Below are positions 1 to 64,000 of a DNA stretch of 64,000 nt, piece after piece. Source of the stretch: Kordiimonadaceae bacterium (GTDB lineage: Bacteria; Pseudomonadota; Alphaproteobacteria; Sphingomonadales; Kordiimonadaceae); contig JAEPQB010000002.1 of the NCBI GenBank assembly GCA_017640725.1, forward strand, positions 62,001 through 126,000. Reading direction: 5' to 3'. Both the position numbers and the translations under genes were made by a program. Under the pieces are notes generated by a model. That model saw only the letters and a program-made list of their open reading frames with translations, was not told where the DNA came from and did not search any database. Each line of letters opens with the position of its first letter. Positions within the stretch are counted from its first letter, which is position 1.

Positions 1-724
1 GCATAATAGCGCGTTCAATCACTTTGATCTGGCGCTTTTTTGCGAGATCAATGACAGTGCGGCGGGTAATACCATCCAGGAAACAGTCCGGCGTTGGCGT
101 GTGCAATTCACCATCTTTCACAAAGAAAATGTTTGCACCCGTGGCTTCCGCAACCTGACCACGATAGTCATACATCAGGGCGTCATCAAAGCCTTTGCTT
201 TCTGCCGCGTGCTTAGACATCGTGCAGATCATATACAGGCCTGAGGCTTTTGCGTCGGTTGGAGCCGTATCAGGTGCTGGCCGGCGCCAATCTGAGATAT
301 CCAGACGCAAACCGCGCAGTTTAGATTCTGGCGAGAAATATGACGGCCATTCCCACACGGCAATTGCGGCATGAATTGTATTTTGCTGAGCGGACACACC
401 CATCATCTCGCTGCCACGCCAAACGACGGGACGACAATAGGCGTCAATGAACCCGTTTTTCTCCAAAAGTTCATTACATGCGTTGTTGATGTCGTCTTTG
501 GTGAAGGGAATTTCATAGCCCAGGATTTTGGCGGACTTGAAAAGTCTGTCTGTATGTTCTTCCAGCTTAAAAATCTTGCCGTTATAGGCCCGCTGTCCTT
601 CAAATGCGGCACCGCCATAATGAATGGCATGTGTCAGCACATGAACATTGCTTTCGCGCCAAGGCAGGTATTCACCATCCATCCATATCCAGCCGTCCCG
701 GTCGTCATAAGGCAACGCCGCCAT
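1..724 (-). CDS. ilvE: Branched-chain amino acid aminotransferase, 3' end outside window
   Basis: This class IV PLP aminotransferase interconverts leucine, isoleucine and valine with their 2-oxo acids in the cytoplasm. The 241 visible residues begin MAALPYDDRDGWIWMDGEY and include the family stretch HAMHYGGAAFEGQRAY. The probable PLP lysine lies in DAKASGLYM, and EATGANIFFVKDGELHTP is the typical cofactor-side motif. E. coli IlvE is about 309 residues, so roughly 60 C-terminal residues lie beyond the left edge. The start ATG is at 724-722. The gene diverges from the MarR-type regulator at 885, which makes that regulator a possible controller, although nothing shows this directly. Confidence 0.93.
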   Translation of the reverse strand, partial: MAALPYDDRDGWIWMDGEYLPWRESNVHVLTHAIHYGGAAFEGQRAYNGKIFKLEEHTDRLFKSAKILGYEIPFTKDDINNACNELLEKNGFIDAYCRPVVWRGSEMMGVSAQQNTIHAAIAVWEWPSYFSPESKLRGLRLDISDWRRPAPDTAPTDAKASGLYMICTMSKHAAESKGFDDALMYDYRGQVAEATGANIFFVKDGELHTPTPDCFLDGITRRTVIDLAKKRQIKVIERAIM

Positions 725-884
725 GATCTGTCTCCAAACTGTGTGACCTTCGCCTGTCAGCCCTTTGTCCCTCAGGTGACAGCGGAGTTATTTTGCTTGA
801 TCTTCGTATCAGCGCACCCGTATTGTGTCAACAAAGCTGCCATAAATATGCGCCCTTTTTGGGCTGAAAAATAGTTGAACTTGA
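725..884. promoter_or_regulatory. Divergent intergenic region, ilvE / marR
   Basis: This 160-base gap separates two divergent start codons, so it should hold promoters for both. I see no clear inverted repeat of the kind a MarR dimer would bind. The short AT-rich stretch near 840-880 is the likeliest promoter core for the rightward gene. This is inferred from gene layout, not from a recognised motif. Confidence 0.35.
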
Positions 885-1373
885 ATGCAAAGAAAACTCC
901 CACAGTCGAACCTCTATCTGCGTGAAGAAGAACTGCGTCGGGGAATCGAGCTTTTGTATTTTGCTTACCGAGATTTTACCCGGGATCCCGATGCGATTTT
1001 AGCAGAGTCGGGTTTTGGCCGCGCCCATCATCGTGTTTTATACTTTGTCGGGAGAAATCCGGGCACAACTGTATCAGGACTGCTTGGCCTGTTGAGGATC
1101 ACGAAACAGAGTCTGTCTCGCGTATTGGGACAGTTGGTTGAGGAAGGCTTCATTACCCAGGAAACTGGTTCTGAAGACCGCAGACAACGGCTTTTGAAAT
1201 TGACCGAAAAAGGCCAGGCCTTTGAAAAACAGTTGTTCGAAACTCAGCGGAACCGGGTAGCAGAAGCCTACAAAAAAGCCGGCCCCGAGGCCGTATCTGG
1301 CTTTTGGGAAGTTCTGTTAAATGTTGTCGACGAAGAAGATCGCGGCAATGTTCTCTCACAAATTGAAAAATAG
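885..1373 (+). CDS. MarR-family transcriptional regulator
   Basis: This 162-residue protein has the size and layout of a MarR winged-helix repressor. The central part reads LAESGFGRAHHRVLYFVGRNPGTTV, then the recognition-helix segment LLRITKQSLSRVLGQLVEEG, then the wing SEDRRQRLLKLTEKGQ, all typical of the family. MarR proteins act as dimers and usually release DNA on binding small aromatic ligands or on oxidation; the ligand here cannot be told. The ATG at 885 follows a short AT-rich leader. It is divergent from ilvE and may start a rightward unit with the PAS, methyltransferase and MazG-like genes. Confidence 0.9.
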   Translation: MQRKLPQSNLYLREEELRRGIELLYFAYRDFTRDPDAILAESGFGRAHHRVLYFVGRNPGTTVSGLLGLLRITKQSLSRVLGQLVEEGFITQETGSEDRRQRLLKLTEKGQAFEKQLFETQRNRVAEAYKKAGPEAVSGFWEVLLNVVDEEDRGNVLSQIEK

Positions 1374-1449
1374 TTGAAAACAGTCCATGCTGCGGCCCGG
1401 GGGTTGTGTGGCAGGCTTTGCACTTGCCGCAGGTAAAGGGTCGTAAACC

Positions 1450-2007
1450 TTGCAGCAGACGGAAAACTTTGAAGACTTTCTGAGTTCGTGGAAAGCATTG
1501 CCTCGCAAAAATCACCCGCATTTACCGTCAATTTCAGATTGCAATCCCGTCAGCTTGGGGGCGCTGTTGCCGCAGTGCGCGATTTTCCACTATGCGGGCA
1601 AACACCAACTCGTTTTGCAGTTTGCCGGCACCGAGATGGAACGCCTTTCCGGCCTCTCGGCTACGGGTGCAAACTATTATGATTTGATAGCCGAAGATTT
1701 CAAACCACTGATGAACCACTATCATAAGACCCTGTTTAGCGTGCCGTGTGGTGCCTACATTGGGGACGTCATCACCACGCGGTCCGGCGCCACATACCTG
1801 TTTGAAACCATGCAATTTCCAGTCTGCGATGACCGGGGCAACCCGTGCTATTTGCTGGCGTATGGCTTTGGCAGACGTCCAACCGGTGACTTGGGCGGTC
1901 GTGACGTGAACGACAGGACCGGGCAACATATTCGCGACCTGCATTATATGGAGATGGGCGCCGGCGCACCCAGCAGTTGTATAATCAATTTTGAGGTTCG
2001 TCCTTGA
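1450..2007 (+). CDS. PAS_5-family protein (first of two)
   Basis: This 185-residue soluble protein matches the alphaproteobacterial PAS_5 pattern: an N-terminal FLSSWKALPRKNHPHLPSISD, a central YDLIAEDFKPLMNHYHKTLFSVPCGAYIGDVITTRSG and a strand TMQFPVCDDRGNPCYLLAYG. Such proteins are single PAS-like sensor folds of unknown ligand. The start is taken as TTG at 1450 because an in-frame TAA lies just upstream at 1444-1446 and no ATG occurs until deep inside the domain; AAAGGG at about 1435 can serve as ribosome binding site. Its stop overlaps the next gene's start by 4 bases, so the two are translationally coupled. A paralogue lies at 53298-54017. Confidence 0.8.
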   Translation: MQQTENFEDFLSSWKALPRKNHPHLPSISDCNPVSLGALLPQCAIFHYAGKHQLVLQFAGTEMERLSGLSATGANYYDLIAEDFKPLMNHYHKTLFSVPCGAYIGDVITTRSGATYLFETMQFPVCDDRGNPCYLLAYGFGRRPTGDLGGRDVNDRTGQHIRDLHYMEMGAGAPSSCIINFEVRP

Positions 2008-2765
2008 ACGACCACAAAAATGCAAATGTTCAATCTTTTGGTCAGAAGTCGGCTGGTTATGCCAACCACCGACCAACCTACCCCGATGAGTTATTCACCT
2101 GGATCGTTAGCCATTGCCGGGAAAGAAAGCATGCGTGGGACTGCGCAACAGGAAATGGTCAGGCGGCAATTTCAATCGCCAGGCATTTCAATCATGTGGA
2201 TGCCACGGACTTGAGCGCCGAACAGGTCGCTGAAGGATTTTCCGCCAGCAACATTACCTACCGGGCAGCCGCCGCAGAAGAAAGCGGATTCGCCGATAGC
2301 AGGTTTGACCTCATCACGGTGGCACAAGCGGTGCACTGGTTTGACTATAAGAAGTTTTGGCCGGAGGTTCGCCGCGTAGCAAAAAAGGACGCTTTCTTCT
2401 GTGCCTGGGGCTATGGGTTTGTTGAAGGTGAGCCTGAAATTTCCACTCAGTTAATCGCTCCGGCAATGGAGTTGTTTGATCCTTTTTGGGCCCGTGGCAA
2501 TCGCATCATCATGGATGGTTACAATAGCCAAGACCTCGAGTTTCCGTTCGACAGAATTGATGCGCCCGAGTTTGCGATTGAGGTGACCTGGACAGTTACA
2601 CAATTGTTGGATTTCTTCCGCACATGGTCTGCTTATAAGCTAATGCAGGGCACCCCTGCCGGGCGAGAACTAGAATTGCTGTTTGATGAGGCTGAAACCA
2701 AGTTCGACAAAATTCCGTTGCCGTTTCGAATGCCGATTTGTGTAGCTGCTGCAGTCATCTCATAG
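2004..2765 (+). CDS. Class I SAM-dependent methyltransferase
   Basis: This 253-residue cytosolic methyltransferase has motif I WDCATGNGQAAISIARHF, an acidic motif II (VDATDLSAEQV) and motif IV SRFDLITVAQAVHWFD. The HWFD segment resembles the UbiE/Tmt-like methyltransferase_11 group. The substrate is unknown. The chosen start is TTG at 2004, which overlaps the stop codon of the PAS gene by 4 bases; no good upstream alternative is visible. Coupling to a PAS sensor and a MazG-like enzyme suggests a small co-transcribed set, but no pathway is obvious. Confidence 0.82.
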   Translation: MNDHKNANVQSFGQKSAGYANHRPTYPDELFTWIVSHCRERKHAWDCATGNGQAAISIARHFNHVDATDLSAEQVAEGFSASNITYRAAAAEESGFADSRFDLITVAQAVHWFDYKKFWPEVRRVAKKDAFFCAWGYGFVEGEPEISTQLIAPAMELFDPFWARGNRIIMDGYNSQDLEFPFDRIDAPEFAIEVTWTVTQLLDFFRTWSAYKLMQGTPAGRELELLFDEAETKFDKIPLPFRMPICVAAAVIS

Positions 2766-2775
2766 GAGATTTACC

Positions 2776-3081
2776 ATGCCTTCCCATGAAACCCAGCGCA
2801 CCGTATGCGAGTGGGCCGAAACCACATTTGGCCCGGTAACACATCCGTCCGTGCTTCTGGACCGTGCCATGATCGAAATGGGAGAACTGCGTGACGCCGT
2901 AAAGGACGGTGATACCAAAGAGGCAGGCAAAGAAACCGCCGATGTCGTAATCCTGCTGTATCGCTTGATGGAAACGCTGGATTTGGATCTGCAGTCAGAG
3001 GTGACGTCAAAAATGGCAGAGAACCGCTCCCGAAAATGGCGCGCCAAGGGCGACGGCACGGGCAGTCACATCCCCAAGTAA
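2776..3081 (+). CDS. MazG-like nucleotide pyrophosphohydrolase
   Basis: This 101-residue all-helical protein carries the MazG/dUTPase-superfamily metal motif: E-x-x-E in EMGELRDAVKDGD, followed by E-x-x-D in KETADVVILLYRLM. Members hydrolyse (d)NTPs to NMP plus pyrophosphate, often cleaning damaged nucleotides; the preferred base is not readable from sequence. A good AGGAG lies 8 bases before the ATG. It is last in the rightward run and ends 70 bases from the convergent petC stop, with a shared hairpin between. Confidence 0.8.
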   Translation: MPSHETQRTVCEWAETTFGPVTHPSVLLDRAMIEMGELRDAVKDGDTKEAGKETADVVILLYRLMETLDLDLQSEVTSKMAENRSRKWRAKGDGTGSHIPK

Positions 3082-3104
3082 AAAAAGCCACCCCCAAGCA
3101 AAAA

Positions 3105-3127
3105 AGCCCCCGGTGTTACCGAGGGCT
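3105..3127 (-). terminator. Rho-independent terminator of petABC
   Basis: The hairpin AGCCC-C-CGGT / ACCG-A-GGGCT has a three-base loop and one mismatch. Read on the minus strand it is followed by a run of T (A tract 3100-3104 on the plus strand). It lies just past the petC stop. The plus-strand side has no comparable T run, so it serves the pet operon best, though it may also slow the convergent mazG-like transcript. Confidence 0.85.
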
Positions 3128-3151
3128 TCTTATGCATCTTTTGTCGAAAGC

Positions 3152-3940
3152 TTAGTCTTCGTAGAAGTTTTTGCCTTCTTTGACCGGCTTCCAAATAATC
3201 TTCATTGAGAGATACAGAAGGATCGTCAAGAGGCCCAGGAAGATCAGAACCTTGATACCCATCTGGTGGCGCTTCTGAAGCGAAGGCTCAGCAACATACA
3301 TAAGGAACTGAACCAGATCTTTGGCCATCTGTTCCTTGGTTGCCGGTGTACCATCTTCATACTCAACCGCTTCATCAAAAAGCGGCTCAGCCATCGCGAT
3401 CTGGCTGCCCTTGAAGTAAGGGTTGTAGTTCATGCCAGCACCCAAGTTGAAGTCAGCCGGAGCGTCTTCATAACCCATCAGCAGACTAAACACATAGTTG
3501 GCGCCATCGTGACGGGCCTTAACCATCAGCGACAAGTCAGGTGGCAATGCACCAGCATTCGCCGCGCGTGCCGCGTTGTCGTTCGGGAACGGGCTTGGGA
3601 ACGGGTCTTTTGGCTCAGCCCTGCGGGTGGTTGGATCGCCATAATCATCCACGTCGCCTTCAACTTCATACTCAGCAGCAAAAGCTTTGATCATGGCTTC
3701 ATCGTATCCGATATCCGAAAGGTTGCGGAAACGGAAATACTTTACACCGTGACAGCTTGAACAAACCTGCTTGTAAACCTGCCAGCCGCGCTGTGCAGAG
3801 GCCATGTCAAACTTGCCAAGTGGGCCATTGAAAGACCAGTCAACCTGCATCGGGTGCTTGCCAGCATCCGCAGCGCTTACGCCAGTAACAGCGGCGGCAC
3901 CAAGCGTCAGGGCAATTGCGATATTTTTCACAAATTTCAT
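3152..3940 (-). CDS. petC: Cytochrome c1 of the bc1 complex
   Basis: Cytochrome c1 passes electrons from the Rieske protein to soluble or membrane cytochrome c on the periplasmic side of complex III. The 262 residues begin with a signal peptide ending near VSAADA, then the haem c motif CSSCH at residues 60-64. Family blocks ALPPDLSLMVKARH and NPYFKGSQIAMAEPL follow; the latter contains the expected axial Met region. A single C-terminal membrane helix (about 225-248, IKVLIFLGLLTILLYLSMKI) anchors it. It is third in the operon, 11 bases after petB. Confidence 0.96.
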   Translation of the reverse strand: MKFVKNIAIALTLGAAAVTGVSAADAGKHPMQVDWSFNGPLGKFDMASAQRGWQVYKQVCSSCHGVKYFRFRNLSDIGYDEAMIKAFAAEYEVEGDVDDYGDPTTRRAEPKDPFPSPFPNDNAARAANAGALPPDLSLMVKARHDGANYVFSLLMGYEDAPADFNLGAGMNYNPYFKGSQIAMAEPLFDEAVEYEDGTPATKEQMAKDLVQFLMYVAEPSLQKRHQMGIKVLIFLGLLTILLYLSMKIIWKPVKEGKNFYED

Positions 3941-3951
3941 TATTCTACCCC

Positions 3952-5223
3952 TTATTCCGCAGGCTTCAGCACTGGGTTGGAGATGCTTTCCGGCAACGGA
4001 AGCGGTTTTTCTTTGCGGCTAAGCACCGGCAAAATCACAAGGAAGTATGCGAAATAATAGAGGGTCGCAAACTTACCATAGAGCGGAATGTTGCCCTCTG
4101 GCTTCTGGGCACCCAGCCACGTCAGAATGAACATGTCGATCACCAGGAAGGCGAAGAACCATTTGAACATCGGGCGGAAGTTACCAGAACGAACCTTGGA
4201 GGTATCAAGCCATGGCAACGCAAGCCACACGAGGATGGATGCGAACATCGCAAGCACACCAAGCAGTTTTGCCTGAACAAAAACGATCTCTGTTCCCGGG
4301 ATACCGATTGGGAAGTCAATCGCCCGCAGGATCGCATAGAACGGCAGGAAGTACCACTCAGGCACGATGCTGGCTGGTGTTACCAACGGATCAGCCGGGA
4401 TATAGTTATCCGGGTGACCAAGCGCGTTTGGCATGTAAAAGATGAACATGGCAAAGATGAAGAAGAATACGCCAGCACCAAAAGCATCCTTCACCGTGTA
4501 GAACGGGTGGAACGGGATTTGGTCAGCGCTTGACTTCACGTCAATGCCCAGCGGGTTACCACTGTCAGAAATCTTCTTGGCCCAAAGGTGAAGAATCACA
4601 ACACCTGCAATCACAAACGGCAGCAGATAGTGCAAGCTGAAGAAGCGGTTCAGAGTTGGGTTATCAACCGAGAAGCCACCCCAAAGGAGCTGCACAATGC
4701 TTTCACCAACAAGCGGTACCGCAGAAAACAGGCCAGTGATCACGGTCGCACCCCAGAAAGACATCTGGCCCCAAGGCAGAACGTAGCCCATGAAGGCGGT
4801 TGCCATCATCAGCAGGAAGATCACAACGCCCAGCATCCACAAAACTTCGCGGGGTGCTTTGTAAGAACCAAAGTAAAGCCCGCGGAAAATGTGAATATAG
4901 ACTGCGATAAAGAAGAAGCTCGCGCCGTTGGCGTGCATATAGCGAATGAGCCAACCGTAATTCACATCGCGCATGATGCGTTCAACGCTATCGAATGCGA
5001 TGCCAGTGTTGGCGGCATAGTGCATAGCCAGGACCACACCACTGATAATCTGAATTACCAGCATGAGGCCTGCAAGCGACCCGAAGTTCCAAAAGTAATT
5101 GAGGTTACGCGGTGTCGGCGTATCGGGGCCGACAACGTTGTTGATAAGCGAAATGATTGGCAGACGTTCCTCTAACCAACCCATAGCTTTATTTTCAGGC
5201 TTTGCAGCTTTCCATTCAGCCAT
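3952..5223 (-). CDS. petB: Cytochrome b of the bc1 complex
   Basis: This 423-residue multi-helix protein holds the two b haems and both quinone sites of complex III. Visible landmarks are the N-terminal [20 protein letters not shown], the haem-ligand helices with AMHYAANT and [21 protein letters not shown], and the Qo motif [15 protein letters not shown] (the PEWY loop). Its length suits a bacterial cytochrome b of eight helices. It lies between petA and petC with 11-base spacers on both sides, the usual F-B-C gene order. Confidence 0.97.
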
Positions 5224-5234
5224 TGTCTGTCCCC

Positions 5235-5789
5235 TTACCCGATTTTCAGTGTCGTATCAGACAGGAAGTCGTACAAAGGCACTTCCAGGTTAGTTGGCGC
5301 CGGTCCCTTACGGATACGACCAGACGTGTCATAGTGCGAACCATGGCACGGGCAGAACCATCCACCATACTCGCCGCGGTCATCGCCAGACTTGGTACCA
5401 AGCGGCACACAACCCAGGTGAGTACAAACACCCATCACCACGAGCCATTCTTCTTTGCCTTCAACAACCCGTTCTGCGTCCACCTGCTGGTCGATCAGAT
5501 CTGTTGGCTCAACAGCTTGTGCTGCCGCCACTTCTTCTGCGGTCCGGTGGCGAATAAACACGGGCTTCCCGCGCCACTTCACAACGATTGCGGAACCAAC
5601 ATCAATTTGGCTGATGTCAACTTCGATGGCTGCAACCGCCAGTGTATCGGCCGCCGGGTTCATTTGGTCGATGAACGGCCACAAAGCAGCCGCAGCGCCA
5701 ATTCCGGCACCAACAGTAGCGCCAACATGGATCATGTCGCGACGAGTGACCCCGTCTTCTTCATGGTGGGTATTTTCAAGTGTGCTCAT
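5235..5789 (-). CDS. petA: Rieske iron-sulfur subunit of the bc1 complex
   Basis: The 184-residue Rieske protein carries the mobile [2Fe-2S] cluster that takes electrons from ubiquinol at the Qo site. The N terminus has a Tat-type twin arginine ([14 protein letters not shown]) followed by one membrane helix that stays as anchor. Cluster box I is CTHLGC (C122, H124, with C127 for the disulfide) and box II is CPCHGS (C146, H149, with C148). It is first in the leftward operon; the 286 bases upstream, shared with divergent trmL, should hold the promoter. Confidence 0.97.
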
Positions 5790-6075
5790 TTAAAGTTCCC
5801 TGACAGGAATGATATTAAAGGCCCGTTCGCCAACTGGCGCGGACCCTATTCTATCCAACCCTTTTAAAATAGGACCGCGTCACAGAGACGCAGCAACTCA
5901 ATCAAAAGGGTCCGAGACAGCCCCTTAAACCACCTCGGCAATTCGGAATTGGTTTAGTCGCCCAAGGCCCAAGAGGCAAGCGTTTATACGGGGAAAAATG
6001 GAAAAAATTGGTAAATATCGTCCTTTCAAAGATGCGACATTGATTAACACGTACTTCGGCAGTAGGTTCCGCGCC
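5790..6075. promoter_or_regulatory. Divergent region petA / trmL
   Basis: This is the longest gap in the window (286 bases). It lies between two divergent starts, so it must contain the pet promoter and that of trmL-hemF. An imperfect dyad made of CCTATT and AATAGG (about 5848-5873) is the only symmetry I noticed. I cannot assign it to a known regulator. Open reading of trmL extends upstream to 5998, but the conserved protein begins at 6076. Confidence 0.35.
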
Positions 6076-6534
6076 ATGCAACTTGCCCTTTTTCAACCTG
6101 ATCAACCCCCAAACACCGGCACGCTTTTGCGCCTCGGTGCTTGCATGAATATGCCGGTCCATGTGATCGAGCCGTGCGGGTTTCCGTTTTCGCCGAAGGC
6201 TGTCAAACGATACGCCATGGACTATGCTGACCATGTTGATCTACATCACCACCTTGACTGGCAAGCCTTTGAGGCATGGCGCGCTGACAATAGCTCCCGC
6301 CTTGTTTTGTTAACCACCCAAACAACTGTGTCTTTCACGAAATTCGAGTTCGAACCCTCGGACATTTTGATGGTGGGCAGTGAATCGTCCGGGGCACCGA
6401 AATTTGTTCATGAAACAGCCGATGCACGCGTGACAATCCCGATGAACCCGGCTGTGCGGTCTTTAAACGTCGCTGTCGCCGCTGCGATGGTGATGGGCGA
6501 AGCACTTCGGCAAACCAATCAGTATCCAGCTTAG
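6076..6534 (+). CDS. trmL: tRNA (cytidine(34)-2'-O)-methyltransferase
   Basis: TrmL is a SPOUT (knotted) SAM methyltransferase that adds a 2'-O-methyl group at the wobble base of certain tRNA-Leu species. The protein starts MQLALFQPDQPPNTGTLLRL, the family's usual first strand and NTG motif. The knot region has ILMVGSESSGAPKFVHE and IPMNPAVRSLNVAVAAAMV (motif 3). The ATG at 6076 gives 152 residues, close to the usual 150-160; the longer in-frame extension back to 5998 has no family similarity. It sits 9 bases before hemF, probably in one transcript. Confidence 0.92.
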   Translation: MQLALFQPDQPPNTGTLLRLGACMNMPVHVIEPCGFPFSPKAVKRYAMDYADHVDLHHHLDWQAFEAWRADNSSRLVLLTTQTTVSFTKFEFEPSDILMVGSESSGAPKFVHETADARVTIPMNPAVRSLNVAVAAAMVMGEALRQTNQYPA

Positions 6535-6543
6535 AGACAGACA

Positions 6544-7425
6544 ATGACTGAAAACGCCACTGAAATTGAGATTCGGAAAAAAGACGCAGCGTCATGGTTC
6601 CAGTCACTGCGCGACCAGATATGTGCAAGTTTCGAATCTATCGAAGACGATAATGCCGGACCGCTCGCTGACCGCAACCCTGGTCGCTTTGAACGCAAAA
6701 GCTGGGAACGAACCAATCAGTCCGATGGTGCACCTGGTGGCGGTGGCGTAATGTCCATCATGCGTGGCGGTCGCGTATTTGAAAAAGTGGGCGTGAATAT
6801 CTCGACCGTTTTCGGCACATTCAGCGATGAGTTTGCCAAAAACATCCCGGGTGCGGCGGAAGATCCACGCTTTTTTGCCACAGGTATTTCACTGGTCGCC
6901 CATATGAACAGCCCGCGCGTGCCGGCTGTGCACATGAATACCCGCTTCATCGTTACCACTAAAAGCTGGTTTGGTGGCGGCGCAGACCTGAATGCACCCT
7001 TGCCAAATTCGGACGACACCGCAGATTTTCATGCCGCTCTAAAAGCCTGCTGTGACAAGCATGGTGACGACTATTATGAGCGCTACAAAAAATGGTGTGA
7101 TGAATATTTTTACATTCCCCACCGCAACAAAGCGCGCGGGGAAGGTGGCATCTTTTACGATCAACTGACTACTGGCGACTGGAACGGTGATTTTGCTTTC
7201 ACACAAGATGTGGGCCGCACCTTCAACGAGATTTACCCGGCCCTGGTACGGCGTCATATGAATGAAGCCTGGAGCGAAGAAGAACGCGAAGCACAACTTG
7301 TTTATCGCGGCCACTATGCCGAATTTAATCTGGCCTACGACAGAGGCACAACTTTCGGGCTCAAAACCGGCGGCAACGTTGAAGCTATTCTGATGTCCCT
7401 GCCCCCGATGGCGAAATGGCCGTAA
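6544..7425 (+). CDS. hemF: Oxygen-dependent coproporphyrinogen III oxidase
   Basis: HemF carries out the aerobic oxidative decarboxylation of coproporphyrinogen III to protoporphyrinogen IX in haem synthesis. The 293-residue protein shows the family blocks [59 protein letters not shown] and the C-terminal [19 protein letters not shown]. No key block is missing. It follows trmL closely, across from the haem-bearing bc1 complex, a setting that fits respiratory haem supply. Confidence 0.97.
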
Positions 7426-7526
7426 GCAAGTCTTCGTAACATTGGCGTGAATCCCTATTGGATTGCCGCACAATAGTCTTATTTGGATGGCTGACTACCG
7501 CTGTCCAACACCTGTTAGGAAGAACC

Positions 7527-8096
7527 ATGATTGCATTTTCTAGAACCATGATGATGGCATTGCTCGCTTTAGTTATTGCCATTCCCGCTGCTGCCGACAA
7601 AAACGACAAAAAGCGCGCCAAGATTCTGGATATGCGCGAAGAAGTGCTCGAGCGGCTATATGACGACCGGCCTGAAACACGGCTGGAGATCAAGAACTCT
7701 GTTGGGTATGCGGTGTTTTCCAACGTCGGTGTGAACGTGATCTTCGTCTCTGGCGGTGGCGGCAAAGGCATAGCCAAAAACCAGATTACCGGTGAAGAAA
7801 CTTATATGCGCATGGGCACATTTGGTGTCGGCCTGGGGCTTGGTATCAAAGACTTCCGCGCAGTTTTTGTTTTTCACGATCAGAAGGCCTTTGATGATTT
7901 TGTCGAAAAAGGCTGGGATTTCTCGGGCGAAGCTGACGCTGCTGCCAACTCGGAAGAAAAAGGCGGCGAGCTTTCTGGCGCAACAACGCTCAGCAGCAAA
8001 GTGAATGTTTACCAGTACAATAAGGCTGGCATTGCGCTGCAGGCCACCCTCCGCGGCACAAAATACTGGCAAGACAAGAAACTGAACGCAGAGTAG
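7527..8096 (+). CDS. Exported Ysc84/SYLF-domain protein
   Basis: This 189-residue protein has an N-terminal signal sequence (MIAFSRTMMMALLALVIAIP, cut near AAA-DKND) and a SYLF/Ysc84 domain. Typical parts are SVGYAVFSNVGVNVIFVSGGGGKGIA, ETYMRMGTFGVGLGLGIKDFRAVFVF and YQYNKAGIALQATLRGTKYW. SYLF domains bind phosphoinositides in eukaryotes; in bacteria the role is unclear, probably envelope-related. The ATG at 7527 with AGGAAG before it was preferred over the upstream extension from 7458, because the signal peptide begins there. Confidence 0.82.
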   Translation: MIAFSRTMMMALLALVIAIPAAADKNDKKRAKILDMREEVLERLYDDRPETRLEIKNSVGYAVFSNVGVNVIFVSGGGGKGIAKNQITGEETYMRMGTFGVGLGLGIKDFRAVFVFHDQKAFDDFVEKGWDFSGEADAAANSEEKGGELSGATTLSSKVNVYQYNKAGIALQATLRGTKYWQDKKLNAE

Positions 8097-8103
8097 AAAT
8101 GAT

Positions 8104-9291
8104 TTAGGACCCTGGTCCGACCAGGGCCATTAAACTGTTTCTGGTCATTTTGAAATCGCTATCAATCCACGTTTGTTCGAGTATCTTTAAACGCTTACCC
8201 AACTCAGGGGTTGGGTCTATCCCAGCACTCATCAGGTCCGCGCCCGAAACTGGAAATATAGGCGATTCCCAGCTATTTACCTCATACAGGAATTTGCTTC
8301 GCTGATCTCCTGCAAAACTCGCTAATGCATCTTCAACAGCTTTTTCGCCTAGTCTGTAAATCTTGGGCCTGATGGATGTATCAGTGTCCAAATTTTGGCC
8401 TGCCTCGCGTACATCGGATATGAAGTGCTGTTGTTTCTTGGAGAGCCGAAACGCTTTTCCAATTTCCTTCGCACCATGTTTGGCATAGCAGTTAGCCAGT
8501 CTGGTCTCAGCGGCGGAAAAGCAGTCATTATTCATCTCGGTTGCAACGAGGCGGTTGAGGTTAATCAAATCGGGGGGCGCGTCTCCCACGTGTGGCAACA
8601 CCCGGATCGCCTGCATTTCCCTCAAAAATTTGCGCGGATCCGGAATGGCCAGCAATTTCAACAATTCGTCCCGCACTCGTTCGCGCGATAGGTTCTTTGC
8701 GTCGGCTGCCCTAAGACTGCAAGCGGCCAATCCTTCTGTGTCTAAAGAAGCGCCGAAACGAGCAGAAAACCTGAAGAATCTGAAGATTCGAAGTGCGTCT
8801 TCCTTAATACGGTCTACCGCACTACCGATGAACCTTACCCGTCGGTTTTTGAGATCTTCTAGACCGCCAAATGGGTCAAAAATTTTGCCATCAGCTGTGG
8901 CATACAACGCATTGATGGTGAAATCCCTGCGACGCGCGTCCTCATGCCAATCTTCGGTGAAGGCGACCGTCGCGTGACGGCCATCGGTCGATACATCCCT
9001 TCGCAAGCTGGTAACTTCAAAACTTTGATTATCCAGGATCACTGTCACAGTGCCATGAGCCAATCCCGTTGGGACCACTTTTGCACCCACCGCCTCCAGC
9101 AACTCAGTTGTTCGCATTGGTTCGTGCGTGGTTGCGAGGTCAATATCGGCAACGTCCCGCCCAAGCAAACTGTCTCTTACGCAGCCCCCGACAAAACGCA
9201 CACAATTGTCACCCAGCGCGGTGAATATTTTCTTGGATGCAGATGATTGAAACCAATCGGGATGCCAACCGGCTGGCGGGTCAAGAAGCAC
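8104..9291 (-). CDS. cca: CCA tRNA nucleotidyltransferase / poly(A) polymerase family
   Basis: The protein belongs to the class II nucleotidyltransferases that add or repair the CCA end of tRNA. It shows the head-domain motif RFVGGCVRDSLLGRDVADIDLATT (the two catalytic aspartates in DID), SLRRDVSTDGRHA, the EDWHEDARRRDFTINALYA block and EDALRIFRFFRFSARFG. I place the start at GTG 9291, preceded by AGGAGAACCCG. The frame is open further upstream, but that part overlaps the DUF6111 gene and carries no family signal. This gives about 395 residues and an 11-base overlap. An 8-base perfect dyad sits at the very 3' end (8110-8126). Confidence 0.92.
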   Translation of the reverse strand: MLLDPPAGWHPDWFQSSASKKIFTALGDNCVRFVGGCVRDSLLGRDVADIDLATTHEPMRTTELLEAVGAKVVPTGLAHGTVTVILDNQSFEVTSLRRDVSTDGRHATVAFTEDWHEDARRRDFTINALYATADGKIFDPFGGLEDLKNRRVRFIGSAVDRIKEDALRIFRFFRFSARFGASLDTEGLAACSLRAADAKNLSRERVRDELLKLLAIPDPRKFLREMQAIRVLPHVGDAPPDLINLNRLVATEMNNDCFSAAETRLANCYAKHGAKEIGKAFRLSKKQQHFISDVREAGQNLDTDTSIRPKIYRLGEKAVEDALASFAGDQRSKFLYEVNSWESPIFPVSGADLMSAGIDPTPELGKRLKILEQTWIDSDFKMTRNSLMALVGPGS

Positions 9292-9622
9292 CGGGTTCTC
9301 CTGAACCGTCGTCCCCTTCTTCTTCGCGAATTTCTTCAGGTGCTTCGTCCTTGGGCACAAACTTGCCGGGGATTAGAACGCCATTTTCAACGCGCGCTGG
9401 TACATAGACCTGGTCAACTTCGCCGGACGTATTGTCGAGGAATCGGAATGCCAGACCTGTGAGCAAAAGAGCCACCGTCAAAATGCTCATGCCAACCCGC
9501 AAACGCTTGGCTTCAAGTTCACGGACTTCTTCGCCTTGATCGCGCTTTACCCGCCACCGAAGCCACAGAACCAGGGCGATGATAGGTAGTAAGACCAGCA
9601 ATATTCTCAGAAAGGCTGCCAT
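9281..9622 (-). CDS. DUF6111-like small membrane protein
   Basis: This 113-residue protein has two hydrophobic helices (LRILLVLLPIIALVLWLRW at about 5-23 and VGMSILTVALLLTGLAF at about 43-60) and an acidic, flexible C-terminal tail. It matches the DUF6111 pattern that commonly lies between a NUDIX gene and cca in alphaproteobacteria, from memory of the families. Function is unknown. Its start follows the NUDIX stop by one base and its end overlaps cca, so the three are likely co-translated. Confidence 0.72.
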   Translation of the reverse strand: MAAFLRILLVLLPIIALVLWLRWRVKRDQGEEVRELEAKRLRVGMSILTVALLLTGLAFRFLDNTSGEVDQVYVPARVENGVLIPGKFVPKDEAPEEIREEEGDDGSGEPGAS

Positions 9623-9623
9623 A

Positions 9624-10247
9624 TCAGATTTGCTCCCGCACGGCTTCCATCACGTCCACCAGATTGACCAGCATAGCAGCAGTGGCCCCCCAGATAAAAT
9701 AATCCCCATATGGCATGGCATAATAGTGGCGCCTTCGTCCCTTCCAAACAGCGCTTTGACGCTGGTGGTTTTTCCGATTGAGCACAAAATCAAACGGCAC
9801 TTCAAAGGCTTCAGCTACCTCGTCTTCCTGCAGTGACAGATCAAACCCCGGCTGAACTGTTGCAACCACAGGCGTAATTTCGAACCCTGTTCCAGTGCGA
9901 TACTGATCAAGGGAGCCAATCACATTTACATAGTCGGCATTCAGGCCAATTTCTTCCTCAGCCTCCCGAAGTGCAGCTGCGACAGCACTTTCATCGCTTT
10001 CGTCCACACTGCCGCCCGGGAAACTGACCTGACCGGCATGTTTGGCCAAATGCTCTGTTCGTTTCGTTAGCAAAATTGTCGCGGCATCCTTATGCAGGAC
10101 AATAGGCACCAATACGGCAGCAGGCCTGACCGGTTCAGCCATTATGCTGACCCAGTCGCGCTCAGCATTGAGATCAAAGTCACTACGGGACCCTCGTGCC
10201 GCCGCGTTATCACTGGAAAGCGCTTTTTTCACCCAACCTTCAATCAC
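9624..10247 (-). CDS. NUDIX hydrolase, CoA pyrophosphatase type
   Basis: The 207-residue protein contains the full NUDIX box, GxxxxxEx7REUxEExGU, as GSVDESDESAVAAALREAEEEIG. It also has the CoA-pyrophosphatase (NudL-like) segment TEHLAKHAGQVSFPGG just before it. Members cleave coenzyme A and its derivatives to 4'-phosphopantetheine and 3',5'-ADP. The C terminus (HYYAMPYGDYFIWGATAAML) is also typical. It overlaps the upstream DUF1285 gene by 4 bases, indicating translational coupling. Confidence 0.9.
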   Translation of the reverse strand: MIEGWVKKALSSDNAAARGSRSDFDLNAERDWVSIMAEPVRPAAVLVPIVLHKDAATILLTKRTEHLAKHAGQVSFPGGSVDESDESAVAAALREAEEEIGLNADYVNVIGSLDQYRTGTGFEITPVVATVQPGFDLSLQEDEVAEAFEVPFDFVLNRKNHQRQSAVWKGRRRHYYAMPYGDYFIWGATAAMLVNLVDVMEAVREQI

Positions 10248-10840
10248 TGAGCGGCCCCTAGTTCCTCAGGCCAGGCACCCAGGGAAAACTCCACGCCCCG
10301 GCTCTTGATGGCACAAGTACTGATGCCGTTTTGCTCGTTAACCTGTCCACGTTCAATCAGCTCATAATAAACGGTGCGGGAGATAAGAGCTTCCAATCGC
10401 CCACGCACGTGCAAATATGGCCTTGGTTCGCCAGTTTCCTGGTCCACCACAACACGTATTTCATGGTCCGGACCAGCTATGACCTGGTCGCCAACATTGG
10501 TTGTGAAACAAAGAGTTAAGTCTTCCAACTCACCGGCTACGTCAACTGAGACGGCAACAAAGTGCGCGTCATCGACGGTGATGCCAATTTTCTCAACCGG
10601 TGTTACCAAATAGGTTTTTCCGTCTTCGTCTTTGCGGAGCACAGAAGCAAAAAGACGAACCATTTTCTCACGACCAATTGGCGTGCCCATATAGAACCAA
10701 GTCCCGTCGCTGGCGATACGCATGTCAATATCGCCGCAAAAGTCGGGATTCCATTTTTCCACAGGGGGAAACTTCTGCTCGCCTACCTGTTTCGCAAAGC
10801 TCGCAAGGTCAAATCCCTGCATGTCGTATGATTTAGCCAT
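10244..10840 (-). CDS. DUF1285 family protein
   Basis: This 198-residue soluble protein matches DUF1285. It begins PPVEKWNPDFCGDIDMRIASDGTWFYMGTPIGREKMVRLFASVLR, then YLVTPVEKIGITVDDAHFVAV, and later HEIRVVVDQETGEPRPYLHVRGRLEALISRTVYYEL. The family is widespread in proteobacteria and has no settled function. It heads the leftward run DUF1285-NUDIX-DUF6111-cca, a conserved alphaproteobacterial order in my recollection. No signal peptide or membrane segment is visible. Confidence 0.85.
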   Translation of the reverse strand: MAKSYDMQGFDLASFAKQVGEQKFPPVEKWNPDFCGDIDMRIASDGTWFYMGTPIGREKMVRLFASVLRKDEDGKTYLVTPVEKIGITVDDAHFVAVSVDVAGELEDLTLCFTTNVGDQVIAGPDHEIRVVVDQETGEPRPYLHVRGRLEALISRTVYYELIERGQVNEQNGISTCAIKSRGVEFSLGAWPEELGAAQ

Positions 10841-10893
10841 ATAAACTCCTACAGCATTATATGGCCCATGAACCGATAATGAAAAGTACCGAG

Positions 10894-11451
10894 CTAAACA
10901 GCAAATGCAGGTTTCGGCGAGGCAATCGCAGATTGAGCGGTTTGATGACCAACCGGCTGCAACCTTCCCACCGCAGGAAGCGAGCTCACCCGCGCCGACT
11001 GACGAACAAGCAAACGCCTTGCATCCCGGCCACCGGGCAGAGTTATAAAGCTTGGCAAAACCGGAACAAAGCCGAAGCGAGCGTAGTAATCAGCTTCCCC
11101 GACCAGTAGAATACGCTCAAACCCAGCAGCATTGGCTTTCGCCAGACTTTGGCGCACCAGAGCGGAGCCGACACCGCTGCCCTGAAGGGCGGGATCTACC
11201 GCTAAAGGCCCCAGTAACAACGCCTCGTCGCTTGAGCCAAGGATCAAGTCTTTAACCATCACCGGCCAAAAACGGATTGTCGCTGCTAACCGGTTTTCGA
11301 CTCGTACGACTGTGCTAAGCGCCGGAACAGGGTCAACGCCAGCGCGGAGAGCGTATGACGCCTTTTCCAGCCGGTTATCGCCAAATACTTTATCAAGAAG
11401 AAGGTTGATGTCCTGCTCATCGGACACCCGTTCATTATCGAACGTAAACAT
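10894..11451 (-). CDS. GNAT-family N-acetyltransferase
   Basis: The 185-residue protein has the acetyl-CoA-binding motif A LGPLAVDPALQGSGVGSALVRQSL (Q-x-x-G-x-G/A form) followed by FERILLVGEADYYARFGFVP. This arrangement is typical of the YhbS-like GNAT group. The target amine is unknown. ATG 11451 is preferred because MFTFDNERVSDEQD begins the conserved domain; an ATG six codons earlier is also possible. The last 45 residues are rich in R, Q and A and look poorly conserved. Confidence 0.82.
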   Translation of the reverse strand: MFTFDNERVSDEQDINLLLDKVFGDNRLEKASYALRAGVDPVPALSTVVRVENRLAATIRFWPVMVKDLILGSSDEALLLGPLAVDPALQGSGVGSALVRQSLAKANAAGFERILLVGEADYYARFGFVPVLPSFITLPGGRDARRLLVRQSARVSSLPAVGRLQPVGHQTAQSAIASPKPAFAV

Positions 11452-11646
11452 CGCATTTTTCCATATCAATGGCGCATGTGCGCCGTGGACAACTAAGGTA
11501 TTTTTCAGTCCTTAGCGTCGTCGCAGTCGGTCTAACCGATTGATATGGTGCGTGTTTAACATAATCAGTGTTACGATTTTGTGTTTCTGTGGGCGCCACT
11601 TATAGCGATACATTCAAATAATGCCAGCTTATTTTTTGTGGCGTTC

Positions 11647-12573
11647 CTAATTGGCAGCCAAATGACGATCAACTTCGCGAGCCGCCATAACTACAGTCTC
11701 AAGTGAACGCAGGAAAAAATCCACAGGAATACTGTCATAAACATCTGAAGGCCGGTGGTAGTGTGGGTGGTCTTCAACCCCAAAATACAGAAAAGGGACA
11801 CCGTCGCTGTGGAATGGTCCGTGATCTGAGGCAAACGTCCAGTCATTGTTGCCTAGCGCCGGGTCGTCATGGCCCATCAACAATGTAACTGGCACCTTTG
11901 ACGCGACGCTCTCGACAACTGGCTTGAGTTCAGGGCGATGGAAAACCCCCGCCACATACAGCTCGTTCTTGTCGCTGCGGCTTAGCATGTCAAAATTGAT
12001 GTTGAAGGCGATATTGGGGTCGATCATCTGCCGGTTTCGGACAAAAGCCCTTGCCCCCTGCAGGCCCATTTCTTCGGCGTCAAACAGGGCGAAAATAAAG
12101 TCATTTTCAGGTGGGTTATTTTTAAGGGCTTCCGCGATGGCCAGCGCACCCGCAACACCTGACGCATTATCGTCCGCGCCGTTAAAAATCTGCCCACCAC
12201 GCGTACCGACGTGGTCATAGTGCGCTGAAACGACGATTGTTTTGCCAGTGTTTCCCGCTCCTGCGATGCGAAAAAGCAGGTTTGTGCCTGTGATCTCTGG
12301 GGCGCCGGTCGGCAGCCGCGGCGTGAATTTGAACTGGTGCTCAAAGGAGGGCCCAACCGGCTCAAATCCGGCGTCCGTTATTCTCTCTAAGAGGTAAGCT
12401 CTGGCCATGGCGTTGCCATCAGTGCCAGCTGCCCTGCCCCCCATGTTATCCGCCGCCAAAGTCTCTACTGTTTCCAGCGCTGCGTTTCTGTCAAATGAGG
12501 CATCCTCTGCAACTGCGGCAATTGACATCACAGCCGCCAAAGTGGCGCCGAGGTAAAGTTTTGATTTTAGCAT
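11647..12573 (-). CDS. Secreted M28-family metallopeptidase
   Basis: This 308-residue aminopeptidase-like protein has a signal peptide (MLKSKLYLGATLAAVMSIAA, cut near VAED). The two-zinc M28 ligand set is visible: H in VSAHYDHVGT, bridging D in NGADDNASGVAGA, catalytic E and ligand E in LFDAEEMGLQGARA, and a late H in FGVEDHPHYHRPSDVYDSI. It should trim peptides in the periplasm or outside. The start at 12573 is chosen because it begins the signal peptide; the frame is open to 12636. Confidence 0.9.
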   Translation of the reverse strand: MLKSKLYLGATLAAVMSIAAVAEDASFDRNAALETVETLAADNMGGRAAGTDGNAMARAYLLERITDAGFEPVGPSFEHQFKFTPRLPTGAPEITGTNLLFRIAGAGNTGKTIVVSAHYDHVGTRGGQIFNGADDNASGVAGALAIAEALKNNPPENDFIFALFDAEEMGLQGARAFVRNRQMIDPNIAFNINFDMLSRSDKNELYVAGVFHRPELKPVVESVASKVPVTLLMGHDDPALGNNDWTFASDHGPFHSDGVPFLYFGVEDHPHYHRPSDVYDSIPVDFFLRSLETVVMAAREVDRHLAAN

Positions 12574-12688
12574 GAACGGCACGGACAACCTCGTCAGTAA
12601 AAAAGTCTTTTCTACTCTAGTGGATTGCCATCGCATAACAAGAATAATGCTCTGAACCTTGGTTCAGCAGGCCTGGCTCTGCCCTACG

Positions 12689-12722
12689 AAAAAGCCCCCC
12701 GGCGATGTGCCGAGGGGCTTAA
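12689..12722 (-). terminator. Rho-independent terminator after groEL
   Basis: The dyad AGCCCCCCGGCGA-TGT-GCCGAGGGGCT, read on the minus strand, is followed by a run of T (plus-strand AAAAA at about 12689-12693). It lies 24 bases past the groEL stop and closes the groESL operon. Confidence 0.88.
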
Positions 12723-12745
12723 TTCTAGAGCTATTGGAAGCTGGC

Positions 12746-14416
<1,671 letters not shown>

Positions 14417-14456
14417 TCAGATTTAAGAATTACAATATGAGACTGGGGTCGAGTGA

Positions 14457-14744
14457 TTACTCGATGATGCCCATGATGTCTTTTTCCTGCATGATCAGCA
14501 GGTCGTCACCGTCGACTTTAACTTCTGTGCCGGACCATTTGCCGAACAGGATCTTGTCGCCAACTTGCACGTCCAGTGGAGTGACTTTGCCATCTTCCGA
14601 TTTGGCGCCAGCGCCAACAGCGATCACTTCGCCTTCAGATGGTTTTTCCTGAGCAGTATCTGGAAGAATGATACCGCCAGCAGTTTTAGCTTCGCTTTCT
14701 AGACGCTTGACCAATACACGGTCATGAAGCGGACGAAGAGCCAT
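14457..14744 (-). CDS. groES: Co-chaperonin GroES (Hsp10)
   Basis: GroES is the heptameric lid of GroEL. The 95 residues start [20 protein letters not shown] and contain the mobile loop [15 protein letters not shown], then [28 protein letters not shown] and the C-terminal [11 protein letters not shown]. The ATG at 14744 has AGGAG on its minus-strand leader. The longer frame reaching 14792 would run into the CIRCE operator and lacks similarity, so it is rejected. First gene of the groESL operon. Confidence 0.98.
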
Positions 14745-14781
14745 GGTTTGTCTCCTAATTGATAAACCGAAAAAGGGATTG

Positions 14782-14808
14782 TTAGCACTCACTCCCGTGG
14801 AGTGCTAA
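14782..14808. promoter_or_regulatory. CIRCE operator (HrcA site)
   Basis: TTAGCACTC, nine bases, then GAGTGCTAA forms the perfect CIRCE inverted repeat. It starts 37 bases before the groES ATG. HrcA binding here represses groESL until heat stress. No hrcA gene is in the window, but an rpoH-like gene is (61311-62180), so both heat-shock systems may be used. Confidence 0.97.
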
Positions 14809-14878
14809 CGCGTGCCTGTATTTAGGGTATGGAACTGGGGCGTTCAACCCCAAAAGCTGTATTTTTGGGCCAGATGGA

Positions 14879-14906
14879 GAAAAAAAGGGGCAGGTCACCC
14901 TGCCCC
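14879..14906 (-). terminator. Rho-independent terminator of the 14916 gene
   Basis: On the minus strand the stem GGGGCAGG-GTGA-CCTGCCCC is followed by seven T. It starts 10 bases past the stop codon of the leftward unknown gene, upstream of the CIRCE/groES promoter region. Confidence 0.9.
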
Positions 14907-14915
14907 AACGCTGTT

Positions 14916-15470
14916 TTATGCCGCTGCCGGTTCCGGCTGGACGGCATTCATATGCTGTTTCGCGACATCGAGGGCCAAGCCAGACCTGGCATCCATATCA
15001 CCTGGCTGATGCCAGTCTCGGCCTATCCGCTCCCATCTGGAGTCAAACGGATCAATGCCGAGCGAGGTCACATAATCCGCGTCCACAACGATGAACTGCT
15101 TGCCATAGGACAGCAGATAACCACCATGTTCCTGGCGTACTGTCTTGGCTTCATCATACGACGCAAGCCAAATATTCCAAAACACGTGACATCGTCTTGG
15201 GTGCAGGAATGCTTCGAACGTGGCCCCTTCGCGGCCTTCAAAACAAGCCACTACAGATTGCCAGTTAGGGAACCCAATTTCGCGTGCGATGGTGGCTAGT
15301 GCATGCTTACGCTGTGTGTCGGCGCCCAGAGCTACAGCAGGACTGCCAACCTGAAGCCTGCGCAAGGCATTAGGCTCTTCGGCGGTCGCGCGTTTCTGCA
15401 ACAGGCGCGCTTCTTCTTTTAAAAAAGTGATGATGGGCGGGGTAACGCCGCCACTTGATGTGCGTGACAT
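14916..15470 (-). CDS. Unknown soluble protein
   Basis: I do not recognise a function. The 184-residue form starts MSRTSSGGVTPPIITFLKEEARLLQKR; GGAGAGAC stands just before the ATG at 15470. Residues about 15-75 (LKEEARLLQKRATAEEPNALRR ... LATIAREIGFPNWQSVV) resemble the helical leader seen ahead of ankyrin-type proteins in alphaproteobacteria, but no ankyrin repeat follows. The later part has aromatic-rich CHVFWNIWLASYDEA and YGKQFIVVDADYVTSLG. It stands alone with its own terminator. Confidence 0.65.
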   Translation of the reverse strand: MSRTSSGGVTPPIITFLKEEARLLQKRATAEEPNALRRLQVGSPAVALGADTQRKHALATIAREIGFPNWQSVVACFEGREGATFEAFLHPRRCHVFWNIWLASYDEAKTVRQEHGGYLLSYGKQFIVVDADYVTSLGIDPFDSRWERIGRDWHQPGDMDARSGLALDVAKQHMNAVQPEPAAA

Positions 15471-15646
15471 TTCATGTCTCTCCATAAACCGGACATGTAC
15501 CGCACCATTGTGTCCTGAAGAACCATGCAATCAGCAAAGGTCATTTATTTGACTTGTCAGCAGAGTGCGTCGGCTTTTGGCGGACAGGCGCCCCTGCGGC
15601 ACCTGCCCTCCATATATGCCCCGCAATCGCACGCGTCAACTGCTTG

Positions 15647-17410
15647 TTATAGCTTGCCCATCGTCAGGGCTGGCTCTGTTCGGGTTGCTTTGTCCAATAG
15701 CGTCTTTGTGAATTCGGCTTCACCACTAAATCCAAGTTTTGCTTGTGTTTCCATTAGCCCAAACAGCGAAGCTGCGCTGTTTGGGTGACGGATCAGACTT
15801 GCTTTGAAAGCTTGTTCGGCTTCCTCTAACTGGCCGTTCAGGAAATACGCCGCCCCCAGGGTTTGTTCGGTCGCATAATACCAGAACGGAGGCTCCAGAT
15901 AGGCTAAACTATCCTGCAAATTGACGTTTTCCTGCAGAAGTTCGATCGCACCTTCATAGTTTTGCGATGCCATTAAGCGTTTGGCACCAATTGTTTTTGC
16001 AGCGATCTGAAGAACGGCAGCAGCGGGAATTGGTGCATTCTGAATGGCGGCTGACGTCGCAAGTTTCTCGATGGCTTCTTGCTCAACCCAAGCGCGGTCA
16101 TCGCCTGCATCGGCAAACACCTTACCCCGTGCGTAGTGCCATAAAGCTTTGACATAGGGTATGGCGTCACCCGGGTCTGGCAGTGCTTCCACTTCAGCCA
16201 CATCTAAAAATTCAGCATAGGCAAAATAGGGTGCGGCTTTAATGGGCGGCAACCAAGCTGCGTCGTTGGCCCGTTCCATTGGAAGCAAGTTATCGAGGAC
16301 CTGCGCATACTCAAGGGACGTCTGTTTATCGTAAGCCATTTGAGCTGATGTAAGCACAAAGTGGATATTGTGCGGATAATAGCCATACCGATAGAGGTTT
16401 GAGCCTTGCGTTTGCTCGAGATAACTGGCGTCGATTTTAGCCGCTCGGATGTTGACATCCAGACTGTCCATATAGCGGCCAATCCGGAAATAGATATGGC
16501 TCGGCATATGCACCAGGTGCCCCGAACCGATTTGAAGTTTGGCCAACCGATCAGCATGTTTTTCAGATTGCTTCACCTGCACACTGGCTTCGTACAGATG
16601 AATGTGCAGGTGAATGGCACCATAGTGGTCCGGATTTTCTGCCAGCACGCCGTTGATTGCATCAAGCGCCGTTTTAATATGGGGCTTTGCAGTTACAAAA
16701 TCTCGCTCCCAGTAGTCCCATGGCGACGTATCCATGAGTGCCTCGGCGTATAGCGTCGCGATGTCTTGGTCACCTGGATAAGCGGCAAAGACTTCGCCCA
16801 TAGCTGATGCATATTCCGCATCGAGCTGCGCTCTGCTCTTCCCCGGATCGTCGCTGTAGCGTCGCGCGCCGGCGCGAATGAGGGCTTTTTCTCTCTCACT
16901 GGCACCGCTGACCAGCGACAGCGCCCTTTTGATTGCTGCCAATGCAAGCGGGGCTGCCTCTTCTGTCATTACCGCATTAATATTGGGACCATGCGCAACT
17001 GCTTCGCCCCAATGGCAAATGGCGCACGATGGATCAAGGGCCTGCGCCACCTTGAACGCCCGAATGGCCTCAAAATGATTGAACCCATAGAGCAAGGAAA
17101 AACCCTGCCTGAAATAGGCGCGAGCTTGTTCGTTTTCACTCGAAATTGGGAATTCGCGTATGTCTAGGCCCGCCAATAGTGGCACGTCACCCACGCTTGA
17201 AGTTGATGCATTTACTGCCGTTGAAAAGAGTGACGACGGCCTGAACAGAGCGTTTCTGCGCATTCCAGACGGGCCACACAACAGTTTCGAATAGTTGGTT
17301 GGATCAAAAGCATAGTCCGCAACTTCGTGACTATCCTGTCCGGACGAAATAATTGCGTGCACAAATCCAAGCGAAGCCAAAATGGCAACCGGTGCGATAA
17401 GAGTTTTCAT
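15647..17410 (-). CDS. Exported TPR protein with a CxxCH motif
   Basis: This 587-residue protein has a signal peptide (MKTLIAPVAILASLGFVHAI) and tandem TPR-like helix pairs through most of its length, such as ARAYFRQGFSLLYGFNHFEAIRAFKVAQALDPS and GAAYFLNGQLEEAEQAFKASLIRHPNS. C129-A-I-C132-H133 (then WGEAVAHGPNIN) has the form of a c-type haem site inside a TPR turn. Other conserved-looking blocks are HLHIHLYEAS and GSGHLVHMPSHIYFRIGRYMD, whose histidines could bind metal. Function unknown. Start 17410 is taken over the one nine codons upstream because the signal peptide begins there; it lies under a hairpin (17409-17437). Confidence 0.82.
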   Translation of the reverse strand: MKTLIAPVAILASLGFVHAIISSGQDSHEVADYAFDPTNYSKLLCGPSGMRRNALFRPSSLFSTAVNASTSSVGDVPLLAGLDIREFPISSENEQARAYFRQGFSLLYGFNHFEAIRAFKVAQALDPSCAICHWGEAVAHGPNINAVMTEEAAPLALAAIKRALSLVSGASEREKALIRAGARRYSDDPGKSRAQLDAEYASAMGEVFAAYPGDQDIATLYAEALMDTSPWDYWERDFVTAKPHIKTALDAINGVLAENPDHYGAIHLHIHLYEASVQVKQSEKHADRLAKLQIGSGHLVHMPSHIYFRIGRYMDSLDVNIRAAKIDASYLEQTQGSNLYRYGYYPHNIHFVLTSAQMAYDKQTSLEYAQVLDNLLPMERANDAAWLPPIKAAPYFAYAEFLDVAEVEALPDPGDAIPYVKALWHYARGKVFADAGDDRAWVEQEAIEKLATSAAIQNAPIPAAAVLQIAAKTIGAKRLMASQNYEGAIELLQENVNLQDSLAYLEPPFWYYATEQTLGAAYFLNGQLEEAEQAFKASLIRHPNSAASLFGLMETQAKLGFSGEAEFTKTLLDKATRTEPALTMGKL

Positions 17411-17437
17411 GATGTTTCCCCAAGTTGGGGACATCAT
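17409..17437. promoter_or_regulatory. Inverted repeat over the ribosome site of the TPR gene
   Basis: ATGATGT-TT-CCCC, five bases (AAGTT), GGGG-AC-ATCAT forms a bulged dyad that covers the SD-like GGGGAAA and reaches the ATG of the TPR gene at 17410. In RNA it could hide the ribosome site. It could also be a protein-binding dyad, since CCCC-N5-GGGG recurs in larger form at 18035-18051. Confidence 0.45.
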
Positions 17438-17616
17438 ACAGCATTCAACAAAGCGCGTCTAATGGGCTAATTGAAATATGGCTTTCAGATTTGCACGTCA
17501 TCCCAGCGATCAGCGCCGGCGCCAGCATCAAATTGCATCCAGTTTGCCACCGGCACTCGATATTCGCGCAGCTCGAGCGTGGCTTTCGTTTCAATAACAG
17601 GCCCATCGGCAAATGA

Positions 17617-18000
17617 TCAAAGAAGTGCGTCCAATGCTCGTGAATGAGAGAGGTCACCAACCGGCAAGATGCACGCGCCAATATTTTTGAGGAAATCAAA
17701 CTCGCGCGCCAAACAGGAGCCTTCCCGGATTTCTTTCTGGTTCGTCACCAGCAGGAAAACATCGTGGCGATTTTGGCGATCTTGCAAGAATTGGCGGTTC
17801 CTGTGCCATAGTTCATCTGCCGAGAGCGTTAGCGCCTCGCATAACGGCAAATCAAAACAAAAACCGCCAATCTTACTTGCAACCAAGCGGTAATCGGGAA
17901 AATGTCCGATCACAGATATGCCGCTTTTCTGATTGGGTGAAGACCCAATATCGGACTGTAGTTGCGCCATAGCAACAAACCCCCGTTTCAATGCTCGCAT
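17617..18000 (-). CDS. Small unknown protein behind a GC-rich palindrome
   Basis: I recognise no family. From ATG 18000 the protein has 127 residues with no signal peptide or membrane helix. The body (GISVIGHFPDYRLVASKIGGFCF, CEALTLSADELWHRNRQFLQDRQNRHDVFLLVTNQKEIREGSC) looks like a folded alpha/beta domain. An alternative TTG at 18066 would put the palindrome inside the gene, so I prefer 18000; the ribosome site there is weak. It is not a LuxI synthase: the expected R, F, W and D pattern is absent. Position just after a LuxR remnant and the 18023-18051 dyads suggests regulation by the neighbouring LuxR. Confidence 0.55.
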   Translation of the reverse strand: MRALKRGFVAMAQLQSDIGSSPNQKSGISVIGHFPDYRLVASKIGGFCFDLPLCEALTLSADELWHRNRQFLQDRQNRHDVFLLVTNQKEIREGSCLAREFDFLKNIGACILPVGDLSHSRALDALL

Positions 18001-18022
18001 TGTTAACCTAACGCCTTCGACT

Positions 18023-18051
18023 GGAGTGAGCACTCCCCCCAAATAGGGGGG
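18023..18051. promoter_or_regulatory. Two abutting palindromes, candidate LuxR-type operator
   Basis: GGAGTG-AG-CACTCC (18023-18036) runs into CCCCCC-AAATA-GGGGGG (18035-18051). They lie 23-51 bases upstream of the ATG at 18000 on the minus strand, a promoter position. A LuxR gene and a LuxR remnant stand directly upstream. The binding protein is not proven, and I cannot match the sequence to a documented lux box. Confidence 0.5.
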
Positions 18052-18066
18052 ATAGGTACGTTCCAA

Positions 18067-18190
18067 TCAGGTTAACACCCAGGCACATATAATAGCTTCA
18101 ATTCTACTCTTAACGCCAAGCGACTTCTTTGCCCTTCAATGTGCTCACTCACCGTTTCGACACTGACTCTAAATGTTGCCGCTTCGCCAT
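18067..18190 (-). pseudogene. Remnant of a second LuxR-type helix-turn-helix
   Basis: Right after the intact LuxR stop, the minus strand reads GEAATFRVSVETVSEHIEG in one frame and KKSLGVKSRIEAIICAWVLT then TGA in another. Joined, they match the intact neighbour's EIADILDLSAHTVKEHL and TTLGVNTRIEAIVRAR. The frame break is near 18130 and would be healed by one extra G in the GGG run there. No autoinducer-binding domain for this copy remains. It is best read as the decayed 3' end of a duplicated luxR. Confidence 0.72.
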
Positions 18191-18996
18191 TACAGTGCTT
18201 TGACCTCACGCATTTTATTCACCCTGTCCGACAGGGGACTGAACCCAATGTAGTTTGCGTTTCTGGCGCGAACAATGGCCTCGATGCGCGTGTTCACCCC
18301 CAAAGTGGTTTTGGCGGCATCAAGATGCTCTTTCACTGTATGGGCACTGAGGTCAAGAATATCGGCTATCTCACGAACACTTTTGCCATGCTGCGCCCAA
18401 TTAAGACACTCACGCTGGCGCAAACTTAACGGATTTTCAAACTTGTAGTCCATCAACTTGGTGATCTCGAGCCCTCGCCGGTGGGTTGTTGTCATAATGA
18501 TGGTTAGGGCGGCCTCAATTTGCGGGCTTAGTGTTAACGACTTCCCTGCCATTGAGCCGCCACCCAATGTGCCGAATGGGCCATGCATAGGAACAACCAG
18601 ACCTTCCGTTAAGCCAAACTTTGCAGCCTCATCAAAAACATTTTGCTCCGCTTTGGTAAGTTCGAGCTGATCCATGACCCAACTCCAACGGTATGGATGC
18701 CCTACATTCTTTGAGATCCGGGCTGCCGGATCATCAAGAATAAGATTTGTTCTTTCATAATGTTTGAACCACGGGTGGCTTTCTGCGCAAACGAAGCGAA
18801 CAGTTTTAATGTGGCCGTCGGTCAGAACCAGTTGACCACACATGTAAAATTCCACCCCAAAGGGCCTCGTGTATTCAACAAATGCTTCCTCCAGTTCATG
18901 TAGAGTTCGAACCTCACCAACCAGGCTAGTAAACTCAAAAACAAGCTTCTCGTTAAACACAAAATCTCCATATCCCTTTATGCGATTGATAGCCAA
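18190..18996 (-). CDS. LuxR-family regulator with autoinducer-binding domain
   Basis: This 268-residue protein has an N-terminal autoinducer-binding domain (about 15-175) and a C-terminal GerE helix-turn-helix (about 187-245, LSLRQRECLNWAQHGKSVREIADIL ... LSAHTVKEHLDAAKTTLGVNTRIEAI). The residues usually needed for acyl-homoserine lactone binding seem present: W76, Y80, D89, P90, W104 and G132. There is no luxI in the window, so it looks like a LuxR solo. A C-terminal extension of about 22 residues follows the HTH. It diverges from the mddA-like gene, and its downstream side carries the LuxR remnant and palindromes. Confidence 0.88.
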   Translation of the reverse strand: MAINRIKGYGDFVFNEKLVFEFTSLVGEVRTLHELEEAFVEYTRPFGVEFYMCGQLVLTDGHIKTVRFVCAESHPWFKHYERTNLILDDPAARISKNVGHPYRWSWVMDQLELTKAEQNVFDEAAKFGLTEGLVVPMHGPFGTLGGGSMAGKSLTLSPQIEAALTIIMTTTHRRGLEITKLMDYKFENPLSLRQRECLNWAQHGKSVREIADILDLSAHTVKEHLDAAKTTLGVNTRIEAIVRARNANYIGFSPLSDRVNKMREVKAL

Positions 18997-19104
18997 ACGC
19001 TACTCAACAAAGTGTTGATGTTGCAAGAACTCAGTGCCCAACGAATGTTTGGTACCGCGACTTTTTGTGATAATTCTGTTCAAGGGAACCTGGGGAGCTT
19101 CACT

Positions 19105-19866
19105 ATGATCAAGAATACTTTGATTAGACTATATGGCTTAATCGCATACGCTTTGGGGCTGTTGAGCCTGATCGCATTCACGTTGTTTGCCAACAATGGG
19201 TTTGTGAATGTGGGCATTTGGTTGGATGACCCCACGTTGGGAGCTTTTTCAATTGATGTGCCCGCGCTTGGCTACACAGAGTATCCTCTCGCTTTTAATA
19301 TAGGACTTTTGCTGCTGTTCGGCCTCCAGCATTCTGTTATGGCCCGTCCCGGGTTTAAAGCAGTGTTCACCAAAATCGTGCCTAAAGCCGCAGAGCGAAG
19401 CAGTTATGTTCTTGGCACAGCCCTCGTGATTTTTGCCATGATCTTCTATTGGCACCCAATGGTCGGGCTGGTTTGGCAAGTCGATGCAGAATGGGCCCGC
19501 ACCAGCATTCATTTGGTCTATTGGATTGGCTTCCTGATTACATTTCTCGCCACGCAAATGATCGATGGTATGCATCTCATGGGCGTGAAACAGTCGTTCT
19601 CGCCAGATGACCCCGACAAAGGCACCAAAAATTTTGTGACACCTGGTTTTTACAAGTTTGTCCGCCACCCCATTCAAACCGGTATTGTCATCGCGATGAT
19701 TGCGACCCCTGACATGACGGTGGGACGCCTCACGCTTGCTATCGGCATGCTGCTGTATGTTGGGGTCGGCCTTTATTATGAAGAAAAAGACCTGATCGGC
19801 GAATTTGGCGACACGTACCGCGACTACAAACGCCGAGTGCCCGCCCTGTTCCCTAAGTTCTGGTGA
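19105..19866 (+). CDS. mddA: Methanethiol S-methyltransferase-like membrane enzyme
   Basis: MddA methylates methanethiol with SAM to give dimethyl sulfide; it belongs to the isoprenylcysteine methyltransferase (ICMT) fold. The 253-residue protein has about five membrane helices and the family blocks LLFGLQHSVMARPGFKAVF, ERSSYVLGTAL, TPGFYKFVRHPIQTGIVIAM, TPDMTVGRL and YYEEKDLIGEFGDTYRDYKRRVPALFP, which match MddA as I remember it. The ATG at 19105 has GGGGAG before it; the frame extends back to 19012 without similarity. It diverges from the LuxR solo and is convergent, stop to stop, with LysR. The substrate is inferred from family only. Confidence 0.78.
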   Translation: MIKNTLIRLYGLIAYALGLLSLIAFTLFANNGFVNVGIWLDDPTLGAFSIDVPALGYTEYPLAFNIGLLLLFGLQHSVMARPGFKAVFTKIVPKAAERSSYVLGTALVIFAMIFYWHPMVGLVWQVDAEWARTSIHLVYWIGFLITFLATQMIDGMHLMGVKQSFSPDDPDKGTKNFVTPGFYKFVRHPIQTGIVIAMIATPDMTVGRLTLAIGMLLYVGVGLYYEEKDLIGEFGDTYRDYKRRVPALFPKFW

Positions 19867-20757
19867 TCAAGCGCGCCGCCTGAAATAGTCAGTTGCATGA
19901 TCCAGGAAAGCACGTACGCGCGCACTTGTGTAGCGGCGCTCAGGGAATAGCATATAGACGTTTCGGTGATAGGCATTGAAGTCTTCAAGCACGAGTTCGA
20001 GGCGCTTTTCGGCAAGGTCATTGGCGATGGTCGAACTCAAACATAGCCCAACACCCAGTCCCGCAAGAGCCAAATCTCTGATGGGGCGCGCTGCATTGAC
20101 CCGAGCACGTGGCTCGATAGTTACCGTGGTCTTGCTGTCGTTTTCAATGAACTCCAGCTGATTGTTTGGGGAAATTGTGGACCCAAGAATGCAGTGATGG
20201 TCGCGGAGATCTGAAGGGCGCTTTGGCACCCCGTTTTCTTGCAAGTATTCTGGTGAAGCGGCGAGATGATAGCTGTACTCAGCAATCTTCTTTGCTTTCA
20301 AACTGCTGTCTTGAAGTTCGCCGATGCGAACGGCGATATCGAAACCCTCTGAAATCACGTCCACTTTGCGTTCTTCCAGTCTTAGATCAATGGTGACAGT
20401 TGGATGAAGTGCCAGAAACTCGCGCACACAATCAGACAACAGCTCTTCGCCAATAATTCTCGGGCCCGCGATCCGCAAATGCCCGACAATTTGCCCTGAC
20501 TGCTTGCCAGCAAGATCCATCAAATCATCCATCTGTTCGACCATTACGCGACACCGGTCGGCATAAATGACACCGGCATCCGTTGGATGCACATGCCGCG
20601 TTGAACGCACAAGCAGTTGTGCACCAAACTTGTCTTCAAGTTGCCTGACGTATTTACTTGCGAGAGCCGTGGAGATTCCGAGCCGTCGTGCAGCAGCCGT
20701 AAAACTGCCCTGCTCCACAACCGCCGCAAACACCCTCATTCCATCAATTGTGTCCAT
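19867..20757 (-). CDS. LysR-family transcriptional regulator
   Basis: This 296-residue LysR-type regulator has the N-terminal winged helix MDTIDGMRVFAAVVEQGSFTAAARRLGISTALASKYVRQLED and a C-terminal co-inducer domain with VIYADRCRVMVEQMDDLMDLA at the linker. It resembles the large group whose members control divergent redox or detoxification genes. It is divergent from the GST gene with 136 bases between, containing three TCAACA half sites. No ligand can be named. Confidence 0.93.
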   Translation of the reverse strand: MDTIDGMRVFAAVVEQGSFTAAARRLGISTALASKYVRQLEDKFGAQLLVRSTRHVHPTDAGVIYADRCRVMVEQMDDLMDLAGKQSGQIVGHLRIAGPRIIGEELLSDCVREFLALHPTVTIDLRLEERKVDVISEGFDIAVRIGELQDSSLKAKKIAEYSYHLAASPEYLQENGVPKRPSDLRDHHCILGSTISPNNQLEFIENDSKTTVTIEPRARVNAARPIRDLALAGLGVGLCLSSTIANDLAEKRLELVLEDFNAYHRNVYMLFPERRYTSARVRAFLDHATDYFRRRA

Positions 20758-20765
20758 TTATATAT

Positions 20766-20812
20766 TCAACATTTTGTTGATAATTAATTCCGATAATACC
20801 TAATTATCAACA
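20766..20812. promoter_or_regulatory. LysR-type operator repeats
   Basis: TCAACA-TTT-TGTTGA (20766-20780) is a short palindrome, and TGTTGATAATTA (20775-20786) pairs with TAATTATCAACA (20801-20812) as a perfect 12-base inverted repeat around 14 bases. Three TCAACA half sites result. The set lies 9-55 bases from the LysR start and before the GST promoter, the usual place for a LysR autoregulatory and activation site. Confidence 0.72.
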
Positions 20813-20893
20813 TTTCGTCCATGGCGTATCTAAGGGCAGTCGCCAGGCACAGCTGGCCCCAAAATGAAGTTAACTCAAACCAAGGACACCAAA

Positions 20894-21511
20894 ATGATAA
20901 CTCTGTACCGACATCCCCTTTCAGGTCATGCGCACCGTGTAGAACTAATGCTATCTCTACTGAAACTTGACTATAATTTAATAGACATAGACCTGCTCAA
21001 GGGTGAGCAAAAGCAGCCTTCATTCACAGCCAAAAACCCATTTGGACAAGTCCCCGTGCTAGAAGATGGAGACGTCACATTGTGGGATTCGAACGCCATT
21101 TTGATCTATCTTGCTCGCACATATGGAAACGGCGCTTGGTTGCCGCTTGACCCCGTTGAAGAAGCAAAAGTGACACCATGGCTGTCCATTGCAGCCGGCA
21201 AAATTGCCTTTGGCCCGGCCGCAGCACGTCTTGTGACCGTTTTTGGTGCTGGCCTTGACCATGAAGTGGCCAAGTCAACTGCCTATGCACTGTTTGATGT
21301 AATGGAAAAAGTTCTCGGCAACAGCCAATTCCTGGCGGGCGATAATGCCACTATCGCAGATGTAGCAGGATACAGCTATATTGCGCATGCGCCGGAAGGT
21401 GATGTTTCACTTGCCGATTATCCAAATGTACGAGCGTGGCTCGCCCGTATTGAAGCGCTAGTTGGATTTGTTCCAATGCAGGAAACCAAAGCTGGTCTGC
21501 GCGCAGCTTAA
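20894..21511 (+). CDS. Glutathione S-transferase family protein
   Basis: The 205-residue protein has the N-terminal thioredoxin-like GST domain (MITLYRHPLSGHAHRVELML, with SGHAHR in the active-site turn) and the glutathione-binding NPFGQVPVLEDGDVTLWDSNAILIYLA. A helical C domain follows, with the hydrophobic-staple motif NATIADVAGYSYI. It should use glutathione to attack electrophiles. The second ATG (20894) is chosen because the fold starts there; an ATG ten codons earlier is possible. First gene of the operon facing LysR; 23 bases separate it from the fusion gene. Confidence 0.9.
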   Translation: MITLYRHPLSGHAHRVELMLSLLKLDYNLIDIDLLKGEQKQPSFTAKNPFGQVPVLEDGDVTLWDSNAILIYLARTYGNGAWLPLDPVEEAKVTPWLSIAAGKIAFGPAAARLVTVFGAGLDHEVAKSTAYALFDVMEKVLGNSQFLAGDNATIADVAGYSYIAHAPEGDVSLADYPNVRAWLARIEALVGFVPMQETKAGLRAA

Positions 21512-21534
21512 TCCCTAAAGGTAGGAGACGAACA

Positions 21535-23544
21535 ATGGAAAACCTCCCAACTCCGTTCCATAAAGGCGAACTTGCCATTCAGGAAAAAATGGGCGTGCGC
21601 GAGCAAGTGCATTCCTATGCTCCCCGTTTTGTTCGCTCCTACCTACTTGAGCAACATCAGGAATTATTGGAAACGCTGCCTTTCATTCTCGTTGGTTCAA
21701 TTGATGAGCATGAACAACCAACAGCCTCAATTTTGTTTGGGTTTCCAGGCTTTGTCTCTGCACCCAGCGAAACGACTGTTGCTTTTAACGCTTCGCCTAT
21801 CCACGGCGATCCACTTATTGAAAACTTGACCGAAAATGCACCGCTCGGGTTTCTCGCAATTGAATTCGAAACGCGCCGCCGGAACCGTATGAATGGCAAG
21901 GTGGCGAGCATATCCGAGGACGGCTTCTCAATTTCTCTTGGTCAATCATTTGGAAACTGTCCGCAGTATATCCAGGCGCGCTCCTTCACTTATGAAGATT
22001 ATGACCCCCGCAAAACTATTGGCGTTTCGGTCGACGACTCACCTGAACAAAACTGGGTGAAAACCCAGATTGAGGCTGCCGATACATTTTTCATTGCTTC
22101 AAGCCACTTTGAAGATACGGCCGATGTTAAGCATGGTGTTGATGTCTCACACCGCGGCGGCCGGCCCGGATTTGTGAAATTTGAGAATGGCACAATTACC
22201 TTCCCCGATTTTAGCGGCAACAATCATTTTAATACCATCGGCAACATTGTGCTTAACCCAAAGGTTGGCCTCTTGTTCCCCGATTTCGAAACCGGTGATC
22301 TACTCATCGTGCACGGCAACGCCGACATCGTATGGGAAGGAAACGAGGTGCTCGCTTTTGAAGGGGCTCAGCGACTGGTGACAATTCAAGTCACATCCAC
22401 GCGCCGTTTATCAAACGCAATACCTGCCAACTGGCGTTTTCACGATTATTCACCCAGCCTTCAATCCACTGGATCCTACGCTGACGAAGGTTCAGCCAAG
22501 GATGGGTCCGAATGGCGCACACTAAGGCTTGAGCGCATCGAGCGCGAAAGTGATGCTATCAACTCGTTTTATTTTGCGCCCATTGATGGCAAGGGCACGT
22601 CCGCCTATCTCGCAGGTCAACATTTGCCTTTGAGGCATCCGTCAAAACCAAAAGCAATGCGGACATATACGCTTTCGCGCGCAGCCTCGGGCAACGAGTA
22701 TCGTATTTCGGTAAAACGCGAACCAGACGGCGAAGTTAGCCGGCTCTTGCACGACAAAATGAGGGTCGGCGACAAAATCGAAGCCAAAGACCCAGCGGGG
22801 CAATTCCATCTGGAACCCGAGTTCGACAAGCCGGTTGTTCTGGTATCTGCGGGCGTCGGCATCACGCCTATGGTTGCGATGCTGGAACAGTTGGTGAACC
22901 AACATGGTTGCAGCGAGGGGAAAGGCTGCCCCCATCCGATTGTGTTTGTCCACACAGCCAAGAATGGTGATGCCCATGCGTTCAGGAACCACCCCATTTT
23001 GCGTTCCGCATCAGATCATGGTGTTTCGAAATTTGTGACTTACACAGAAGCAACCACTCTGGATATTGTAGAAAAGGAATTTGATGCACGCGGCAGGCTG
23101 ACCAAAAGCCAGCTGAGGTCGCTACTACCAGACAGCAATGCAGAGGTTTATCTATGCGGGCCGTTACGCTTCATGGAGGCCATGCGTGAAAACTTCGAGC
23201 AGCTTGGTGTGCCAACAGATCAAATCCATCAGGAGTTGTTCGGGCCGGCAGAGTTAACGCCTGAAGACGCAGTCGATGCTGAAATCCCAGTCAGTTTGGC
23301 TAATAGTGATGCTGACCTTGAATGGAACCCCTCAAAATCCAGCCTTTTGGAGGCAATAGAGGACGCAGGCGTAGATGCCCCTTTTTCCTGCCGATCCGGC
23401 AGCTGCGGCACATGCTTGACCAAGGTACTGAAAGGCAAACTAAAACATCCAAAAGGCACCATGTTCGAAACGCAGCCCAATGAGGCGCTGATCTGTTGCG
23501 CGGTCCCGGAAAACGAAGACGAGGCCATCGAATTGGAAATCTAG
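21535..23544 (+). CDS. PPOX / ferredoxin-reductase / [2Fe-2S] fusion protein
   Basis: This 669-residue protein joins three parts. Residues about 25-310 are a pyridoxamine-phosphate-oxidase-like flavin domain (LPFILVGSIDEHEQPTASIL, TRRRNRMNGKVASI, QSFGNCPQYIQ). Residues about 330-570 are an FNR-type reductase, with FAD motif RTYTLSR near 376 and the nucleotide motif VLVSAGVGITPM. Residues about 580-669 are a plant-type [2Fe-2S] ferredoxin, with C619, C624, C627 and C654 or C655. It looks like a self-contained electron chain from NAD(P)H to an unknown acceptor. GGTAGGAG precedes the ATG. Confidence 0.9.
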   Translation: MENLPTPFHKGELAIQEKMGVREQVHSYAPRFVRSYLLEQHQELLETLPFILVGSIDEHEQPTASILFGFPGFVSAPSETTVAFNASPIHGDPLIENLTENAPLGFLAIEFETRRRNRMNGKVASISEDGFSISLGQSFGNCPQYIQARSFTYEDYDPRKTIGVSVDDSPEQNWVKTQIEAADTFFIASSHFEDTADVKHGVDVSHRGGRPGFVKFENGTITFPDFSGNNHFNTIGNIVLNPKVGLLFPDFETGDLLIVHGNADIVWEGNEVLAFEGAQRLVTIQVTSTRRLSNAIPANWRFHDYSPSLQSTGSYADEGSAKDGSEWRTLRLERIERESDAINSFYFAPIDGKGTSAYLAGQHLPLRHPSKPKAMRTYTLSRAASGNEYRISVKREPDGEVSRLLHDKMRVGDKIEAKDPAGQFHLEPEFDKPVVLVSAGVGITPMVAMLEQLVNQHGCSEGKGCPHPIVFVHTAKNGDAHAFRNHPILRSASDHGVSKFVTYTEATTLDIVEKEFDARGRLTKSQLRSLLPDSNAEVYLCGPLRFMEAMRENFEQLGVPTDQIHQELFGPAELTPEDAVDAEIPVSLANSDADLEWNPSKSSLLEAIEDAGVDAPFSCRSGSCGTCLTKVLKGKLKHPKGTMFETQPNEALICCAVPENEDEAIELEI

Positions 23545-23609
23545 TTTAGGCAGATTCCGTTTTGACAAGCCCGTCTTCCTGCCGCACTATCTCGTTAAGG
23601 GGAGATTGT

Positions 23610-24926
23610 ATGGCGGAAGACAAGCAGGCAACCCTATGGGTTGCAGTCATCGGTGCTGGGCCAGCAGGCTATTACACAGCGGAAGCATTAACCTCAGGCG
23701 AACAGGATGTTCGCGTCGACATCATCGACAGGCTGCCCACGCCTTTTGGACTGATCCGCGCTGGTGTCGCCCCAGACCATCAATCCATAAAAAATGTTTC
23801 AAGGCGATATGAAGCGACCAACCAGCGGGATGATGTTCGATTTGTCGGCAACCTCTCATTGGGTCGCGACATTACCCTCAAAGAACTTCAGGACCTGTAT
23901 GACGTGGTCGTTCTAGCGACGGGAGCGGCCAAAGACAGGCCCCTAGGTGTCGAGGGTGAAGACCTGAATGGAGTAATTGGTTCAGGCGCTTTTGTCGGAT
24001 GGTACAATAGCCACCCGGACTATAAGGACCTTGACCCTGACCTGCGTGTTGCCTCAGTCGCGGTCATCGGCAACGGGAATGTCGCCGTAGATGTTGCCCG
24101 CATTCTTGCCAAAACAGCGGAAGAAATGGCGAGCTCTGATCTCGCGCAGCACGCAGCAGACGAAATCCATTCTTCCGCTATCAAAGATATATACATTTTG
24201 GGTCGTCGTGGTTCATTGGAAGCCGCCTTCACTCCAAAAGAACTGGGTGAGCTGAATGCGCTCGAGAACTGCGTCGCACTTGTGGATGGCACGCAACTAC
24301 CACCAGAAGATGTTGATGCTGAACTCACCGGGGCAACCAAAAAAAACATGGTTCATTTGAGGGCCATGGCGAAAAACTCGGCAGACGCCAAACCCACCCG
24401 GCTGCACATTCAGTTTTACCGGCGCCCGATGGCTATTATTGGTGAGGACTGCGTATGCGGTATACGCCTGGAGGAAACAGTCGTCGAAGACGGCAAGTGC
24501 GTTGGTACGGGCAAATCCGAGGTGCTTCCAGCTGGGCTTATTGTGCCCTGCATCGGTTATCGCTCAAGCCCACTTGAAGACGTGCCATATGACGAGTGGC
24601 GTGGTGTTTATCAAAATGAAGAGGGGCTGATTTCAGATGGCCTATACTGCGTAGGCTGGTGCAGACGTGGGCCAACCGGCACAATTGGCACAAACAAACC
24701 CGACGGTGTTGGCATTGCTGCTAAAATCCTTGAAGAAGTGACTGCCGCTGGCAAAGCCGGACGCCATGGCCTGGACGCTATTGTTGAGGAACGGGGCCTA
24801 ACGATTGTAACCTTCCAGGACTGGAAAAAAATCGAAGCTGCAGAAGTTGAGGCAGCTGCAGACGGTGCGCCGCGCGCGAAGTTCGCAGATGTGGATGAAA
24901 TGGTGTCGATTGCGGATGGCAGCTGA
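23610..24926 (+). CDS. Adrenodoxin-reductase-type ferredoxin-NADP+ reductase
   Basis: This 438-residue flavoprotein matches the adrenodoxin/FprA-type NADPH-ferredoxin reductases. It has the FAD motif VAVIGAGPAGYYTAEAL, then DRLPTPFGLIRAGVAPDHQSIKNV (a family signature), the NADP region VAVIGNGNVAVDVARIL and GRRGSLEAAFTPKELGEL, and near the end CVGWCRRGPTGTIGTNKPDG. AAGGGGAG precedes the ATG at 23610; the 16 codons upstream are open but dissimilar. Third gene of the LysR-linked operon, 65 bases after the fusion gene. It may feed electrons to that fusion's ferredoxin part. Confidence 0.93.
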   Translation: MAEDKQATLWVAVIGAGPAGYYTAEALTSGEQDVRVDIIDRLPTPFGLIRAGVAPDHQSIKNVSRRYEATNQRDDVRFVGNLSLGRDITLKELQDLYDVVVLATGAAKDRPLGVEGEDLNGVIGSGAFVGWYNSHPDYKDLDPDLRVASVAVIGNGNVAVDVARILAKTAEEMASSDLAQHAADEIHSSAIKDIYILGRRGSLEAAFTPKELGELNALENCVALVDGTQLPPEDVDAELTGATKKNMVHLRAMAKNSADAKPTRLHIQFYRRPMAIIGEDCVCGIRLEETVVEDGKCVGTGKSEVLPAGLIVPCIGYRSSPLEDVPYDEWRGVYQNEEGLISDGLYCVGWCRRGPTGTIGTNKPDGVGIAAKILEEVTAAGKAGRHGLDAIVEERGLTIVTFQDWKKIEAAEVEAAADGAPRAKFADVDEMVSIADGS

Positions 24927-24934
24927 AATGCACC

Positions 24935-25579
24935 CTATTTTCTAAGAAGGCGATACTCACCCGTCACTTTGGCGAACTTGAGCGCCACAGCGACTGCGAA
25001 CAGCAGCGGCGCAAGCGAGATCAAAAGTAGCGACATTGTACCGTATTTGGTACCCTCTACCGCATCAATGTATGTGGCGCGAGCATCAAGATAGCCTTGC
25101 AGATAGCCTTCAATGACGCGTTTGTCTGCGTCCCCCAATCCGTCACGGATCTCGTCCAAGCCCAGCAGCAAATTGCGAGGAATGTCAGCTGGAAACTCTT
25201 CGTTTGCTAGAACAAGCCGCAGATCTGAATGCTTGATCTTAACCCAGCGGCAGAGCTGGGTCATTCCTGGGTTCTCGCCGTTTTCCTCACAAGCATAGAT
25301 GCTGTAAACATCGAACCAATTTTCTAGTGCACGTGACTTGTCTTCTGTGGCTTCACGATATTGATCTAATTGATTGTCAGTTCGCAACAGGCGCGCTTCT
25401 TCAAACACACCCACGACCGAAACGAGTGCGAGCGCAACCCAAACGTATTCTGCCAACTTCCATTGGCGAGCATTCAGTGGATTTTTGTAAACAAGAAAAT
25501 AATGGAGCAGCGCCAGACTGATCAAAAACATCAGCCCGATGAATATTGGATCGGTCGAAAGCTCCAGCAATCGATCCAC
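24935..25579 (-). CDS. Unknown membrane protein with three predicted helices
   Basis: No family is recognised. From GTG 25579 (clear GGGAGG seven bases before) the protein has 214 residues. Helices are visible at about 13-32 (IGLMFLISLALLHYFLVYK), 43-60 (LAEYVWVALALVSVVGVF) and near the C terminus (about 183-203, SLLLISLAPLLFAVAVAL). A hydrophilic domain of roughly 115 residues with two Cys (YACEENGENPGMTQLCRW) lies between helices two and three. A GTG nine codons upstream (25606) has no ribosome site. It is convergent with the redox operon. Confidence 0.65.
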   Translation of the reverse strand: MDRLLELSTDPIFIGLMFLISLALLHYFLVYKNPLNARQWKLAEYVWVALALVSVVGVFEEARLLRTDNQLDQYREATEDKSRALENWFDVYSIYACEENGENPGMTQLCRWVKIKHSDLRLVLANEEFPADIPRNLLLGLDEIRDGLGDADKRVIEGYLQGYLDARATYIDAVEGTKYGTMSLLLISLAPLLFAVAVALKFAKVTGEYRLLRK

Positions 25580-25669
25580 GTTTGGCCTCCCTTTGGACCT
25601 CAGCACCTGAGGCCTCTAACTCCACAGCTGAAGTTATGACCGATCCAATGCGAAAATCAAGCGGATCGT

Positions 25670-26410
25670 CTAGTGCCCTATACGGGCTGGGGAGATCCAA
25701 AAAACCATCTGCTGGTTCGAAAACTCCGCAAGGGATGTGTTCAGATCGCGTACTTTATCTTGATCAAGGAAACCATGTGGGTCTGTCATGTGCCAAAGGG
25801 TTACCAACGTTGGCGGTTCTTCCGGCGACAGGTCATCGGTCAATCCCACGCTAGCCATAGTGCCTTTTGCGTGATGGGTTTGCTGTGCGCCAGCATGAGC
25901 AGCAAGCCCCATCAGTTGATGCTTTTTTTCGGCATAAGCGGCCGTCATGCCATCGTCCATCGGCTTTAACCAGTCCATTGTAAGTTGATAGTGTCCATGA
26001 TCCCGCTTCTCCGGAACAATCGGCACATCCAAAAAGGTGACAAAATGCTGATCAATGTTTTCAACTAGTGTTGGAAAAGCACGCTGAAATTCCGTGTCAG
26101 CAAAAAAAGACTGAAAAGCTTCCTGGCTGGGCGCCGTACCAAACGTTACAAAGTCTGCGGCATGCTCTGGGATGTTGGCATGATCCACTTTATAGACTTC
26201 GAGCGTGTGACCATAGCGCTCCATTATCGGCTTGATGGTTTTGATATAGTCTTTGAAAGCCGCGATACGATGCGCCTTATGATCAGCTTTGAGCTTATTG
26301 AACCCAATATAGCTAATCGCCGGACTTGAATGTTCTTGTGCCTCGTGATGATCCGCTGCTGCCTGAAGCGATAAGACCATCAAAAGCAAACTTGCAAAAA
26401 TTGATTTCAT
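25670..26410 (-). CDS. Exported protein of unknown function
   Basis: The 246-residue protein has a signal peptide (MKSIFASLLLMVLSLQAAA, cut before DHHEAQEH). The body has a pattern like a dimeric alpha/beta-barrel: AISYIGFNKLKADHKAHRIAAFKDYIKTIKPIMERYGHTLEVYKVD, then ADFVTFGTAPSQEAFQSFF. This recalls DUF1330-type folds, but the match is loose. Many histidines are present. The start was moved to 26410, where the signal peptide begins. No operon partner is evident. Confidence 0.65.
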   Translation of the reverse strand: MKSIFASLLLMVLSLQAAADHHEAQEHSSPAISYIGFNKLKADHKAHRIAAFKDYIKTIKPIMERYGHTLEVYKVDHANIPEHAADFVTFGTAPSQEAFQSFFADTEFQRAFPTLVENIDQHFVTFLDVPIVPEKRDHGHYQLTMDWLKPMDDGMTAAYAEKKHQLMGLAAHAGAQQTHHAKGTMASVGLTDDLSPEEPPTLVTLWHMTDPHGFLDQDKVRDLNTSLAEFSNQQMVFWISPARIGH

Positions 26411-26511
26411 TGCTGTCGCTCCTTTTTTGTGGAGCAACAGATTGCGCAGAATTACTGGACTAGCAGTTCAGCCAGTCGGGGAATAAGCCAAAACAACGTT
26501 TGAACCGCCAC

Positions 26512-26934
26512 TTATGGCTTGCGGATCTTCTTCAAAATACCGCTGTAGGTCATGATCGTTGTGTCCCCGCTGAAGATCTTCCCGCGTACAAACAGCAGTG
26601 AACGCGTCGCTTTCGTGACTTCACCTTTCGCCTCAATCAAGGCGTTGTTGGGCCCTGCAGAAACAAATTCGCTGTTGAAGCCAACTGTGACGCCCATGCC
26701 ATCCAGGTGATCGCGCGCCGTCACAAACAAGGCAAAGTCTGCAAAACTCATCAACAGGCCACCATGCAACATGCCCCCGCCGTTCAAATGTTTCGTTTCC
26801 GAAATAAAAGCACTGCGGTACGAACCGTCCTCTTCCTGTCGGAAATAAAACGGCCCAATCGTGTCTTCAAACGGGTCCGGTGTTCCCCAGGTGCGAAACC
26901 CCTGCGCCTCGAGTTCTTCAATAGTGATGCTCAT
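26512..26934 (-). CDS. PaaI-type hotdog-fold thioesterase
   Basis: The 140-residue protein shows the PaaI/4HBT pattern: FISETKHLNGGGMLHGGLLMSFADFALFV (the HGG turn and the acidic residue of the active-site helix), then GVTVGFNSEFVSAGPNN and GEVTKATRSLLFVRGKIFSGD. It should hydrolyse an acyl-CoA thioester of unknown chain. The start at 26934 (MSITIEELEAQGF) is preferred over an open extension to 26976. It lies 13 bases after the sialidase-fold gene, with which it is probably co-transcribed. Confidence 0.87.
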   Translation of the reverse strand: MSITIEELEAQGFRTWGTPDPFEDTIGPFYFRQEEDGSYRSAFISETKHLNGGGMLHGGLLMSFADFALFVTARDHLDGMGVTVGFNSEFVSAGPNNALIEAKGEVTKATRSLLFVRGKIFSGDTTIMTYSGILKKIRKP

Positions 26935-26947
26935 AAACTGTTCCGCC

Positions 26948-28075
26948 CTATGCTGTACTAAGGATCGTGCCCTCAATACCTCTTATGCCCTGATTGTCTG
27001 CGATATAGTACGCAACGAGAATTCGTCCATCAGAAAGTAGGGTTGCGGACGGGTAACCGGTGTCTCGGCTGGGGCTATTGTCTCTAATGATGATTTCCGG
27101 CGCGCTGTTCAGTTCCTCGAGGCTTGAGGCCACTCTGGCCCGAACCCCCATGGGCTCGTGACGGTATCCATAGCTAAGGAACAATCGCCCGTCCGGCAAT
27201 AGCAGCGGGTCATAGGGGTGCCCCTTTACCCCTGTGGAAAAAGGTTCTTCCAACTGGTCAACTGACTTGCCGGTGGCGACAATCAAGTGATCCTCATTAT
27301 TGGTGGTACGGTGAAAAACAGACAACTGGCCTTCGGGCCATGTGGCAACGGACGGCTCTTGCAGGCTTTTACCTTCGACCGTCAGGGCGTTATTTGAAAG
27401 CTCCCACGTCTTGCCATTGTCTTTGGACAAGAAAAACCGTGTCTGCTGCTCAGACCGATCGCGGCTGCCTGCTGTATACCCAGCGAACACAAGCGAACCG
27501 TCTTTGAGTTCGGCCATCTTTCCCCGCACAGCAACCGTGCCTTGCACATAGGGTCCGCCCGACACGTCCCCCTGCTCGTTCACAGGCAGTTCGATGTAGT
27601 CGGACCATGTACGTCCTTCATCATCACTAAAACGGACATAGCCACCCCAGAATACGTAGCCCGCCCCAAAGTGTTCAGACGTCAGCACCTGCCGTTTCTC
27701 AGCTCCAAGTCGCTTGGCAGTCTCTATGGTTACCGGATACCAGAGGAAGCCATGCTGCAGGATCCGGCCACAGCTGTGGCGAAACAGATTTGCGTCCTGG
27801 TCCCCGGCTTCACCATGCATGGGCATGGGCGCCGCATCACCCAGCGGCTCGAGGCCGCTCGAAAATCGCCTTAAGGCAATATGCGAACGGAAGTGCACGT
27901 GGTCCACGGCATTCAGGTCGCTCTCTGCCTTTTCGCCAAACAGCCAGCGGTGATCTGGCGCGCGGCGAAACCCGAGCAGTACGTCTCCTTTTGGCAACGC
28001 AATGACACTTGGAAAGGCAGAAAAGAAGCGCTCGGAACGGTAAAGCACCCGATGTTCGTCAATTTTGAACGACAT
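26948..28075 (-). CDS. Sialidase-fold (BNR/Asp-box) protein, cytosolic
   Basis: This 375-residue protein shows a six-bladed sialidase-like propeller. Asp-box motifs S-x-D-x-G-x-T-W occur as FSDDEGRTW and LSKDNGKTW, and a late blade reads GYPSATLLSDGRILVAYY. The early arginine in GFRRAPDHRW is at a place where sialidases carry one of their triad arginines, but I cannot confirm the full triad. No signal peptide is visible, so a cytosolic glycosidase-like or binding role is likely. It lies between the AIM24-like and thioesterase genes. Confidence 0.78.
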   Translation of the reverse strand: MSFKIDEHRVLYRSERFFSAFPSVIALPKGDVLLGFRRAPDHRWLFGEKAESDLNAVDHVHFRSHIALRRFSSGLEPLGDAAPMPMHGEAGDQDANLFRHSCGRILQHGFLWYPVTIETAKRLGAEKRQVLTSEHFGAGYVFWGGYVRFSDDEGRTWSDYIELPVNEQGDVSGGPYVQGTVAVRGKMAELKDGSLVFAGYTAGSRDRSEQQTRFFLSKDNGKTWELSNNALTVEGKSLQEPSVATWPEGQLSVFHRTTNNEDHLIVATGKSVDQLEEPFSTGVKGHPYDPLLLPDGRLFLSYGYRHEPMGVRARVASSLEELNSAPEIIIRDNSPSRDTGYPSATLLSDGRILVAYYIADNQGIRGIEGTILSTA

Positions 28076-28083
28076 GACGTGTC

Positions 28084-28935
28084 CTAAAAGCCGTTATCGC
28101 CGTCAAGGATGCGCCCAACACCTCCCAGCAAAGAACCTTCGCCCTTTTCGGTGCCGCCGGCCTGCGGTGCGGCTTGCAGCATCCGACCAGCCAGCCTGCT
28201 GAACGGCAGGCTCTGCATCCAGACTTTGCCCGGGCCTTGCAGGCGCGCAAAAAACACACCTTCACCGCCAAAAATCATGGACTTGATACCGCCTACGCGT
28301 TCAATGTCCATATCGACATCGGGTGTCATCGCCGCGAGGCAACCCGTGTCCACATGCAGAACTTCACCAGGCGCCAGTGTGCGTTCAACAATCGTGCCGC
28401 CAATGTGTATAAAGGCCCATCCGTCGCCGGTAAGGCGTTGCATAATGAAGCCCTCACCGCCAAATAGCCCGGTCATGATGCGTTTTTGAAATGCCAAGCC
28501 GATTTGCACACCACGCGCCGCTGCAAGAAAGCTGTCTTTTTGACAAATGAGTTCACCGCCCAGTTCGTCCAACTTCACCGCCATGATGTTGCCCGGAAAC
28601 GGTGACGCAAATGCAACGCGCGCTTTGCCCGCCCCTTCATGTGTGAACACAGTTGTGAAAAGACTTTCACCAGTGATAAGCCGCTTGCCCGCACCCAGCA
28701 GCTTGTCCATGAAGCCACCCTCCTGGCCTGAACCATCCCCAAAAACTGCGTTCATTGTGATATGCTGATCCTTGAACATCATCGCGCCAGCTTCAGCAAC
28801 GGCAGATTCGCCCGGATCAAGTTCGATCTCGACAAACTGCATTTCCGCGCCTTTGATTTCGTAATCAATATCATCTGCGATGTTGGCGCTGCGTTGGTGG
28901 TGAGTTCTTGGAACTGACGGTACATGACTGGCCAT
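28084..28935 (-). CDS. AIM24/TIGR00266-family protein
   Basis: The 283-residue protein matches the TIGR00266/AIM24 family. It has QFVEIELDPGESAVAEAGAMMFKD, a central LFTTVFTHEGAGKARVAFASPFPGNI, GGEGFIMQRLTGDGWAFIHIGGTIVERTL and GGIKSMIFGGEGVFFARLQGPGKVWMQSLPFSRLA. Members form beta-helical/cupin-like trimers; the function in bacteria is unknown (the yeast mitochondrial homologue affects inner-membrane structure). It heads a leftward trio with the sialidase-fold and thioesterase genes and diverges from sppA. Confidence 0.9.
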   Translation of the reverse strand: MASHVPSVPRTHHQRSANIADDIDYEIKGAEMQFVEIELDPGESAVAEAGAMMFKDQHITMNAVFGDGSGQEGGFMDKLLGAGKRLITGESLFTTVFTHEGAGKARVAFASPFPGNIMAVKLDELGGELICQKDSFLAAARGVQIGLAFQKRIMTGLFGGEGFIMQRLTGDGWAFIHIGGTIVERTLAPGEVLHVDTGCLAAMTPDVDMDIERVGGIKSMIFGGEGVFFARLQGPGKVWMQSLPFSRLAGRMLQAAPQAGGTEKGEGSLLGGVGRILDGDNGF

Positions 28936-29099
28936 GAAAGTCTCCTGCTGTCAAAAAAGTGAGCGATTTCACTAGACATTTTTGCGTCGTCGCCTTGACG
29001 AAGCCCTAGTTCAATCGCACTTTTACACATAGCAAGCCCGCGCAACAGCGCAATGGCAGTTGGCAATATTTTTTTGGCCGCCAGATTGGAGTACGGATT

Positions 29100-30926
29100 A
29101 TGAAGGGCATATGGTCTATTCTTAAAGCCATCGGAAATTTCATCATTGGTTTTGGCGGTTTCACGGTCGGCATTTTTGCCATCATCGCATTGATACTGAT
29201 TGCAGCGTCCAGCGGAACGCAGCAATTGCCAAGTGTGCCAAATGGTGCGGTGCTCGTAATGTGGCCTGAGGGCCAGATCGTGGAAGTGATCGAACAACCG
29301 GACCCGCTTGAAGAATATTTTGATACCTTCAACAATCGCCCGCGCCAAACCAGCATCCATGACATCACCACTGCACTGAAACGCGCGAAGACGGACAGCC
29401 GCATTGCGGCCCTGGCCCTTGTGACAGACAGTATGTGGGGTGCGGCACCAAGCCATCAGCACGCGATGGCAGCGGCAGTACGCGACTTTAAAGAAAGTGG
29501 CAAAAAAGTTTATGCCATTTCGTCCGCCTACAGCCAGGCTGACTATCTCGTCGCTGCTGAAGCGGACAAGGTTTTCATGAACCCGCAGGGCAATGTGCTT
29601 CTGAATGGCTATGCCCGCTACCGGCTGTATTACAAAGACCTGCTGGCGAAGGTGGGCGCAAACGTCAATGTGTTCCGTGTTGGCACTTTCAAATCTGCTG
29701 TTGAACCCTTTATTCGGGACGACATGTCGCCGGAAGCCAAGGAAGCCAATGAAGAATTTCTGGGCGGCCTGTGGGCACAATACGCTGCCTCGGTTGAACA
29801 GGCCCGTGGATTTGAGGCTGGCAAGCTCGCTGCCGACATCACGAAAATATCGGCGGACCTACGCACCGCCGGCGGAGACTTTGGTCAGTTGGCGCTAAAC
29901 AGCGGATTGGTGGACGCTGTCGTCCCCAATGCCGTGTGGCGTGAAGAATTAAAGCAGGAGTATGGCACCAGCCTGTTCAGCGACAGTTTCAAGCAAATTC
30001 ACTATGAAGCGTATCTGGCAGCCACCAACAATGGGGCAGACAGTGATAACCAAGTCGCGGTAATTACCGCACAAGGTGAAATCATCATGGGCGAAGGCCC
30101 TGCCTCTGTTGCGGCGGCAGACACAATTGTGAATTACATCCGCAGTGCGCGCAACAATTCCAAAACAAAAGCTATTTTGCTGCGCGTTGACAGCCCAGGT
30201 GGTTCCGCTTTCGCATCTGAGCTTATCCGCCAGGAACTGGTGAATGCGCAAGACCAAGGCATCAAAGTAATCGCCTCTTTTGGGCCAGTTGCCGCTTCAG
30301 GTGGCTACTGGATTTCTGCAACAGCAGACGAAATATGGGCTGCACCAAGCACGATCACCGGCTCCATCGGCATTTTCGGCGTTATCCCTACGTACGAGGG
30401 CACACTCAGTAAAATCGGCGTGGCGGCAGATGGTGTTGGCACCTCCGAACTGGCTGGGGCGTTTGATGTTACTCGTCCGCTGAGTGATCTCACCAAAGAC
30501 ATAATCCAGCAAAGCATCGAGGCGGGTTACGGCGAATTCATGGAGCTTGTTGCCAAAGGCCGCAACATGACGGTTGAAGATGTTGACCGCATCGGCCAGG
30601 GCCGCGTTTGGATTGGGCAAACGGCCAAAGACCTTGGTTTGGTGGATCACTTGGGAGGATTTGACGAAGCTCTAGCCGCGGCAGCGCGCGCTGCAGGCGT
30701 TGAAGACGACTATGAGCCAGTATTCTACCGCGAGGCGCCCGATCCGTTTGATCAGATCCTGTCTGATATTCTCAATTCCACTATTGGCACAGACGATGGC
30801 TACCGCATGCCCGAAAGCCCTGCCTTGCGCCTGATGAGCCAGGTTCAGACTGACCTAGAGTTCCTCGGCAACCTAAACGACCCCACGGGCCGCTATCTGA
30901 TCTGCTTTGAATGTAAGGTGCGCTGA
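29100..30926 (+). CDS. sppA: Signal peptide peptidase SppA, 67-kDa type
   Basis: SppA digests cleaved signal peptides in the inner membrane. The 608-residue long form has an N-terminal anchor ([20 protein letters not shown], about 13-32) and two S49 domains. The catalytic lysine sits in [14 protein letters not shown] and the nucleophile serine in [19 protein letters not shown], as in E. coli SppA. The gene is divergent from AIM24 and lies 2 bases before msrB, so both are probably made from one mRNA. Confidence 0.95.
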
Positions 30927-30928
30927 CC

Positions 30929-31336
30929 ATGAGTGAAAACGTGATTGAAAAATCGGATGAAGAATGGCGTGAAGAGTTAACGCCCGAGCAATACGCTGTT
31001 TGCCGTTGCGGTGGCACGGAACCAGCATTCACTGGCAAATATTGGGACACCAAAACCCCCGGCATCTATCAGTGTGCTGGTTGCGGCGCTGACCTGTTTG
31101 ACAGCGACACTAAATATGACAGCGGGTCTGGCTGGCCCAGCTTTTGGGCGGCGCTCAAAGATGACGCAATTGTGGAAAAACGCGATACCACCTACGGAAT
31201 GATCCGAACCGAGATAACCTGCGCAAAATGTGACAGTCATTTGGGACATGTGTTTCCAGATGGCCCACAGCCGACAGGTTTGCGGTACTGCACAAATTCG
31301 GCTTCATTGAATTTGGTAGAACGCGAAGAAGACTAG
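30929..31336 (+). CDS. msrB: Peptide-methionine (R)-S-oxide reductase
   Basis: MsrB reduces the R form of methionine sulfoxide in oxidised proteins. The 135-residue protein has the zinc CxxC pairs in [13 protein letters not shown] and [18 protein letters not shown], the substrate motif [12 protein letters not shown], and the catalytic [12 protein letters not shown]. An additional cysteine pair, [11 protein letters not shown], is in the usual resolving region. It follows sppA by two bases, a pairing that would co-produce protein repair and peptide clearance. Confidence 0.96.
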
Positions 31337-31357
31337 CGTTCGCATTATTGCAACACA

Positions 31358-31381
31358 GGGTGCCGTTTAACTACGGTACCC
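31358..31381. promoter_or_regulatory. Imperfect palindrome upstream of azoR
   Basis: GGGTGCCGT, six bases, ACGGTACCC forms a dyad with one mismatched pair. It lies 54-77 bases before the azoR ATG, where an operator for an azoreductase repressor would be expected. It could instead be a weak terminator of msrB, but no T run follows. Confidence 0.4.
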
Positions 31382-31435
31382 ACCCAAACACGCAACACAT
31401 ACATTGGCTTCAGACAGTTAATCAGGAGCCAAACA

Positions 31436-32038
31436 ATGAGCACCCCAGCCAACACCATCCTTCGTATCGACAGCAGCGCCCGCAAAAGCGGCTCTACCAC
31501 TCGTGAACTCACATCTGAACTCGTGAGCCTATTGAGCGACCAGTTAGGCGGCGCTGACATCATTGCCCGCGACGTAGCAGACGGTCTCCCCTTCGTTGAC
31601 GAAGATTGGGTGAACGCAAACTTCACCGCCCCCGAAGACCGCACAGACGCCCACAAGCAAAAACTAGCGTTTTCCGACAGCCTTGTAGCGGAACTGCAGA
31701 ATGCCGATACCATCGTCATTGGCCTGCCGATCTATAACTTCGGTGTGCCGGCAACGCTTAAGGCCTGGGTTGATATGATTGCCCGTGCGCGACTGACTTT
31801 CCGCTACACGTCAGAAGGGCCTGAGGGTCTACTGACCGGTAAAAAAGCATACATCGCAGTGGCTTCTGGCGGCACATCAGCAGGCAGCGAAATCGATTTC
31901 GCCACCAGTTACTTACGCCACGCCCTAAAGTTTGTTGGCATTACGGACGTTACTTTGATTGACGCGTCTGCTGCTGCACAAGGTGCAGAAGAGGCACTGA
32001 ACCGCGCCAAAAGCCAGATCAGTGCGGTCGGCGCTTAA
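31436..32038 (+). CDS. azoR: FMN-dependent NADH-azoreductase / quinone reductase
   Basis: AzoR reduces quinones and azo compounds by two-electron transfer from NADH through FMN. The 200-residue flavodoxin-like protein has the phosphate loop IDSSARKSGSTTRELTSEL, ADTIVIGLPIYNFGVPATLKAWVDMIARARLTFRY (the FMN-ring loop, typical of AzoR) and VASGGTSAGSEIDFATSYLRHAL. Its length is that of E. coli AzoR. CAGGAG stands before the ATG. It is monocistronic by spacing and has a palindrome upstream. Confidence 0.92.
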   Translation: MSTPANTILRIDSSARKSGSTTRELTSELVSLLSDQLGGADIIARDVADGLPFVDEDWVNANFTAPEDRTDAHKQKLAFSDSLVAELQNADTIVIGLPIYNFGVPATLKAWVDMIARARLTFRYTSEGPEGLLTGKKAYIAVASGGTSAGSEIDFATSYLRHALKFVGITDVTLIDASAAAQGAEEALNRAKSQISAVGA

Positions 32039-32047
32039 GCCAACTAG

Positions 32048-33658
32048 TCAGTTTTCAGTGCCTTCGGGCGCTGAATCATCACCGTCTGTAGAAACTTCTA
32101 CGAACGGACCATCTTCTGAGTTCTGGACCATCTCTACAAACTCACCCACAGTAGAGTCGCTGATACCGAAAAACATAACCGCGGCCATGGTCCAGATCAT
32201 GATCACAAAATAGCTGCACCAGATAAATCCAGCTTTCAAAAATGCTCTGATCCAGCCCTGTTTTTGCCCCACCTTCAGGGCAATGATCAGGTAAGCGGAT
32301 GTGGTCCACCAAAATATGCCGAATGCCGGACCGCCTTCAAGTTGGGGCATAACAAAGGCAAGAACCAGCAAGAAGACAAACAGAAAACTGTGGAAATGAA
32401 TGGCAAACACCAACTGGTTCAAATAGTAGCGATTTCTGCCCCAGTGTGTCAGTGACAAAATGAGCGCAAAGACAGGCATCAAGAACACGAGAGCTAAAGG
32501 TAACCAATCATTGAAGAGGTTGTTGAATTCTCGCGGGTTCTGCAGCGCTTCTGTGAAGTTTGCAGTCGCATCTTTAACGATTTGAGGTGTGCTGGGGTCG
32601 TCAAGGATGAAGTCCAAATCTTCCTGCTTGATACCTTCCCTCTCCTGCCGGTCGTTTGGCACAAACATGTCGATGTCAAAATCGTAGGGCAGGTTCCCAA
32701 TATTGAAACCACCCTCTTCTTCGGATGGCCTGATAACCGTGCTTGCGAGCATGTCCGGGTCGAGGTTCGTGAGCGCACGAATGGAGTTGCGTGACTGCTC
32801 AGAGAGTTGCGTTTCGGGGTCATCCAACAAGGCTATTGCACGGTCCCTCACAGCGAAAAAGTCTGGCTCCTCTCCGCGGTCTTCCATGTCCTCAAGCTCG
32901 TCAGTCAATGTGTCCAGAAAATCCTCGATCGCTTCTGATTCGGCGGGATTGTAGTCAAGATTATTGATGAGCCTGACGAGGCCTCGAATTTGATTGCTGT
33001 TTGTGTCGCTCTCAACTTGCCTCTCGGCCTGCTCCACGGCTTCGGTAATCTGTCGCTCGAGCGCTTCCTCATCAAACTCGGGAACAATAGGCGGCAGGGG
33101 CTCCGAGGTCTCCCCCCGCTCTATCGCCGCTGCCTGCTCCAGCGCCTGTTCTCGAATAGCTTCAGCTTGCTCTCGAATTTGCTCTGTGGCTGCTTCAACT
33201 GCCTGCCGGGCTGCTACTGTTTCTGCTTTTGGTTGCACATGGATATCCAGTATCAAGATATCCGCGATACTTAAGGTCGCAAAAAAAGCAAATAATAATA
33301 CGATGTAGAGCCGAAATGGCGGCAAGTACCGCGCTCGCTTGCCGTCCATAAAGTCACGGGACAATCCGCCGGGCACAAATATCAGCGCCAATATGGTTTT
33401 GATAATTTTGCTGTCTGTGTCGAATATAGCGTCCAGAAGTTCTTTGAAGAATGTCCAGATCGGCCGCTGGAGGTCGTCGGCACGTTGTCCGCAGATATGG
33501 CAAAAAGGACCCGTCAGTGGCGCGCCACAATTGAAGCAAGTATCGCCGCCATCACGTACGCCCCGCTCAATAGTCGCATAGTGGGCTAGCTGAGACCGCT
33601 CTTTCTTGAGCCGTCTGCGCCTTAATGCAATTGACCATTTCCGAAAGTACCGAAGCAT
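32048..33658 (-). CDS. DUF3667-type zinc-ribbon membrane protein
   Basis: The 536-residue protein begins with a zinc ribbon (CFNCGAPLTGPFCHICGQ), followed by IWTFFKELLDAIFDTDSKIIKTI and LPPFRLYIVLLFAFFATL, the DUF3667 signature. Four or more membrane helices sit at the N-terminal middle and the C-terminal third. Between them is a long acidic, E/Q-rich segment (about 155-320, such as ATEQIREQAEAIREQALEQAA) likely to form coiled coil. The function is unknown. It is convergent with azoR (9 bases). Confidence 0.85.
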   Translation of the reverse strand: MLRYFRKWSIALRRRRLKKERSQLAHYATIERGVRDGGDTCFNCGAPLTGPFCHICGQRADDLQRPIWTFFKELLDAIFDTDSKIIKTILALIFVPGGLSRDFMDGKRARYLPPFRLYIVLLFAFFATLSIADILILDIHVQPKAETVAARQAVEAATEQIREQAEAIREQALEQAAAIERGETSEPLPPIVPEFDEEALERQITEAVEQAERQVESDTNSNQIRGLVRLINNLDYNPAESEAIEDFLDTLTDELEDMEDRGEEPDFFAVRDRAIALLDDPETQLSEQSRNSIRALTNLDPDMLASTVIRPSEEEGGFNIGNLPYDFDIDMFVPNDRQEREGIKQEDLDFILDDPSTPQIVKDATANFTEALQNPREFNNLFNDWLPLALVFLMPVFALILSLTHWGRNRYYLNQLVFAIHFHSFLFVFLLVLAFVMPQLEGGPAFGIFWWTTSAYLIIALKVGQKQGWIRAFLKAGFIWCSYFVIMIWTMAAVMFFGISDSTVGEFVEMVQNSEDGPFVEVSTDGDDSAPEGTEN

Positions 33659-33718
33659 TTCATCCCCCTAAGCGCCTTATACCAAAACACTTTTCGGGAT
33701 GCCAGCCAACAATTTCGC

Positions 33719-34375
33719 TTAACTGGCAACACCCAGGATATGGTCTGCGACAAACGGATTGCTGCGGCGTTCTTCGCCGAAAGTAGAAAGGGGTCCGTGG
33801 CCTGGAACAAATGTCACATCATTCCCCAGCGGCCACAATTTTTCCTGGATGGCGTTCATCAGGGTTTGTGTGTCACCCCTTGGGAAGTCTGTGCGCCCGA
33901 CAGACCCTTTGAACAATACGTCACCAACAAACGCCACTTTGTGCGTGCGGTTAAACAAAATGACATGGCCAGGTGTGTGCCCAGGCGTGTGGTAAACCTC
34001 TAGCTTGACGTTGCCCACCTCAACACTGTCACCGTCGTTCAGCCACTGGTCTGGCGTGCAACAGCGCAGCCCAGGCATATTGTAAGCCGCCGCATGCTCT
34101 TCGATCTGATCCAGCCAGAACTTATCTTCGGCATGCGGGCCGATAATGGGCAAATCAAACTTTTCTTTAATATCAGCTGCCCCACCAGCATGGTCCATAT
34201 GGCCGTGGGTGAGCAAAATTTTGGTAAGTTTGATACCGAGCTTGTCAACCTGAGCAAGCAGCTTGTCAACATCGCCGCCCGGGTCCACCAGTGCGCCCTC
34301 CATGGTTTCGTCACACCAGATAACACTGCAATTTTGGGCGAAAGACGTGACGGGAACAATTTGGGCTTTCAGCAT
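33719..34375 (-). CDS. Metallo-beta-lactamase-fold hydrolase (glyoxalase II-like)
   Basis: The 218-residue protein has the two-metal MBL motif THGHMDHAGGAADI, the later ligands H in VYHTPGHTPGHVILF and D in FVGDVLFKGSVGRTDFPRGD, and VPGHGPLSTFGEER at the end. It matches the YcbL-like glyoxalase II relatives, which cleave S-lactoylglutathione or similar thioesters. The start at 34375 (MLKAQIVPVTSFAQNC) begins the family's conserved first strand; the frame is open to 34414. Confidence 0.9.
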   Translation of the reverse strand: MLKAQIVPVTSFAQNCSVIWCDETMEGALVDPGGDVDKLLAQVDKLGIKLTKILLTHGHMDHAGGAADIKEKFDLPIIGPHAEDKFWLDQIEEHAAAYNMPGLRCCTPDQWLNDGDSVEVGNVKLEVYHTPGHTPGHVILFNRTHKVAFVGDVLFKGSVGRTDFPRGDTQTLMNAIQEKLWPLGNDVTFVPGHGPLSTFGEERRSNPFVADHILGVAS

Positions 34376-34476
34376 GTGGCACTCCAGGCGCTCGTTGCGC
34401 AGACAAGCACGCAACGCATAACAACAGACATGCGTTTATATATAGTGGCAATCACGGCCAAGCCCAGCGGAAAGTC

Positions 34477-35535
34477 TCACTTTTGGCTGGCAAGCTGGGT
34501 CATCAGGCTGGTGAGCTGCTTCAAAGTGGCGTCCTGGGACTTCATCATGTCCTCGATTTTGTCCAGGCGCCCTTCCATTTCTTTGTCTTCCGCTGCACCT
34601 GTTTCTGGCTTTTCCACCTTCCGCCCGGACAACTCGAGCGGGATCGTCGTGTCACTCATTGATGCAGCAGAGACACCAGAATTCGCCAGTGAACTTATCC
34701 GTTCCCGATGAGACGCATTCAGTTTGGTTTCTTCCTCCAACTCAGACGCAACGGTTTCTACAACTTCCTGGTCAATCTCTTCCATTTCATCGAGTGCACC
34801 AAACAAAAGAACCCGGGCGCAAAGGGTGTTCAACTGTCTCGGAATTCCATCACTATGCTGATGCAGCGCCTCCATAGCGCCGTCAGAAAACACGGGGCGG
34901 TCATTCCAACCGACCAATTTCAAACGATGCAGCAAATAACCTGCAGATTCAGCTGCCGACAATGGCTGAATTTGCCAGTCATGTGTCACACACTGTGAGA
35001 GCTCGTTAGGGACTTCATTTGCACTGACGCGCTTTTTCAAGCCGGGTTGAGCAATCATGAGACAATGCACCTGCTGGTGCTCTGAACCAAGCTTGAGAGC
35101 GCTGCATAAGTCTTCAAGCGCTGTATTGGACAGGCCCTGCGCCTCGTCAATAATAAGAACCGGCTGTCGGTCGGCTGCATTTGCTTTTGCGGCAAAATCA
35201 CCAAGAATGCCTGTATAGTCATCCAAAGTTTCCGCTCGTCCATCCAGTCCAAACGCATTCATGATGGTGACCATCAGATCGGTGCCGGCCACCCTGGTAT
35301 TGGACATCATGCCGACCACAAAACGGTTGCTATCAAGCGCCTCTTGAAGATGCCGAGCGAGGGTTGTCTTGCCTGTGCCAATGTCCCCTGTCACCAAGGC
35401 AACACCATCGGGTGTTATCGCGGAACCCGAAAAATGCTCAATTACCGGACTATGCGACTCTGGCTGAAAATAATATTTTGGGTCAGGCGTAAGCTGAAAG
35501 GGTCTACCATTGAGTTTATAATAGTCTTCAAACAT
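34477..35535 (-). CDS. ExeA/GspA-like AAA ATPase
   Basis: This 352-residue ATPase has the ExeA-type start MFEDYYKLNGRPFQLTPDPKYYF, Walker A GDIGTGKTTLARHL, Walker B PVLIIDEAQGLSN, and the GIPRQLNTLCARVLLFGALD sensor region. The last 40 residues (MEGRLDKIEDMMKSQDATLKQL) form a short coiled coil. The family includes GspA/ExeA secretion helpers and the ATPases of exosortase loci; no secretion or exosortase gene is nearby. No membrane helix is visible. It is divergent from the solute-binding protein. Confidence 0.87.
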   Translation of the reverse strand: MFEDYYKLNGRPFQLTPDPKYYFQPESHSPVIEHFSGSAITPDGVALVTGDIGTGKTTLARHLQEALDSNRFVVGMMSNTRVAGTDLMVTIMNAFGLDGRAETLDDYTGILGDFAAKANAADRQPVLIIDEAQGLSNTALEDLCSALKLGSEHQQVHCLMIAQPGLKKRVSANEVPNELSQCVTHDWQIQPLSAAESAGYLLHRLKLVGWNDRPVFSDGAMEALHQHSDGIPRQLNTLCARVLLFGALDEMEEIDQEVVETVASELEEETKLNASHRERISSLANSGVSAASMSDTTIPLELSGRKVEKPETGAAEDKEMEGRLDKIEDMMKSQDATLKQLTSLMTQLASQK

Positions 35536-35777
35536 GCGGCATCGCCTCCTCCCCCCAATCGACTGGAAACACACCCTCTTGGCCGATTAAGGCATATCTC
35601 TTCGTCCAAGCTACAGAATATACTCGCTCGCCGCTTAACACCACTACGAAGTATTCGGTCGAAGAAAAGGCTCGACAGCACATCGATCCATGAACATGTT
35701 TGGCCCATACATAGATCAATGAATGCGCGAACAATATCACTTATAGTGTTTACCACACTCAAACCCTGGAGCTCGCA

Positions 35778-36560
35778 GTGGCGACAATTCGTTTAGCAAG
35801 TTTTGTTTGTGCCTTTTGGCTCTGTGCCCCCTTTGCCTATTCAACAGATAGTGCTGTTGAAGTTACCGCAGTTGCTGAAGAATGGCCCGGCCTCACTATG
35901 AGTGATGGCACAGGCTGGTACTGGCAGTTTATCAGCAAGGTTTATGAACCGCACGGATACAAAGTTCGCCCACTGGTGACGTCCTGGTCTCGCGCCGTAA
36001 GCGGCGTAGAAAGCGGCCATTACGACATTCTGGTTGCAGAATGGAAAGAGCCGTCCATGCCGTTTGTATTTCCGTACTTTCCCATTGGCGGTGAGCAGAT
36101 CTGGTGCGCGAAACTAAAGTCAGAGCCTAAGGGCTGCGTAGAAATCGCCAAAGATGCTACAAGAATTGTCAGCTGGGTTCGCAGCATGGACTTTGGCCAA
36201 CAATTTACCTCGCAAGACACAAAACCGATATTAGTACAGGACACCCAGGCCGGGGTGCGGTTGCTCGCACGGGGACGAACAGATGCTTTTATTGGCTATC
36301 GGCTGACAATTTTGGACGAGATTGCTGAGGCTGGACTATCCGCTGATGATTTCGCGCTCGTCAAGATAGGAGAAAAGTTCAGTTATTTGGCCTTCCCCCA
36401 ATCAGAGCTTGGGGAAAAACTCGCCAAAATCTATGACCTCGAATTCCGCAAACTATATCTATCGGGGTGGCTACACGAAAACATGATCGACAATGAAATG
36501 CACAGAAATGCTCTCTTGTCCTTCGGCTCCCCAAACGGCCAAGAAATGGGACTAAAGTGA
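35778..36560 (+). CDS. Family-3-like solute-binding protein, lone
   Basis: The 260-residue protein has a signal peptide (MATIRLASFVCAFWLCAPFAYS, then TDSAVEV) and the bilobed periplasmic-binding pattern: VEVTAVAEEWPGLTMSDGTGWYWQFISKVYEPHGYKVRPL, then YDILVAEW and RTDAFIGYRLTILDEI. It resembles amino-acid-type binding proteins. No permease or ATPase gene is near, so it may serve as a sensor or use a distant transporter. The start is GTG 35778; GGAGCTCGCA precedes it. Confidence 0.75.
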   Translation: MATIRLASFVCAFWLCAPFAYSTDSAVEVTAVAEEWPGLTMSDGTGWYWQFISKVYEPHGYKVRPLVTSWSRAVSGVESGHYDILVAEWKEPSMPFVFPYFPIGGEQIWCAKLKSEPKGCVEIAKDATRIVSWVRSMDFGQQFTSQDTKPILVQDTQAGVRLLARGRTDAFIGYRLTILDEIAEAGLSADDFALVKIGEKFSYLAFPQSELGEKLAKIYDLEFRKLYLSGWLHENMIDNEMHRNALLSFGSPNGQEMGLK

Positions 36561-36617
36561 GTCGTGCGTTGCGCCGCAGCGCTGCTTTTACACTATTCGA
36601 TTTTTGCTTTGGAGAGA

Positions 36618-36692
36618 TGGCTGGGGCGGCAGGATTCGAACCTGCGAATGCCGATACCAAAAACCGGTGCCTTACCACTTGGCGACGCCCCA
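36618..36692 (-). tRNA. tRNA-Gln (TTG anticodon)
   Basis: On the minus strand a full cloverleaf folds. The acceptor TGGGGCG pairs with CGCCCCA, the D arm includes GCCAAGTGGTAAGGC, and the anticodon stem CCGGT/ATCGG encloses TTTTGGT with anticodon TTG. The T arm holds GGTTCGAATCC, and CCA is encoded at the 3' end. It is 75 bases long and is the only tRNA found. Confidence 0.97.
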
Positions 36693-36848
36693 CCATGGGT
36701 GTGGCGCGGTTTGTAAAGAAACTGTCCTACGCTGTAAAGCCCTTTTTAACCCAAAAAAGAATTATTTCCGAGTGCTCGCCAACTTGTCATGAGATTCGAA
36801 TGAAAAGTGGACTAATTCTTCAACATAGGTGTTTGATTGGGGACGAAA

Positions 36849-37766
36849 TCACCCAATTTCATCAGCCATAACCCACCAGTTCGGCGCATGCTGGCGAACC
36901 CTGTGTGCTACCGCTTCAGCAGCCTGCTTGTCGTGATACAAAGCGAAAACGGTCGCACCGCTGCCACTCATCCGAAGCAACTCCTGTTGGCTATTGAGGC
37001 GCAGGAAACGTTCGACTTCCATAATTTCCGGACACAGCTGGCACGCAGGGTCTTGAAGGCTGTTTGAGGTCAGGACATCCAGCATGGAAATGTCTTCGAC
37101 TACTTTATTGAGGTCCGTGATGGAGACGTCAAAGGGTGGCAAACCGCGAGCTTCTCTGAAGGACTTGAAACCTTTGAACACGTCAGGTGTGGATACTGGC
37201 TTGCCTGGATTGACCATCACAACGCCTGCGCTCCACGGAAGCTGGACCCGCTGAAGTTTTTCACCGATGCCCCGCACAATTTGGGGCTCGGCGGCCAGGC
37301 AAGAGGGAACATCAGCGCCAATCTTAAGCGACAACGCGAGCAAGTCTCCTTCTGATAGGCCACAGTCCCAAAGGTGATTAAGTCCAATGAGAGCAGCAGC
37401 CGCGTCAGAACTCCCTCCTCCGAGACCCGCCGCCAAAGGCAGGTTTTTATCAAGGGTAAGGGCGCCGCTTGGTGTTTTCCCGGCAGCTTTCGCTAACAAT
37501 TGAGCGGCTTTGAAGACCAAATTTTCTTCAACTGGAATGTTCGCGGCAGCGTCTGCGTTTGCACCAGCAACGGTCAAGGTAAAGTCTTCCGCAGCTTTGA
37601 AGTTCAGCAAATCGCCGAGCTTGGTGAAAGCAAACAGGCTTTCAAGCACATGGTAACCATCGTCCTTGCGACCGGTAATGTGCAAAAACAAGTTTAACTT
37701 TGCGGGAGCCCGTACGTACAGGCTGCCATCAGGGGCTTCTTTCAACCGGGATTCGAAGGCTGTCAT
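36849..37766 (-). CDS. ispE: 4-diphosphocytidyl-2-C-methyl-D-erythritol kinase
   Basis: IspE phosphorylates CDP-methylerythritol in the non-mevalonate (MEP) route to isoprenoids. The 305-residue GHMP kinase has APAKLNLFLHITGRKDDGYHVLESLF at the N terminus, the ATP loop LPLAAGLGGGSSDAAAALIGLN, and the C-terminal RMSGSGATVFALY. It lies 4 bases after the TPR lipoprotein gene, so the two are likely co-transcribed; this pair is common in alphaproteobacteria. Confidence 0.95.
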   Translation of the reverse strand: MTAFESRLKEAPDGSLYVRAPAKLNLFLHITGRKDDGYHVLESLFAFTKLGDLLNFKAAEDFTLTVAGANADAAANIPVEENLVFKAAQLLAKAAGKTPSGALTLDKNLPLAAGLGGGSSDAAAALIGLNHLWDCGLSEGDLLALSLKIGADVPSCLAAEPQIVRGIGEKLQRVQLPWSAGVVMVNPGKPVSTPDVFKGFKSFREARGLPPFDVSITDLNKVVEDISMLDVLTSNSLQDPACQLCPEIMEVERFLRLNSQQELLRMSGSGATVFALYHDKQAAEAVAHRVRQHAPNWWVMADEIG

Positions 37767-37770
37767 AAGC

Positions 37771-39507
37771 TTAGCTGTCCTCGCGCAACCCCATATCCAT
37801 CTTGACCCTCAACTCCGCCAGCTCTTCCGCGTCCGGTTTGCTATCGATCGCATGTTGCCACTGAAAACGCGCTTCGATAAACCGGCCTACCCGCCAATAG
37901 GCATCGCCCAGATGGTGGTTTATCGTCACATCGTCAGGTTCAATCCTAACTGCCTTTTCAAGCAGGCGAACAGCTTCAGCATAATCACCGGTCAAATAGT
38001 TCACCCACCCAAGACTATCGATAATGAAGCCATCCTCGGGCCGTTGCTCTACTGCCTTCTCGATCAAACCCTTTGCTTCGTCGACCCGCATACCGCGATC
38101 GATCCAGCTATAGCCAAGGTAGTTCAGCACACTGGGCTCATCAGGGCTAAGCGTGAGCGCTTGCAGGAAATCCGACTCTGCTTTGGGCCAGTCTTTCGAT
38201 TGCTCATGTGAAACGCCGCGCGCGAAAAAGGCGAACCAGTCTTGCCGCCCAGATGACTTATTCAGATCAATTGCCTGACTATAATACAATATAGCTTCGC
38301 CAAACTCGCGGCGTTCGCGCAAAATATCGCCAAGGGCAACCAAATACAGCGATTGCCTGGGGTTATCTCGTATCGCGGTTCGCAGAGCTGCCTCCGCTGC
38401 CGCCACATCACCGCCGCGGCGCAGCGCATTTATGCGTCGCTCTTCAGCAATAACGCTCAAACCACTTGTGGAAGGCACGGCGCCATATGCTTTGGCTGCT
38501 TCTGCTGGATTTTCCAGATCGTCCATCAAATTACCGAGCATGAAGTATATGTCTGCAATCTGGGGCGTAAGATAAGAGGCTATACGCAGGTAAATAACAG
38601 CCGCGCGCGGAGAACTACTGCGCGAAAACTCTGAAGCAAGACGATAGAATGTGCCGCCAACAGCACCTTGCGGATTGGCAGACTGTTGGGTTGGGCGCAG
38701 CCCTGCCGCGATCAATTGCCCTTCACGCAGCAGGAAGTTGTTATTTGAAAACCGTACAGCTTGCTCCCCCAAAAACTCTCGAGCTTCGGCACGTTTTCCG
38801 GTTCGCGCAAGCATGTCTGCGTAGGCGACAAATGGCTGTAGAGAAAGGGGTTGTGCAGCGTCAGCAATCAATCTGTACTGCTCTTCTGCCTGTTCAAACT
38901 GGCTTAAGTGATCCAGCATGTAAGCACGATGTTCATCTGCAATGGGCTTCAGTCGAATGTCCGCAACCATGTCAGCAAGTGCCGTTTCAGCCCCTTCAAT
39001 GTCATTTTGTGCTGCATAGCTCCAGCCAGCCAAAAGTGGCGACAGCATGCCGCCAAACCCCGTCATTTCAACGCGTGACAGCCGCGCACGAACCGCTTCC
39101 CAGTCCTGACGATTGAAAGCTTCGAGCACATAAAGGATCGACACGAGGTCGTCATTAAACACGGCCTCTTTATCTTCAGAGATGGTAACCGCAATTTTCG
39201 CGGCTTCCTCCATCCGGCCCGCATAAAGCAGCTGGAAAAAGGCCCTGTTGGCAATCAAACGATTGCTTGGATCAACTTCAAGCGCCCTCAGATAATAAGC
39301 CGCGCTATCAGAGAACGACAAACTCTGTTGTGCCAAAGCACCCGCGACAAAAGGCGTGTAGCGACCCTCTGCAGCTGCCTCTTGGCTAAACTCACTGTAA
39401 AGCCCGCCCGTTGTGACGGGCGCAAACTCGCTTTGTGGCGCAGGGCCAGCACAAGCCACAAGCGCACACGAGAGCGCGATGGGCGTAAATTTCAGAAACG
39501 GCTTCAT
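37771..39507 (-). CDS. TPR lipoprotein
   Basis: The 578-residue protein starts with a lipoprotein signal (MKPFLKFTPIALSCALVACAGP; lipobox LVAC, lipidated Cys near residue 19). It then has ten or more TPR units, for example AYYLRALEVDPSNRLIANRAFFQLLYAG, SDFLQALTLSPDEPSVLNYLGYSWIDRG and AVRLLEKAVRIEPDDVTINHHLGDAYWRVGRFIEAR. It probably acts as a scaffold at the inner face of the outer membrane. Coupled to ispE, 4 bases downstream. Confidence 0.88.
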   Translation of the reverse strand: MKPFLKFTPIALSCALVACAGPAPQSEFAPVTTGGLYSEFSQEAAAEGRYTPFVAGALAQQSLSFSDSAAYYLRALEVDPSNRLIANRAFFQLLYAGRMEEAAKIAVTISEDKEAVFNDDLVSILYVLEAFNRQDWEAVRARLSRVEMTGFGGMLSPLLAGWSYAAQNDIEGAETALADMVADIRLKPIADEHRAYMLDHLSQFEQAEEQYRLIADAAQPLSLQPFVAYADMLARTGKRAEAREFLGEQAVRFSNNNFLLREGQLIAAGLRPTQQSANPQGAVGGTFYRLASEFSRSSSPRAAVIYLRIASYLTPQIADIYFMLGNLMDDLENPAEAAKAYGAVPSTSGLSVIAEERRINALRRGGDVAAAEAALRTAIRDNPRQSLYLVALGDILRERREFGEAILYYSQAIDLNKSSGRQDWFAFFARGVSHEQSKDWPKAESDFLQALTLSPDEPSVLNYLGYSWIDRGMRVDEAKGLIEKAVEQRPEDGFIIDSLGWVNYLTGDYAEAVRLLEKAVRIEPDDVTINHHLGDAYWRVGRFIEARFQWQHAIDSKPDAEELAELRVKMDMGLREDS

Positions 39508-39543
39508 GCCCGCTTTCCTACAGCCAGATAGAACTCAAAACAA

Positions 39544-41202
39544 TTACATATTGGGATAGTTTGGCCCGCCGCCCCCTTCAGGCACAACCCAATTGATATT
39601 CTGCGTGATATCTTTGATGTCACAGGTTTTGCAGTGAACACAGTTTTGCGCGTTGATTTGCAAGCGCTGATCTTCACCGTCTTCACCAACATATTCATAT
39701 ACACCCGCCGGACAGAAGCGCTGCTCCGGGCCCGCATAATCTGCCAAATTCACGCTAACTGGAATGCTGTCATCCTTCAGCGTCAAATGAATTGGCTGAT
39801 CTTCTTCATGGTTGGTGTTTGAAAGGAACACAGAAGACAATTTGTCGAATGTGATCTCACCGTCAGGTTTCGGATAATCAATTGGCTTCGCGTCCGCTGA
39901 TTTTTTAGTGGCTTCATTGTCTTTATGCTTGTGCTTCAGCGTTGGCATTAGCCAACCCAGGCCGAGCGTGTTCATCCACATATCAAAACCGGAATAAAGT
40001 GTGCCCAGCTTAACGCCAAACTTGCTGAGCGCCGGGCGCGCGTTGCGCACCTTGTACAAGTCTTTGTAAATCCAGCTGTCTTTGAAGGCCTGCTCGTAGG
40101 CGGCAAGTTCCACGTCACCTGCAGAACCACCAACAATCGCCTCAAACGCGCTCTCAGCAGCCAACATGCCGGACTTCATGGCATTGTGCGTGCCTTTGAT
40201 GCGCGGCACGTTCACAAACCCGGCCGCACAGCCGATTAAAGCACCGCCAGGGAAATAAAGCTGTGGCACCGACTGCAGGCCACCCTCGTTGATCGCCCGC
40301 GCGCCGTAGGAAACACGGCGGCCGCCTTCCAGTATTTCACGAACCGCAGGGTGGTTCTTGTAACGCTGCATTTCGTCAAACGGCGACAGGTAAGGGTTCT
40401 CATAATCAAGCGTGACAACAAACCCGATGGCGATCTGGTTGTTTTCCTGATGGTAGATGAAACCACCACCTGCTGTGTCATTATCGAGTGGCCAGCCCTG
40501 AGAGTGGATCACCCGACCCGGCACGTGTTTGGCGGGGTCAATGTCCCACAATTCCTTAATGCCAATACCATAAGTCTGGAACTGAGCGTTTTCGCGCAGG
40601 CCAAACTTGGCTTCCAGTTCCTTAGAAAGCGAACCGCGGCAGCCTTCTGCAAACAAGGTGTATTTGGCATGTAGTTCCATACCGGGTTCATGGCTTGCCT
40701 TCGGCTCACCGTCACGGCCAATGCCCATATCACCTGTCGCGACGCCTTTTACGCGGCCGTCTTCATGATAAAGAATTTCCGCGCCCGCAAAGCCCGGGTA
40801 CACTTCCACGCCCATAGCTTCAGCTTGTTCACCCAGCCACCGGGTGAAATTGCCAAGCGATGTGGTGTACATGCCGTCATTGGACAGAAGTGGCGGCATG
40901 ATGAAATGCGGCATTTCTGTTTTGCCGGTTTCCGTTAGAACCCAGTGCTGGTTATCAACAACGGGCGTATTGAGCGGGGCGCCTTTTTCTTTCCAGTCAG
41001 GGAAAAGTTCATTGAGCGCCATGGGGTCTACAACCGCGCCAGACAGGATATGCGCACCAATTTCTGAGCCTTTTTCGATCACGCAGACCATCAGCTCTTG
41101 CTCTTTTTCCTGTGCGAGTTGCATCAGACGGATTGCAGCAGACAAACCCGATGGGCCGCCACCAACAATAACTACATCAAACTCCATGGATTCGCGTTCC
41201 AT
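39544..41202 (-). CDS. Electron transfer flavoprotein-ubiquinone oxidoreductase
   Basis: ETF-QO passes electrons from electron transfer flavoprotein to ubiquinone, linking fatty-acid and amino-acid oxidation to respiration. The 552-residue protein has the FAD motif [19 protein letters not shown], quinone-side blocks [22 protein letters not shown] and the C-terminal [4Fe-4S] set: CPAGVYEYV, then [17 protein letters not shown] precedes the ATG at 41202; the open extension to 41232 is not supported. The divergent 259-base region upstream is shared with the UDG gene. Confidence 0.96.
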
Positions 41203-41461
41203 GCTCCGCTCCTTACTTAACACGAGGCTCATTCATGTGACCCGAAGCCTCAAAATCCGTATCTGCGTCCTAAACTGGACCAAGACCGCCCTTTTTCAAG
41301 TCTTATGCCCGCCGGTCAGGCAAAGGTCAAACACTTGAAGACATGCGAAAGTCTGTAACTCCGGCCCCTAAACCAAATTTCGAAGATTCTGGTCAAATTT
41401 TTGATGCAATTTTAACTGATAGGCTTCTAATATTACCCGGAATCAAGGATCGAAAGACCAT

Positions 41462-42286
41462 ATGACTACTGAAGCTCCCCATTCCCTGGACCCTGCAAGT
41501 TTACTTGCCTGGCAGATTGCCATGGGGGCAGATGAAGCGATTGGTGACGAACCGATCGATCGGTTTTCCGCTCCTGTACCCACTGTGCAACCACAAAAAG
41601 CTGCATCCGCCGTCAAGATGTCAACCGAGCAGCGTGGACCACGGACTGTGGCTGCAAAACCGGTCCAGTCTATTGCTGGGGACGGCGCGGACGCCGCGAC
41701 CGCTGCCGCGTCCAGCGCTCAGTCACTTGAAGAACTCAGGGCCGCGCTGGAAGCTTTTGATGGTGGCCTGCTCAAACGTTCCGCGAAAAACCTGGTATTT
41801 TCTGATGGTATTTTCGGTGCACCTATCATGGTTGTTGGTGAAGCACCGGGCGCGGACGAGGACCGAATGGGTAAACCATTTGTCGGTGTCTCAGGTCAGC
41901 TTCTTGACCGCATGCTGGGCGCCGCCGGCATGAGCCGCGAGGAAAATGTTTACATCTCCAATATCCTGCCATGGCGCCCACTTGGCAACCGCGCTCCCGA
42001 TGATGCTGTAATCGCGATGTGCCTGCCGTTCATTCGCAGGCATATCGAGTTGGCGCAGCCCAAACTTGTTCTGATGTTCGGCGGCGTATCAGCAAAAGCA
42101 CTATTGGAAACAACTGAGGGCATCACGCGCCTGCGCGGCAAATGGAAAACGCTTTCCGTTGGCGGTGCAGATATACCCGCTTTACCAATTTTTCACCCGG
42201 CTTATTTGCTTCGGCAGCCGCACTTGAAAGGCATGGCTTGGCGCGACCTGCTAGCCGCCAAACATAAACTGGCAGAGTTGTCATGA
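41462..42286 (+). CDS. Family-4-like uracil-DNA glycosylase, Fe-S ligands reduced
   Basis: The 274-residue protein has a low-complexity N terminus of about 95 residues and a C-terminal UDG fold: [46 protein letters not shown] and [17 protein letters not shown]. Family 4 enzymes remove uracil from DNA and carry a [4Fe-4S] cluster. Of the usual four cysteines only one (AMCLPFI) is visible: [10 protein letters not shown] has none, and W stands where VKCRPPGNR has C. An atypical, cluster-free enzyme or a changed function is possible. It overlaps the next gene by 4 bases. Confidence 0.8.
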
Positions 42287-44076
42287 TCAGAGTTTCGATC
42301 AAAACTTTTACAGTGTTGCTTGTTGTCCTTGCCGGATGTATTTCCGCAAACGCACAATCAGCCTCAATCCCTACTGTTCTTTCGGAAAAAGATATCGAGC
42401 GCTACCAGCGCATTTTTGAGCTTCAGCAGCAGGCACAGTGGGATAAAGCCCAGCGAGAAATCGACAGGCTCGAAAATCCTATTTTGATGGGGCATGTGAA
42501 CTTCCAGAAGCTGATGCATCCAACAGGCTACCGTAGTAAATATTCCGAGCTTGCCGCCTGGATGAAACGCTATGCCGACCATCCCAACGCCTGGCGTGTG
42601 TACCGGCTTGCCAAGCGTCGCCAGGGCAAAGCCCGCTCGCCGCGCGTGCCGGATAAAACCCGCTATCCTGGCGTTACCGGCCAGTCGGCCCTGCCGAAGC
42701 CGCCGCTGCCGCGCCGCAGCAGGCTGGAACGCAAAGCCATCACCACCTTCTTCGCCAATATCCGCCGGTATGTGCGCAATGGCACACCGGAGCGCGCCGA
42801 AAAACGCTATTGGGCGATGGATGCGCGTGGCCTGTTGGTTCCCCATGAAAAAGCACAAGCGCTCGAACGCATCGCGGCGAGCTACTATTATGAAGGCGAC
42901 GATTTCCGCGCCATGAAACTATCTGAGCTTGGTGCCAACTTCTCCCGCGAGATTGTGCCCCAGGTTGACTGGATCGCAGGCCTGGCACACTGGCGCCGCG
43001 GTGACCTTGAGGCTGCCTACCGCCATTTTGACGCGCTCGCGAACTCGGAACGCGCGGGCGACTGGCTCTTGTCAGCCGGGTCTTACTGGGCTGCACGGGC
43101 TGCGCTCAGGCTTGGCGATGTTGCGGGGTCCACAGCGCACCTGAAAACGTCCGCAAGTTTTGTGGAAACTTTTTATGGGCTGATCGCCAACCGGCAGTTG
43201 GGCATTGAACCCAGCATTGATTGGTCCGTGCCCCCTCTGCAGCAGTCAGCCGTTGATCAGCTACTGAAATATCCTGCAACGCGCCGTGCCATTGCCTTGG
43301 TTGAAGTCGGCCGCGACGACGTTGCGGACGAAGAATTGCGGCTGTTGTGGGGCCGCGAAGGTGTCGGCGTCCAGGAAGATATGCTGAGTTTTGCCACGGC
43401 CCTAAACCTGCCAGCCATTCAGATCAGGCTTGGCCGCGCGGGTGGCACAGGCGACCCTGCACCGATTGCAACACGCTATCCCATGCCCAACTGGGTGCCG
43501 GCTGGGGGCTTTTCGGTCGATCGCGCCATGATTTTTGCCATGGTGCGAAAAGAGAGCGATTTCCGGAGCCGTGCCCGCAGTCACGCGGGTGCAAACGGCT
43601 TGATGCAGGTAACGGCATCCACCGCCAGCTATATTACCAACAACCGCTCGCTGTTGCGCCGCGCCAACCGCAGCCAGCTTTATGAACCAGAGTTCAACAT
43701 TGCCCTTGGTCAGCAATATATCGAATATCTGATGGGCACCCAATATGTTGAAGACAATCTATTGATGGCGCTTGCGGCCTACAACGGCGGCCCTGGCAGC
43801 TTGCTGAATTGGCGCCGTGAAGTGGATTTTGGCGTTGATCCGCTATTGTTTATCGAATCCATCAGTTTCTATGAAACCCGCAGCTACATTGAGCGCGTAA
43901 TGGCTAACCTTTGGCTGTATCGCATGCGGCTTGGCCAGCCCACGCCGAGCCTCGATACACTCGCCTCTGGTGCCTGGCCAACTTTGAACTATCTGGACAC
44001 TGATGAAACCCCTGCCGCGCACCAGCGCGCAATTCGACTGACCCATAACGCGAGCACAAGCACAGCCGATGATTGA
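42283..44076 (+). CDS. Lytic murein transglycosylase, SLT type
   Basis: This 597-residue exported protein has a signal peptide ([16 protein letters not shown]; a lipobox-like LAGC is present, so it may be lipidated). A helical superhelix of TPR-like repeats follows, and a C-terminal SLT domain with the catalytic Glu in [26 protein letters not shown], then [17 protein letters not shown]. It cleaves peptidoglycan glycan chains, leaving anhydro-muramic ends. It overlaps UDG at the start and moaB at its end (8 bases), suggesting one transcript. Confidence 0.92.
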
Positions 44077-44593
44077 TGAAAGTAGAGAGTTTATCCCGGT
44101 CAAACTGGGGATCATGACAATCTCAGACACCCGTACGGAAGCAGACGACAAGTCTGGCGACACGCTGACTGCGCGTGCAGAAGCGGCAGGTCACATCATT
44201 CAGGCGCGCACCATAGTGAAGGATGACAAAACGTCGATCACAGCGCAGCTAAAAGAGTGGATCGCCGACGACGATGTGCAGGTAATCATTTCAACCGGCG
44301 GCACAGGCATAACTGGCCGTGACGTGACACCTGAGTGTTTCGAAGCACTGTATACCAAAGCCATTCCCGGCTTCGGCGAGCTGTTCAGAATGCTGTCCTA
44401 TGACCTGATAGGCACCAGCACCATCCAGAGCCGAGCCACTGGCGGCATTGCGGAAACGACGCTCTTGTTTGCCCTACCCGGTTCAACCGGTGCGGTAAAA
44501 GATGGCTGGGACAAAATTCTTTCAACCCAGCTGGATAGCCGCTTCAGGCCTTGCAACTTTGTCGAACTGATGCCCCGCTTCGGCGAACGCTGA
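44069..44593 (+). CDS. moaB: Molybdenum cofactor biosynthesis protein B
   Basis: MoaB/MogA-type proteins bind molybdopterin and adenylate it. The 174-residue protein starts [21 protein letters not shown] and has the MoCF motif [20 protein letters not shown] and [23 protein letters not shown]. It overlaps the transglycosylase gene by 8 bases. No other molybdenum gene is in the window. It is convergent with the giant RTX gene, 28 bases away. Confidence 0.93.
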
Positions 44594-44621
44594 GGGTATA
44601 CAGCGCTCGGGCCGTTTTTTC

Positions 44622-47600
44622 TTAAAGCAGCAGATTTTCTTCGGTTAGGCTCGTCAAGGACGCGCCCGCAAGCAGCACGCTGTCTCCGCCCCCAAGGTCA
44701 ATCAGCAGGCCATCGGCGGTTTCTGTCGCTGCGGCCAACACGTCATCAAGGGTGTCAAAGTCTGTTGCTGTTTCACTCAGGTCCAGAAGATCGTTAGACC
44801 GGAAATCGACAATCTCATCATCATCACTGCCCGCAGCGAACACAAATGTGTCTGACCCGGCACTTCCGCGCATCGTATCGTTACCGGCGCCTCCAATTAG
44901 CGTGTCATCGCCCCGGTTGCCATTCATCAGGTCGTCGCCTACACCGCCAAGAATGTTGTCATTGTCGTTGCCACCTGCGAGCAAATCATTACCGCCGCGC
45001 CCCACGATCAAATCATCGCCGCCCGCGCCGTTCAACCGGCTCCCGGCCTCGAGCGCGCGCAATGTGTCGTCACCCTTGCCGCCAAACACACTTTCAATGC
45101 CAATCAGCACATCGCCTTCAGCAAACCCGCCAGACACCTCACCGGTTTCCAAGTCAACGAGCAAATCGGCTGTATCCCGCAGATAGTCAATCCGGTCACC
45201 ACCACCGCCACCGTTTAGCGTGTCGGCGCCTGCGTCTCCAAACAAGCGGTCACCGCCACCACCGCCGTGCAGACTGTCATTGCCGACGCTGCCTGAGAGG
45301 GTATCAACGCCAGAGCCGCCTTTGATGGTGTCATTGCCATTGCCGCCCAACAGACTGTCTGCGCCGTTGCCGCCATCCAGCATATCGGACTGAGTGCCGC
45401 CAACGAGGGTGTCATTGCCCTCCCCGCCATAAAGCGTGTCTGCACCGCGGTCGCCGGTGATTTTGTCATTGCCGGCGCCGCCATTCATGACGTCGTCACC
45501 GCCGTACCCATACATAACGTCAGCTGATGCGGTGCCCGAAATACTCTCGGCGGTATCGCCAATTCTGCTGGACAGTGCGGCATTAAGATCTGTCGTCGAT
45601 GTTGCCGTCGACAGGTCAAAAGTCTGCTCGCCAATTCGGATTGTTTCTATTCTTTCGTCGCGACTGGTCCAGAACTGGTTGTCCAGGATAACCGTACCAA
45701 TGGTGTTACCATTACCATCATCCACATAGACATAAAGATCATAGTTCCAAAACACAGCGAAGCTGATATTTTCAAAGCTATCCGCCACATTGGTCAGGTC
45801 GAGAATATCTGAACCACTGTCGCTAGTGTAATCTGTGTCGTTGATGATCGCTGTGTTGTCGCTGGTAGCGTTCCAGGAGACAACATACGTGTCATCATCA
45901 GCACCGCCATACAGCCTCGCGTACGTTGACGATGTCTCGAGAGTGTCAGCCCCGTTCTCGCCATACAAAAAGCCAAAGAAAACGCCGCTGGTTAGCGTAT
46001 CATCACCTTCGCCGCCGTACAGGTTAGTAGAACTGTCGTTGGCAGTTGCAGTGAGAAAATCGTCCCCCGCTTCACCATAAAGCCTGTTAGACGCACCACC
46101 TGCTGTCAGGGTGTCATTGCCCTCGCCGCCATACAAAAAATTGCTCGAGCCGCCACCAATGATGGTGTCATCGCCCCCATAACTGAACACAGTTTCATTT
46201 GCACCGGTAACTTCAATCAAATCATTGTTGGAACCGGCACCGTATTTGAGCACGCTATTGAGTTCGGCACCGCTTGTGAACTCTGTCAGGTCAATGGTAT
46301 CATCACCAACGATAAGTGTTTCAATCTCGCTGCTGTACCAGGAGGCATATTGGTCGTCGATAAAGATCGTGCCAATAAGATTGCCGTCATCGTTGTTAAT
46401 ATAGATCGTCAAGTCCGATGACGTGCCCGCGAAACTAACATTGTCCAGACTGTCCACGATGGCACTTAAATCCAATACATCATTACCTCCACTGGCACTT
46501 GTGCCGTTGTCTCTGACGAGGGTGTAGAATGGATTGCTAGTGCTGGCGCCAGACCACTCCAGGACATAATTATCATCGCCAACACCGCCATACAGGTAGA
46601 CATCATCATGGTTACCGGTGTTCAAGGTGTCGTCGCCTTCCTCACCGTGCAGATGGTTAAACCTGCCACCTGCGGTCAGGACGTCACCCCCTTCGTCGCC
46701 GTACAAAAAGTTGTTTGTGCCACCACCCGTGATGGTGTCATCGCCACCGAAACCAAATACGGTTTCATTGTCTCCATCAACAGTGATCAGGTCACCGTTT
46801 GCGCCAGCACCGTAGTTAACGACACTGTTGATCTCGCTCCCGCTGCTGAACTCGGTTAGGTCCACCGTGTCATCGCCAACAATCAGCGTTTCGATTTGGC
46901 GATCGTAAAAGGTGTAGAACTGATCTTCGACGAAAATCGTGCCGATGCGGTTACCGTCATCATCGTTAATATGGATGGTCAGGTCCCAAGACGTTCCAGC
47001 AAAGGACAGATTATCCAAACTACCCGCCACTGCACTGAGATCCAGAACGTCCGACCCACCATCAGCCACCGACGTATTTTCATAGACTCGAGTATAGAAA
47101 GGGTAGTTCTCGCTCGCGCTGGACCAGTCCACTACATACGTGTCGTCTCCCAGCTGACCATAGAGGTAAACATCGTCATTGTCTGCCGTGGCCAGGGTGT
47201 CATCATCGTCGCCACCGTAGAGATAACTAAACCTGCCCCCTGCCTTCAGTATGTCATTGCCAGTACCACCATAAAGATTGTTTGACGAACCGCCGCCGGT
47301 GATTGTGTCATCACCAGCCAAGCCGAATACGGTTTCACTATCACCTTCGACCGCGATCAAGTCACCGTTCGCGCTCGCGCCGTATACAACACGGCTGTTC
47401 AATTCTTGACCGCTGTTTGCGCTGGTCAGGTCAAGCGTATCGTCCCCAACAATCAGTGTTTCGATTTGACGATCGGTCGACCAGTTGTACTGATAATCAA
47501 CATCCACTGTGCCAATGCGATTGCCATCGTCATCGTTGATATAGATTGTAAGCGTCGTCCAGGACCCTGCGAAAGAAAGATTATCCAAGCTACTGGCAAT

Positions 47601-49757
47601 TGCGCTCAGGTCCAAAACATCATTCCCACCGTCTAGGTTGGAAATATTTTCGTCTATGTACGTATAAAAAGTATTGTTCGCAGCGGCACTGGACCAGTCC
47701 ACCACATATATATCGTCACCGGCCTGCCCAAACATATAGGTAAAATCGTTGTCACCGGTGGAGAGCGAGTCATCGTTGTTTCCGCCATACAAACGGTTAA
47801 ATGACCCCCCTGCAGTCAGCACATCGTTCCCGTCTCCTCCATACAGAAAGTTGGAAGTTCCCCCTCCTGTCAGGGTATCTTCACCACCAAAGCCAAATAC
47901 GGTTTCGTTATTTTCCTGAAGAGTAACAAGGTCTCCGTTCTCGCCAGTGCCATAAACAACAATGCTGTTGAGTTCATCCCCGCTGTCTGCAGTGGACAAG
48001 TCCAATGTATCGTCGCCCACAATCAGGGTCTCGATTTGCGAGTCAGTTGACGTGAAATACTGGTTATCAACAAATATGGAACCAATTCGGTTGCCGTCAT
48101 CGTCGTCGATGTAAATCGTGAGGTCCCATAGTGCACCAGAGAAACTGACGTTGCTCAAACTGCCAGCAACCGCGCTGAGATCCAGAACATCATCTCCGCC
48201 CGTTCCTGAGTAACCGCTCTCCCAAATGTAGGTGTAAAAAGTGTCGCTCTCGGTCGCGCTGGACCAGTTGACTACATACAGGTCATCACCATCATTTCCG
48301 TACAATTCGACACGATCAAAGTCATCTGTCGTGATGGTATCATCGCCATTGCCGCCGTACAGTTCATTATACTCGCCGCCAGCAGTCAGATTGTCATTGC
48401 CGTCCTGACCATAAATACTGTTATTGGAACCGCCGCCGGTAATCGTGTCATTGCCACTGAAGCCGAACACCGTTTCATTGTCACCTGTTACGACAATGAT
48501 GTCACCGTTCGCGCCAGCACCATACCTAACCACGCTGTTGAGCTCATCACCACTGTCAAACCCTGACAAATCTACTGTGTCGTCGCCAACGATCAGGGTT
48601 TCGATTTGAGTATCGTAGAAAGTCGAATATTGATCATCTACCAAAATGGAACCAATTCGGTTGCCATCATCGTCATTGATGTAAATGGTCAAATCACGCG
48701 ATGAACCGGCGAAAGAAACATTGTCTATGCTGCCAGCAATTGCACTGAGGTCCAGAATGTCCTCACCACCTTGGGAGCTGAACACGTTCTCGTTGATATA
48801 GGTGTAGAAGGTGTCATTTTCGGTCGCGCTTGACCAGTCAATCACATACCGGTCATCACCCAAATTGCCACGAAGATAAATATTGTCGTTATCGCCCGTT
48901 GACAATGCATCATCACCATTATCACCGTAAAGGCTTTGACTGTCTCCATTGGCCGAGATGTTGTCATCCCCGTTTCCACCGTACGCGCGACTAAACTCGC
49001 CTTCACTGGCAACAATCACATCATCGCCTGACATACCATCAATAGTGTCACGACCGCTTCCGCCAATAATCGTGTCATTGCCGTCGGTCGCACCGTAGGT
49101 AATGCGACTGGTTAGTTGGCGGGCGCTACTGTTGGCAATGGAGTAAGTCTGATCCCCGATTACGATCGTTTCGATGCCATTGGAGCCGAAAAAGTGGTCA
49201 TCGACAGTGATGGTACCAATTCTGTTGCCGTTGGCGTCATCGACGTAGATGTACAAGTCGAAACTGCCTTCAAAAGACAGCTGGCTGCCACTGTCGACCA
49301 GATCGGTGAGATCAAGAACATCGTCACCAATAGAGTCGTCGACAAAGGTAACAAATTGATTGGAGCTGCTCGCGTTTGAAACGGATATTTGATAGACGTC
49401 GTCCCCGTCCGCGCCATTAAGGGTGGCAGAACCACTATCGCCGGTATCGAGCGTATCATCACCTGATTCACCGTAAAGAATGTTGGAACCACCGCCTGCG
49501 GTAAGATCATCATCGCCGGCGCCGCCATACAAGGTATTTGAACTACCTCCGCCCGTTATGACATCATTGCCGGCTTCACCTCGCAAAATGTTGGAGCTGC
49601 CGTCACCAACAATGGTGTCATTGCCGCCGCCACCAAAAATAGTGGTGGCACTGCCCTCCGACGTGATGAGGTCATTGCCGTCGGCGCCGTATATAGTGTC
49701 GCCTGACGACTGCCCCACGAGTGTATCATCGCCGTTAGTTCCATCAATTCTTGCCAT
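44622..49757 (-). CDS. Giant RTX-type calcium-binding protein with seven modules
   Basis: This protein of about 1711 residues starts MARIDGTNGDDTLVG without a signal peptide and is very acidic, with no visible cysteine. It has RTX nonapeptides (GGxGxDxL; dense at about 1405-1655). Seven related modules are each an RTX block followed by a beta segment such as DLTIYINDDDGNRIGTIFVDDQY ... QIETLIVGDDTVDL, which resembles the haemolysin-related HCBP domain. The C-terminal 60 residues (GLLIDLGGGDSVLLAGASLTSLTEENLLL) look like a type I secretion signal. Calcium would fold it after export. No T1SS genes are nearby. GGGGGT precedes the ATG at 49757. Confidence 0.88.
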   Translation of the reverse strand: MARIDGTNGDDTLVGQSSGDTIYGADGNDLITSEGSATTIFGGGGNDTIVGDGSSNILRGEAGNDVITGGGSSNTLYGGAGDDDLTAGGGSNILYGESGDDTLDTGDSGSATLNGADGDDVYQISVSNASSSNQFVTFVDDSIGDDVLDLTDLVDSGSQLSFEGSFDLYIYVDDANGNRIGTITVDDHFFGSNGIETIVIGDQTYSIANSSARQLTSRITYGATDGNDTIIGGSGRDTIDGMSGDDVIVASEGEFSRAYGGNGDDNISANGDSQSLYGDNGDDALSTGDNDNIYLRGNLGDDRYVIDWSSATENDTFYTYINENVFSSQGGEDILDLSAIAGSIDNVSFAGSSRDLTIYINDDDGNRIGSILVDDQYSTFYDTQIETLIVGDDTVDLSGFDSGDELNSVVRYGAGANGDIIVVTGDNETVFGFSGNDTITGGGSNNSIYGQDGNDNLTAGGEYNELYGGNGDDTITTDDFDRVELYGNDGDDLYVVNWSSATESDTFYTYIWESGYSGTGGDDVLDLSAVAGSLSNVSFSGALWDLTIYIDDDDGNRIGSIFVDNQYFTSTDSQIETLIVGDDTLDLSTADSGDELNSIVVYGTGENGDLVTLQENNETVFGFGGEDTLTGGGTSNFLYGGDGNDVLTAGGSFNRLYGGNNDDSLSTGDNDFTYMFGQAGDDIYVVDWSSAAANNTFYTYIDENISNLDGGNDVLDLSAIASSLDNLSFAGSWTTLTIYINDDDGNRIGTVDVDYQYNWSTDRQIETLIVGDDTLDLTSANSGQELNSRVVYGASANGDLIAVEGDSETVFGLAGDDTITGGGSSNNLYGGTGNDILKAGGRFSYLYGGDDDDTLATADNDDVYLYGQLGDDTYVVDWSSASENYPFYTRVYENTSVADGGSDVLDLSAVAGSLDNLSFAGTSWDLTIHINDDDGNRIGTIFVEDQFYTFYDRQIETLIVGDDTVDLTEFSSGSEINSVVNYGAGANGDLITVDGDNETVFGFGGDDTITGGGTNNFLYGDEGGDVLTAGGRFNHLHGEEGDDTLNTGNHDDVYLYGGVGDDNYVLEWSGASTSNPFYTLVRDNGTSASGGNDVLDLSAIVDSLDNVSFAGTSSDLTIYINNDDGNLIGTIFIDDQYASWYSSEIETLIVGDDTIDLTEFTSGAELNSVLKYGAGSNNDLIEVTGANETVFSYGGDDTIIGGGSSNFLYGGEGNDTLTAGGASNRLYGEAGDDFLTATANDSSTNLYGGEGDDTLTSGVFFGFLYGENGADTLETSSTYARLYGGADDDTYVVSWNATSDNTAIINDTDYTSDSGSDILDLTNVADSFENISFAVFWNYDLYVYVDDGNGNTIGTVILDNQFWTSRDERIETIRIGEQTFDLSTATSTTDLNAALSSRIGDTAESISGTASADVMYGYGGDDVMNGGAGNDKITGDRGADTLYGGEGNDTLVGGTQSDMLDGGNGADSLLGGNGNDTIKGGSGVDTLSGSVGNDSLHGGGGGDRLFGDAGADTLNGGGGGDRIDYLRDTADLLVDLETGEVSGGFAEGDVLIGIESVFGGKGDDTLRALEAGSRLNGAGGDDLIVGRGGNDLLAGGNDNDNILGGVGDDLMNGNRGDDTLIGGAGNDTMRGSAGSDTFVFAAGSDDDEIVDFRSNDLLDLSETATDFDTLDDVLAAATETADGLLIDLGGGDSVLLAGASLTSLTEENLLL
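45600..49200. repeat. Tandem ~570-base modules inside the RTX gene
   Basis: A repeated element around the codons for IETLIVGDDT occurs near 45650, 46313, 46893, 47462, 48034, 48603 and 49175. Spacings are about 663, 580, 569, 572, 569 and 572 bases, so five steps are near 570 (190 residues). Modules two to six are most alike; the first and seventh have drifted (DDANGNRIG, DDGNGNTIG). Confidence 0.9.
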
Positions 49758-50015
49758 ATGACCCCCAAACAACCCATTGGTTGTAAATCAAAACATTTTT
49801 GTGAAATTGTTATTAATACAATTGCAGCAAGTCAAAGGCTTATTGCTGGAATTGAAATTTTTAGTTTTTATGCGTTAATTGAGAACCGGAAAACCAGATC
49901 CAGAACCTGATTAAGGCCAGCCGAAATTGACATTCTGAGGGCGCGTTCCGCCTTTTGAGATGGTTTGAATTCAGGTTGGAAGGCACAGCGCACGGTATGT
50001 TTAGGGGGCACCATT
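49758..50015. promoter_or_regulatory. AT-rich divergent region, RTX gene / TonB-C gene
   Basis: This 258-base divergent gap is strongly AT-rich at 49780-49880. On the minus strand a TTGACT (49835-49830) is followed at 17 bases by TAACAA, a weak -35/-10 pair for the RTX gene. GGGGGT serves its ATG. On the plus strand AGGGGGC precedes the TonB-C gene ATG at 50016. Confidence 0.4.
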
Positions 50016-51101
50016 ATGAAACAACTAATCGCAATTGCTGCCGCTGCTGCAATAGCAAGCGGCACAGCATTCGCTGACGAAAAGTCTGACAAACAGGCCT
50101 TTAGAGAGGCCTACAAAGCCTATCAAGCTGCCATTGCCCAAGGCGACAAAAACCAGGCTCTTGCGCAAGGAAAATTGGCTTTCGAGCATGGTGAAAAAAT
50201 CTACGGTCCAGACCATAAGAACACAGCAACTTTGCTGCTGAATTATGGGAGTTTGGTGCGCGACGACAATGAAGCGGCAAAACTTCTCAAAGATGCAGTC
50301 AATCGGTATGAAAAACTGTACGGCAAAGATGCGGAACAACTTATCGACCCACTCATTGAATTAGCATCAAAGAGCGCTGGCTTCGGGTCCTTGGGTGTTG
50401 CCCGAAAACATTACAGCCGTGCCCTCCGCCTGGCTGAAAAACACCATCCAAACGACCCATTCGTCGAGGGGCAAATAAGACTTGAAATGGGCAGTGTCGC
50501 CCTGCACGAAAGTAGAGCCCGCGAGGCACTCAGGCATCTTGTTCGGGCCAAGGAGTTGTTTAGCGGTGTCGATGACCCTGCAATTAGACACCGCTTGGCT
50601 CAAGCTGATTTCCAAATCGGCAAGTACAAAATGGCGAAGAAAGAGTATGAAGAAGCCGAAACAGCCCTCCTTTCCAGTTTGGACGTCTATGAAGAAATCG
50701 CGCCAAATGCCCAAATGACCATGACCAATCATGCCTTTCTAATTCGGGTGTATGAAGAACAAGGTATGCGCGACCAGGCCACCAAGCACTGCAGAGCGAT
50801 TGGCGCCAAGTCACCGACAAATCCTGACCAGGACTATTTGCCGGTTTATAGGTCTAGTCCAATTTATCCAGCGTCTGCGCATCGGGCCGGCAAAGAAGGC
50901 TATGCAGTGATTGAATTAACTGTGGATGAAAACGGTTTTGTCAAAGACCCGGCTGTTATTGAGCGCAAAGGCCATTCAGCATTCGAGACAGCATCGTTGG
51001 AAGCTGCGCAAAAATTTAGATATGCACCGCGATACGAAAATGGCGAAGCTGTTGCTACAACCGGCGTTCGGTACCGATTTACATATAGCATTAGAAATTA
51101 A
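50016..51101 (+). CDS. Exported TPR protein with a TonB C-terminal domain
   Basis: The 361-residue protein has a signal peptide (MKQLIAIAAAAAIASGTAFA, then DEKSD), a middle of TPR-like helices (about 25-250, HKNTATLLLNYGSLV, ARKHYSRALRLAEKHH, ALRHLVRAKELF), and a TonB C-terminal domain (about 275-355, SPIYPASAHRAGKEGYAVIELTVDENGFVKDPAVIE ... FRYAPRYENG). It lacks the membrane helix and Pro-rich linker of TonB, so it is not an energy coupler by itself. The open frame begins at 49965, but the signal peptide starts at 50016. Confidence 0.83.
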   Translation: MKQLIAIAAAAAIASGTAFADEKSDKQAFREAYKAYQAAIAQGDKNQALAQGKLAFEHGEKIYGPDHKNTATLLLNYGSLVRDDNEAAKLLKDAVNRYEKLYGKDAEQLIDPLIELASKSAGFGSLGVARKHYSRALRLAEKHHPNDPFVEGQIRLEMGSVALHESRAREALRHLVRAKELFSGVDDPAIRHRLAQADFQIGKYKMAKKEYEEAETALLSSLDVYEEIAPNAQMTMTNHAFLIRVYEEQGMRDQATKHCRAIGAKSPTNPDQDYLPVYRSSPIYPASAHRAGKEGYAVIELTVDENGFVKDPAVIERKGHSAFETASLEAAQKFRYAPRYENGEAVATTGVRYRFTYSIRN

Positions 51102-51216
51102 CTGACGAAGGCAAGCTTCAGTTTCCGCTTTCCCTATTGCGCGGTGTCTTTTAGGGTATCCGCTTGAGTTTAATGATGAGCGGGCAAAAACCCGCCGCGC
51201 AGTTCGGGGGAAAAGC

Positions 51217-52716
51217 GTGTTCTCTATCAAACGTTTAGGCGGTGCCTTTTTGGCGTTGCTTGCGATGTCATCTGCAGCCGCAGCACAAGATAATGGCGGC
51301 TCTGCATTTGTGCGCATCACCAGCGATGTGATTACAGCCTTCAGCAATTTTGTGTTCAGCGAAGTAACCATGTTTGGCGCGCAAATGCCCTGGATCGTGG
51401 TGTGGATGGGTGCGCCCATGTTTTTCCTCACCTTCTATTTCGCATTCATCAACCTGCGCAGTTTCAAACAGGCCTCCAAAATTGTGCGCGGGCACTATGA
51501 AGATGCGAATGCGCCCGGCGAAGTGACGCAGTTTCAGGCGCTTTCAACCGCACTCTCCGGCACTGTTGGCCTTGGCAATATTGCAGGGGTTGCGGTCGCC
51601 ATCTCCATTGGGGGACCAGGTGCCACCTTTTGGATGATCATCATCGGCCTGTGCGCCATGAGCCTCAAGTTCGCGGAATGTACGCTGGCGGTGAAGTACC
51701 GCGAAGTGCGTGCAGACGGCACCGTGGCCGGCGGTCCTATGTATTTCCTTGAAAAAGGACTGAGCGCACGCGGTTGGTCCAAGTTTGGCAAGGCCCTTGC
51801 CTGGACATATGCGATCCTTGCGTTTCCGAGCATTCTGCAGGTTGCGCAGGTTAACCAGTCTTTCGAAGCAATTAGCTTTGTAACCGGGTTTGAGAGCGAG
51901 TCCAGTGCCTGGATTTACGGCGTCATGCTGGCGGTTTTGACCGCTATTGTGATCATTGGCGGCATCAAATCCATCGCAGGTGTGACCTCAAAGTTGGTGC
52001 CATTAATGGCGGGCATTTATATCCTGGGTGCGCTCGTGATCATTCTTGGTCACATCACCGAAGTCCCGGCCGCGTTTGTGACAATTGTGCAAGGCGCCTT
52101 TAACCCTGAGGGCATCGCCGGCGGCATTGCAGGTGTGATCATCATTGGCATGAAGCGCGCGGTCTACTCCACCGAAGCAGGGCTTGGTTCTGCTTCCATG
52201 GCGCACGCTGCCGCCAAAACAAATGAGCCGGTGTCTGAGGGCATGGTTGCCCTGATGGAACCATTCATCGACACGGTTCTTGTTTCCACCATGACCGCCC
52301 TCGTTATCGTCATCACCGGCAACTATATCGTGGGCGAAGAAGTCCAGGGCATTTCCATGACATCTGCCGCGTTTGGCAGCGTGATCAGCTGGTTCCCTGT
52401 GGTGTTGGCGGTTGCCGCATTCCTGTTTGGCTTTTCCACCATCATCAGTTGGGGCTATTACTCAAGCAAAGTGTGGGAATTCATTTGGGGTGGCAGTGAC
52501 CGCTCCATGCAGATTTTCAAAGTGGTTTATTGTGTGCTGCTGATCCCGGGCGCGGTCTGGAGCCCGCAGGTGGTCTACGATCTGATGGACGGCATGTTCT
52601 TCCTGATGGCGATCCCGAACATTATTGGCATTTACCTGTTGGCACCCGAACTGAAACGCGATCTGCACAGCTATCTTGAGCGGGTAAAATCGGGTGAAAT
52701 CAGGGAAACGCGATAG
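51217..52716 (+). CDS. Sodium:alanine/glycine symporter (AGCS family)
   Basis: This 499-residue inner-membrane carrier belongs to the AGCS family, which takes up alanine or glycine with Na+ or H+. Family marks are TQFQALSTALSGTVGLGNIAGVAVAISIGGPGATFWMI, GGPMYFLEKGL and KRAVYSTEAGLGSASMAHAAA. About eleven membrane helices can be counted. The N terminus (RLGGAFLALLAMSSAAAAQDN) looks like a cleavable signal peptide, an addition not usual in E. coli-type members. The start is GTG 51217 with GGGGGAAAA before it. The SnoaL-like gene follows 15 bases on. Confidence 0.92.
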   Translation: MFSIKRLGGAFLALLAMSSAAAAQDNGGSAFVRITSDVITAFSNFVFSEVTMFGAQMPWIVVWMGAPMFFLTFYFAFINLRSFKQASKIVRGHYEDANAPGEVTQFQALSTALSGTVGLGNIAGVAVAISIGGPGATFWMIIIGLCAMSLKFAECTLAVKYREVRADGTVAGGPMYFLEKGLSARGWSKFGKALAWTYAILAFPSILQVAQVNQSFEAISFVTGFESESSAWIYGVMLAVLTAIVIIGGIKSIAGVTSKLVPLMAGIYILGALVIILGHITEVPAAFVTIVQGAFNPEGIAGGIAGVIIIGMKRAVYSTEAGLGSASMAHAAAKTNEPVSEGMVALMEPFIDTVLVSTMTALVIVITGNYIVGEEVQGISMTSAAFGSVISWFPVVLAVAAFLFGFSTIISWGYYSSKVWEFIWGGSDRSMQIFKVVYCVLLIPGAVWSPQVVYDLMDGMFFLMAIPNIIGIYLLAPELKRDLHSYLERVKSGEIRETR

Positions 52717-52731
52717 CTCCAGGGGAAAATC

Positions 52732-53211
52732 ATGAAACGACTAATTTCAATTATTGTACTGGTTTTCGCGGTCACTGGCATTGCCAGAGCAGACGACAAA
52801 GCCGATGTTTCTGCCGTTTTGAGCGAATTGCATGACGCAGCGTCAAAGGCGGACTGGCCGAGATATTTTGCGCTTTACACCGACGATGCCATTTTCCTTG
52901 GAACTGACGCGACCGAGCGCTGGGATAAGCCCACATTCCAGGCTTATGCCGGCGCCAGCAACGGCTGGACCTATCGGATGACCGAGCGCAACATCGACCT
53001 GACACCAGACGGCGACCACGCATGGTTTGATGAACTGCTAGTCAATGAAAAATACGGCACAAGCCGGGGAACCGGTGTGGTGATTCGCACACCATCGGGT
53101 TGGAAAATTGCGCAATACCACCTGGTTTTCCCAATCCCTAATGATCTGGCTGAAGGAATCACACAGCAGATTCAAACATTTGAAGCGCGTCAAAAATCGG
53201 GCCAGAATTAG
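52732..53211 (+). CDS. Exported SnoaL-like (NTF2-fold) protein
   Basis: The 159-residue protein has a signal peptide (MKRLISIIVLVFAVTGIARA, then DDKAD). The NTF2-like domain reads VLSELHDAASKADWPRYFALYTDDAIFLGTDATERWDKPTF, then HAWFDELLVNEKYGTSRGTGVVIRTPSGWKIAQYHLVFPIPND. It fits the SnoaL_3/DUF4440 group, small binding or catalytic barrels of unknown substrate. It follows the AGCS transporter by 15 bases and is probably co-transcribed with it. Confidence 0.85.
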   Translation: MKRLISIIVLVFAVTGIARADDKADVSAVLSELHDAASKADWPRYFALYTDDAIFLGTDATERWDKPTFQAYAGASNGWTYRMTERNIDLTPDGDHAWFDELLVNEKYGTSRGTGVVIRTPSGWKIAQYHLVFPIPNDLAEGITQQIQTFEARQKSGQN

Positions 53212-53297
53212 GTCAGTTCCCTTGACTTGTAATTAAAGTTTATGAGCCTCATGCTTGCACACGGGTATCAGACCTGTTGTGCTGAGAGGAGGCGCCC

Positions 53298-54017
53298 ATG
53301 CCCCTGTCCGGTGTATTGGAACAGTTGTTTGATTACTGGAAGTCTTTGCCGCGCGATGGGGGCGTTCCCATTCCTGCGCGCCAAAACCTGCTCCCAACAG
53401 ACCTGCATGACGTGTTGCCACGTCTGAGCTTATTGAAGCGCCAACAGCGCTATCAGGTGAATGTATCGATGATCGGCACAGCCAACAACGCCAGCTGGCG
53501 CTCGCCTATCATTGGCATGAACGCCTTTGACCTGACCGCCCCGGCAATGCGGGAAAACAGTGCCAAACTGTATGCTGCCATCCTAGACCAACCCTGCGCA
53601 GCCATCATGAAAGAAAACATAACGTCCAAGTCTGGCAAAGTGCGCTGCATACAGTCGCTTTATCTGCCTATGACCGACCGTGACGGCAAATCCAGCTATA
53701 TCGTCGGCTGTTCGAGTTACCGCCGAAAACCCTGCTATAGCAATACCAACGACCGGCTGATGCCGGCCCACAGCCATGTGATTGATGTGGAATTTATTGA
53801 TATTGGCCGCGGTCTGCCCGACGTACAGTTCGAGCAAGTCGAACCCGTTGAAAGCTCCAACCTGAGCTTCCAATGGTGGCAGCGTTTCCTGCCAGACAAG
53901 CGAAAGCCCAAGCCTGATTTCAAAAGCCAGCGGCACACCATAGAGAGTGGCCAGCATTCTGCGTCTTGGCTAACACCAGCGATTGAAGAGACAAAACGCA
54001 AGCGGCTCGACGCCTAG
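53298..54017 (+). CDS. PAS_5-family protein (second of two)
   Basis: The 239-residue protein has the PAS_5 pattern: VLEQLFDYWKSLPRDGGVPIPARQNLLPTDLHDVLPRLSLLK, MNAFDLTAPAMRENSAKLYAAILDQPCAAI and QSLYLPMTDRDGKSSYIVG. About 60 residues after the domain form a basic, variable tail. It is a paralogue of the 1450-2007 protein. GGAGGCG precedes the ATG. The 3' end overlaps the convergent SDR gene by 4 bases. Confidence 0.8.
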   Translation: MPLSGVLEQLFDYWKSLPRDGGVPIPARQNLLPTDLHDVLPRLSLLKRQQRYQVNVSMIGTANNASWRSPIIGMNAFDLTAPAMRENSAKLYAAILDQPCAAIMKENITSKSGKVRCIQSLYLPMTDRDGKSSYIVGCSSYRRKPCYSNTNDRLMPAHSHVIDVEFIDIGRGLPDVQFEQVEPVESSNLSFQWWQRFLPDKRKPKPDFKSQRHTIESGQHSASWLTPAIEETKRKRLDA

Positions 54018-54814
54018 TTGCTCACGCGCTCCGCCATCTTGAACAGCATATTGGGGAAAAAGCGCTTGATCAAAAGCGCTTTCATTTCAATGCCTTCGCC
54101 TACAGGGATCTCAAACTTGCCTTTCTCAAAGCCGCGCATGATCACCTTGGCGCATTTGGTCACATCCATGCCGCCCGCAATGTTTTTGTCCGTTTCGCCA
54201 AACTCAGACCCATCGCCCTTGAGCGCATTTTCAGAGATTGCTGTTCGAATATAGCCGGGCGTGATGGTGGTCACACGAATGCCCTGGCGTGTCACTTCAG
54301 TCCTAAGCGCATCAAAGAAGCCCATCATGGCATGCTTGGCTGCGCAGTAACCTGTGCGCTTGGCGGCGCCGATTTTTCCCGCCACCGAGGCCGTCACCAC
54401 CATATGGCCGGAGCCCTGCTCAATCATGATCGGCAACACTTGTTTGGTGAGCGCTATTTGCCCAAACACATCCACTTCAAACAGCGTGCGATAGGTTTGC
54501 ATATCGGTGTCGACGCACAAGGACCGCTGCGAAATACCGGCATTGTTCAGCAGCATGTCAATGCGGCCCCATTTTTCATGCGCTTCTTTCACTTTACCCG
54601 GCATGGCCGCTTCGTCTGTAACATCAAGGGTCAGCACCATAATGTTCTCAGCGTTCGCGCCCCGGCTGACGCAGCCTTCTTTTACGCGCTCAAGTTCTGG
54701 CGCACGGCGGGCTGACAGTATCAATTTCGCGCCTTTTGCCGCCATTTCATAAACGAGCGCCTCCCCTATTCCAGACGACGCCCCTGTCATCCAAACAACT
54801 TGATCTTTGAACAT
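54014..54814 (-). CDS. Short-chain dehydrogenase/reductase (SDR)
   Basis: This 266-residue oxidoreductase has the NAD(P) loop VWMTGASSGIGEALVYEMA, the NNAG structural motif (LLNNAGISQRS) and the catalytic S and YxxxK in VTASVAGKIGAAKRTGYCAAKHAM. It is of the classical type, similar to DHRS7-like membrane-associated members. Its C-terminal part (IEMKALLIKRFFPNMLFKMAERV) is hydrophobic. The substrate is unknown. It stands alone, divergent from the membrane protein at 54912. Confidence 0.92.
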   Translation of the reverse strand: MFKDQVVWMTGASSGIGEALVYEMAAKGAKLILSARRAPELERVKEGCVSRGANAENIMVLTLDVTDEAAMPGKVKEAHEKWGRIDMLLNNAGISQRSLCVDTDMQTYRTLFEVDVFGQIALTKQVLPIMIEQGSGHMVVTASVAGKIGAAKRTGYCAAKHAMMGFFDALRTEVTRQGIRVTTITPGYIRTAISENALKGDGSEFGETDKNIAGGMDVTKCAKVIMRGFEKGKFEIPVGEGIEMKALLIKRFFPNMLFKMAERVSN

Positions 54815-54911
54815 GTCACTCTCCCCTTGTGCAGCACACTGGCGCTGCCTACCTTATTGACATAAAACGAATTCCCGCCGCTTCAAAGCGGGTTTCGATT
54901 TCTCGCATTAA

Positions 54912-55736
54912 ATGAGTGTTAGTTTGCCAAAGCAGCCTGTCAAAATTATTGATCTTCTCGTCCATGCCTGGATCCGCGTTCAAGCCAGAACAGAGATGCT
55001 AATTCTGCTCGCTTTGTTATCTGGATTGATGAATGCCGTTTTGTTTGCTCCTGCTTTCGAAACTATGGGCGAGATATTCGCAGCATTTTCGTCAAACGGC
55101 GATGCTGGCCGGGAAACTGCGGTTGCCTTGATCAGCGACGGTTGGCCAACCCTCGTGTGGGGGCAACTCACCGTTACCCTCGTCAGCGCTATGCTCCTGG
55201 TGCCTTGGGCACGCGCAATGGCCCCAGGGGGCATTACTCCCGGGGGCGGCGGCTCACCGAAAATGTTTGTCCGTAGTTTCCGCGCTTTTTGGCACATCAC
55301 GCTGTCCAATATTTTGCTGGCGACAATGCTGGGAGTTGGCTTGACTGTGCTGGGCGCACTTGCCTCTGCCGTCGGGTTTTTATCCATGGTCGTGATTTTC
55401 GCGGGCGTTTTTGCAATGGTCTGGGCAGCCATCGCGCTCAATGCAGCAGCACATTTTGCTGTACTTCTGGAATCTGTGGACATTCCCACCAGCCTTTTCA
55501 GCGCCTGGAAATCATTGGGAAAGAATGCGCGTCCGGCAACCGCAAGCTTGGGCTCATTGTTCCTGGTTTATTTTATGGTGAGCGCCATGCTGTCGTCGTT
55601 TATCAATGGTATCGGCCTTGAAAACGACCGCATGTGGCTGGTTATCAGCGGCGCGCTGACGTTCTCGGTTTCTGCCATTCACATCGCGGCTTTAACGCAC
55701 TTCATTGTCGCCAAACCGGTCGACATTACGGTTTAA
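54912..55736 (+). CDS. Unknown multi-pass membrane protein
   Basis: No family is recognised. The 274-residue protein has about six hydrophobic segments, such as EMLILLALLSGLMNAVLF, NILLATMLGVGLTVLGAL, FLSMVVIFAGVFAMVWAAI, SLGSLFLVYFMVSAML and VISGALTFSVSAIHIAAL. A glycine-rich loop (APGGITPGGGGSP) lies at about 105-117. A cytoplasmic housekeeping role or an oligomeric scaffold is possible, but nothing shows it. It overlaps the crotonase stop by 4 bases on the opposite strand. Confidence 0.7.
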   Translation: MSVSLPKQPVKIIDLLVHAWIRVQARTEMLILLALLSGLMNAVLFAPAFETMGEIFAAFSSNGDAGRETAVALISDGWPTLVWGQLTVTLVSAMLLVPWARAMAPGGITPGGGGSPKMFVRSFRAFWHITLSNILLATMLGVGLTVLGALASAVGFLSMVVIFAGVFAMVWAAIALNAAAHFAVLLESVDIPTSLFSAWKSLGKNARPATASLGSLFLVYFMVSAMLSSFINGIGLENDRMWLVISGALTFSVSAIHIAALTHFIVAKPVDITV

Positions 55737-56548
55737 TCGCGCTTCTTGAAGGACCAGCTGAATACGGGCTTGCGCTTATCCAGAAAGGCTTGCACGCCTT
55801 CCTGTGCGTCCACACCTTCATGGGCATCAAGAAACAGGGTTTCAGACTCTGGGTCATCATCCACCTGCCCGTCCAGGATGCGTTGCATGGTTTGCTTGAT
55901 GCCATACAGCGAATATTGCGACAGCGATGCCATGTGAGTGGCAAATGCCTCGACCTCAGTTTTCAATTCTTCTGGTGCCAGCCGTTTGTCGATCAATCCC
56001 ATTTCAAGCGCCTCTGTGGCATCCACAAGGCGCGCTGTGAACAGCATCGATTTGGCATTGGCCACACCTACCAAATCCATCAATTCTTTGGTGTCGTTCA
56101 GGGGGTAAATCAGACCAATTTTGGCAGGTGTAACGCCGAACCGGCTGCCTTCAGCGGCAAAACGGAAGTCGCAGTGGATCGCAAGCCCGCATCCACCACC
56201 AACACAAGGCCCTGATATTTCAGCAATGGTCGGCTTGGCGGCACGCGCCAGCGACCGCTGCGCCTCGCGGATTGCGATACGGTTCGCTTCGCGCTTGTCT
56301 GCTTCTTTGGCGATCACTTCAAGCTCCACAAGATCAGCGCCGGCCGAAAAGGAACCTTCTTTACTGGAACATAAAACAATCACCCGCACCTGAGCAGTAT
56401 TATCCAGTGCTTCAACCGCTTCTGCGACCCGGCACCACATATCGTAAGACATGGCGTTTTTCTTGTTGGGCCGGTTAAGCACAATGCGCCCGATGGCACC
56501 ATCAATGTGCGCATAGACATGGTTTGATGTGTCAAAAATATCGCTCAT
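55733..56548 (-). CDS. Enoyl-CoA hydratase/isomerase (crotonase) family
   Basis: The 271-residue protein has the crotonase oxyanion segments FSAGADLVELE and ISGPCVGGGCGLAIHCDFRFAAEGSRFGV. Aligned by eye, the two catalytic glutamates of rat enoyl-CoA hydratase (E144, E164) fall on non-Glu residues in TPAKIGLIYPLND and NAKSMLF, so plain hydration is doubtful. Isomerase or another crotonase reaction is more likely. GGACACC precedes the ATG at 56548. It lies 15 bases after the SRAP gene, likely in one transcript. Confidence 0.85.
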   Translation of the reverse strand: MSDIFDTSNHVYAHIDGAIGRIVLNRPNKKNAMSYDMWCRVAEAVEALDNTAQVRVIVLCSSKEGSFSAGADLVELEVIAKEADKREANRIAIREAQRSLARAAKPTIAEISGPCVGGGCGLAIHCDFRFAAEGSRFGVTPAKIGLIYPLNDTKELMDLVGVANAKSMLFTARLVDATEALEMGLIDKRLAPEELKTEVEAFATHMASLSQYSLYGIKQTMQRILDGQVDDDPESETLFLDAHEGVDAQEGVQAFLDKRKPVFSWSFKKRD

Positions 56549-56563
56549 GAAGGTGTCCTGAAG

Positions 56564-57265
56564 TTAAAATAAGGATTGCTGACGCTCAGTTTCGGGTGGT
56601 TCCAGCAGGCTCGGATCATCAAAGCGCACATTGCCAACCCGGGTCGAAACGGGTCGCCACTGGAACGCTGTTTCTGGCACCCAGTCAAAGCCATTAAGAA
56701 AACCGCGGGGCAGCGGATCATGTGGCTCCAGCCAGTCTTCAAACTGATTTTCGGGCACCACAAGCGGCCTGCGGTGATGCAGGCTTTTCATCGGGCCTGT
56801 TGTGGCGTCTGTGACAATCGCCATGGTTTCAAGCCAATTGTCACCGCCCGGTCCGTGCCATGCGGACCAAATGCCAGCAAACGCCATCAGGTCACCACCC
56901 GCAGGTTCAATCACATAAGGCTGTTTTCGGCCATTTTCGGTACGCCACTCGTACCAACCGGTGAAGGGCACCAAGCAGCGTTTGCGTTTGATGGAGGATC
57001 GGAACGACGGCTTCGCTTCCACGGTTTCAAGGCGCGCGTTTATAAGCGGCTTGTCGCCAATCTCTTTTTTCCATTCTGGCACAAGGCCCCATTCAACGGC
57101 TGCCAGCTCGTTGACGCCTTTGTCGGTTTTCCTGATCACAAGCACAGGCTGGCGCGGTGCCACATTAAAGCGCGGCGGAATACCGGGCCTTGGGTCCCCA
57201 TCCGGCAAGGGAAACAGGTCTTCAATCGCGTCAATTGGCGCTGTTAAAAGATATCGTCCGCACAT
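56564..57265 (-). CDS. SOS response-associated peptidase (SRAP, YedK/HMCES family)
   Basis: SRAP proteins form a covalent link with abasic sites in single-stranded DNA through Cys2, protecting them. The 233 residues start MCGRYLLTAPIDAIEDLF, giving the free N-terminal cysteine needed after Met removal. Then follow FNVAPRQPVLVI, INARLETVEAKPSFR, RCLVPFTGWYEW and LHHRRPLVV (the active His region). The frame is open up to 57610 but SRAP must start at MCG, so 57265 is chosen. Confidence 0.95.
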   Translation of the reverse strand: MCGRYLLTAPIDAIEDLFPLPDGDPRPGIPPRFNVAPRQPVLVIRKTDKGVNELAAVEWGLVPEWKKEIGDKPLINARLETVEAKPSFRSSIKRKRCLVPFTGWYEWRTENGRKQPYVIEPAGGDLMAFAGIWSAWHGPGGDNWLETMAIVTDATTGPMKSLHHRRPLVVPENQFEDWLEPHDPLPRGFLNGFDWVPETAFQWRPVSTRVGNVRFDDPSLLEPPETERQQSLF

Positions 57266-57340
57266 GGTGCTTGCACCTGCTCCTGCTTCGGCCCAAACTC
57301 GCCCATCGTTGTTCCATATTCCCTCCAAAGAGACAAGCCT

Positions 57341-57769
57341 ATGAGCCACCCTGCTTCCATGCCTAACCGCCCGACCGTGGGCGCAGGCGCCGTTGTATTG
57401 AAGGGCGAAGAGGTATTGCTTATCCGCCGCGGCAAAGCTCCGCGTAAGGGAGAATGGAGCCTGCCCGGCGGCAGTGTAGAACTGGGCGAAACCACGGAAG
57501 CCGCGACCGTTCGGGAAGTGAAGGAAGAAACTGGCCTCGACGTGGAACTGGGATCTTTGCTGGACGTGATCAATTATATCGACAAGTCTGAGGGTAGTGT
57601 TCGGCACCATTATGTGCTGGTTGATTATCTGGCGTTTTGGCGCGGCGGTGAGCCCGTGGGTGATAGTGACGCCCTGGAGGCGCGCTTTTTTACCGCAGAA
57701 GAAGCCCTCGCCCTGCCCTTGTGGTCTGAGACCAAACGCATTATCAGGATGGCACTGGATCGAATCTGA
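57341..57769 (+). CDS. NUDIX hydrolase
   Basis: The 142-residue protein contains the NUDIX box GGSVELGETTEAATVREVKEETGLD and the start VGAGAVVLKGEEVLLIRRGKAP typical of ADP-ribose or (d)NTP sanitising enzymes. The exact substrate cannot be read. It diverges from the SRAP gene across 75 bases and is followed by the DUF2842 gene. Confidence 0.9.
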   Translation: MSHPASMPNRPTVGAGAVVLKGEEVLLIRRGKAPRKGEWSLPGGSVELGETTEAATVREVKEETGLDVELGSLLDVINYIDKSEGSVRHHYVLVDYLAFWRGGEPVGDSDALEARFFTAEEALALPLWSETKRIIRMALDRI

Positions 57770-57835
57770 CTTCGTCAGGGTGCGGGCTGGCGAAGCAACA
57801 AAATCAGAATTGATAGAAAAGAGAAAAGACGCCTG

Positions 57836-58048
57836 ATGTCAGACGATCAAAACAAACCATCCCCCCGCAGCGGCATCGGCATGCTGATTCTGATTGTTGG
57901 CCTGACGCTTTATGCCTTTTTGGCGGCTGGCATTGGCAATCTCTTGGATGATTTCGGGCTGACCATCCAGATGATCTATTACCTGATCGCGGGCATCGTG
58001 TGGATTTTCCCGGTCAAAAAACTGCTGCAATGGATGGGCGGGCAATAA
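57836..58048 (+). CDS. DUF2842-like small membrane protein
   Basis: This 70-residue protein has two membrane helices (GMLILIVGLTLYAFLAAGIG and IQMIYYLIAGIVWIFPVKKLL), and its C-terminal YYLIAGIVWIFPVKKLLQWM fits DUF2842. It is common in alphaproteobacteria, and the function is unknown. It lies 66 bases after the NUDIX gene and ends at a strong hairpin. Confidence 0.78.
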   Translation: MSDDQNKPSPRSGIGMLILIVGLTLYAFLAAGIGNLLDDFGLTIQMIYYLIAGIVWIFPVKKLLQWMGGQ

Positions 58049-58073
58049 AAAACCCGGCCAAAGCCGGGTTTTT
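58047..58073. terminator. Bidirectional rho-independent terminator
   Basis: AACCCGGC-CAAA-GCCGGGTT is an eight-base perfect stem flanked by A on the left and T on the right, so it can end both DUF2842 (plus) and the acyl-CoA ligase (minus, stop at 58098). Confidence 0.92.
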
Positions 58074-58097
58074 CGTGTGAGTTCAAGCTAGCCAAAA

Positions 58098-59726
58098 CTA
58101 GGCATCCGGGAAGCTATAGTCCTTGAACTTGTCGCGCAGGTCTTTCTTGGAAATCTTGCCAGTGGCGGTGTGCGGGATTTCCTCCACAACCACCAGATCA
58201 TTCGGCAACCACCATTTGGCGACTTTGTCCGACAGGAACTGGTTCATTTCCTCGAACGTGACCGACTTGCCCTCTTCAAGGATGACAAGCAGCAATGGAC
58301 GCTCGTCCCACTTAGGGTGTGGCAGGCCAATAACGGCGGCTTCGGCAACTGCATCGTGGCTTACGGCCGCGTTTTCAAGGTCGATCGAGCTGATCCACTC
58401 ACCGCCCGACTTAATTACATCTTTGGCGCGGTCGGTGATCTGCATATAGCCATATTCATCAATGCAGGCCACGTCGCCCGTGTCGAACCAGTTGTCTTCG
58501 TCCAGAATATCGCCGCCAACACCTTTGAAATAGCTGCCAATAACCCAAGGACCCCGCACCATCACGCGACCAGAGGTTTCACCGTCACGCGGTAGAATGT
58601 TGCCGTCATCGTCTTTGATGCACATTTCCACACCAAGCACCGAGCGACCTTGCTTGCACTGGATGTCGAGTTTTTCTTCAGCGCTCAGGTCCTGAATGGC
58701 AGAGTTTTCACTGCCAAGGCTGCCAAGCGGGCTTGTTTCTGTCATGCCCCAGGCGTGGTTTACACGAACGCCGTATTTGTCCTGGAAGGCCTGGATCATG
58801 GAGCGCGGCGCAGCCGAGCCACCAATGGTGACAATTTCCATTTTGCCCGTGTCTTTGCCGGTTGCTTCCAGATACTTCAGCATGCCAAGCCATACGGTAG
58901 GCACTGCAGCTGTTACCGTGATGCCGTGTTCCATCATCAGGCGGTGCAGCACATCCGGCTCATGGTGCGGGCCGTTAAGGACCAGTTTCGCGCCAGACCC
59001 TGCAGCTGCGTATGGAATACCCCAAGCGTTGGCGTGGAACATTGGAACCACAGGCAGGATAACAGACTGAGAGCTGACACCGAGTGTATCGCCCGCAAGC
59101 GCCACCAGCGTATGCAGGAAATTAGAGCGGTGTGAATACTGCACGCCCTTCGGGTTGCCGGTGGTGCCCGACGTGTAACACAGCGCACAAGGGCTGTTCT
59201 CGTCAAACGTTGGCCATTCATAGTCGCCGTCTTCGGCGCCGATGAAGTCTTCGTAGGCCACAGCATTTTTGAGGCTGGTGTCCGGCATATGGTCTTTACC
59301 GACCATGATCACGAACTTCTCGACCGTTTCCAGATGCTGCGCCACTTTTTCAATCAGCGGCACGAAGGTGATATCAAGGAACAGGACGCGGTCTTCCGCA
59401 TGGTTCATGATGTAGATGATTTGCTCTGGGAACAGGCGCGGGTTGATCGTGTGCGTCACCGCACCCATGCCAGACGCACCGTACCAGATTTCCACATGGC
59501 GGTGCGTGTTCCAGGCGAAAGTGCCAACCCGGTCACCCTTTTGGATGCCGTGGCGCTCCAGCGCTTGCGCACACTGGCGTGCGCGTTTCGCCATATCCAC
59601 GTTGGTGTATGTGAACTCTCCGCCCTCGGGCAGCATGGAGAAAATTTCGCGTTTCGGATGGTTAATTTCGGCGTGCGTCAAAAACTTACTAATCAGCAGC
59701 GGCCAGTCTTGCATGTGTCCAAGCAC
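58098..59726 (-). CDS. Fatty acyl-CoA ligase (AMP-forming)
   Basis: The enzyme activates medium- or long-chain fatty acids with ATP and CoA through an acyl-adenylate. The 542-residue protein shows the AMP motif [56 protein letters not shown] and the C-terminal lysine region [14 protein letters not shown]. Start GTG 59726 has GGGGAG at seven bases; an ATG four codons later is the alternative. It probably feeds beta-oxidation together with the crotonase nearby. Confidence 0.93.
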
Positions 59727-59812
59727 AATAATCTCCCCACTTAAGAACAGCTAAACCACTTTTGATATAGCTTAACCGGGCGGGTTGGCAAACAGCTTGT
59801 TGCAAGATGCTT

Positions 59813-59833
59813 GTGATAGGTTTGCCCTATCAC
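59813..59833. repeat. Small perfect hairpin downstream of the DUF6476 gene
   Basis: GTGATAGG-TTTGC-CCTATCAC is an eight-base perfect dyad 13 bases past the DUF6476 stop and about 90 bases upstream of the acyl-CoA ligase start. No T run follows on the minus strand, so it is a weak terminator at best; it could be an operator for the ligase promoter. Confidence 0.45.
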
Positions 59834-59845
59834 ACGGGTGCGGGA

Positions 59846-60244
59846 TTATTCGCCCGACGGCTTAATCGAGAGACGCGAAACGTCACCGGTCACACGGTTC
59901 AGGATAATCACCTGGTCCGTACCATCAGACAGCCGAACATGCAGGAACACTTCTGTGCCCGCTGGCACCATGGAAACCAAGGCAGCGCCCTGAGGTACCG
60001 CGACATCAAAGTCCTTGGCCTCTATGCGTGAGGGCGGCAATACGGTTTCAACAACCGGTTCCGGCGCTTCTTCCTCAGCCTCTGGCCCTGTCACGATTTT
60101 ATAGAGGATCAACGCAAGCATGGCGATGATCGCGATGCCAAGGCCCACAACAATCGCTTTCAAAAAGAAAGGCGCGCTTTCCATTGTCTCTTCATCAATC
60201 ACCGACTCTTTTGGGGACGTGACTTTTGGTTCTGATCCGTTCAT
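59846..60244 (-). CDS. DUF6476-like membrane protein
   Basis: The 132-residue protein has a hydrophilic start, one membrane helix (about 28-48, AIVVGLGIAIIAMLALILYKI), an acidic linker (AEEEAPEPVV) and a small C-terminal domain (VSMVPAGTEVFLHVRLSDGTDQVIILNRVTGDVSRLSI). Similar genes lie beside rluD and rpoH in other alphaproteobacteria, in my recollection. Function unknown. It is divergent from rluD by 9 bases, so the promoters overlap the genes. Confidence 0.65.
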   Translation of the reverse strand: MNGSEPKVTSPKESVIDEETMESAPFFLKAIVVGLGIAIIAMLALILYKIVTGPEAEEEAPEPVVETVLPPSRIEAKDFDVAVPQGAALVSMVPAGTEVFLHVRLSDGTDQVIILNRVTGDVSRLSIKPSGE

Positions 60245-60253
60245 AAGGGCCCC

Positions 60254-61234
60254 ATGTCCAATCGGGTTGAAATTGCTGTGTCCGACGAAAAATCAGGCTT
60301 GCGTCTCGACAAATTATTGTCAGAGGCACTGCCGGATATGTCGCGCTCTCGCGTGCAAGCTCTGATTAAAGAAGGCTGCGTGCTGTTGAGCGAGCGCACC
60401 ATAACCGCACCGTCTCGCGCCGTCAAACCCGGTGAAGTGTTTGTGCTCAGCGTGCCGGAAGCCGAAGACGCAGACCCCGAACCTGAAGACATCCCGCTGG
60501 ATGTTGTGTTCGAGGATGAGCATCTGATTGTGGTGAACAAACCCGCCGGTATGGTGGTTCACCCGGCCCCCGGCAGCCCATCGGGCACTCTCGTGAACGC
60601 TCTCCTCCATCACTGCAAAGGCTCGCTGAGTGGTATTGGCGGCGTGAAGCGTCCCGGCATTGTGCACCGCATCGACAAAGACACCAGCGGCCTGCTGGTA
60701 GTTGCAAAGCATGACAAGGCGCACACAGGCCTTGCCGAACAGTTTGCCGCCCACACCGTGGAGCGGCGTTACCGCGCCGTGTGCAAAGGTTTTCCGAACC
60801 CAACTGCGGGACGCATTGAAGGCAATATTGGTCGAAATCCCAATGATCGCAAAAAGATGACTGTGGTGCCACAGGGTGGCAAACACGCCGTCACACATTA
60901 CCGAACACTTGAGAGCTTTCAGCAAGCAGGCAGGCCGGTCGCCAGCCACATTGAATGCCGGTTAGAGACCGGTCGCACGCATCAGGTACGGGTGCATATG
61001 ATGCATATCGGTCATCCACTGGTCGGCGATCCGCTATATGCCCGCTCCAGCCTGGCATCCTTCATCAAAGGCGACGCGCGCACAGCGCTCAGCAGTTTTA
61101 CCCGTCAGGCCCTGCACGCAAAAACCCTGGGTTTTTTGCATCCCATATCAGGTGGGCCCTTTAAATTTGACAGCGAGCTCCCATATGACATCTCACGTTT
61201 GCTTGCAGGACTGGAAGCCTATAAACTGGGTTAG
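60254..61234 (+). CDS. RluA-family 23S rRNA pseudouridine synthase, RluD-like
   Basis: The 326-residue protein has an S4 RNA-binding domain (GLRLDKLLSEALPDMSRSRVQALIKEG) and the synthase domain with the catalytic Asp in PGIVHRIDKDTSGLLVVAKHD, plus ETGRTHQVRVHMMHIGHPLVGDPLY. It likely forms pseudouridines in helix 69 of 23S rRNA, as RluD does. It lies 76 bases before rpoH, a pairing common in alphaproteobacteria. Confidence 0.92.
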   Translation: MSNRVEIAVSDEKSGLRLDKLLSEALPDMSRSRVQALIKEGCVLLSERTITAPSRAVKPGEVFVLSVPEAEDADPEPEDIPLDVVFEDEHLIVVNKPAGMVVHPAPGSPSGTLVNALLHHCKGSLSGIGGVKRPGIVHRIDKDTSGLLVVAKHDKAHTGLAEQFAAHTVERRYRAVCKGFPNPTAGRIEGNIGRNPNDRKKMTVVPQGGKHAVTHYRTLESFQQAGRPVASHIECRLETGRTHQVRVHMMHIGHPLVGDPLYARSSLASFIKGDARTALSSFTRQALHAKTLGFLHPISGGPFKFDSELPYDISRLLAGLEAYKLG

Positions 61235-61310
61235 CCTTGTACGCGTATAAGTAAACGTATCAGGGGAATGAGCCCATTCGGGCACCACAATCAGGGCCAG
61301 GAAAGCATTT

Positions 61311-62180
61311 ATGTCGAATCCGTCGAATCTGCCAACTTTGTCGCCTGAGGGAAGCCTCAGCCAATATCTGCAGGAAATCCGCAAATATCCAATGCTTGAG
61401 GCCAATCAGGAATACATGCTCGCTAAAGCCTGGACCGAGCATGAGGATTCTGATGCCGCGCACCAGATGGTGACAAGCCACCTGCGTCTTGTGGCCAAAA
61501 TCGCTATGGGCTACCGCGGCTACGGTCTGCCGGTCGCTGACCTGATTTCAGAGGGCAATGTGGGCATGATGCAGGCCGTTAAGCGCTTTGACCCTGAAAA
61601 AGGCTTCCGCCTGGCAACATACGCCATGTGGTGGATCCGTGCCGCGATCCAGGAGTATATCCTCCGGAGCTGGAGCCTGGTGAAAATCGGCACCACGGCC
61701 GCACAAAAGAAGTTATTTTTCAATCTCCGCCGCCTGAAAGGACAGATCGAGGCCGTCGAAGAAGGTGATTTGCTGCCAGAGCATGTCACGACGATCGCTG
61801 AAAAGCTTGATGTCTCAGAAGACGATGTTGTGAGCATGAACCGCCGCATGACAGCACATGACCATTCACTGAATGCACCGCTGCGCGCGGACGCTGAAGG
61901 CGAGTGGCAAGACTGGCTTGTTGATGAGGCACCCAGCCAGGAAGCTGTTGCTGCGGACAAAGAAGAGCGCGACATTCGTCTCGGTCTTCTGGAAAACGCC
62001 ATGGCTGAACTGAACGATCGTGAAAAGCATATTCTGACTGAGCGCCGTTTGGCAGACCCCGCCAAAACGCTTGAAGAGCTGTCACAAGAATACGGCGTCA
62101 GCCGCGAGCGTATTCGTCAGATTGAAGTGCGTGCGTTTGAAAAAGTGCAAAAACACATGCGGTTAGCTGCAAGCAACTAA
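61311..62180 (+). CDS. rpoH: Heat-shock sigma factor RpoH (sigma-32)
   Basis: RpoH directs RNA polymerase to heat-shock promoters. The 289-residue protein shows region 2 (HLRLVAKIAMGYRGYGLPVADLISEGNVGMMQAVKRFDPEKGFRLATYAMWWIRAAIQEYI), the RpoH box (QKKLFFNLRR) and region 4 (TLEELSQEYGVSRERIRQIEVRAFEKVQ). The ATG follows CAGGAAAGC. In alphaproteobacteria it acts beside HrcA/CIRCE, which is also present here at groESL. Confidence 0.96.
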   Translation: MSNPSNLPTLSPEGSLSQYLQEIRKYPMLEANQEYMLAKAWTEHEDSDAAHQMVTSHLRLVAKIAMGYRGYGLPVADLISEGNVGMMQAVKRFDPEKGFRLATYAMWWIRAAIQEYILRSWSLVKIGTTAAQKKLFFNLRRLKGQIEAVEEGDLLPEHVTTIAEKLDVSEDDVVSMNRRMTAHDHSLNAPLRADAEGEWQDWLVDEAPSQEAVAADKEERDIRLGLLENAMAELNDREKHILTERRLADPAKTLEELSQEYGVSRERIRQIEVRAFEKVQKHMRLAASN

Positions 62181-62189
62181 CCCACGGCT

Positions 62190-62708
62190 TTAGCGAATGA
62201 AATTCTTACCCGCGTTCGGGTCCACTTCTTCTTTTTCACCAAGAACTTCATGGCCCCACATGTCAACATGGGCTTGCTTTTGGGCGGCTATTTTTTTCAG
62301 CCGGTCATCATTCATGCCTTGCAGGATAAAAGCCGCCACCAATGGCCCAACATAAACTAGTGCGTACCCAATTGCCGCAGAGCCATACATGAGCAAAATG
62401 TTCATGATGTCGCCGACAACATTTTCCCAACCGCCACGCATTTTTGCTTGCACCATAAATGGCACGACGCCTGCCAGGTTGGTAAAGCCAACGCATTGCA
62501 GTTTCTCGGCTCTAAATTCGCCTTTACCCGTAAAACCCAACACGATTGTAGGCACAATGCCGATCGCCATAATGATGGACGCATCAAGGCTATAAAATGC
62601 TGAGGCCGCCATACCGATGATCAGCAAGGGGCCAAAGCCCGACACTTCCTGCTGGCGTCTGCGACGGCGTATCACCGGTGGTTTTTTCTTTTCATTCGCC
62701 ATCTTCAA
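62190..62708 (-). CDS. Unknown membrane protein
   Basis: No family is recognised. The 172-residue protein has a basic start (EKKKPPVIRRRRRQQ) and hydrophobic segments at about 28-62 (LLIIGMAASAFYSLDASIIMAIGIVPTIVLGF) and about 100-135 (DIMNILLMYGSAAIGYALVYVGPLVAAFIL). The soluble end has DDRLKKIAAQKQAHVDMWGHE. It follows the gene at 62713 by 4 bases and is convergent with rpoH, 9 bases away. Confidence 0.7.
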   Translation of the reverse strand: MKMANEKKKPPVIRRRRRQQEVSGFGPLLIIGMAASAFYSLDASIIMAIGIVPTIVLGFTGKGEFRAEKLQCVGFTNLAGVVPFMVQAKMRGGWENVVGDIMNILLMYGSAAIGYALVYVGPLVAAFILQGMNDDRLKKIAAQKQAHVDMWGHEVLGEKEEVDPNAGKNFIR

Positions 62709-62712
62709 TCAC

Positions 62713-64000
62713 CTAAAAAAACGTCAGGAAGCCGACTACGAAGAATGCGGCAAAAGCAACCGCCCGGCTGCCGCGCAAGCCCGCTTTCCGGGCCTCTGGG
62801 TCATTCGGTTGAACTTTTTTCATGAGTTTGGTGCGCTCGCGTTCCAAACGACTAACCGCTGTTCGCGCCTTGGCAAACTCACGGGCATCTTCGGCCTGGA
62901 TTTTCACCATATTGACTTCGCTCACAAGTTTCGCGATGTCCCCACCCTTTTTCGACTTTTCCAGGGCGGCCTGCACTTGTTCGCGTCTTTTTTTGTTTTT
63001 CAAACCTTTCACGGCTGGCGCCAGTCCATCAACCAGTTTTGATGTCAGGCCAGGCAGAGCTTCCATTTTGCAGCGCTGCTGCAATAAGCCGAAAAAGTTC
63101 AGCGAAAGACTGTTGAATTTGGCTGGGTTATGTTGGGCCGCCATCAATCCGTTGAATTCACGCTCCAAATCCACGCCGTGCGTCGCGCAAAAGGCCGCTA
63201 AATGACGGTCCAGAAGCACGTTGCGAATGGTACCGTTCGCGGCAACCCGTTCCATCGCCCGCATCAGCTGCAAAATCGAACCAATCCAGACATTGCTGAA
63301 GCGCTGTGACACACAAGGCAAAATCGGGTTCATCTCATAAAGAACCCTTTCCATACCCTTGCCCAGCTGTTTGTTGCCTGCGAAAGCCATCATCTTGCGC
63401 AGATCTGCCATTTTGGAACCAACTTTGACCCCTTGCATTTCACTGATATCTGCAAGGGTTTGCAAAAACTTGCTGTCCAAAAGCTCGACGATAGAAGAAA
63501 GCGTCTCGCGGTCGTCCCGGGAGAAGGCTTCAGAAATCATGGAAGGCAATCCATCAAGGAAAAACGAATGCCCTTTGAAATGGATCGGGCCTGTTGGGTG
63601 CAGGAACATGCAAACCCGGGCCACCATTTTATAGTCATCTGAGCGCATGCCGCCAAAGCCACTATCCGGCTTGACATTCAACAGGGATTCCAACCGATCT
63701 GTTAATATTTCGTCTCGGAAAGACATCTGAACCCAGGAAGGGAAATCAATAGATTTCAAAAAGTTAGCGGCCTCCGCCGGATCCCTGGCAAAGGCATGGG
63801 CGAGAAGGCGTCGGTCAACGACGGCAACACCTTTGAAGTTGGTTGGCCGGTTCATTGACCAGGCCCGCATGGTTGTGCGCTTTGGTTTCCCGACCCCTTC
63901 AAACCAGTCAAGCACGTCTTCCGCGCCCCAACGCTCTTCCACTTCGTCGGCCGTCAACCCGCGGATCAAAGTGCCAAGTGCCCCCGGTATCTCTCGGCCA
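62713..64000 (-). CDS. Unknown protein with C-terminal membrane tail, 5' end outside window
   Basis: The frame is open to the right edge (GREIPGALGTLIRGLTADEVEERWG upstream of the first TTG at 63969), so the true start is probably beyond 64000. The visible part is mostly helical. Near the end come a basic coiled-coil-like stretch (KNKKRREQVQAALEKSKKGGD, KARTAVSRLERERTKLMKK) and a terminal hydrophobic segment (AVAFAAFFVVGFLTFF). This gives it a tail-anchored look. Function unknown. The membrane protein at 62190 follows by 4 bases and likely shares its operon. Confidence 0.72.
   Translation of the reverse strand, partial: GREIPGALGTLIRGLTADEVEERWGAEDVLDWFEGVGKPKRTTMRAWSMNRPTNFKGVAVVDRRLLAHAFARDPAEAANFLKSIDFPSWVQMSFRDEILTDRLESLLNVKPDSGFGGMRSDDYKMVARVCMFLHPTGPIHFKGHSFFLDGLPSMISEAFSRDDRETLSSIVELLDSKFLQTLADISEMQGVKVGSKMADLRKMMAFAGNKQLGKGMERVLYEMNPILPCVSQRFSNVWIGSILQLMRAMERVAANGTIRNVLLDRHLAAFCATHGVDLEREFNGLMAAQHNPAKFNSLSLNFFGLLQQRCKMEALPGLTSKLVDGLAPAVKGLKNKKRREQVQAALEKSKKGGDIAKLVSEVNMVKIQAEDAREFAKARTAVSRLERERTKLMKKVQPNDPEARKAGLRGSRAVAFAAFFVVGFLTFF

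Follow-up and report, generated by a model that had tools for sequence, protein, structure and literature searches.

A relic of a second LuxR-type helix-turn-helix behind an intact luxR solo in a Kordiimonadaceae bacterium

Directly 3′ of an intact luxR gene (18996-18190), the window, i.e. the whole 64,000-nucleotide stretch of Kordiimonadaceae DNA that was analysed, contains the last 41 of the 59 positions of a second LuxR-type helix-turn-helix (HTH), distributed over more than one reading frame. This remnant is very probably what is left, as a pseudogene, of a LuxR-solo paralogue that was once complete and stood in tandem. The features concerned are the following.

17617..17970, minus strand: gene X, no known family; likely ATG at 17970, longest open reading frame from 18066
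18035..18051, no strand assigned: C6-N5-G6 dyad between the last luxR and gene X, conserved in three congeners; may be an operator or an RNA hairpin
18062..18182, minus strand: partial second LuxR-type HTH (the remnant), covering profile positions 19-59, from a frameshift-aware profile match and translations
18190..18996, minus strand: intact luxR solo with autoinducer-binding domain and GerE HTH (PF03472, PF00196)
19012-19866, plus strand: methyltransferase-like protein, best NCBIfam match MddA

The remnant and its intact neighbour

The intact gene matches the autoinducer-binding family PF03472 (75.9 bits, E 3e-21, cut-off 23) and the GerE family PF00196 (48.2 bits, E 8.1e-13, cut-off 23.5), and is presumably whole and still working. 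Its longest open reading frame starts with TTG at 18996; the alignment of the LuxR proteins of relatives begins at about 18960, where a GTG stands, and the start may lie near that position. No luxI adjoins the gene, which makes it a LuxR solo. At a threshold of E 0.001 the genome has a single match to PF00765 (luxI), which lies at C7:11686-12189, beside another luxR and about 68 kb from the window's luxR at C7:80193. Aligned with CviR (3qp5) over query residues 19-244 (E 3.2e-12), the intact LuxR has W, Y, D, P, W and G residues in register, at positions taken here to be those of the ligand pocket as given in the available part of PMC4338825. This agreement suggests that the protein may bind an acyl-homoserine lactone. 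CviR is a LuxR-type regulator of solved structure, and the intact LuxR differs from it in lacking a luxI neighbour.

The remnant was found with a 59-position HTH profile made from five array genes of relatives, the window's own sequences being left out, to which the DNA was aligned with frame changes allowed. The score is 48.6 bits, compared with 124.9 bits for the intact domain. One thousand dinucleotide shuffles gave a mean of 11.2 and a maximum of 19.4, and none reached 48.6 bits. With stiffer frameshift penalties the remnant scores 44.4 and 40.4 bits, and with frameshifts forbidden its best single piece still scores 31.0 bits, where the shuffles peak at 18.7; under all four penalty settings 0/1000 shuffles attain the remnant's score. 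A scan of both strands of the 64 kb gave 18.4 bits as the best score outside the intact HTH and the remnant, and the intact HTH gave a sub-peak of its own of 52.2 beside the 124.9. A chance match as the source of the score is ruled out by the shuffles and the window-wide scan, and the remnant is homologous to the HTH of the relatives' array genes with frameshifts (48.6 bits) and without them (31.0 bits).

Translation shows that three minus-strand frames carry successive pieces of the HTH after 18190, with frame changes near 18135 and near 18080. Only 7 bases lie between the stop codon of the intact luxR and the start of the remnant match, and the first 18 positions of the HTH profile are not found in the remnant. 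With a sensor-domain profile made from the same five relatives, the intact luxR scores 211 bits. No sensor trace is detected in 17601-18200, where the profile gives at most 13.8 bits on the plus strand and 12.4 bits on the minus strand; chance peaks elsewhere in 15001-21000 reach 20.8 to 22.2 bits. Thus the remnant has the interrupted frame and the missing parts of a LuxR-solo pseudogene when set against its complete relatives (loci L036 and L037).

The Pfam GerE model does not detect it. Searched separately, the two pieces of the remnant give no match to PF00196 at E up to 10 and fall short of the curated cut-off of that family. A six-frame GerE search of the genome finds five places, and at the luxR locus it finds the intact domain alone and not the remnant. 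In our judgement this test is underpowered, because the pieces are only 38 and 22 residues long and the subfamily profile clearly finds the remnant. The more specific profile is held here to outweigh the Pfam null result.

The original prediction, which was made from the letters of the window, is borne out in its main point: a second LuxR HTH does lie behind the intact luxR, at 48.6 bits, with 0/1000 shuffles as high and nothing comparable in the window besides the intact HTH. It had the domain split between two frames, and the split is real, with three frames involved. The single break near 18130 that was taken to be the whole damage does not account for it, since there are two frame changes, near 18135 and near 18080. 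The placement at 18067-18190 is right in general; the limits are 18182 to 18062, the first 18 profile positions being absent. A lost sensor domain had been proposed, and no match to one is present in 17601-18200, but the loss goes further and includes about the first third of the HTH. The absence of a GerE profile hit on the minus strand between 18067 and 18190 had been named as the outcome that would refute it; taken literally, that outcome was obtained, with no hit in the separate pieces at E up to 10.

The pattern of nucleotide differences bears on the history of the copy. Over 36 codons, the remnant and the intact gene differ at 11 first, 9 second and 26 third codon positions, a third-position excess with p = 0.001 against an even spread, in a test based on 46 differences, some of which arose on the side of the intact gene. 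This predominance of third positions indicates that the remnant copy probably worked as a gene at one time. Third positions make up 46-60% of the differences in six pairs that include the remnant and 44-71% in 15 pairs of intact genes, so that the two ranges overlap. At the sites where four other copies do not vary (the second of the three G005 genes described below being left out), the remnant has changed 3/20 first and 3/27 second positions and the intact gene 1/20 and 2/27, a difference too small to lean on. The overall pattern is read here as long evolution under coding constraint, which would have been followed by loss.

Tandem luxR genes in relatives and the origin of the remnant

The intact LuxR finds a match at E 1e-10 or better in 61 of the 98 genomes searched, the window's own being one of the 98. 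Apart from the window's genome, close relatives of the protein (49%) occur in only two of the 98, with the next best genome at 33-34%. Four LuxR relatives came from a scan of named genomes, and the two nearest, both at 49%, are these same two: the uncultured Kordiimonas isolate 2-78-G (G005) and the metagenome-assembled genome Sphingomonadales bacterium MH1_Bin8 (G014), which belong to the same genus as the window's genome. At the syntenic locus, G014 has two complete adjacent luxR genes (L036) and G005 has three (L037:5950-8507), of which the middle one is strongly diverged (30% to the window gene). Both loci have gene X, a TPR gene, groES, a LysR gene and MddA/NnrU-like genes nearby. The gene order in G014 is that of the window; in G005 the TPR gene lies beyond the other end of the array, and there is an additional TonB-receptor-like gene. 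No further relic is seen in the G005 gap between the second and third luxR, where there is no profile peak of 17 bits or more.

The methyltransferase-like gene next to the intact luxR (19012-19866, plus strand) matches the NCBIfam model MddA, methanethiol S-methyltransferase, at 191 bits, which is under the cut-off of 270. MddA/NnrU-like genes are present in 14/19 genomes of the genus, with the window's own, G005 and G014 among them. In the other 11 of these 14, 11/11 stretches beside this gene stay at or below 20.7 bits in the HTH scan, the level of chance; three of these stretches (L067, L071, L074) end at contig ends, a second G006 match falls outside the set, and the G010 gene, only 35% alike, may be another gene.

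The intact window gene can be placed within the array. A maximum-likelihood tree of 23 LuxR proteins groups it with the last array genes of G014 and G005 (96/99) and leaves the first genes outside, and its FSPLSD tail agrees with this grouping. When the two halves were placed separately with six sequences, both grouped with the genes that end the relatives' arrays (sensor 97/95, HTH 78/87). A chimera of two array genes was also considered for the intact luxR and is unsupported, as the halves group alike. In G014 and G005, a C6-N5/6-G6 dyad follows directly 3′ of the FSPxSD tail of the last luxR; in the window, the remnant lies in between. Since the intact gene belongs with the last array genes and the remnant is found between its tail and the dyad, the remnant is an extra downstream copy that has no counterpart in the relatives. 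None of the genomes examined has a complete luxR exactly here, following the FSPxSD-tailed gene, and no first-position array gene was seen in the window.

Residue comparisons were made over 36 of the 41 matched positions, with five at or beside the frame changes omitted. Of these 36 residues of the remnant, 21 are the same in the first G005 gene and 20 in the last G014 gene; the neighbouring intact gene and the last G005 gene each agree at 19, the first G014 gene at 17 and the second G005 gene at 12. It is no closer to its neighbour (19/36) than to the copies of the relatives (12 to 21 of 36). Assignment to one particular array gene was attempted and abandoned, since no clear parent emerges from 12 to 21 of 36 across the six copies.

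The original prediction fares well here too. Its view of an old duplicate, not a recent copy, agrees with the 19/36 shared with the neighbour and the 12 to 21 of 36 shared with the relatives' copies, and the search of related genomes for adjacent luxR genes that it had called for found two complete genes (G014) and three (G005) at the syntenic locus. An ancestral tandem array is upheld. The simple lost pair is not, as the remnant is an additional downstream copy and not the partner seen in the relatives.

Three other explanations can be weighed against a decayed paralogue. The remnant might be a partial duplication that was truncated from the outset, a copy of just a luxR 3′ end placed before the dyad, which never functioned. 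The lack of any sensor trace in 17601-18200, the start of the match 7 bases past the neighbour's stop codon and the lack of a full-length counterpart in the two array relatives all fit this. Nevertheless, third positions are the most changed in 6/6 remnant comparisons, which the branch of a dead copy would not itself produce, and the remnant is not closest to its neighbour, though 36 codons give these arguments limited weight. A birth as a fragment is considered unlikely.

That the remnant still functions, whether through a short peptide of HTH type or by providing DNA or RNA context to the dyad and gene X, appears very improbable. The remnant does end 10 bases before a conserved dyad, and 41/59 HTH positions are still recognisable; yet it is not covered by any one frame, it lacks the first third of the HTH, and in the two array relatives the dyad and gene X occur with no remnant. 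An assembly or sequencing error that broke an intact second gene is hardly credible, because two separate frame changes and the missing front would all need to be explained. The 7 bases between stop codon and match leave no room for a sensor domain, and the genome is listed with 14 contigs, completeness of 100 and contamination of 0.05.

By the preferred reading, the decay of a full paralogue, a small array of autoinducer-binding LuxR regulators would have been expanded by tandem duplication beside gene X. In the window's lineage, taken to be congeneric with the Kordiimonas isolate, a deletion would then have removed the sensor domain and roughly the first third of the HTH from the copy behind the orthologue of the relatives' last luxR, and what was left of that HTH would have drifted through at least two small indels. 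The complete and functional ancestor, the deletion that removed its front and the order of these events are what we infer from comparison with the relatives. Most likely the remnant is untranslated and yields no product, and it is probably without function, as no single frame would allow translation as a domain.

The dyad and gene X

This side observation may be of more importance than the remnant itself. A search of 19 genomes of the genus, the window's own included, for C6-N4-7-G6 found the motif in 3/19, with one copy per genome, and these are the three luxR-array genomes. In these three the spacing is N5/6 and the length 17-18 bp, the dyad is the best-conserved block of the stretch between luxR and gene X, and it is situated 62 to 65 bases upstream of the likely gene X ATG, the start codons having been predicted from sequence. 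Gene X is present in 3/29 genomes of the family, own included, which again are the three luxR-array genomes, with the gene beside the array in every case, and in 3/59 relatives.

The window's gene X protein matches no Pfam or NCBIfam family; one of the two proteins from relatives has a weak match to Pfam DUF364 (E 0.28, below the cut-off). A predicted model has a pLDDT of 78, and a fold search with it gave 0 matches at E 0.001 or better, the weak matches, at E about 0.2 or worse, including DNPH1-like and TIR-like chains.

Transcribed into RNA, the dyad is predicted to form a hairpin of -17.0 to -22.5 kcal/mol, and therefore a role at the RNA level is possible. An intrinsic terminator was considered and rejected, as the terminator scan does not report the dyad. 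The promoter scan reports no promoter-like site before gene X, and Rfam at gathering thresholds finds only a tRNA at 36621-36692 in the window.

A lux box is an inverted repeat of about 18-20 bp that is bound by a LuxR protein, the classical form being ACCTG-N10-CAGGT. The dyad is not among the window's matches to this form at up to 2 mismatches. The whole window has 38 such matches against 22.8 expected, with at most 34 in 100 shuffles. A literature search for a lux box made of G/C runs found none, as judged by titles.

The joint inheritance of array, dyad and gene X suggests a regulator, its candidate site and its target, it being understood that their co-occurrence in three genomes counts as one inherited association and not as three independent ones. 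A fuller scheme can be put forward tentatively, as one that is possible and yet somewhat more apt to fail than to hold: the dyad would serve the array proteins as a lux box of an unusual kind, made of G/C runs, from which they would switch gene X when acyl-homoserine lactones are sensed, and the array would change by gain and decay of its members, the remnant representing a lost sensor. In any event, gene X with its conserved dyad is a possible target of the array that can be tested.

Comparison with other LuxR solos

Twin or tandem LuxR solos are known under the name twin luxR, as stated in the available part of PMC4357305. Such adjacent solos are 30-40% alike, are ascribed to gene duplication in Rhizobiales (available part of PMC4338825), and in some species are represented by a single luxR in the same context. 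The present case differs from these systems in that congeners of the window's genome have two or three genes in a row and the window holds a visible relic of a partial HTH. The text available from PMC10134790 describes no decay of tandem luxR genes, and no report on Kordiimonas that treats LuxR and quorum sensing together was found in the literature searched.

In Rhizobium, luxI or luxR pseudogenes and truncated genes have been read as signs of systems being lost (PMC13133039, available part). The relic in the window differs from these degraded quorum-sensing genes in that it is too short and too broken to give a Pfam hit. On its own it would not surprise specialists and represents a sound yet ordinary case of gene loss. 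What the locus offers is a visible case of birth and death among tandem LuxR solos, with arrays of two and three in congeners and one gene plus a relic here, and hence a place to study the gain and loss of additional signal receptors. Neither tandem luxR genes nor their decay are new, and the window's remnant is a further example.
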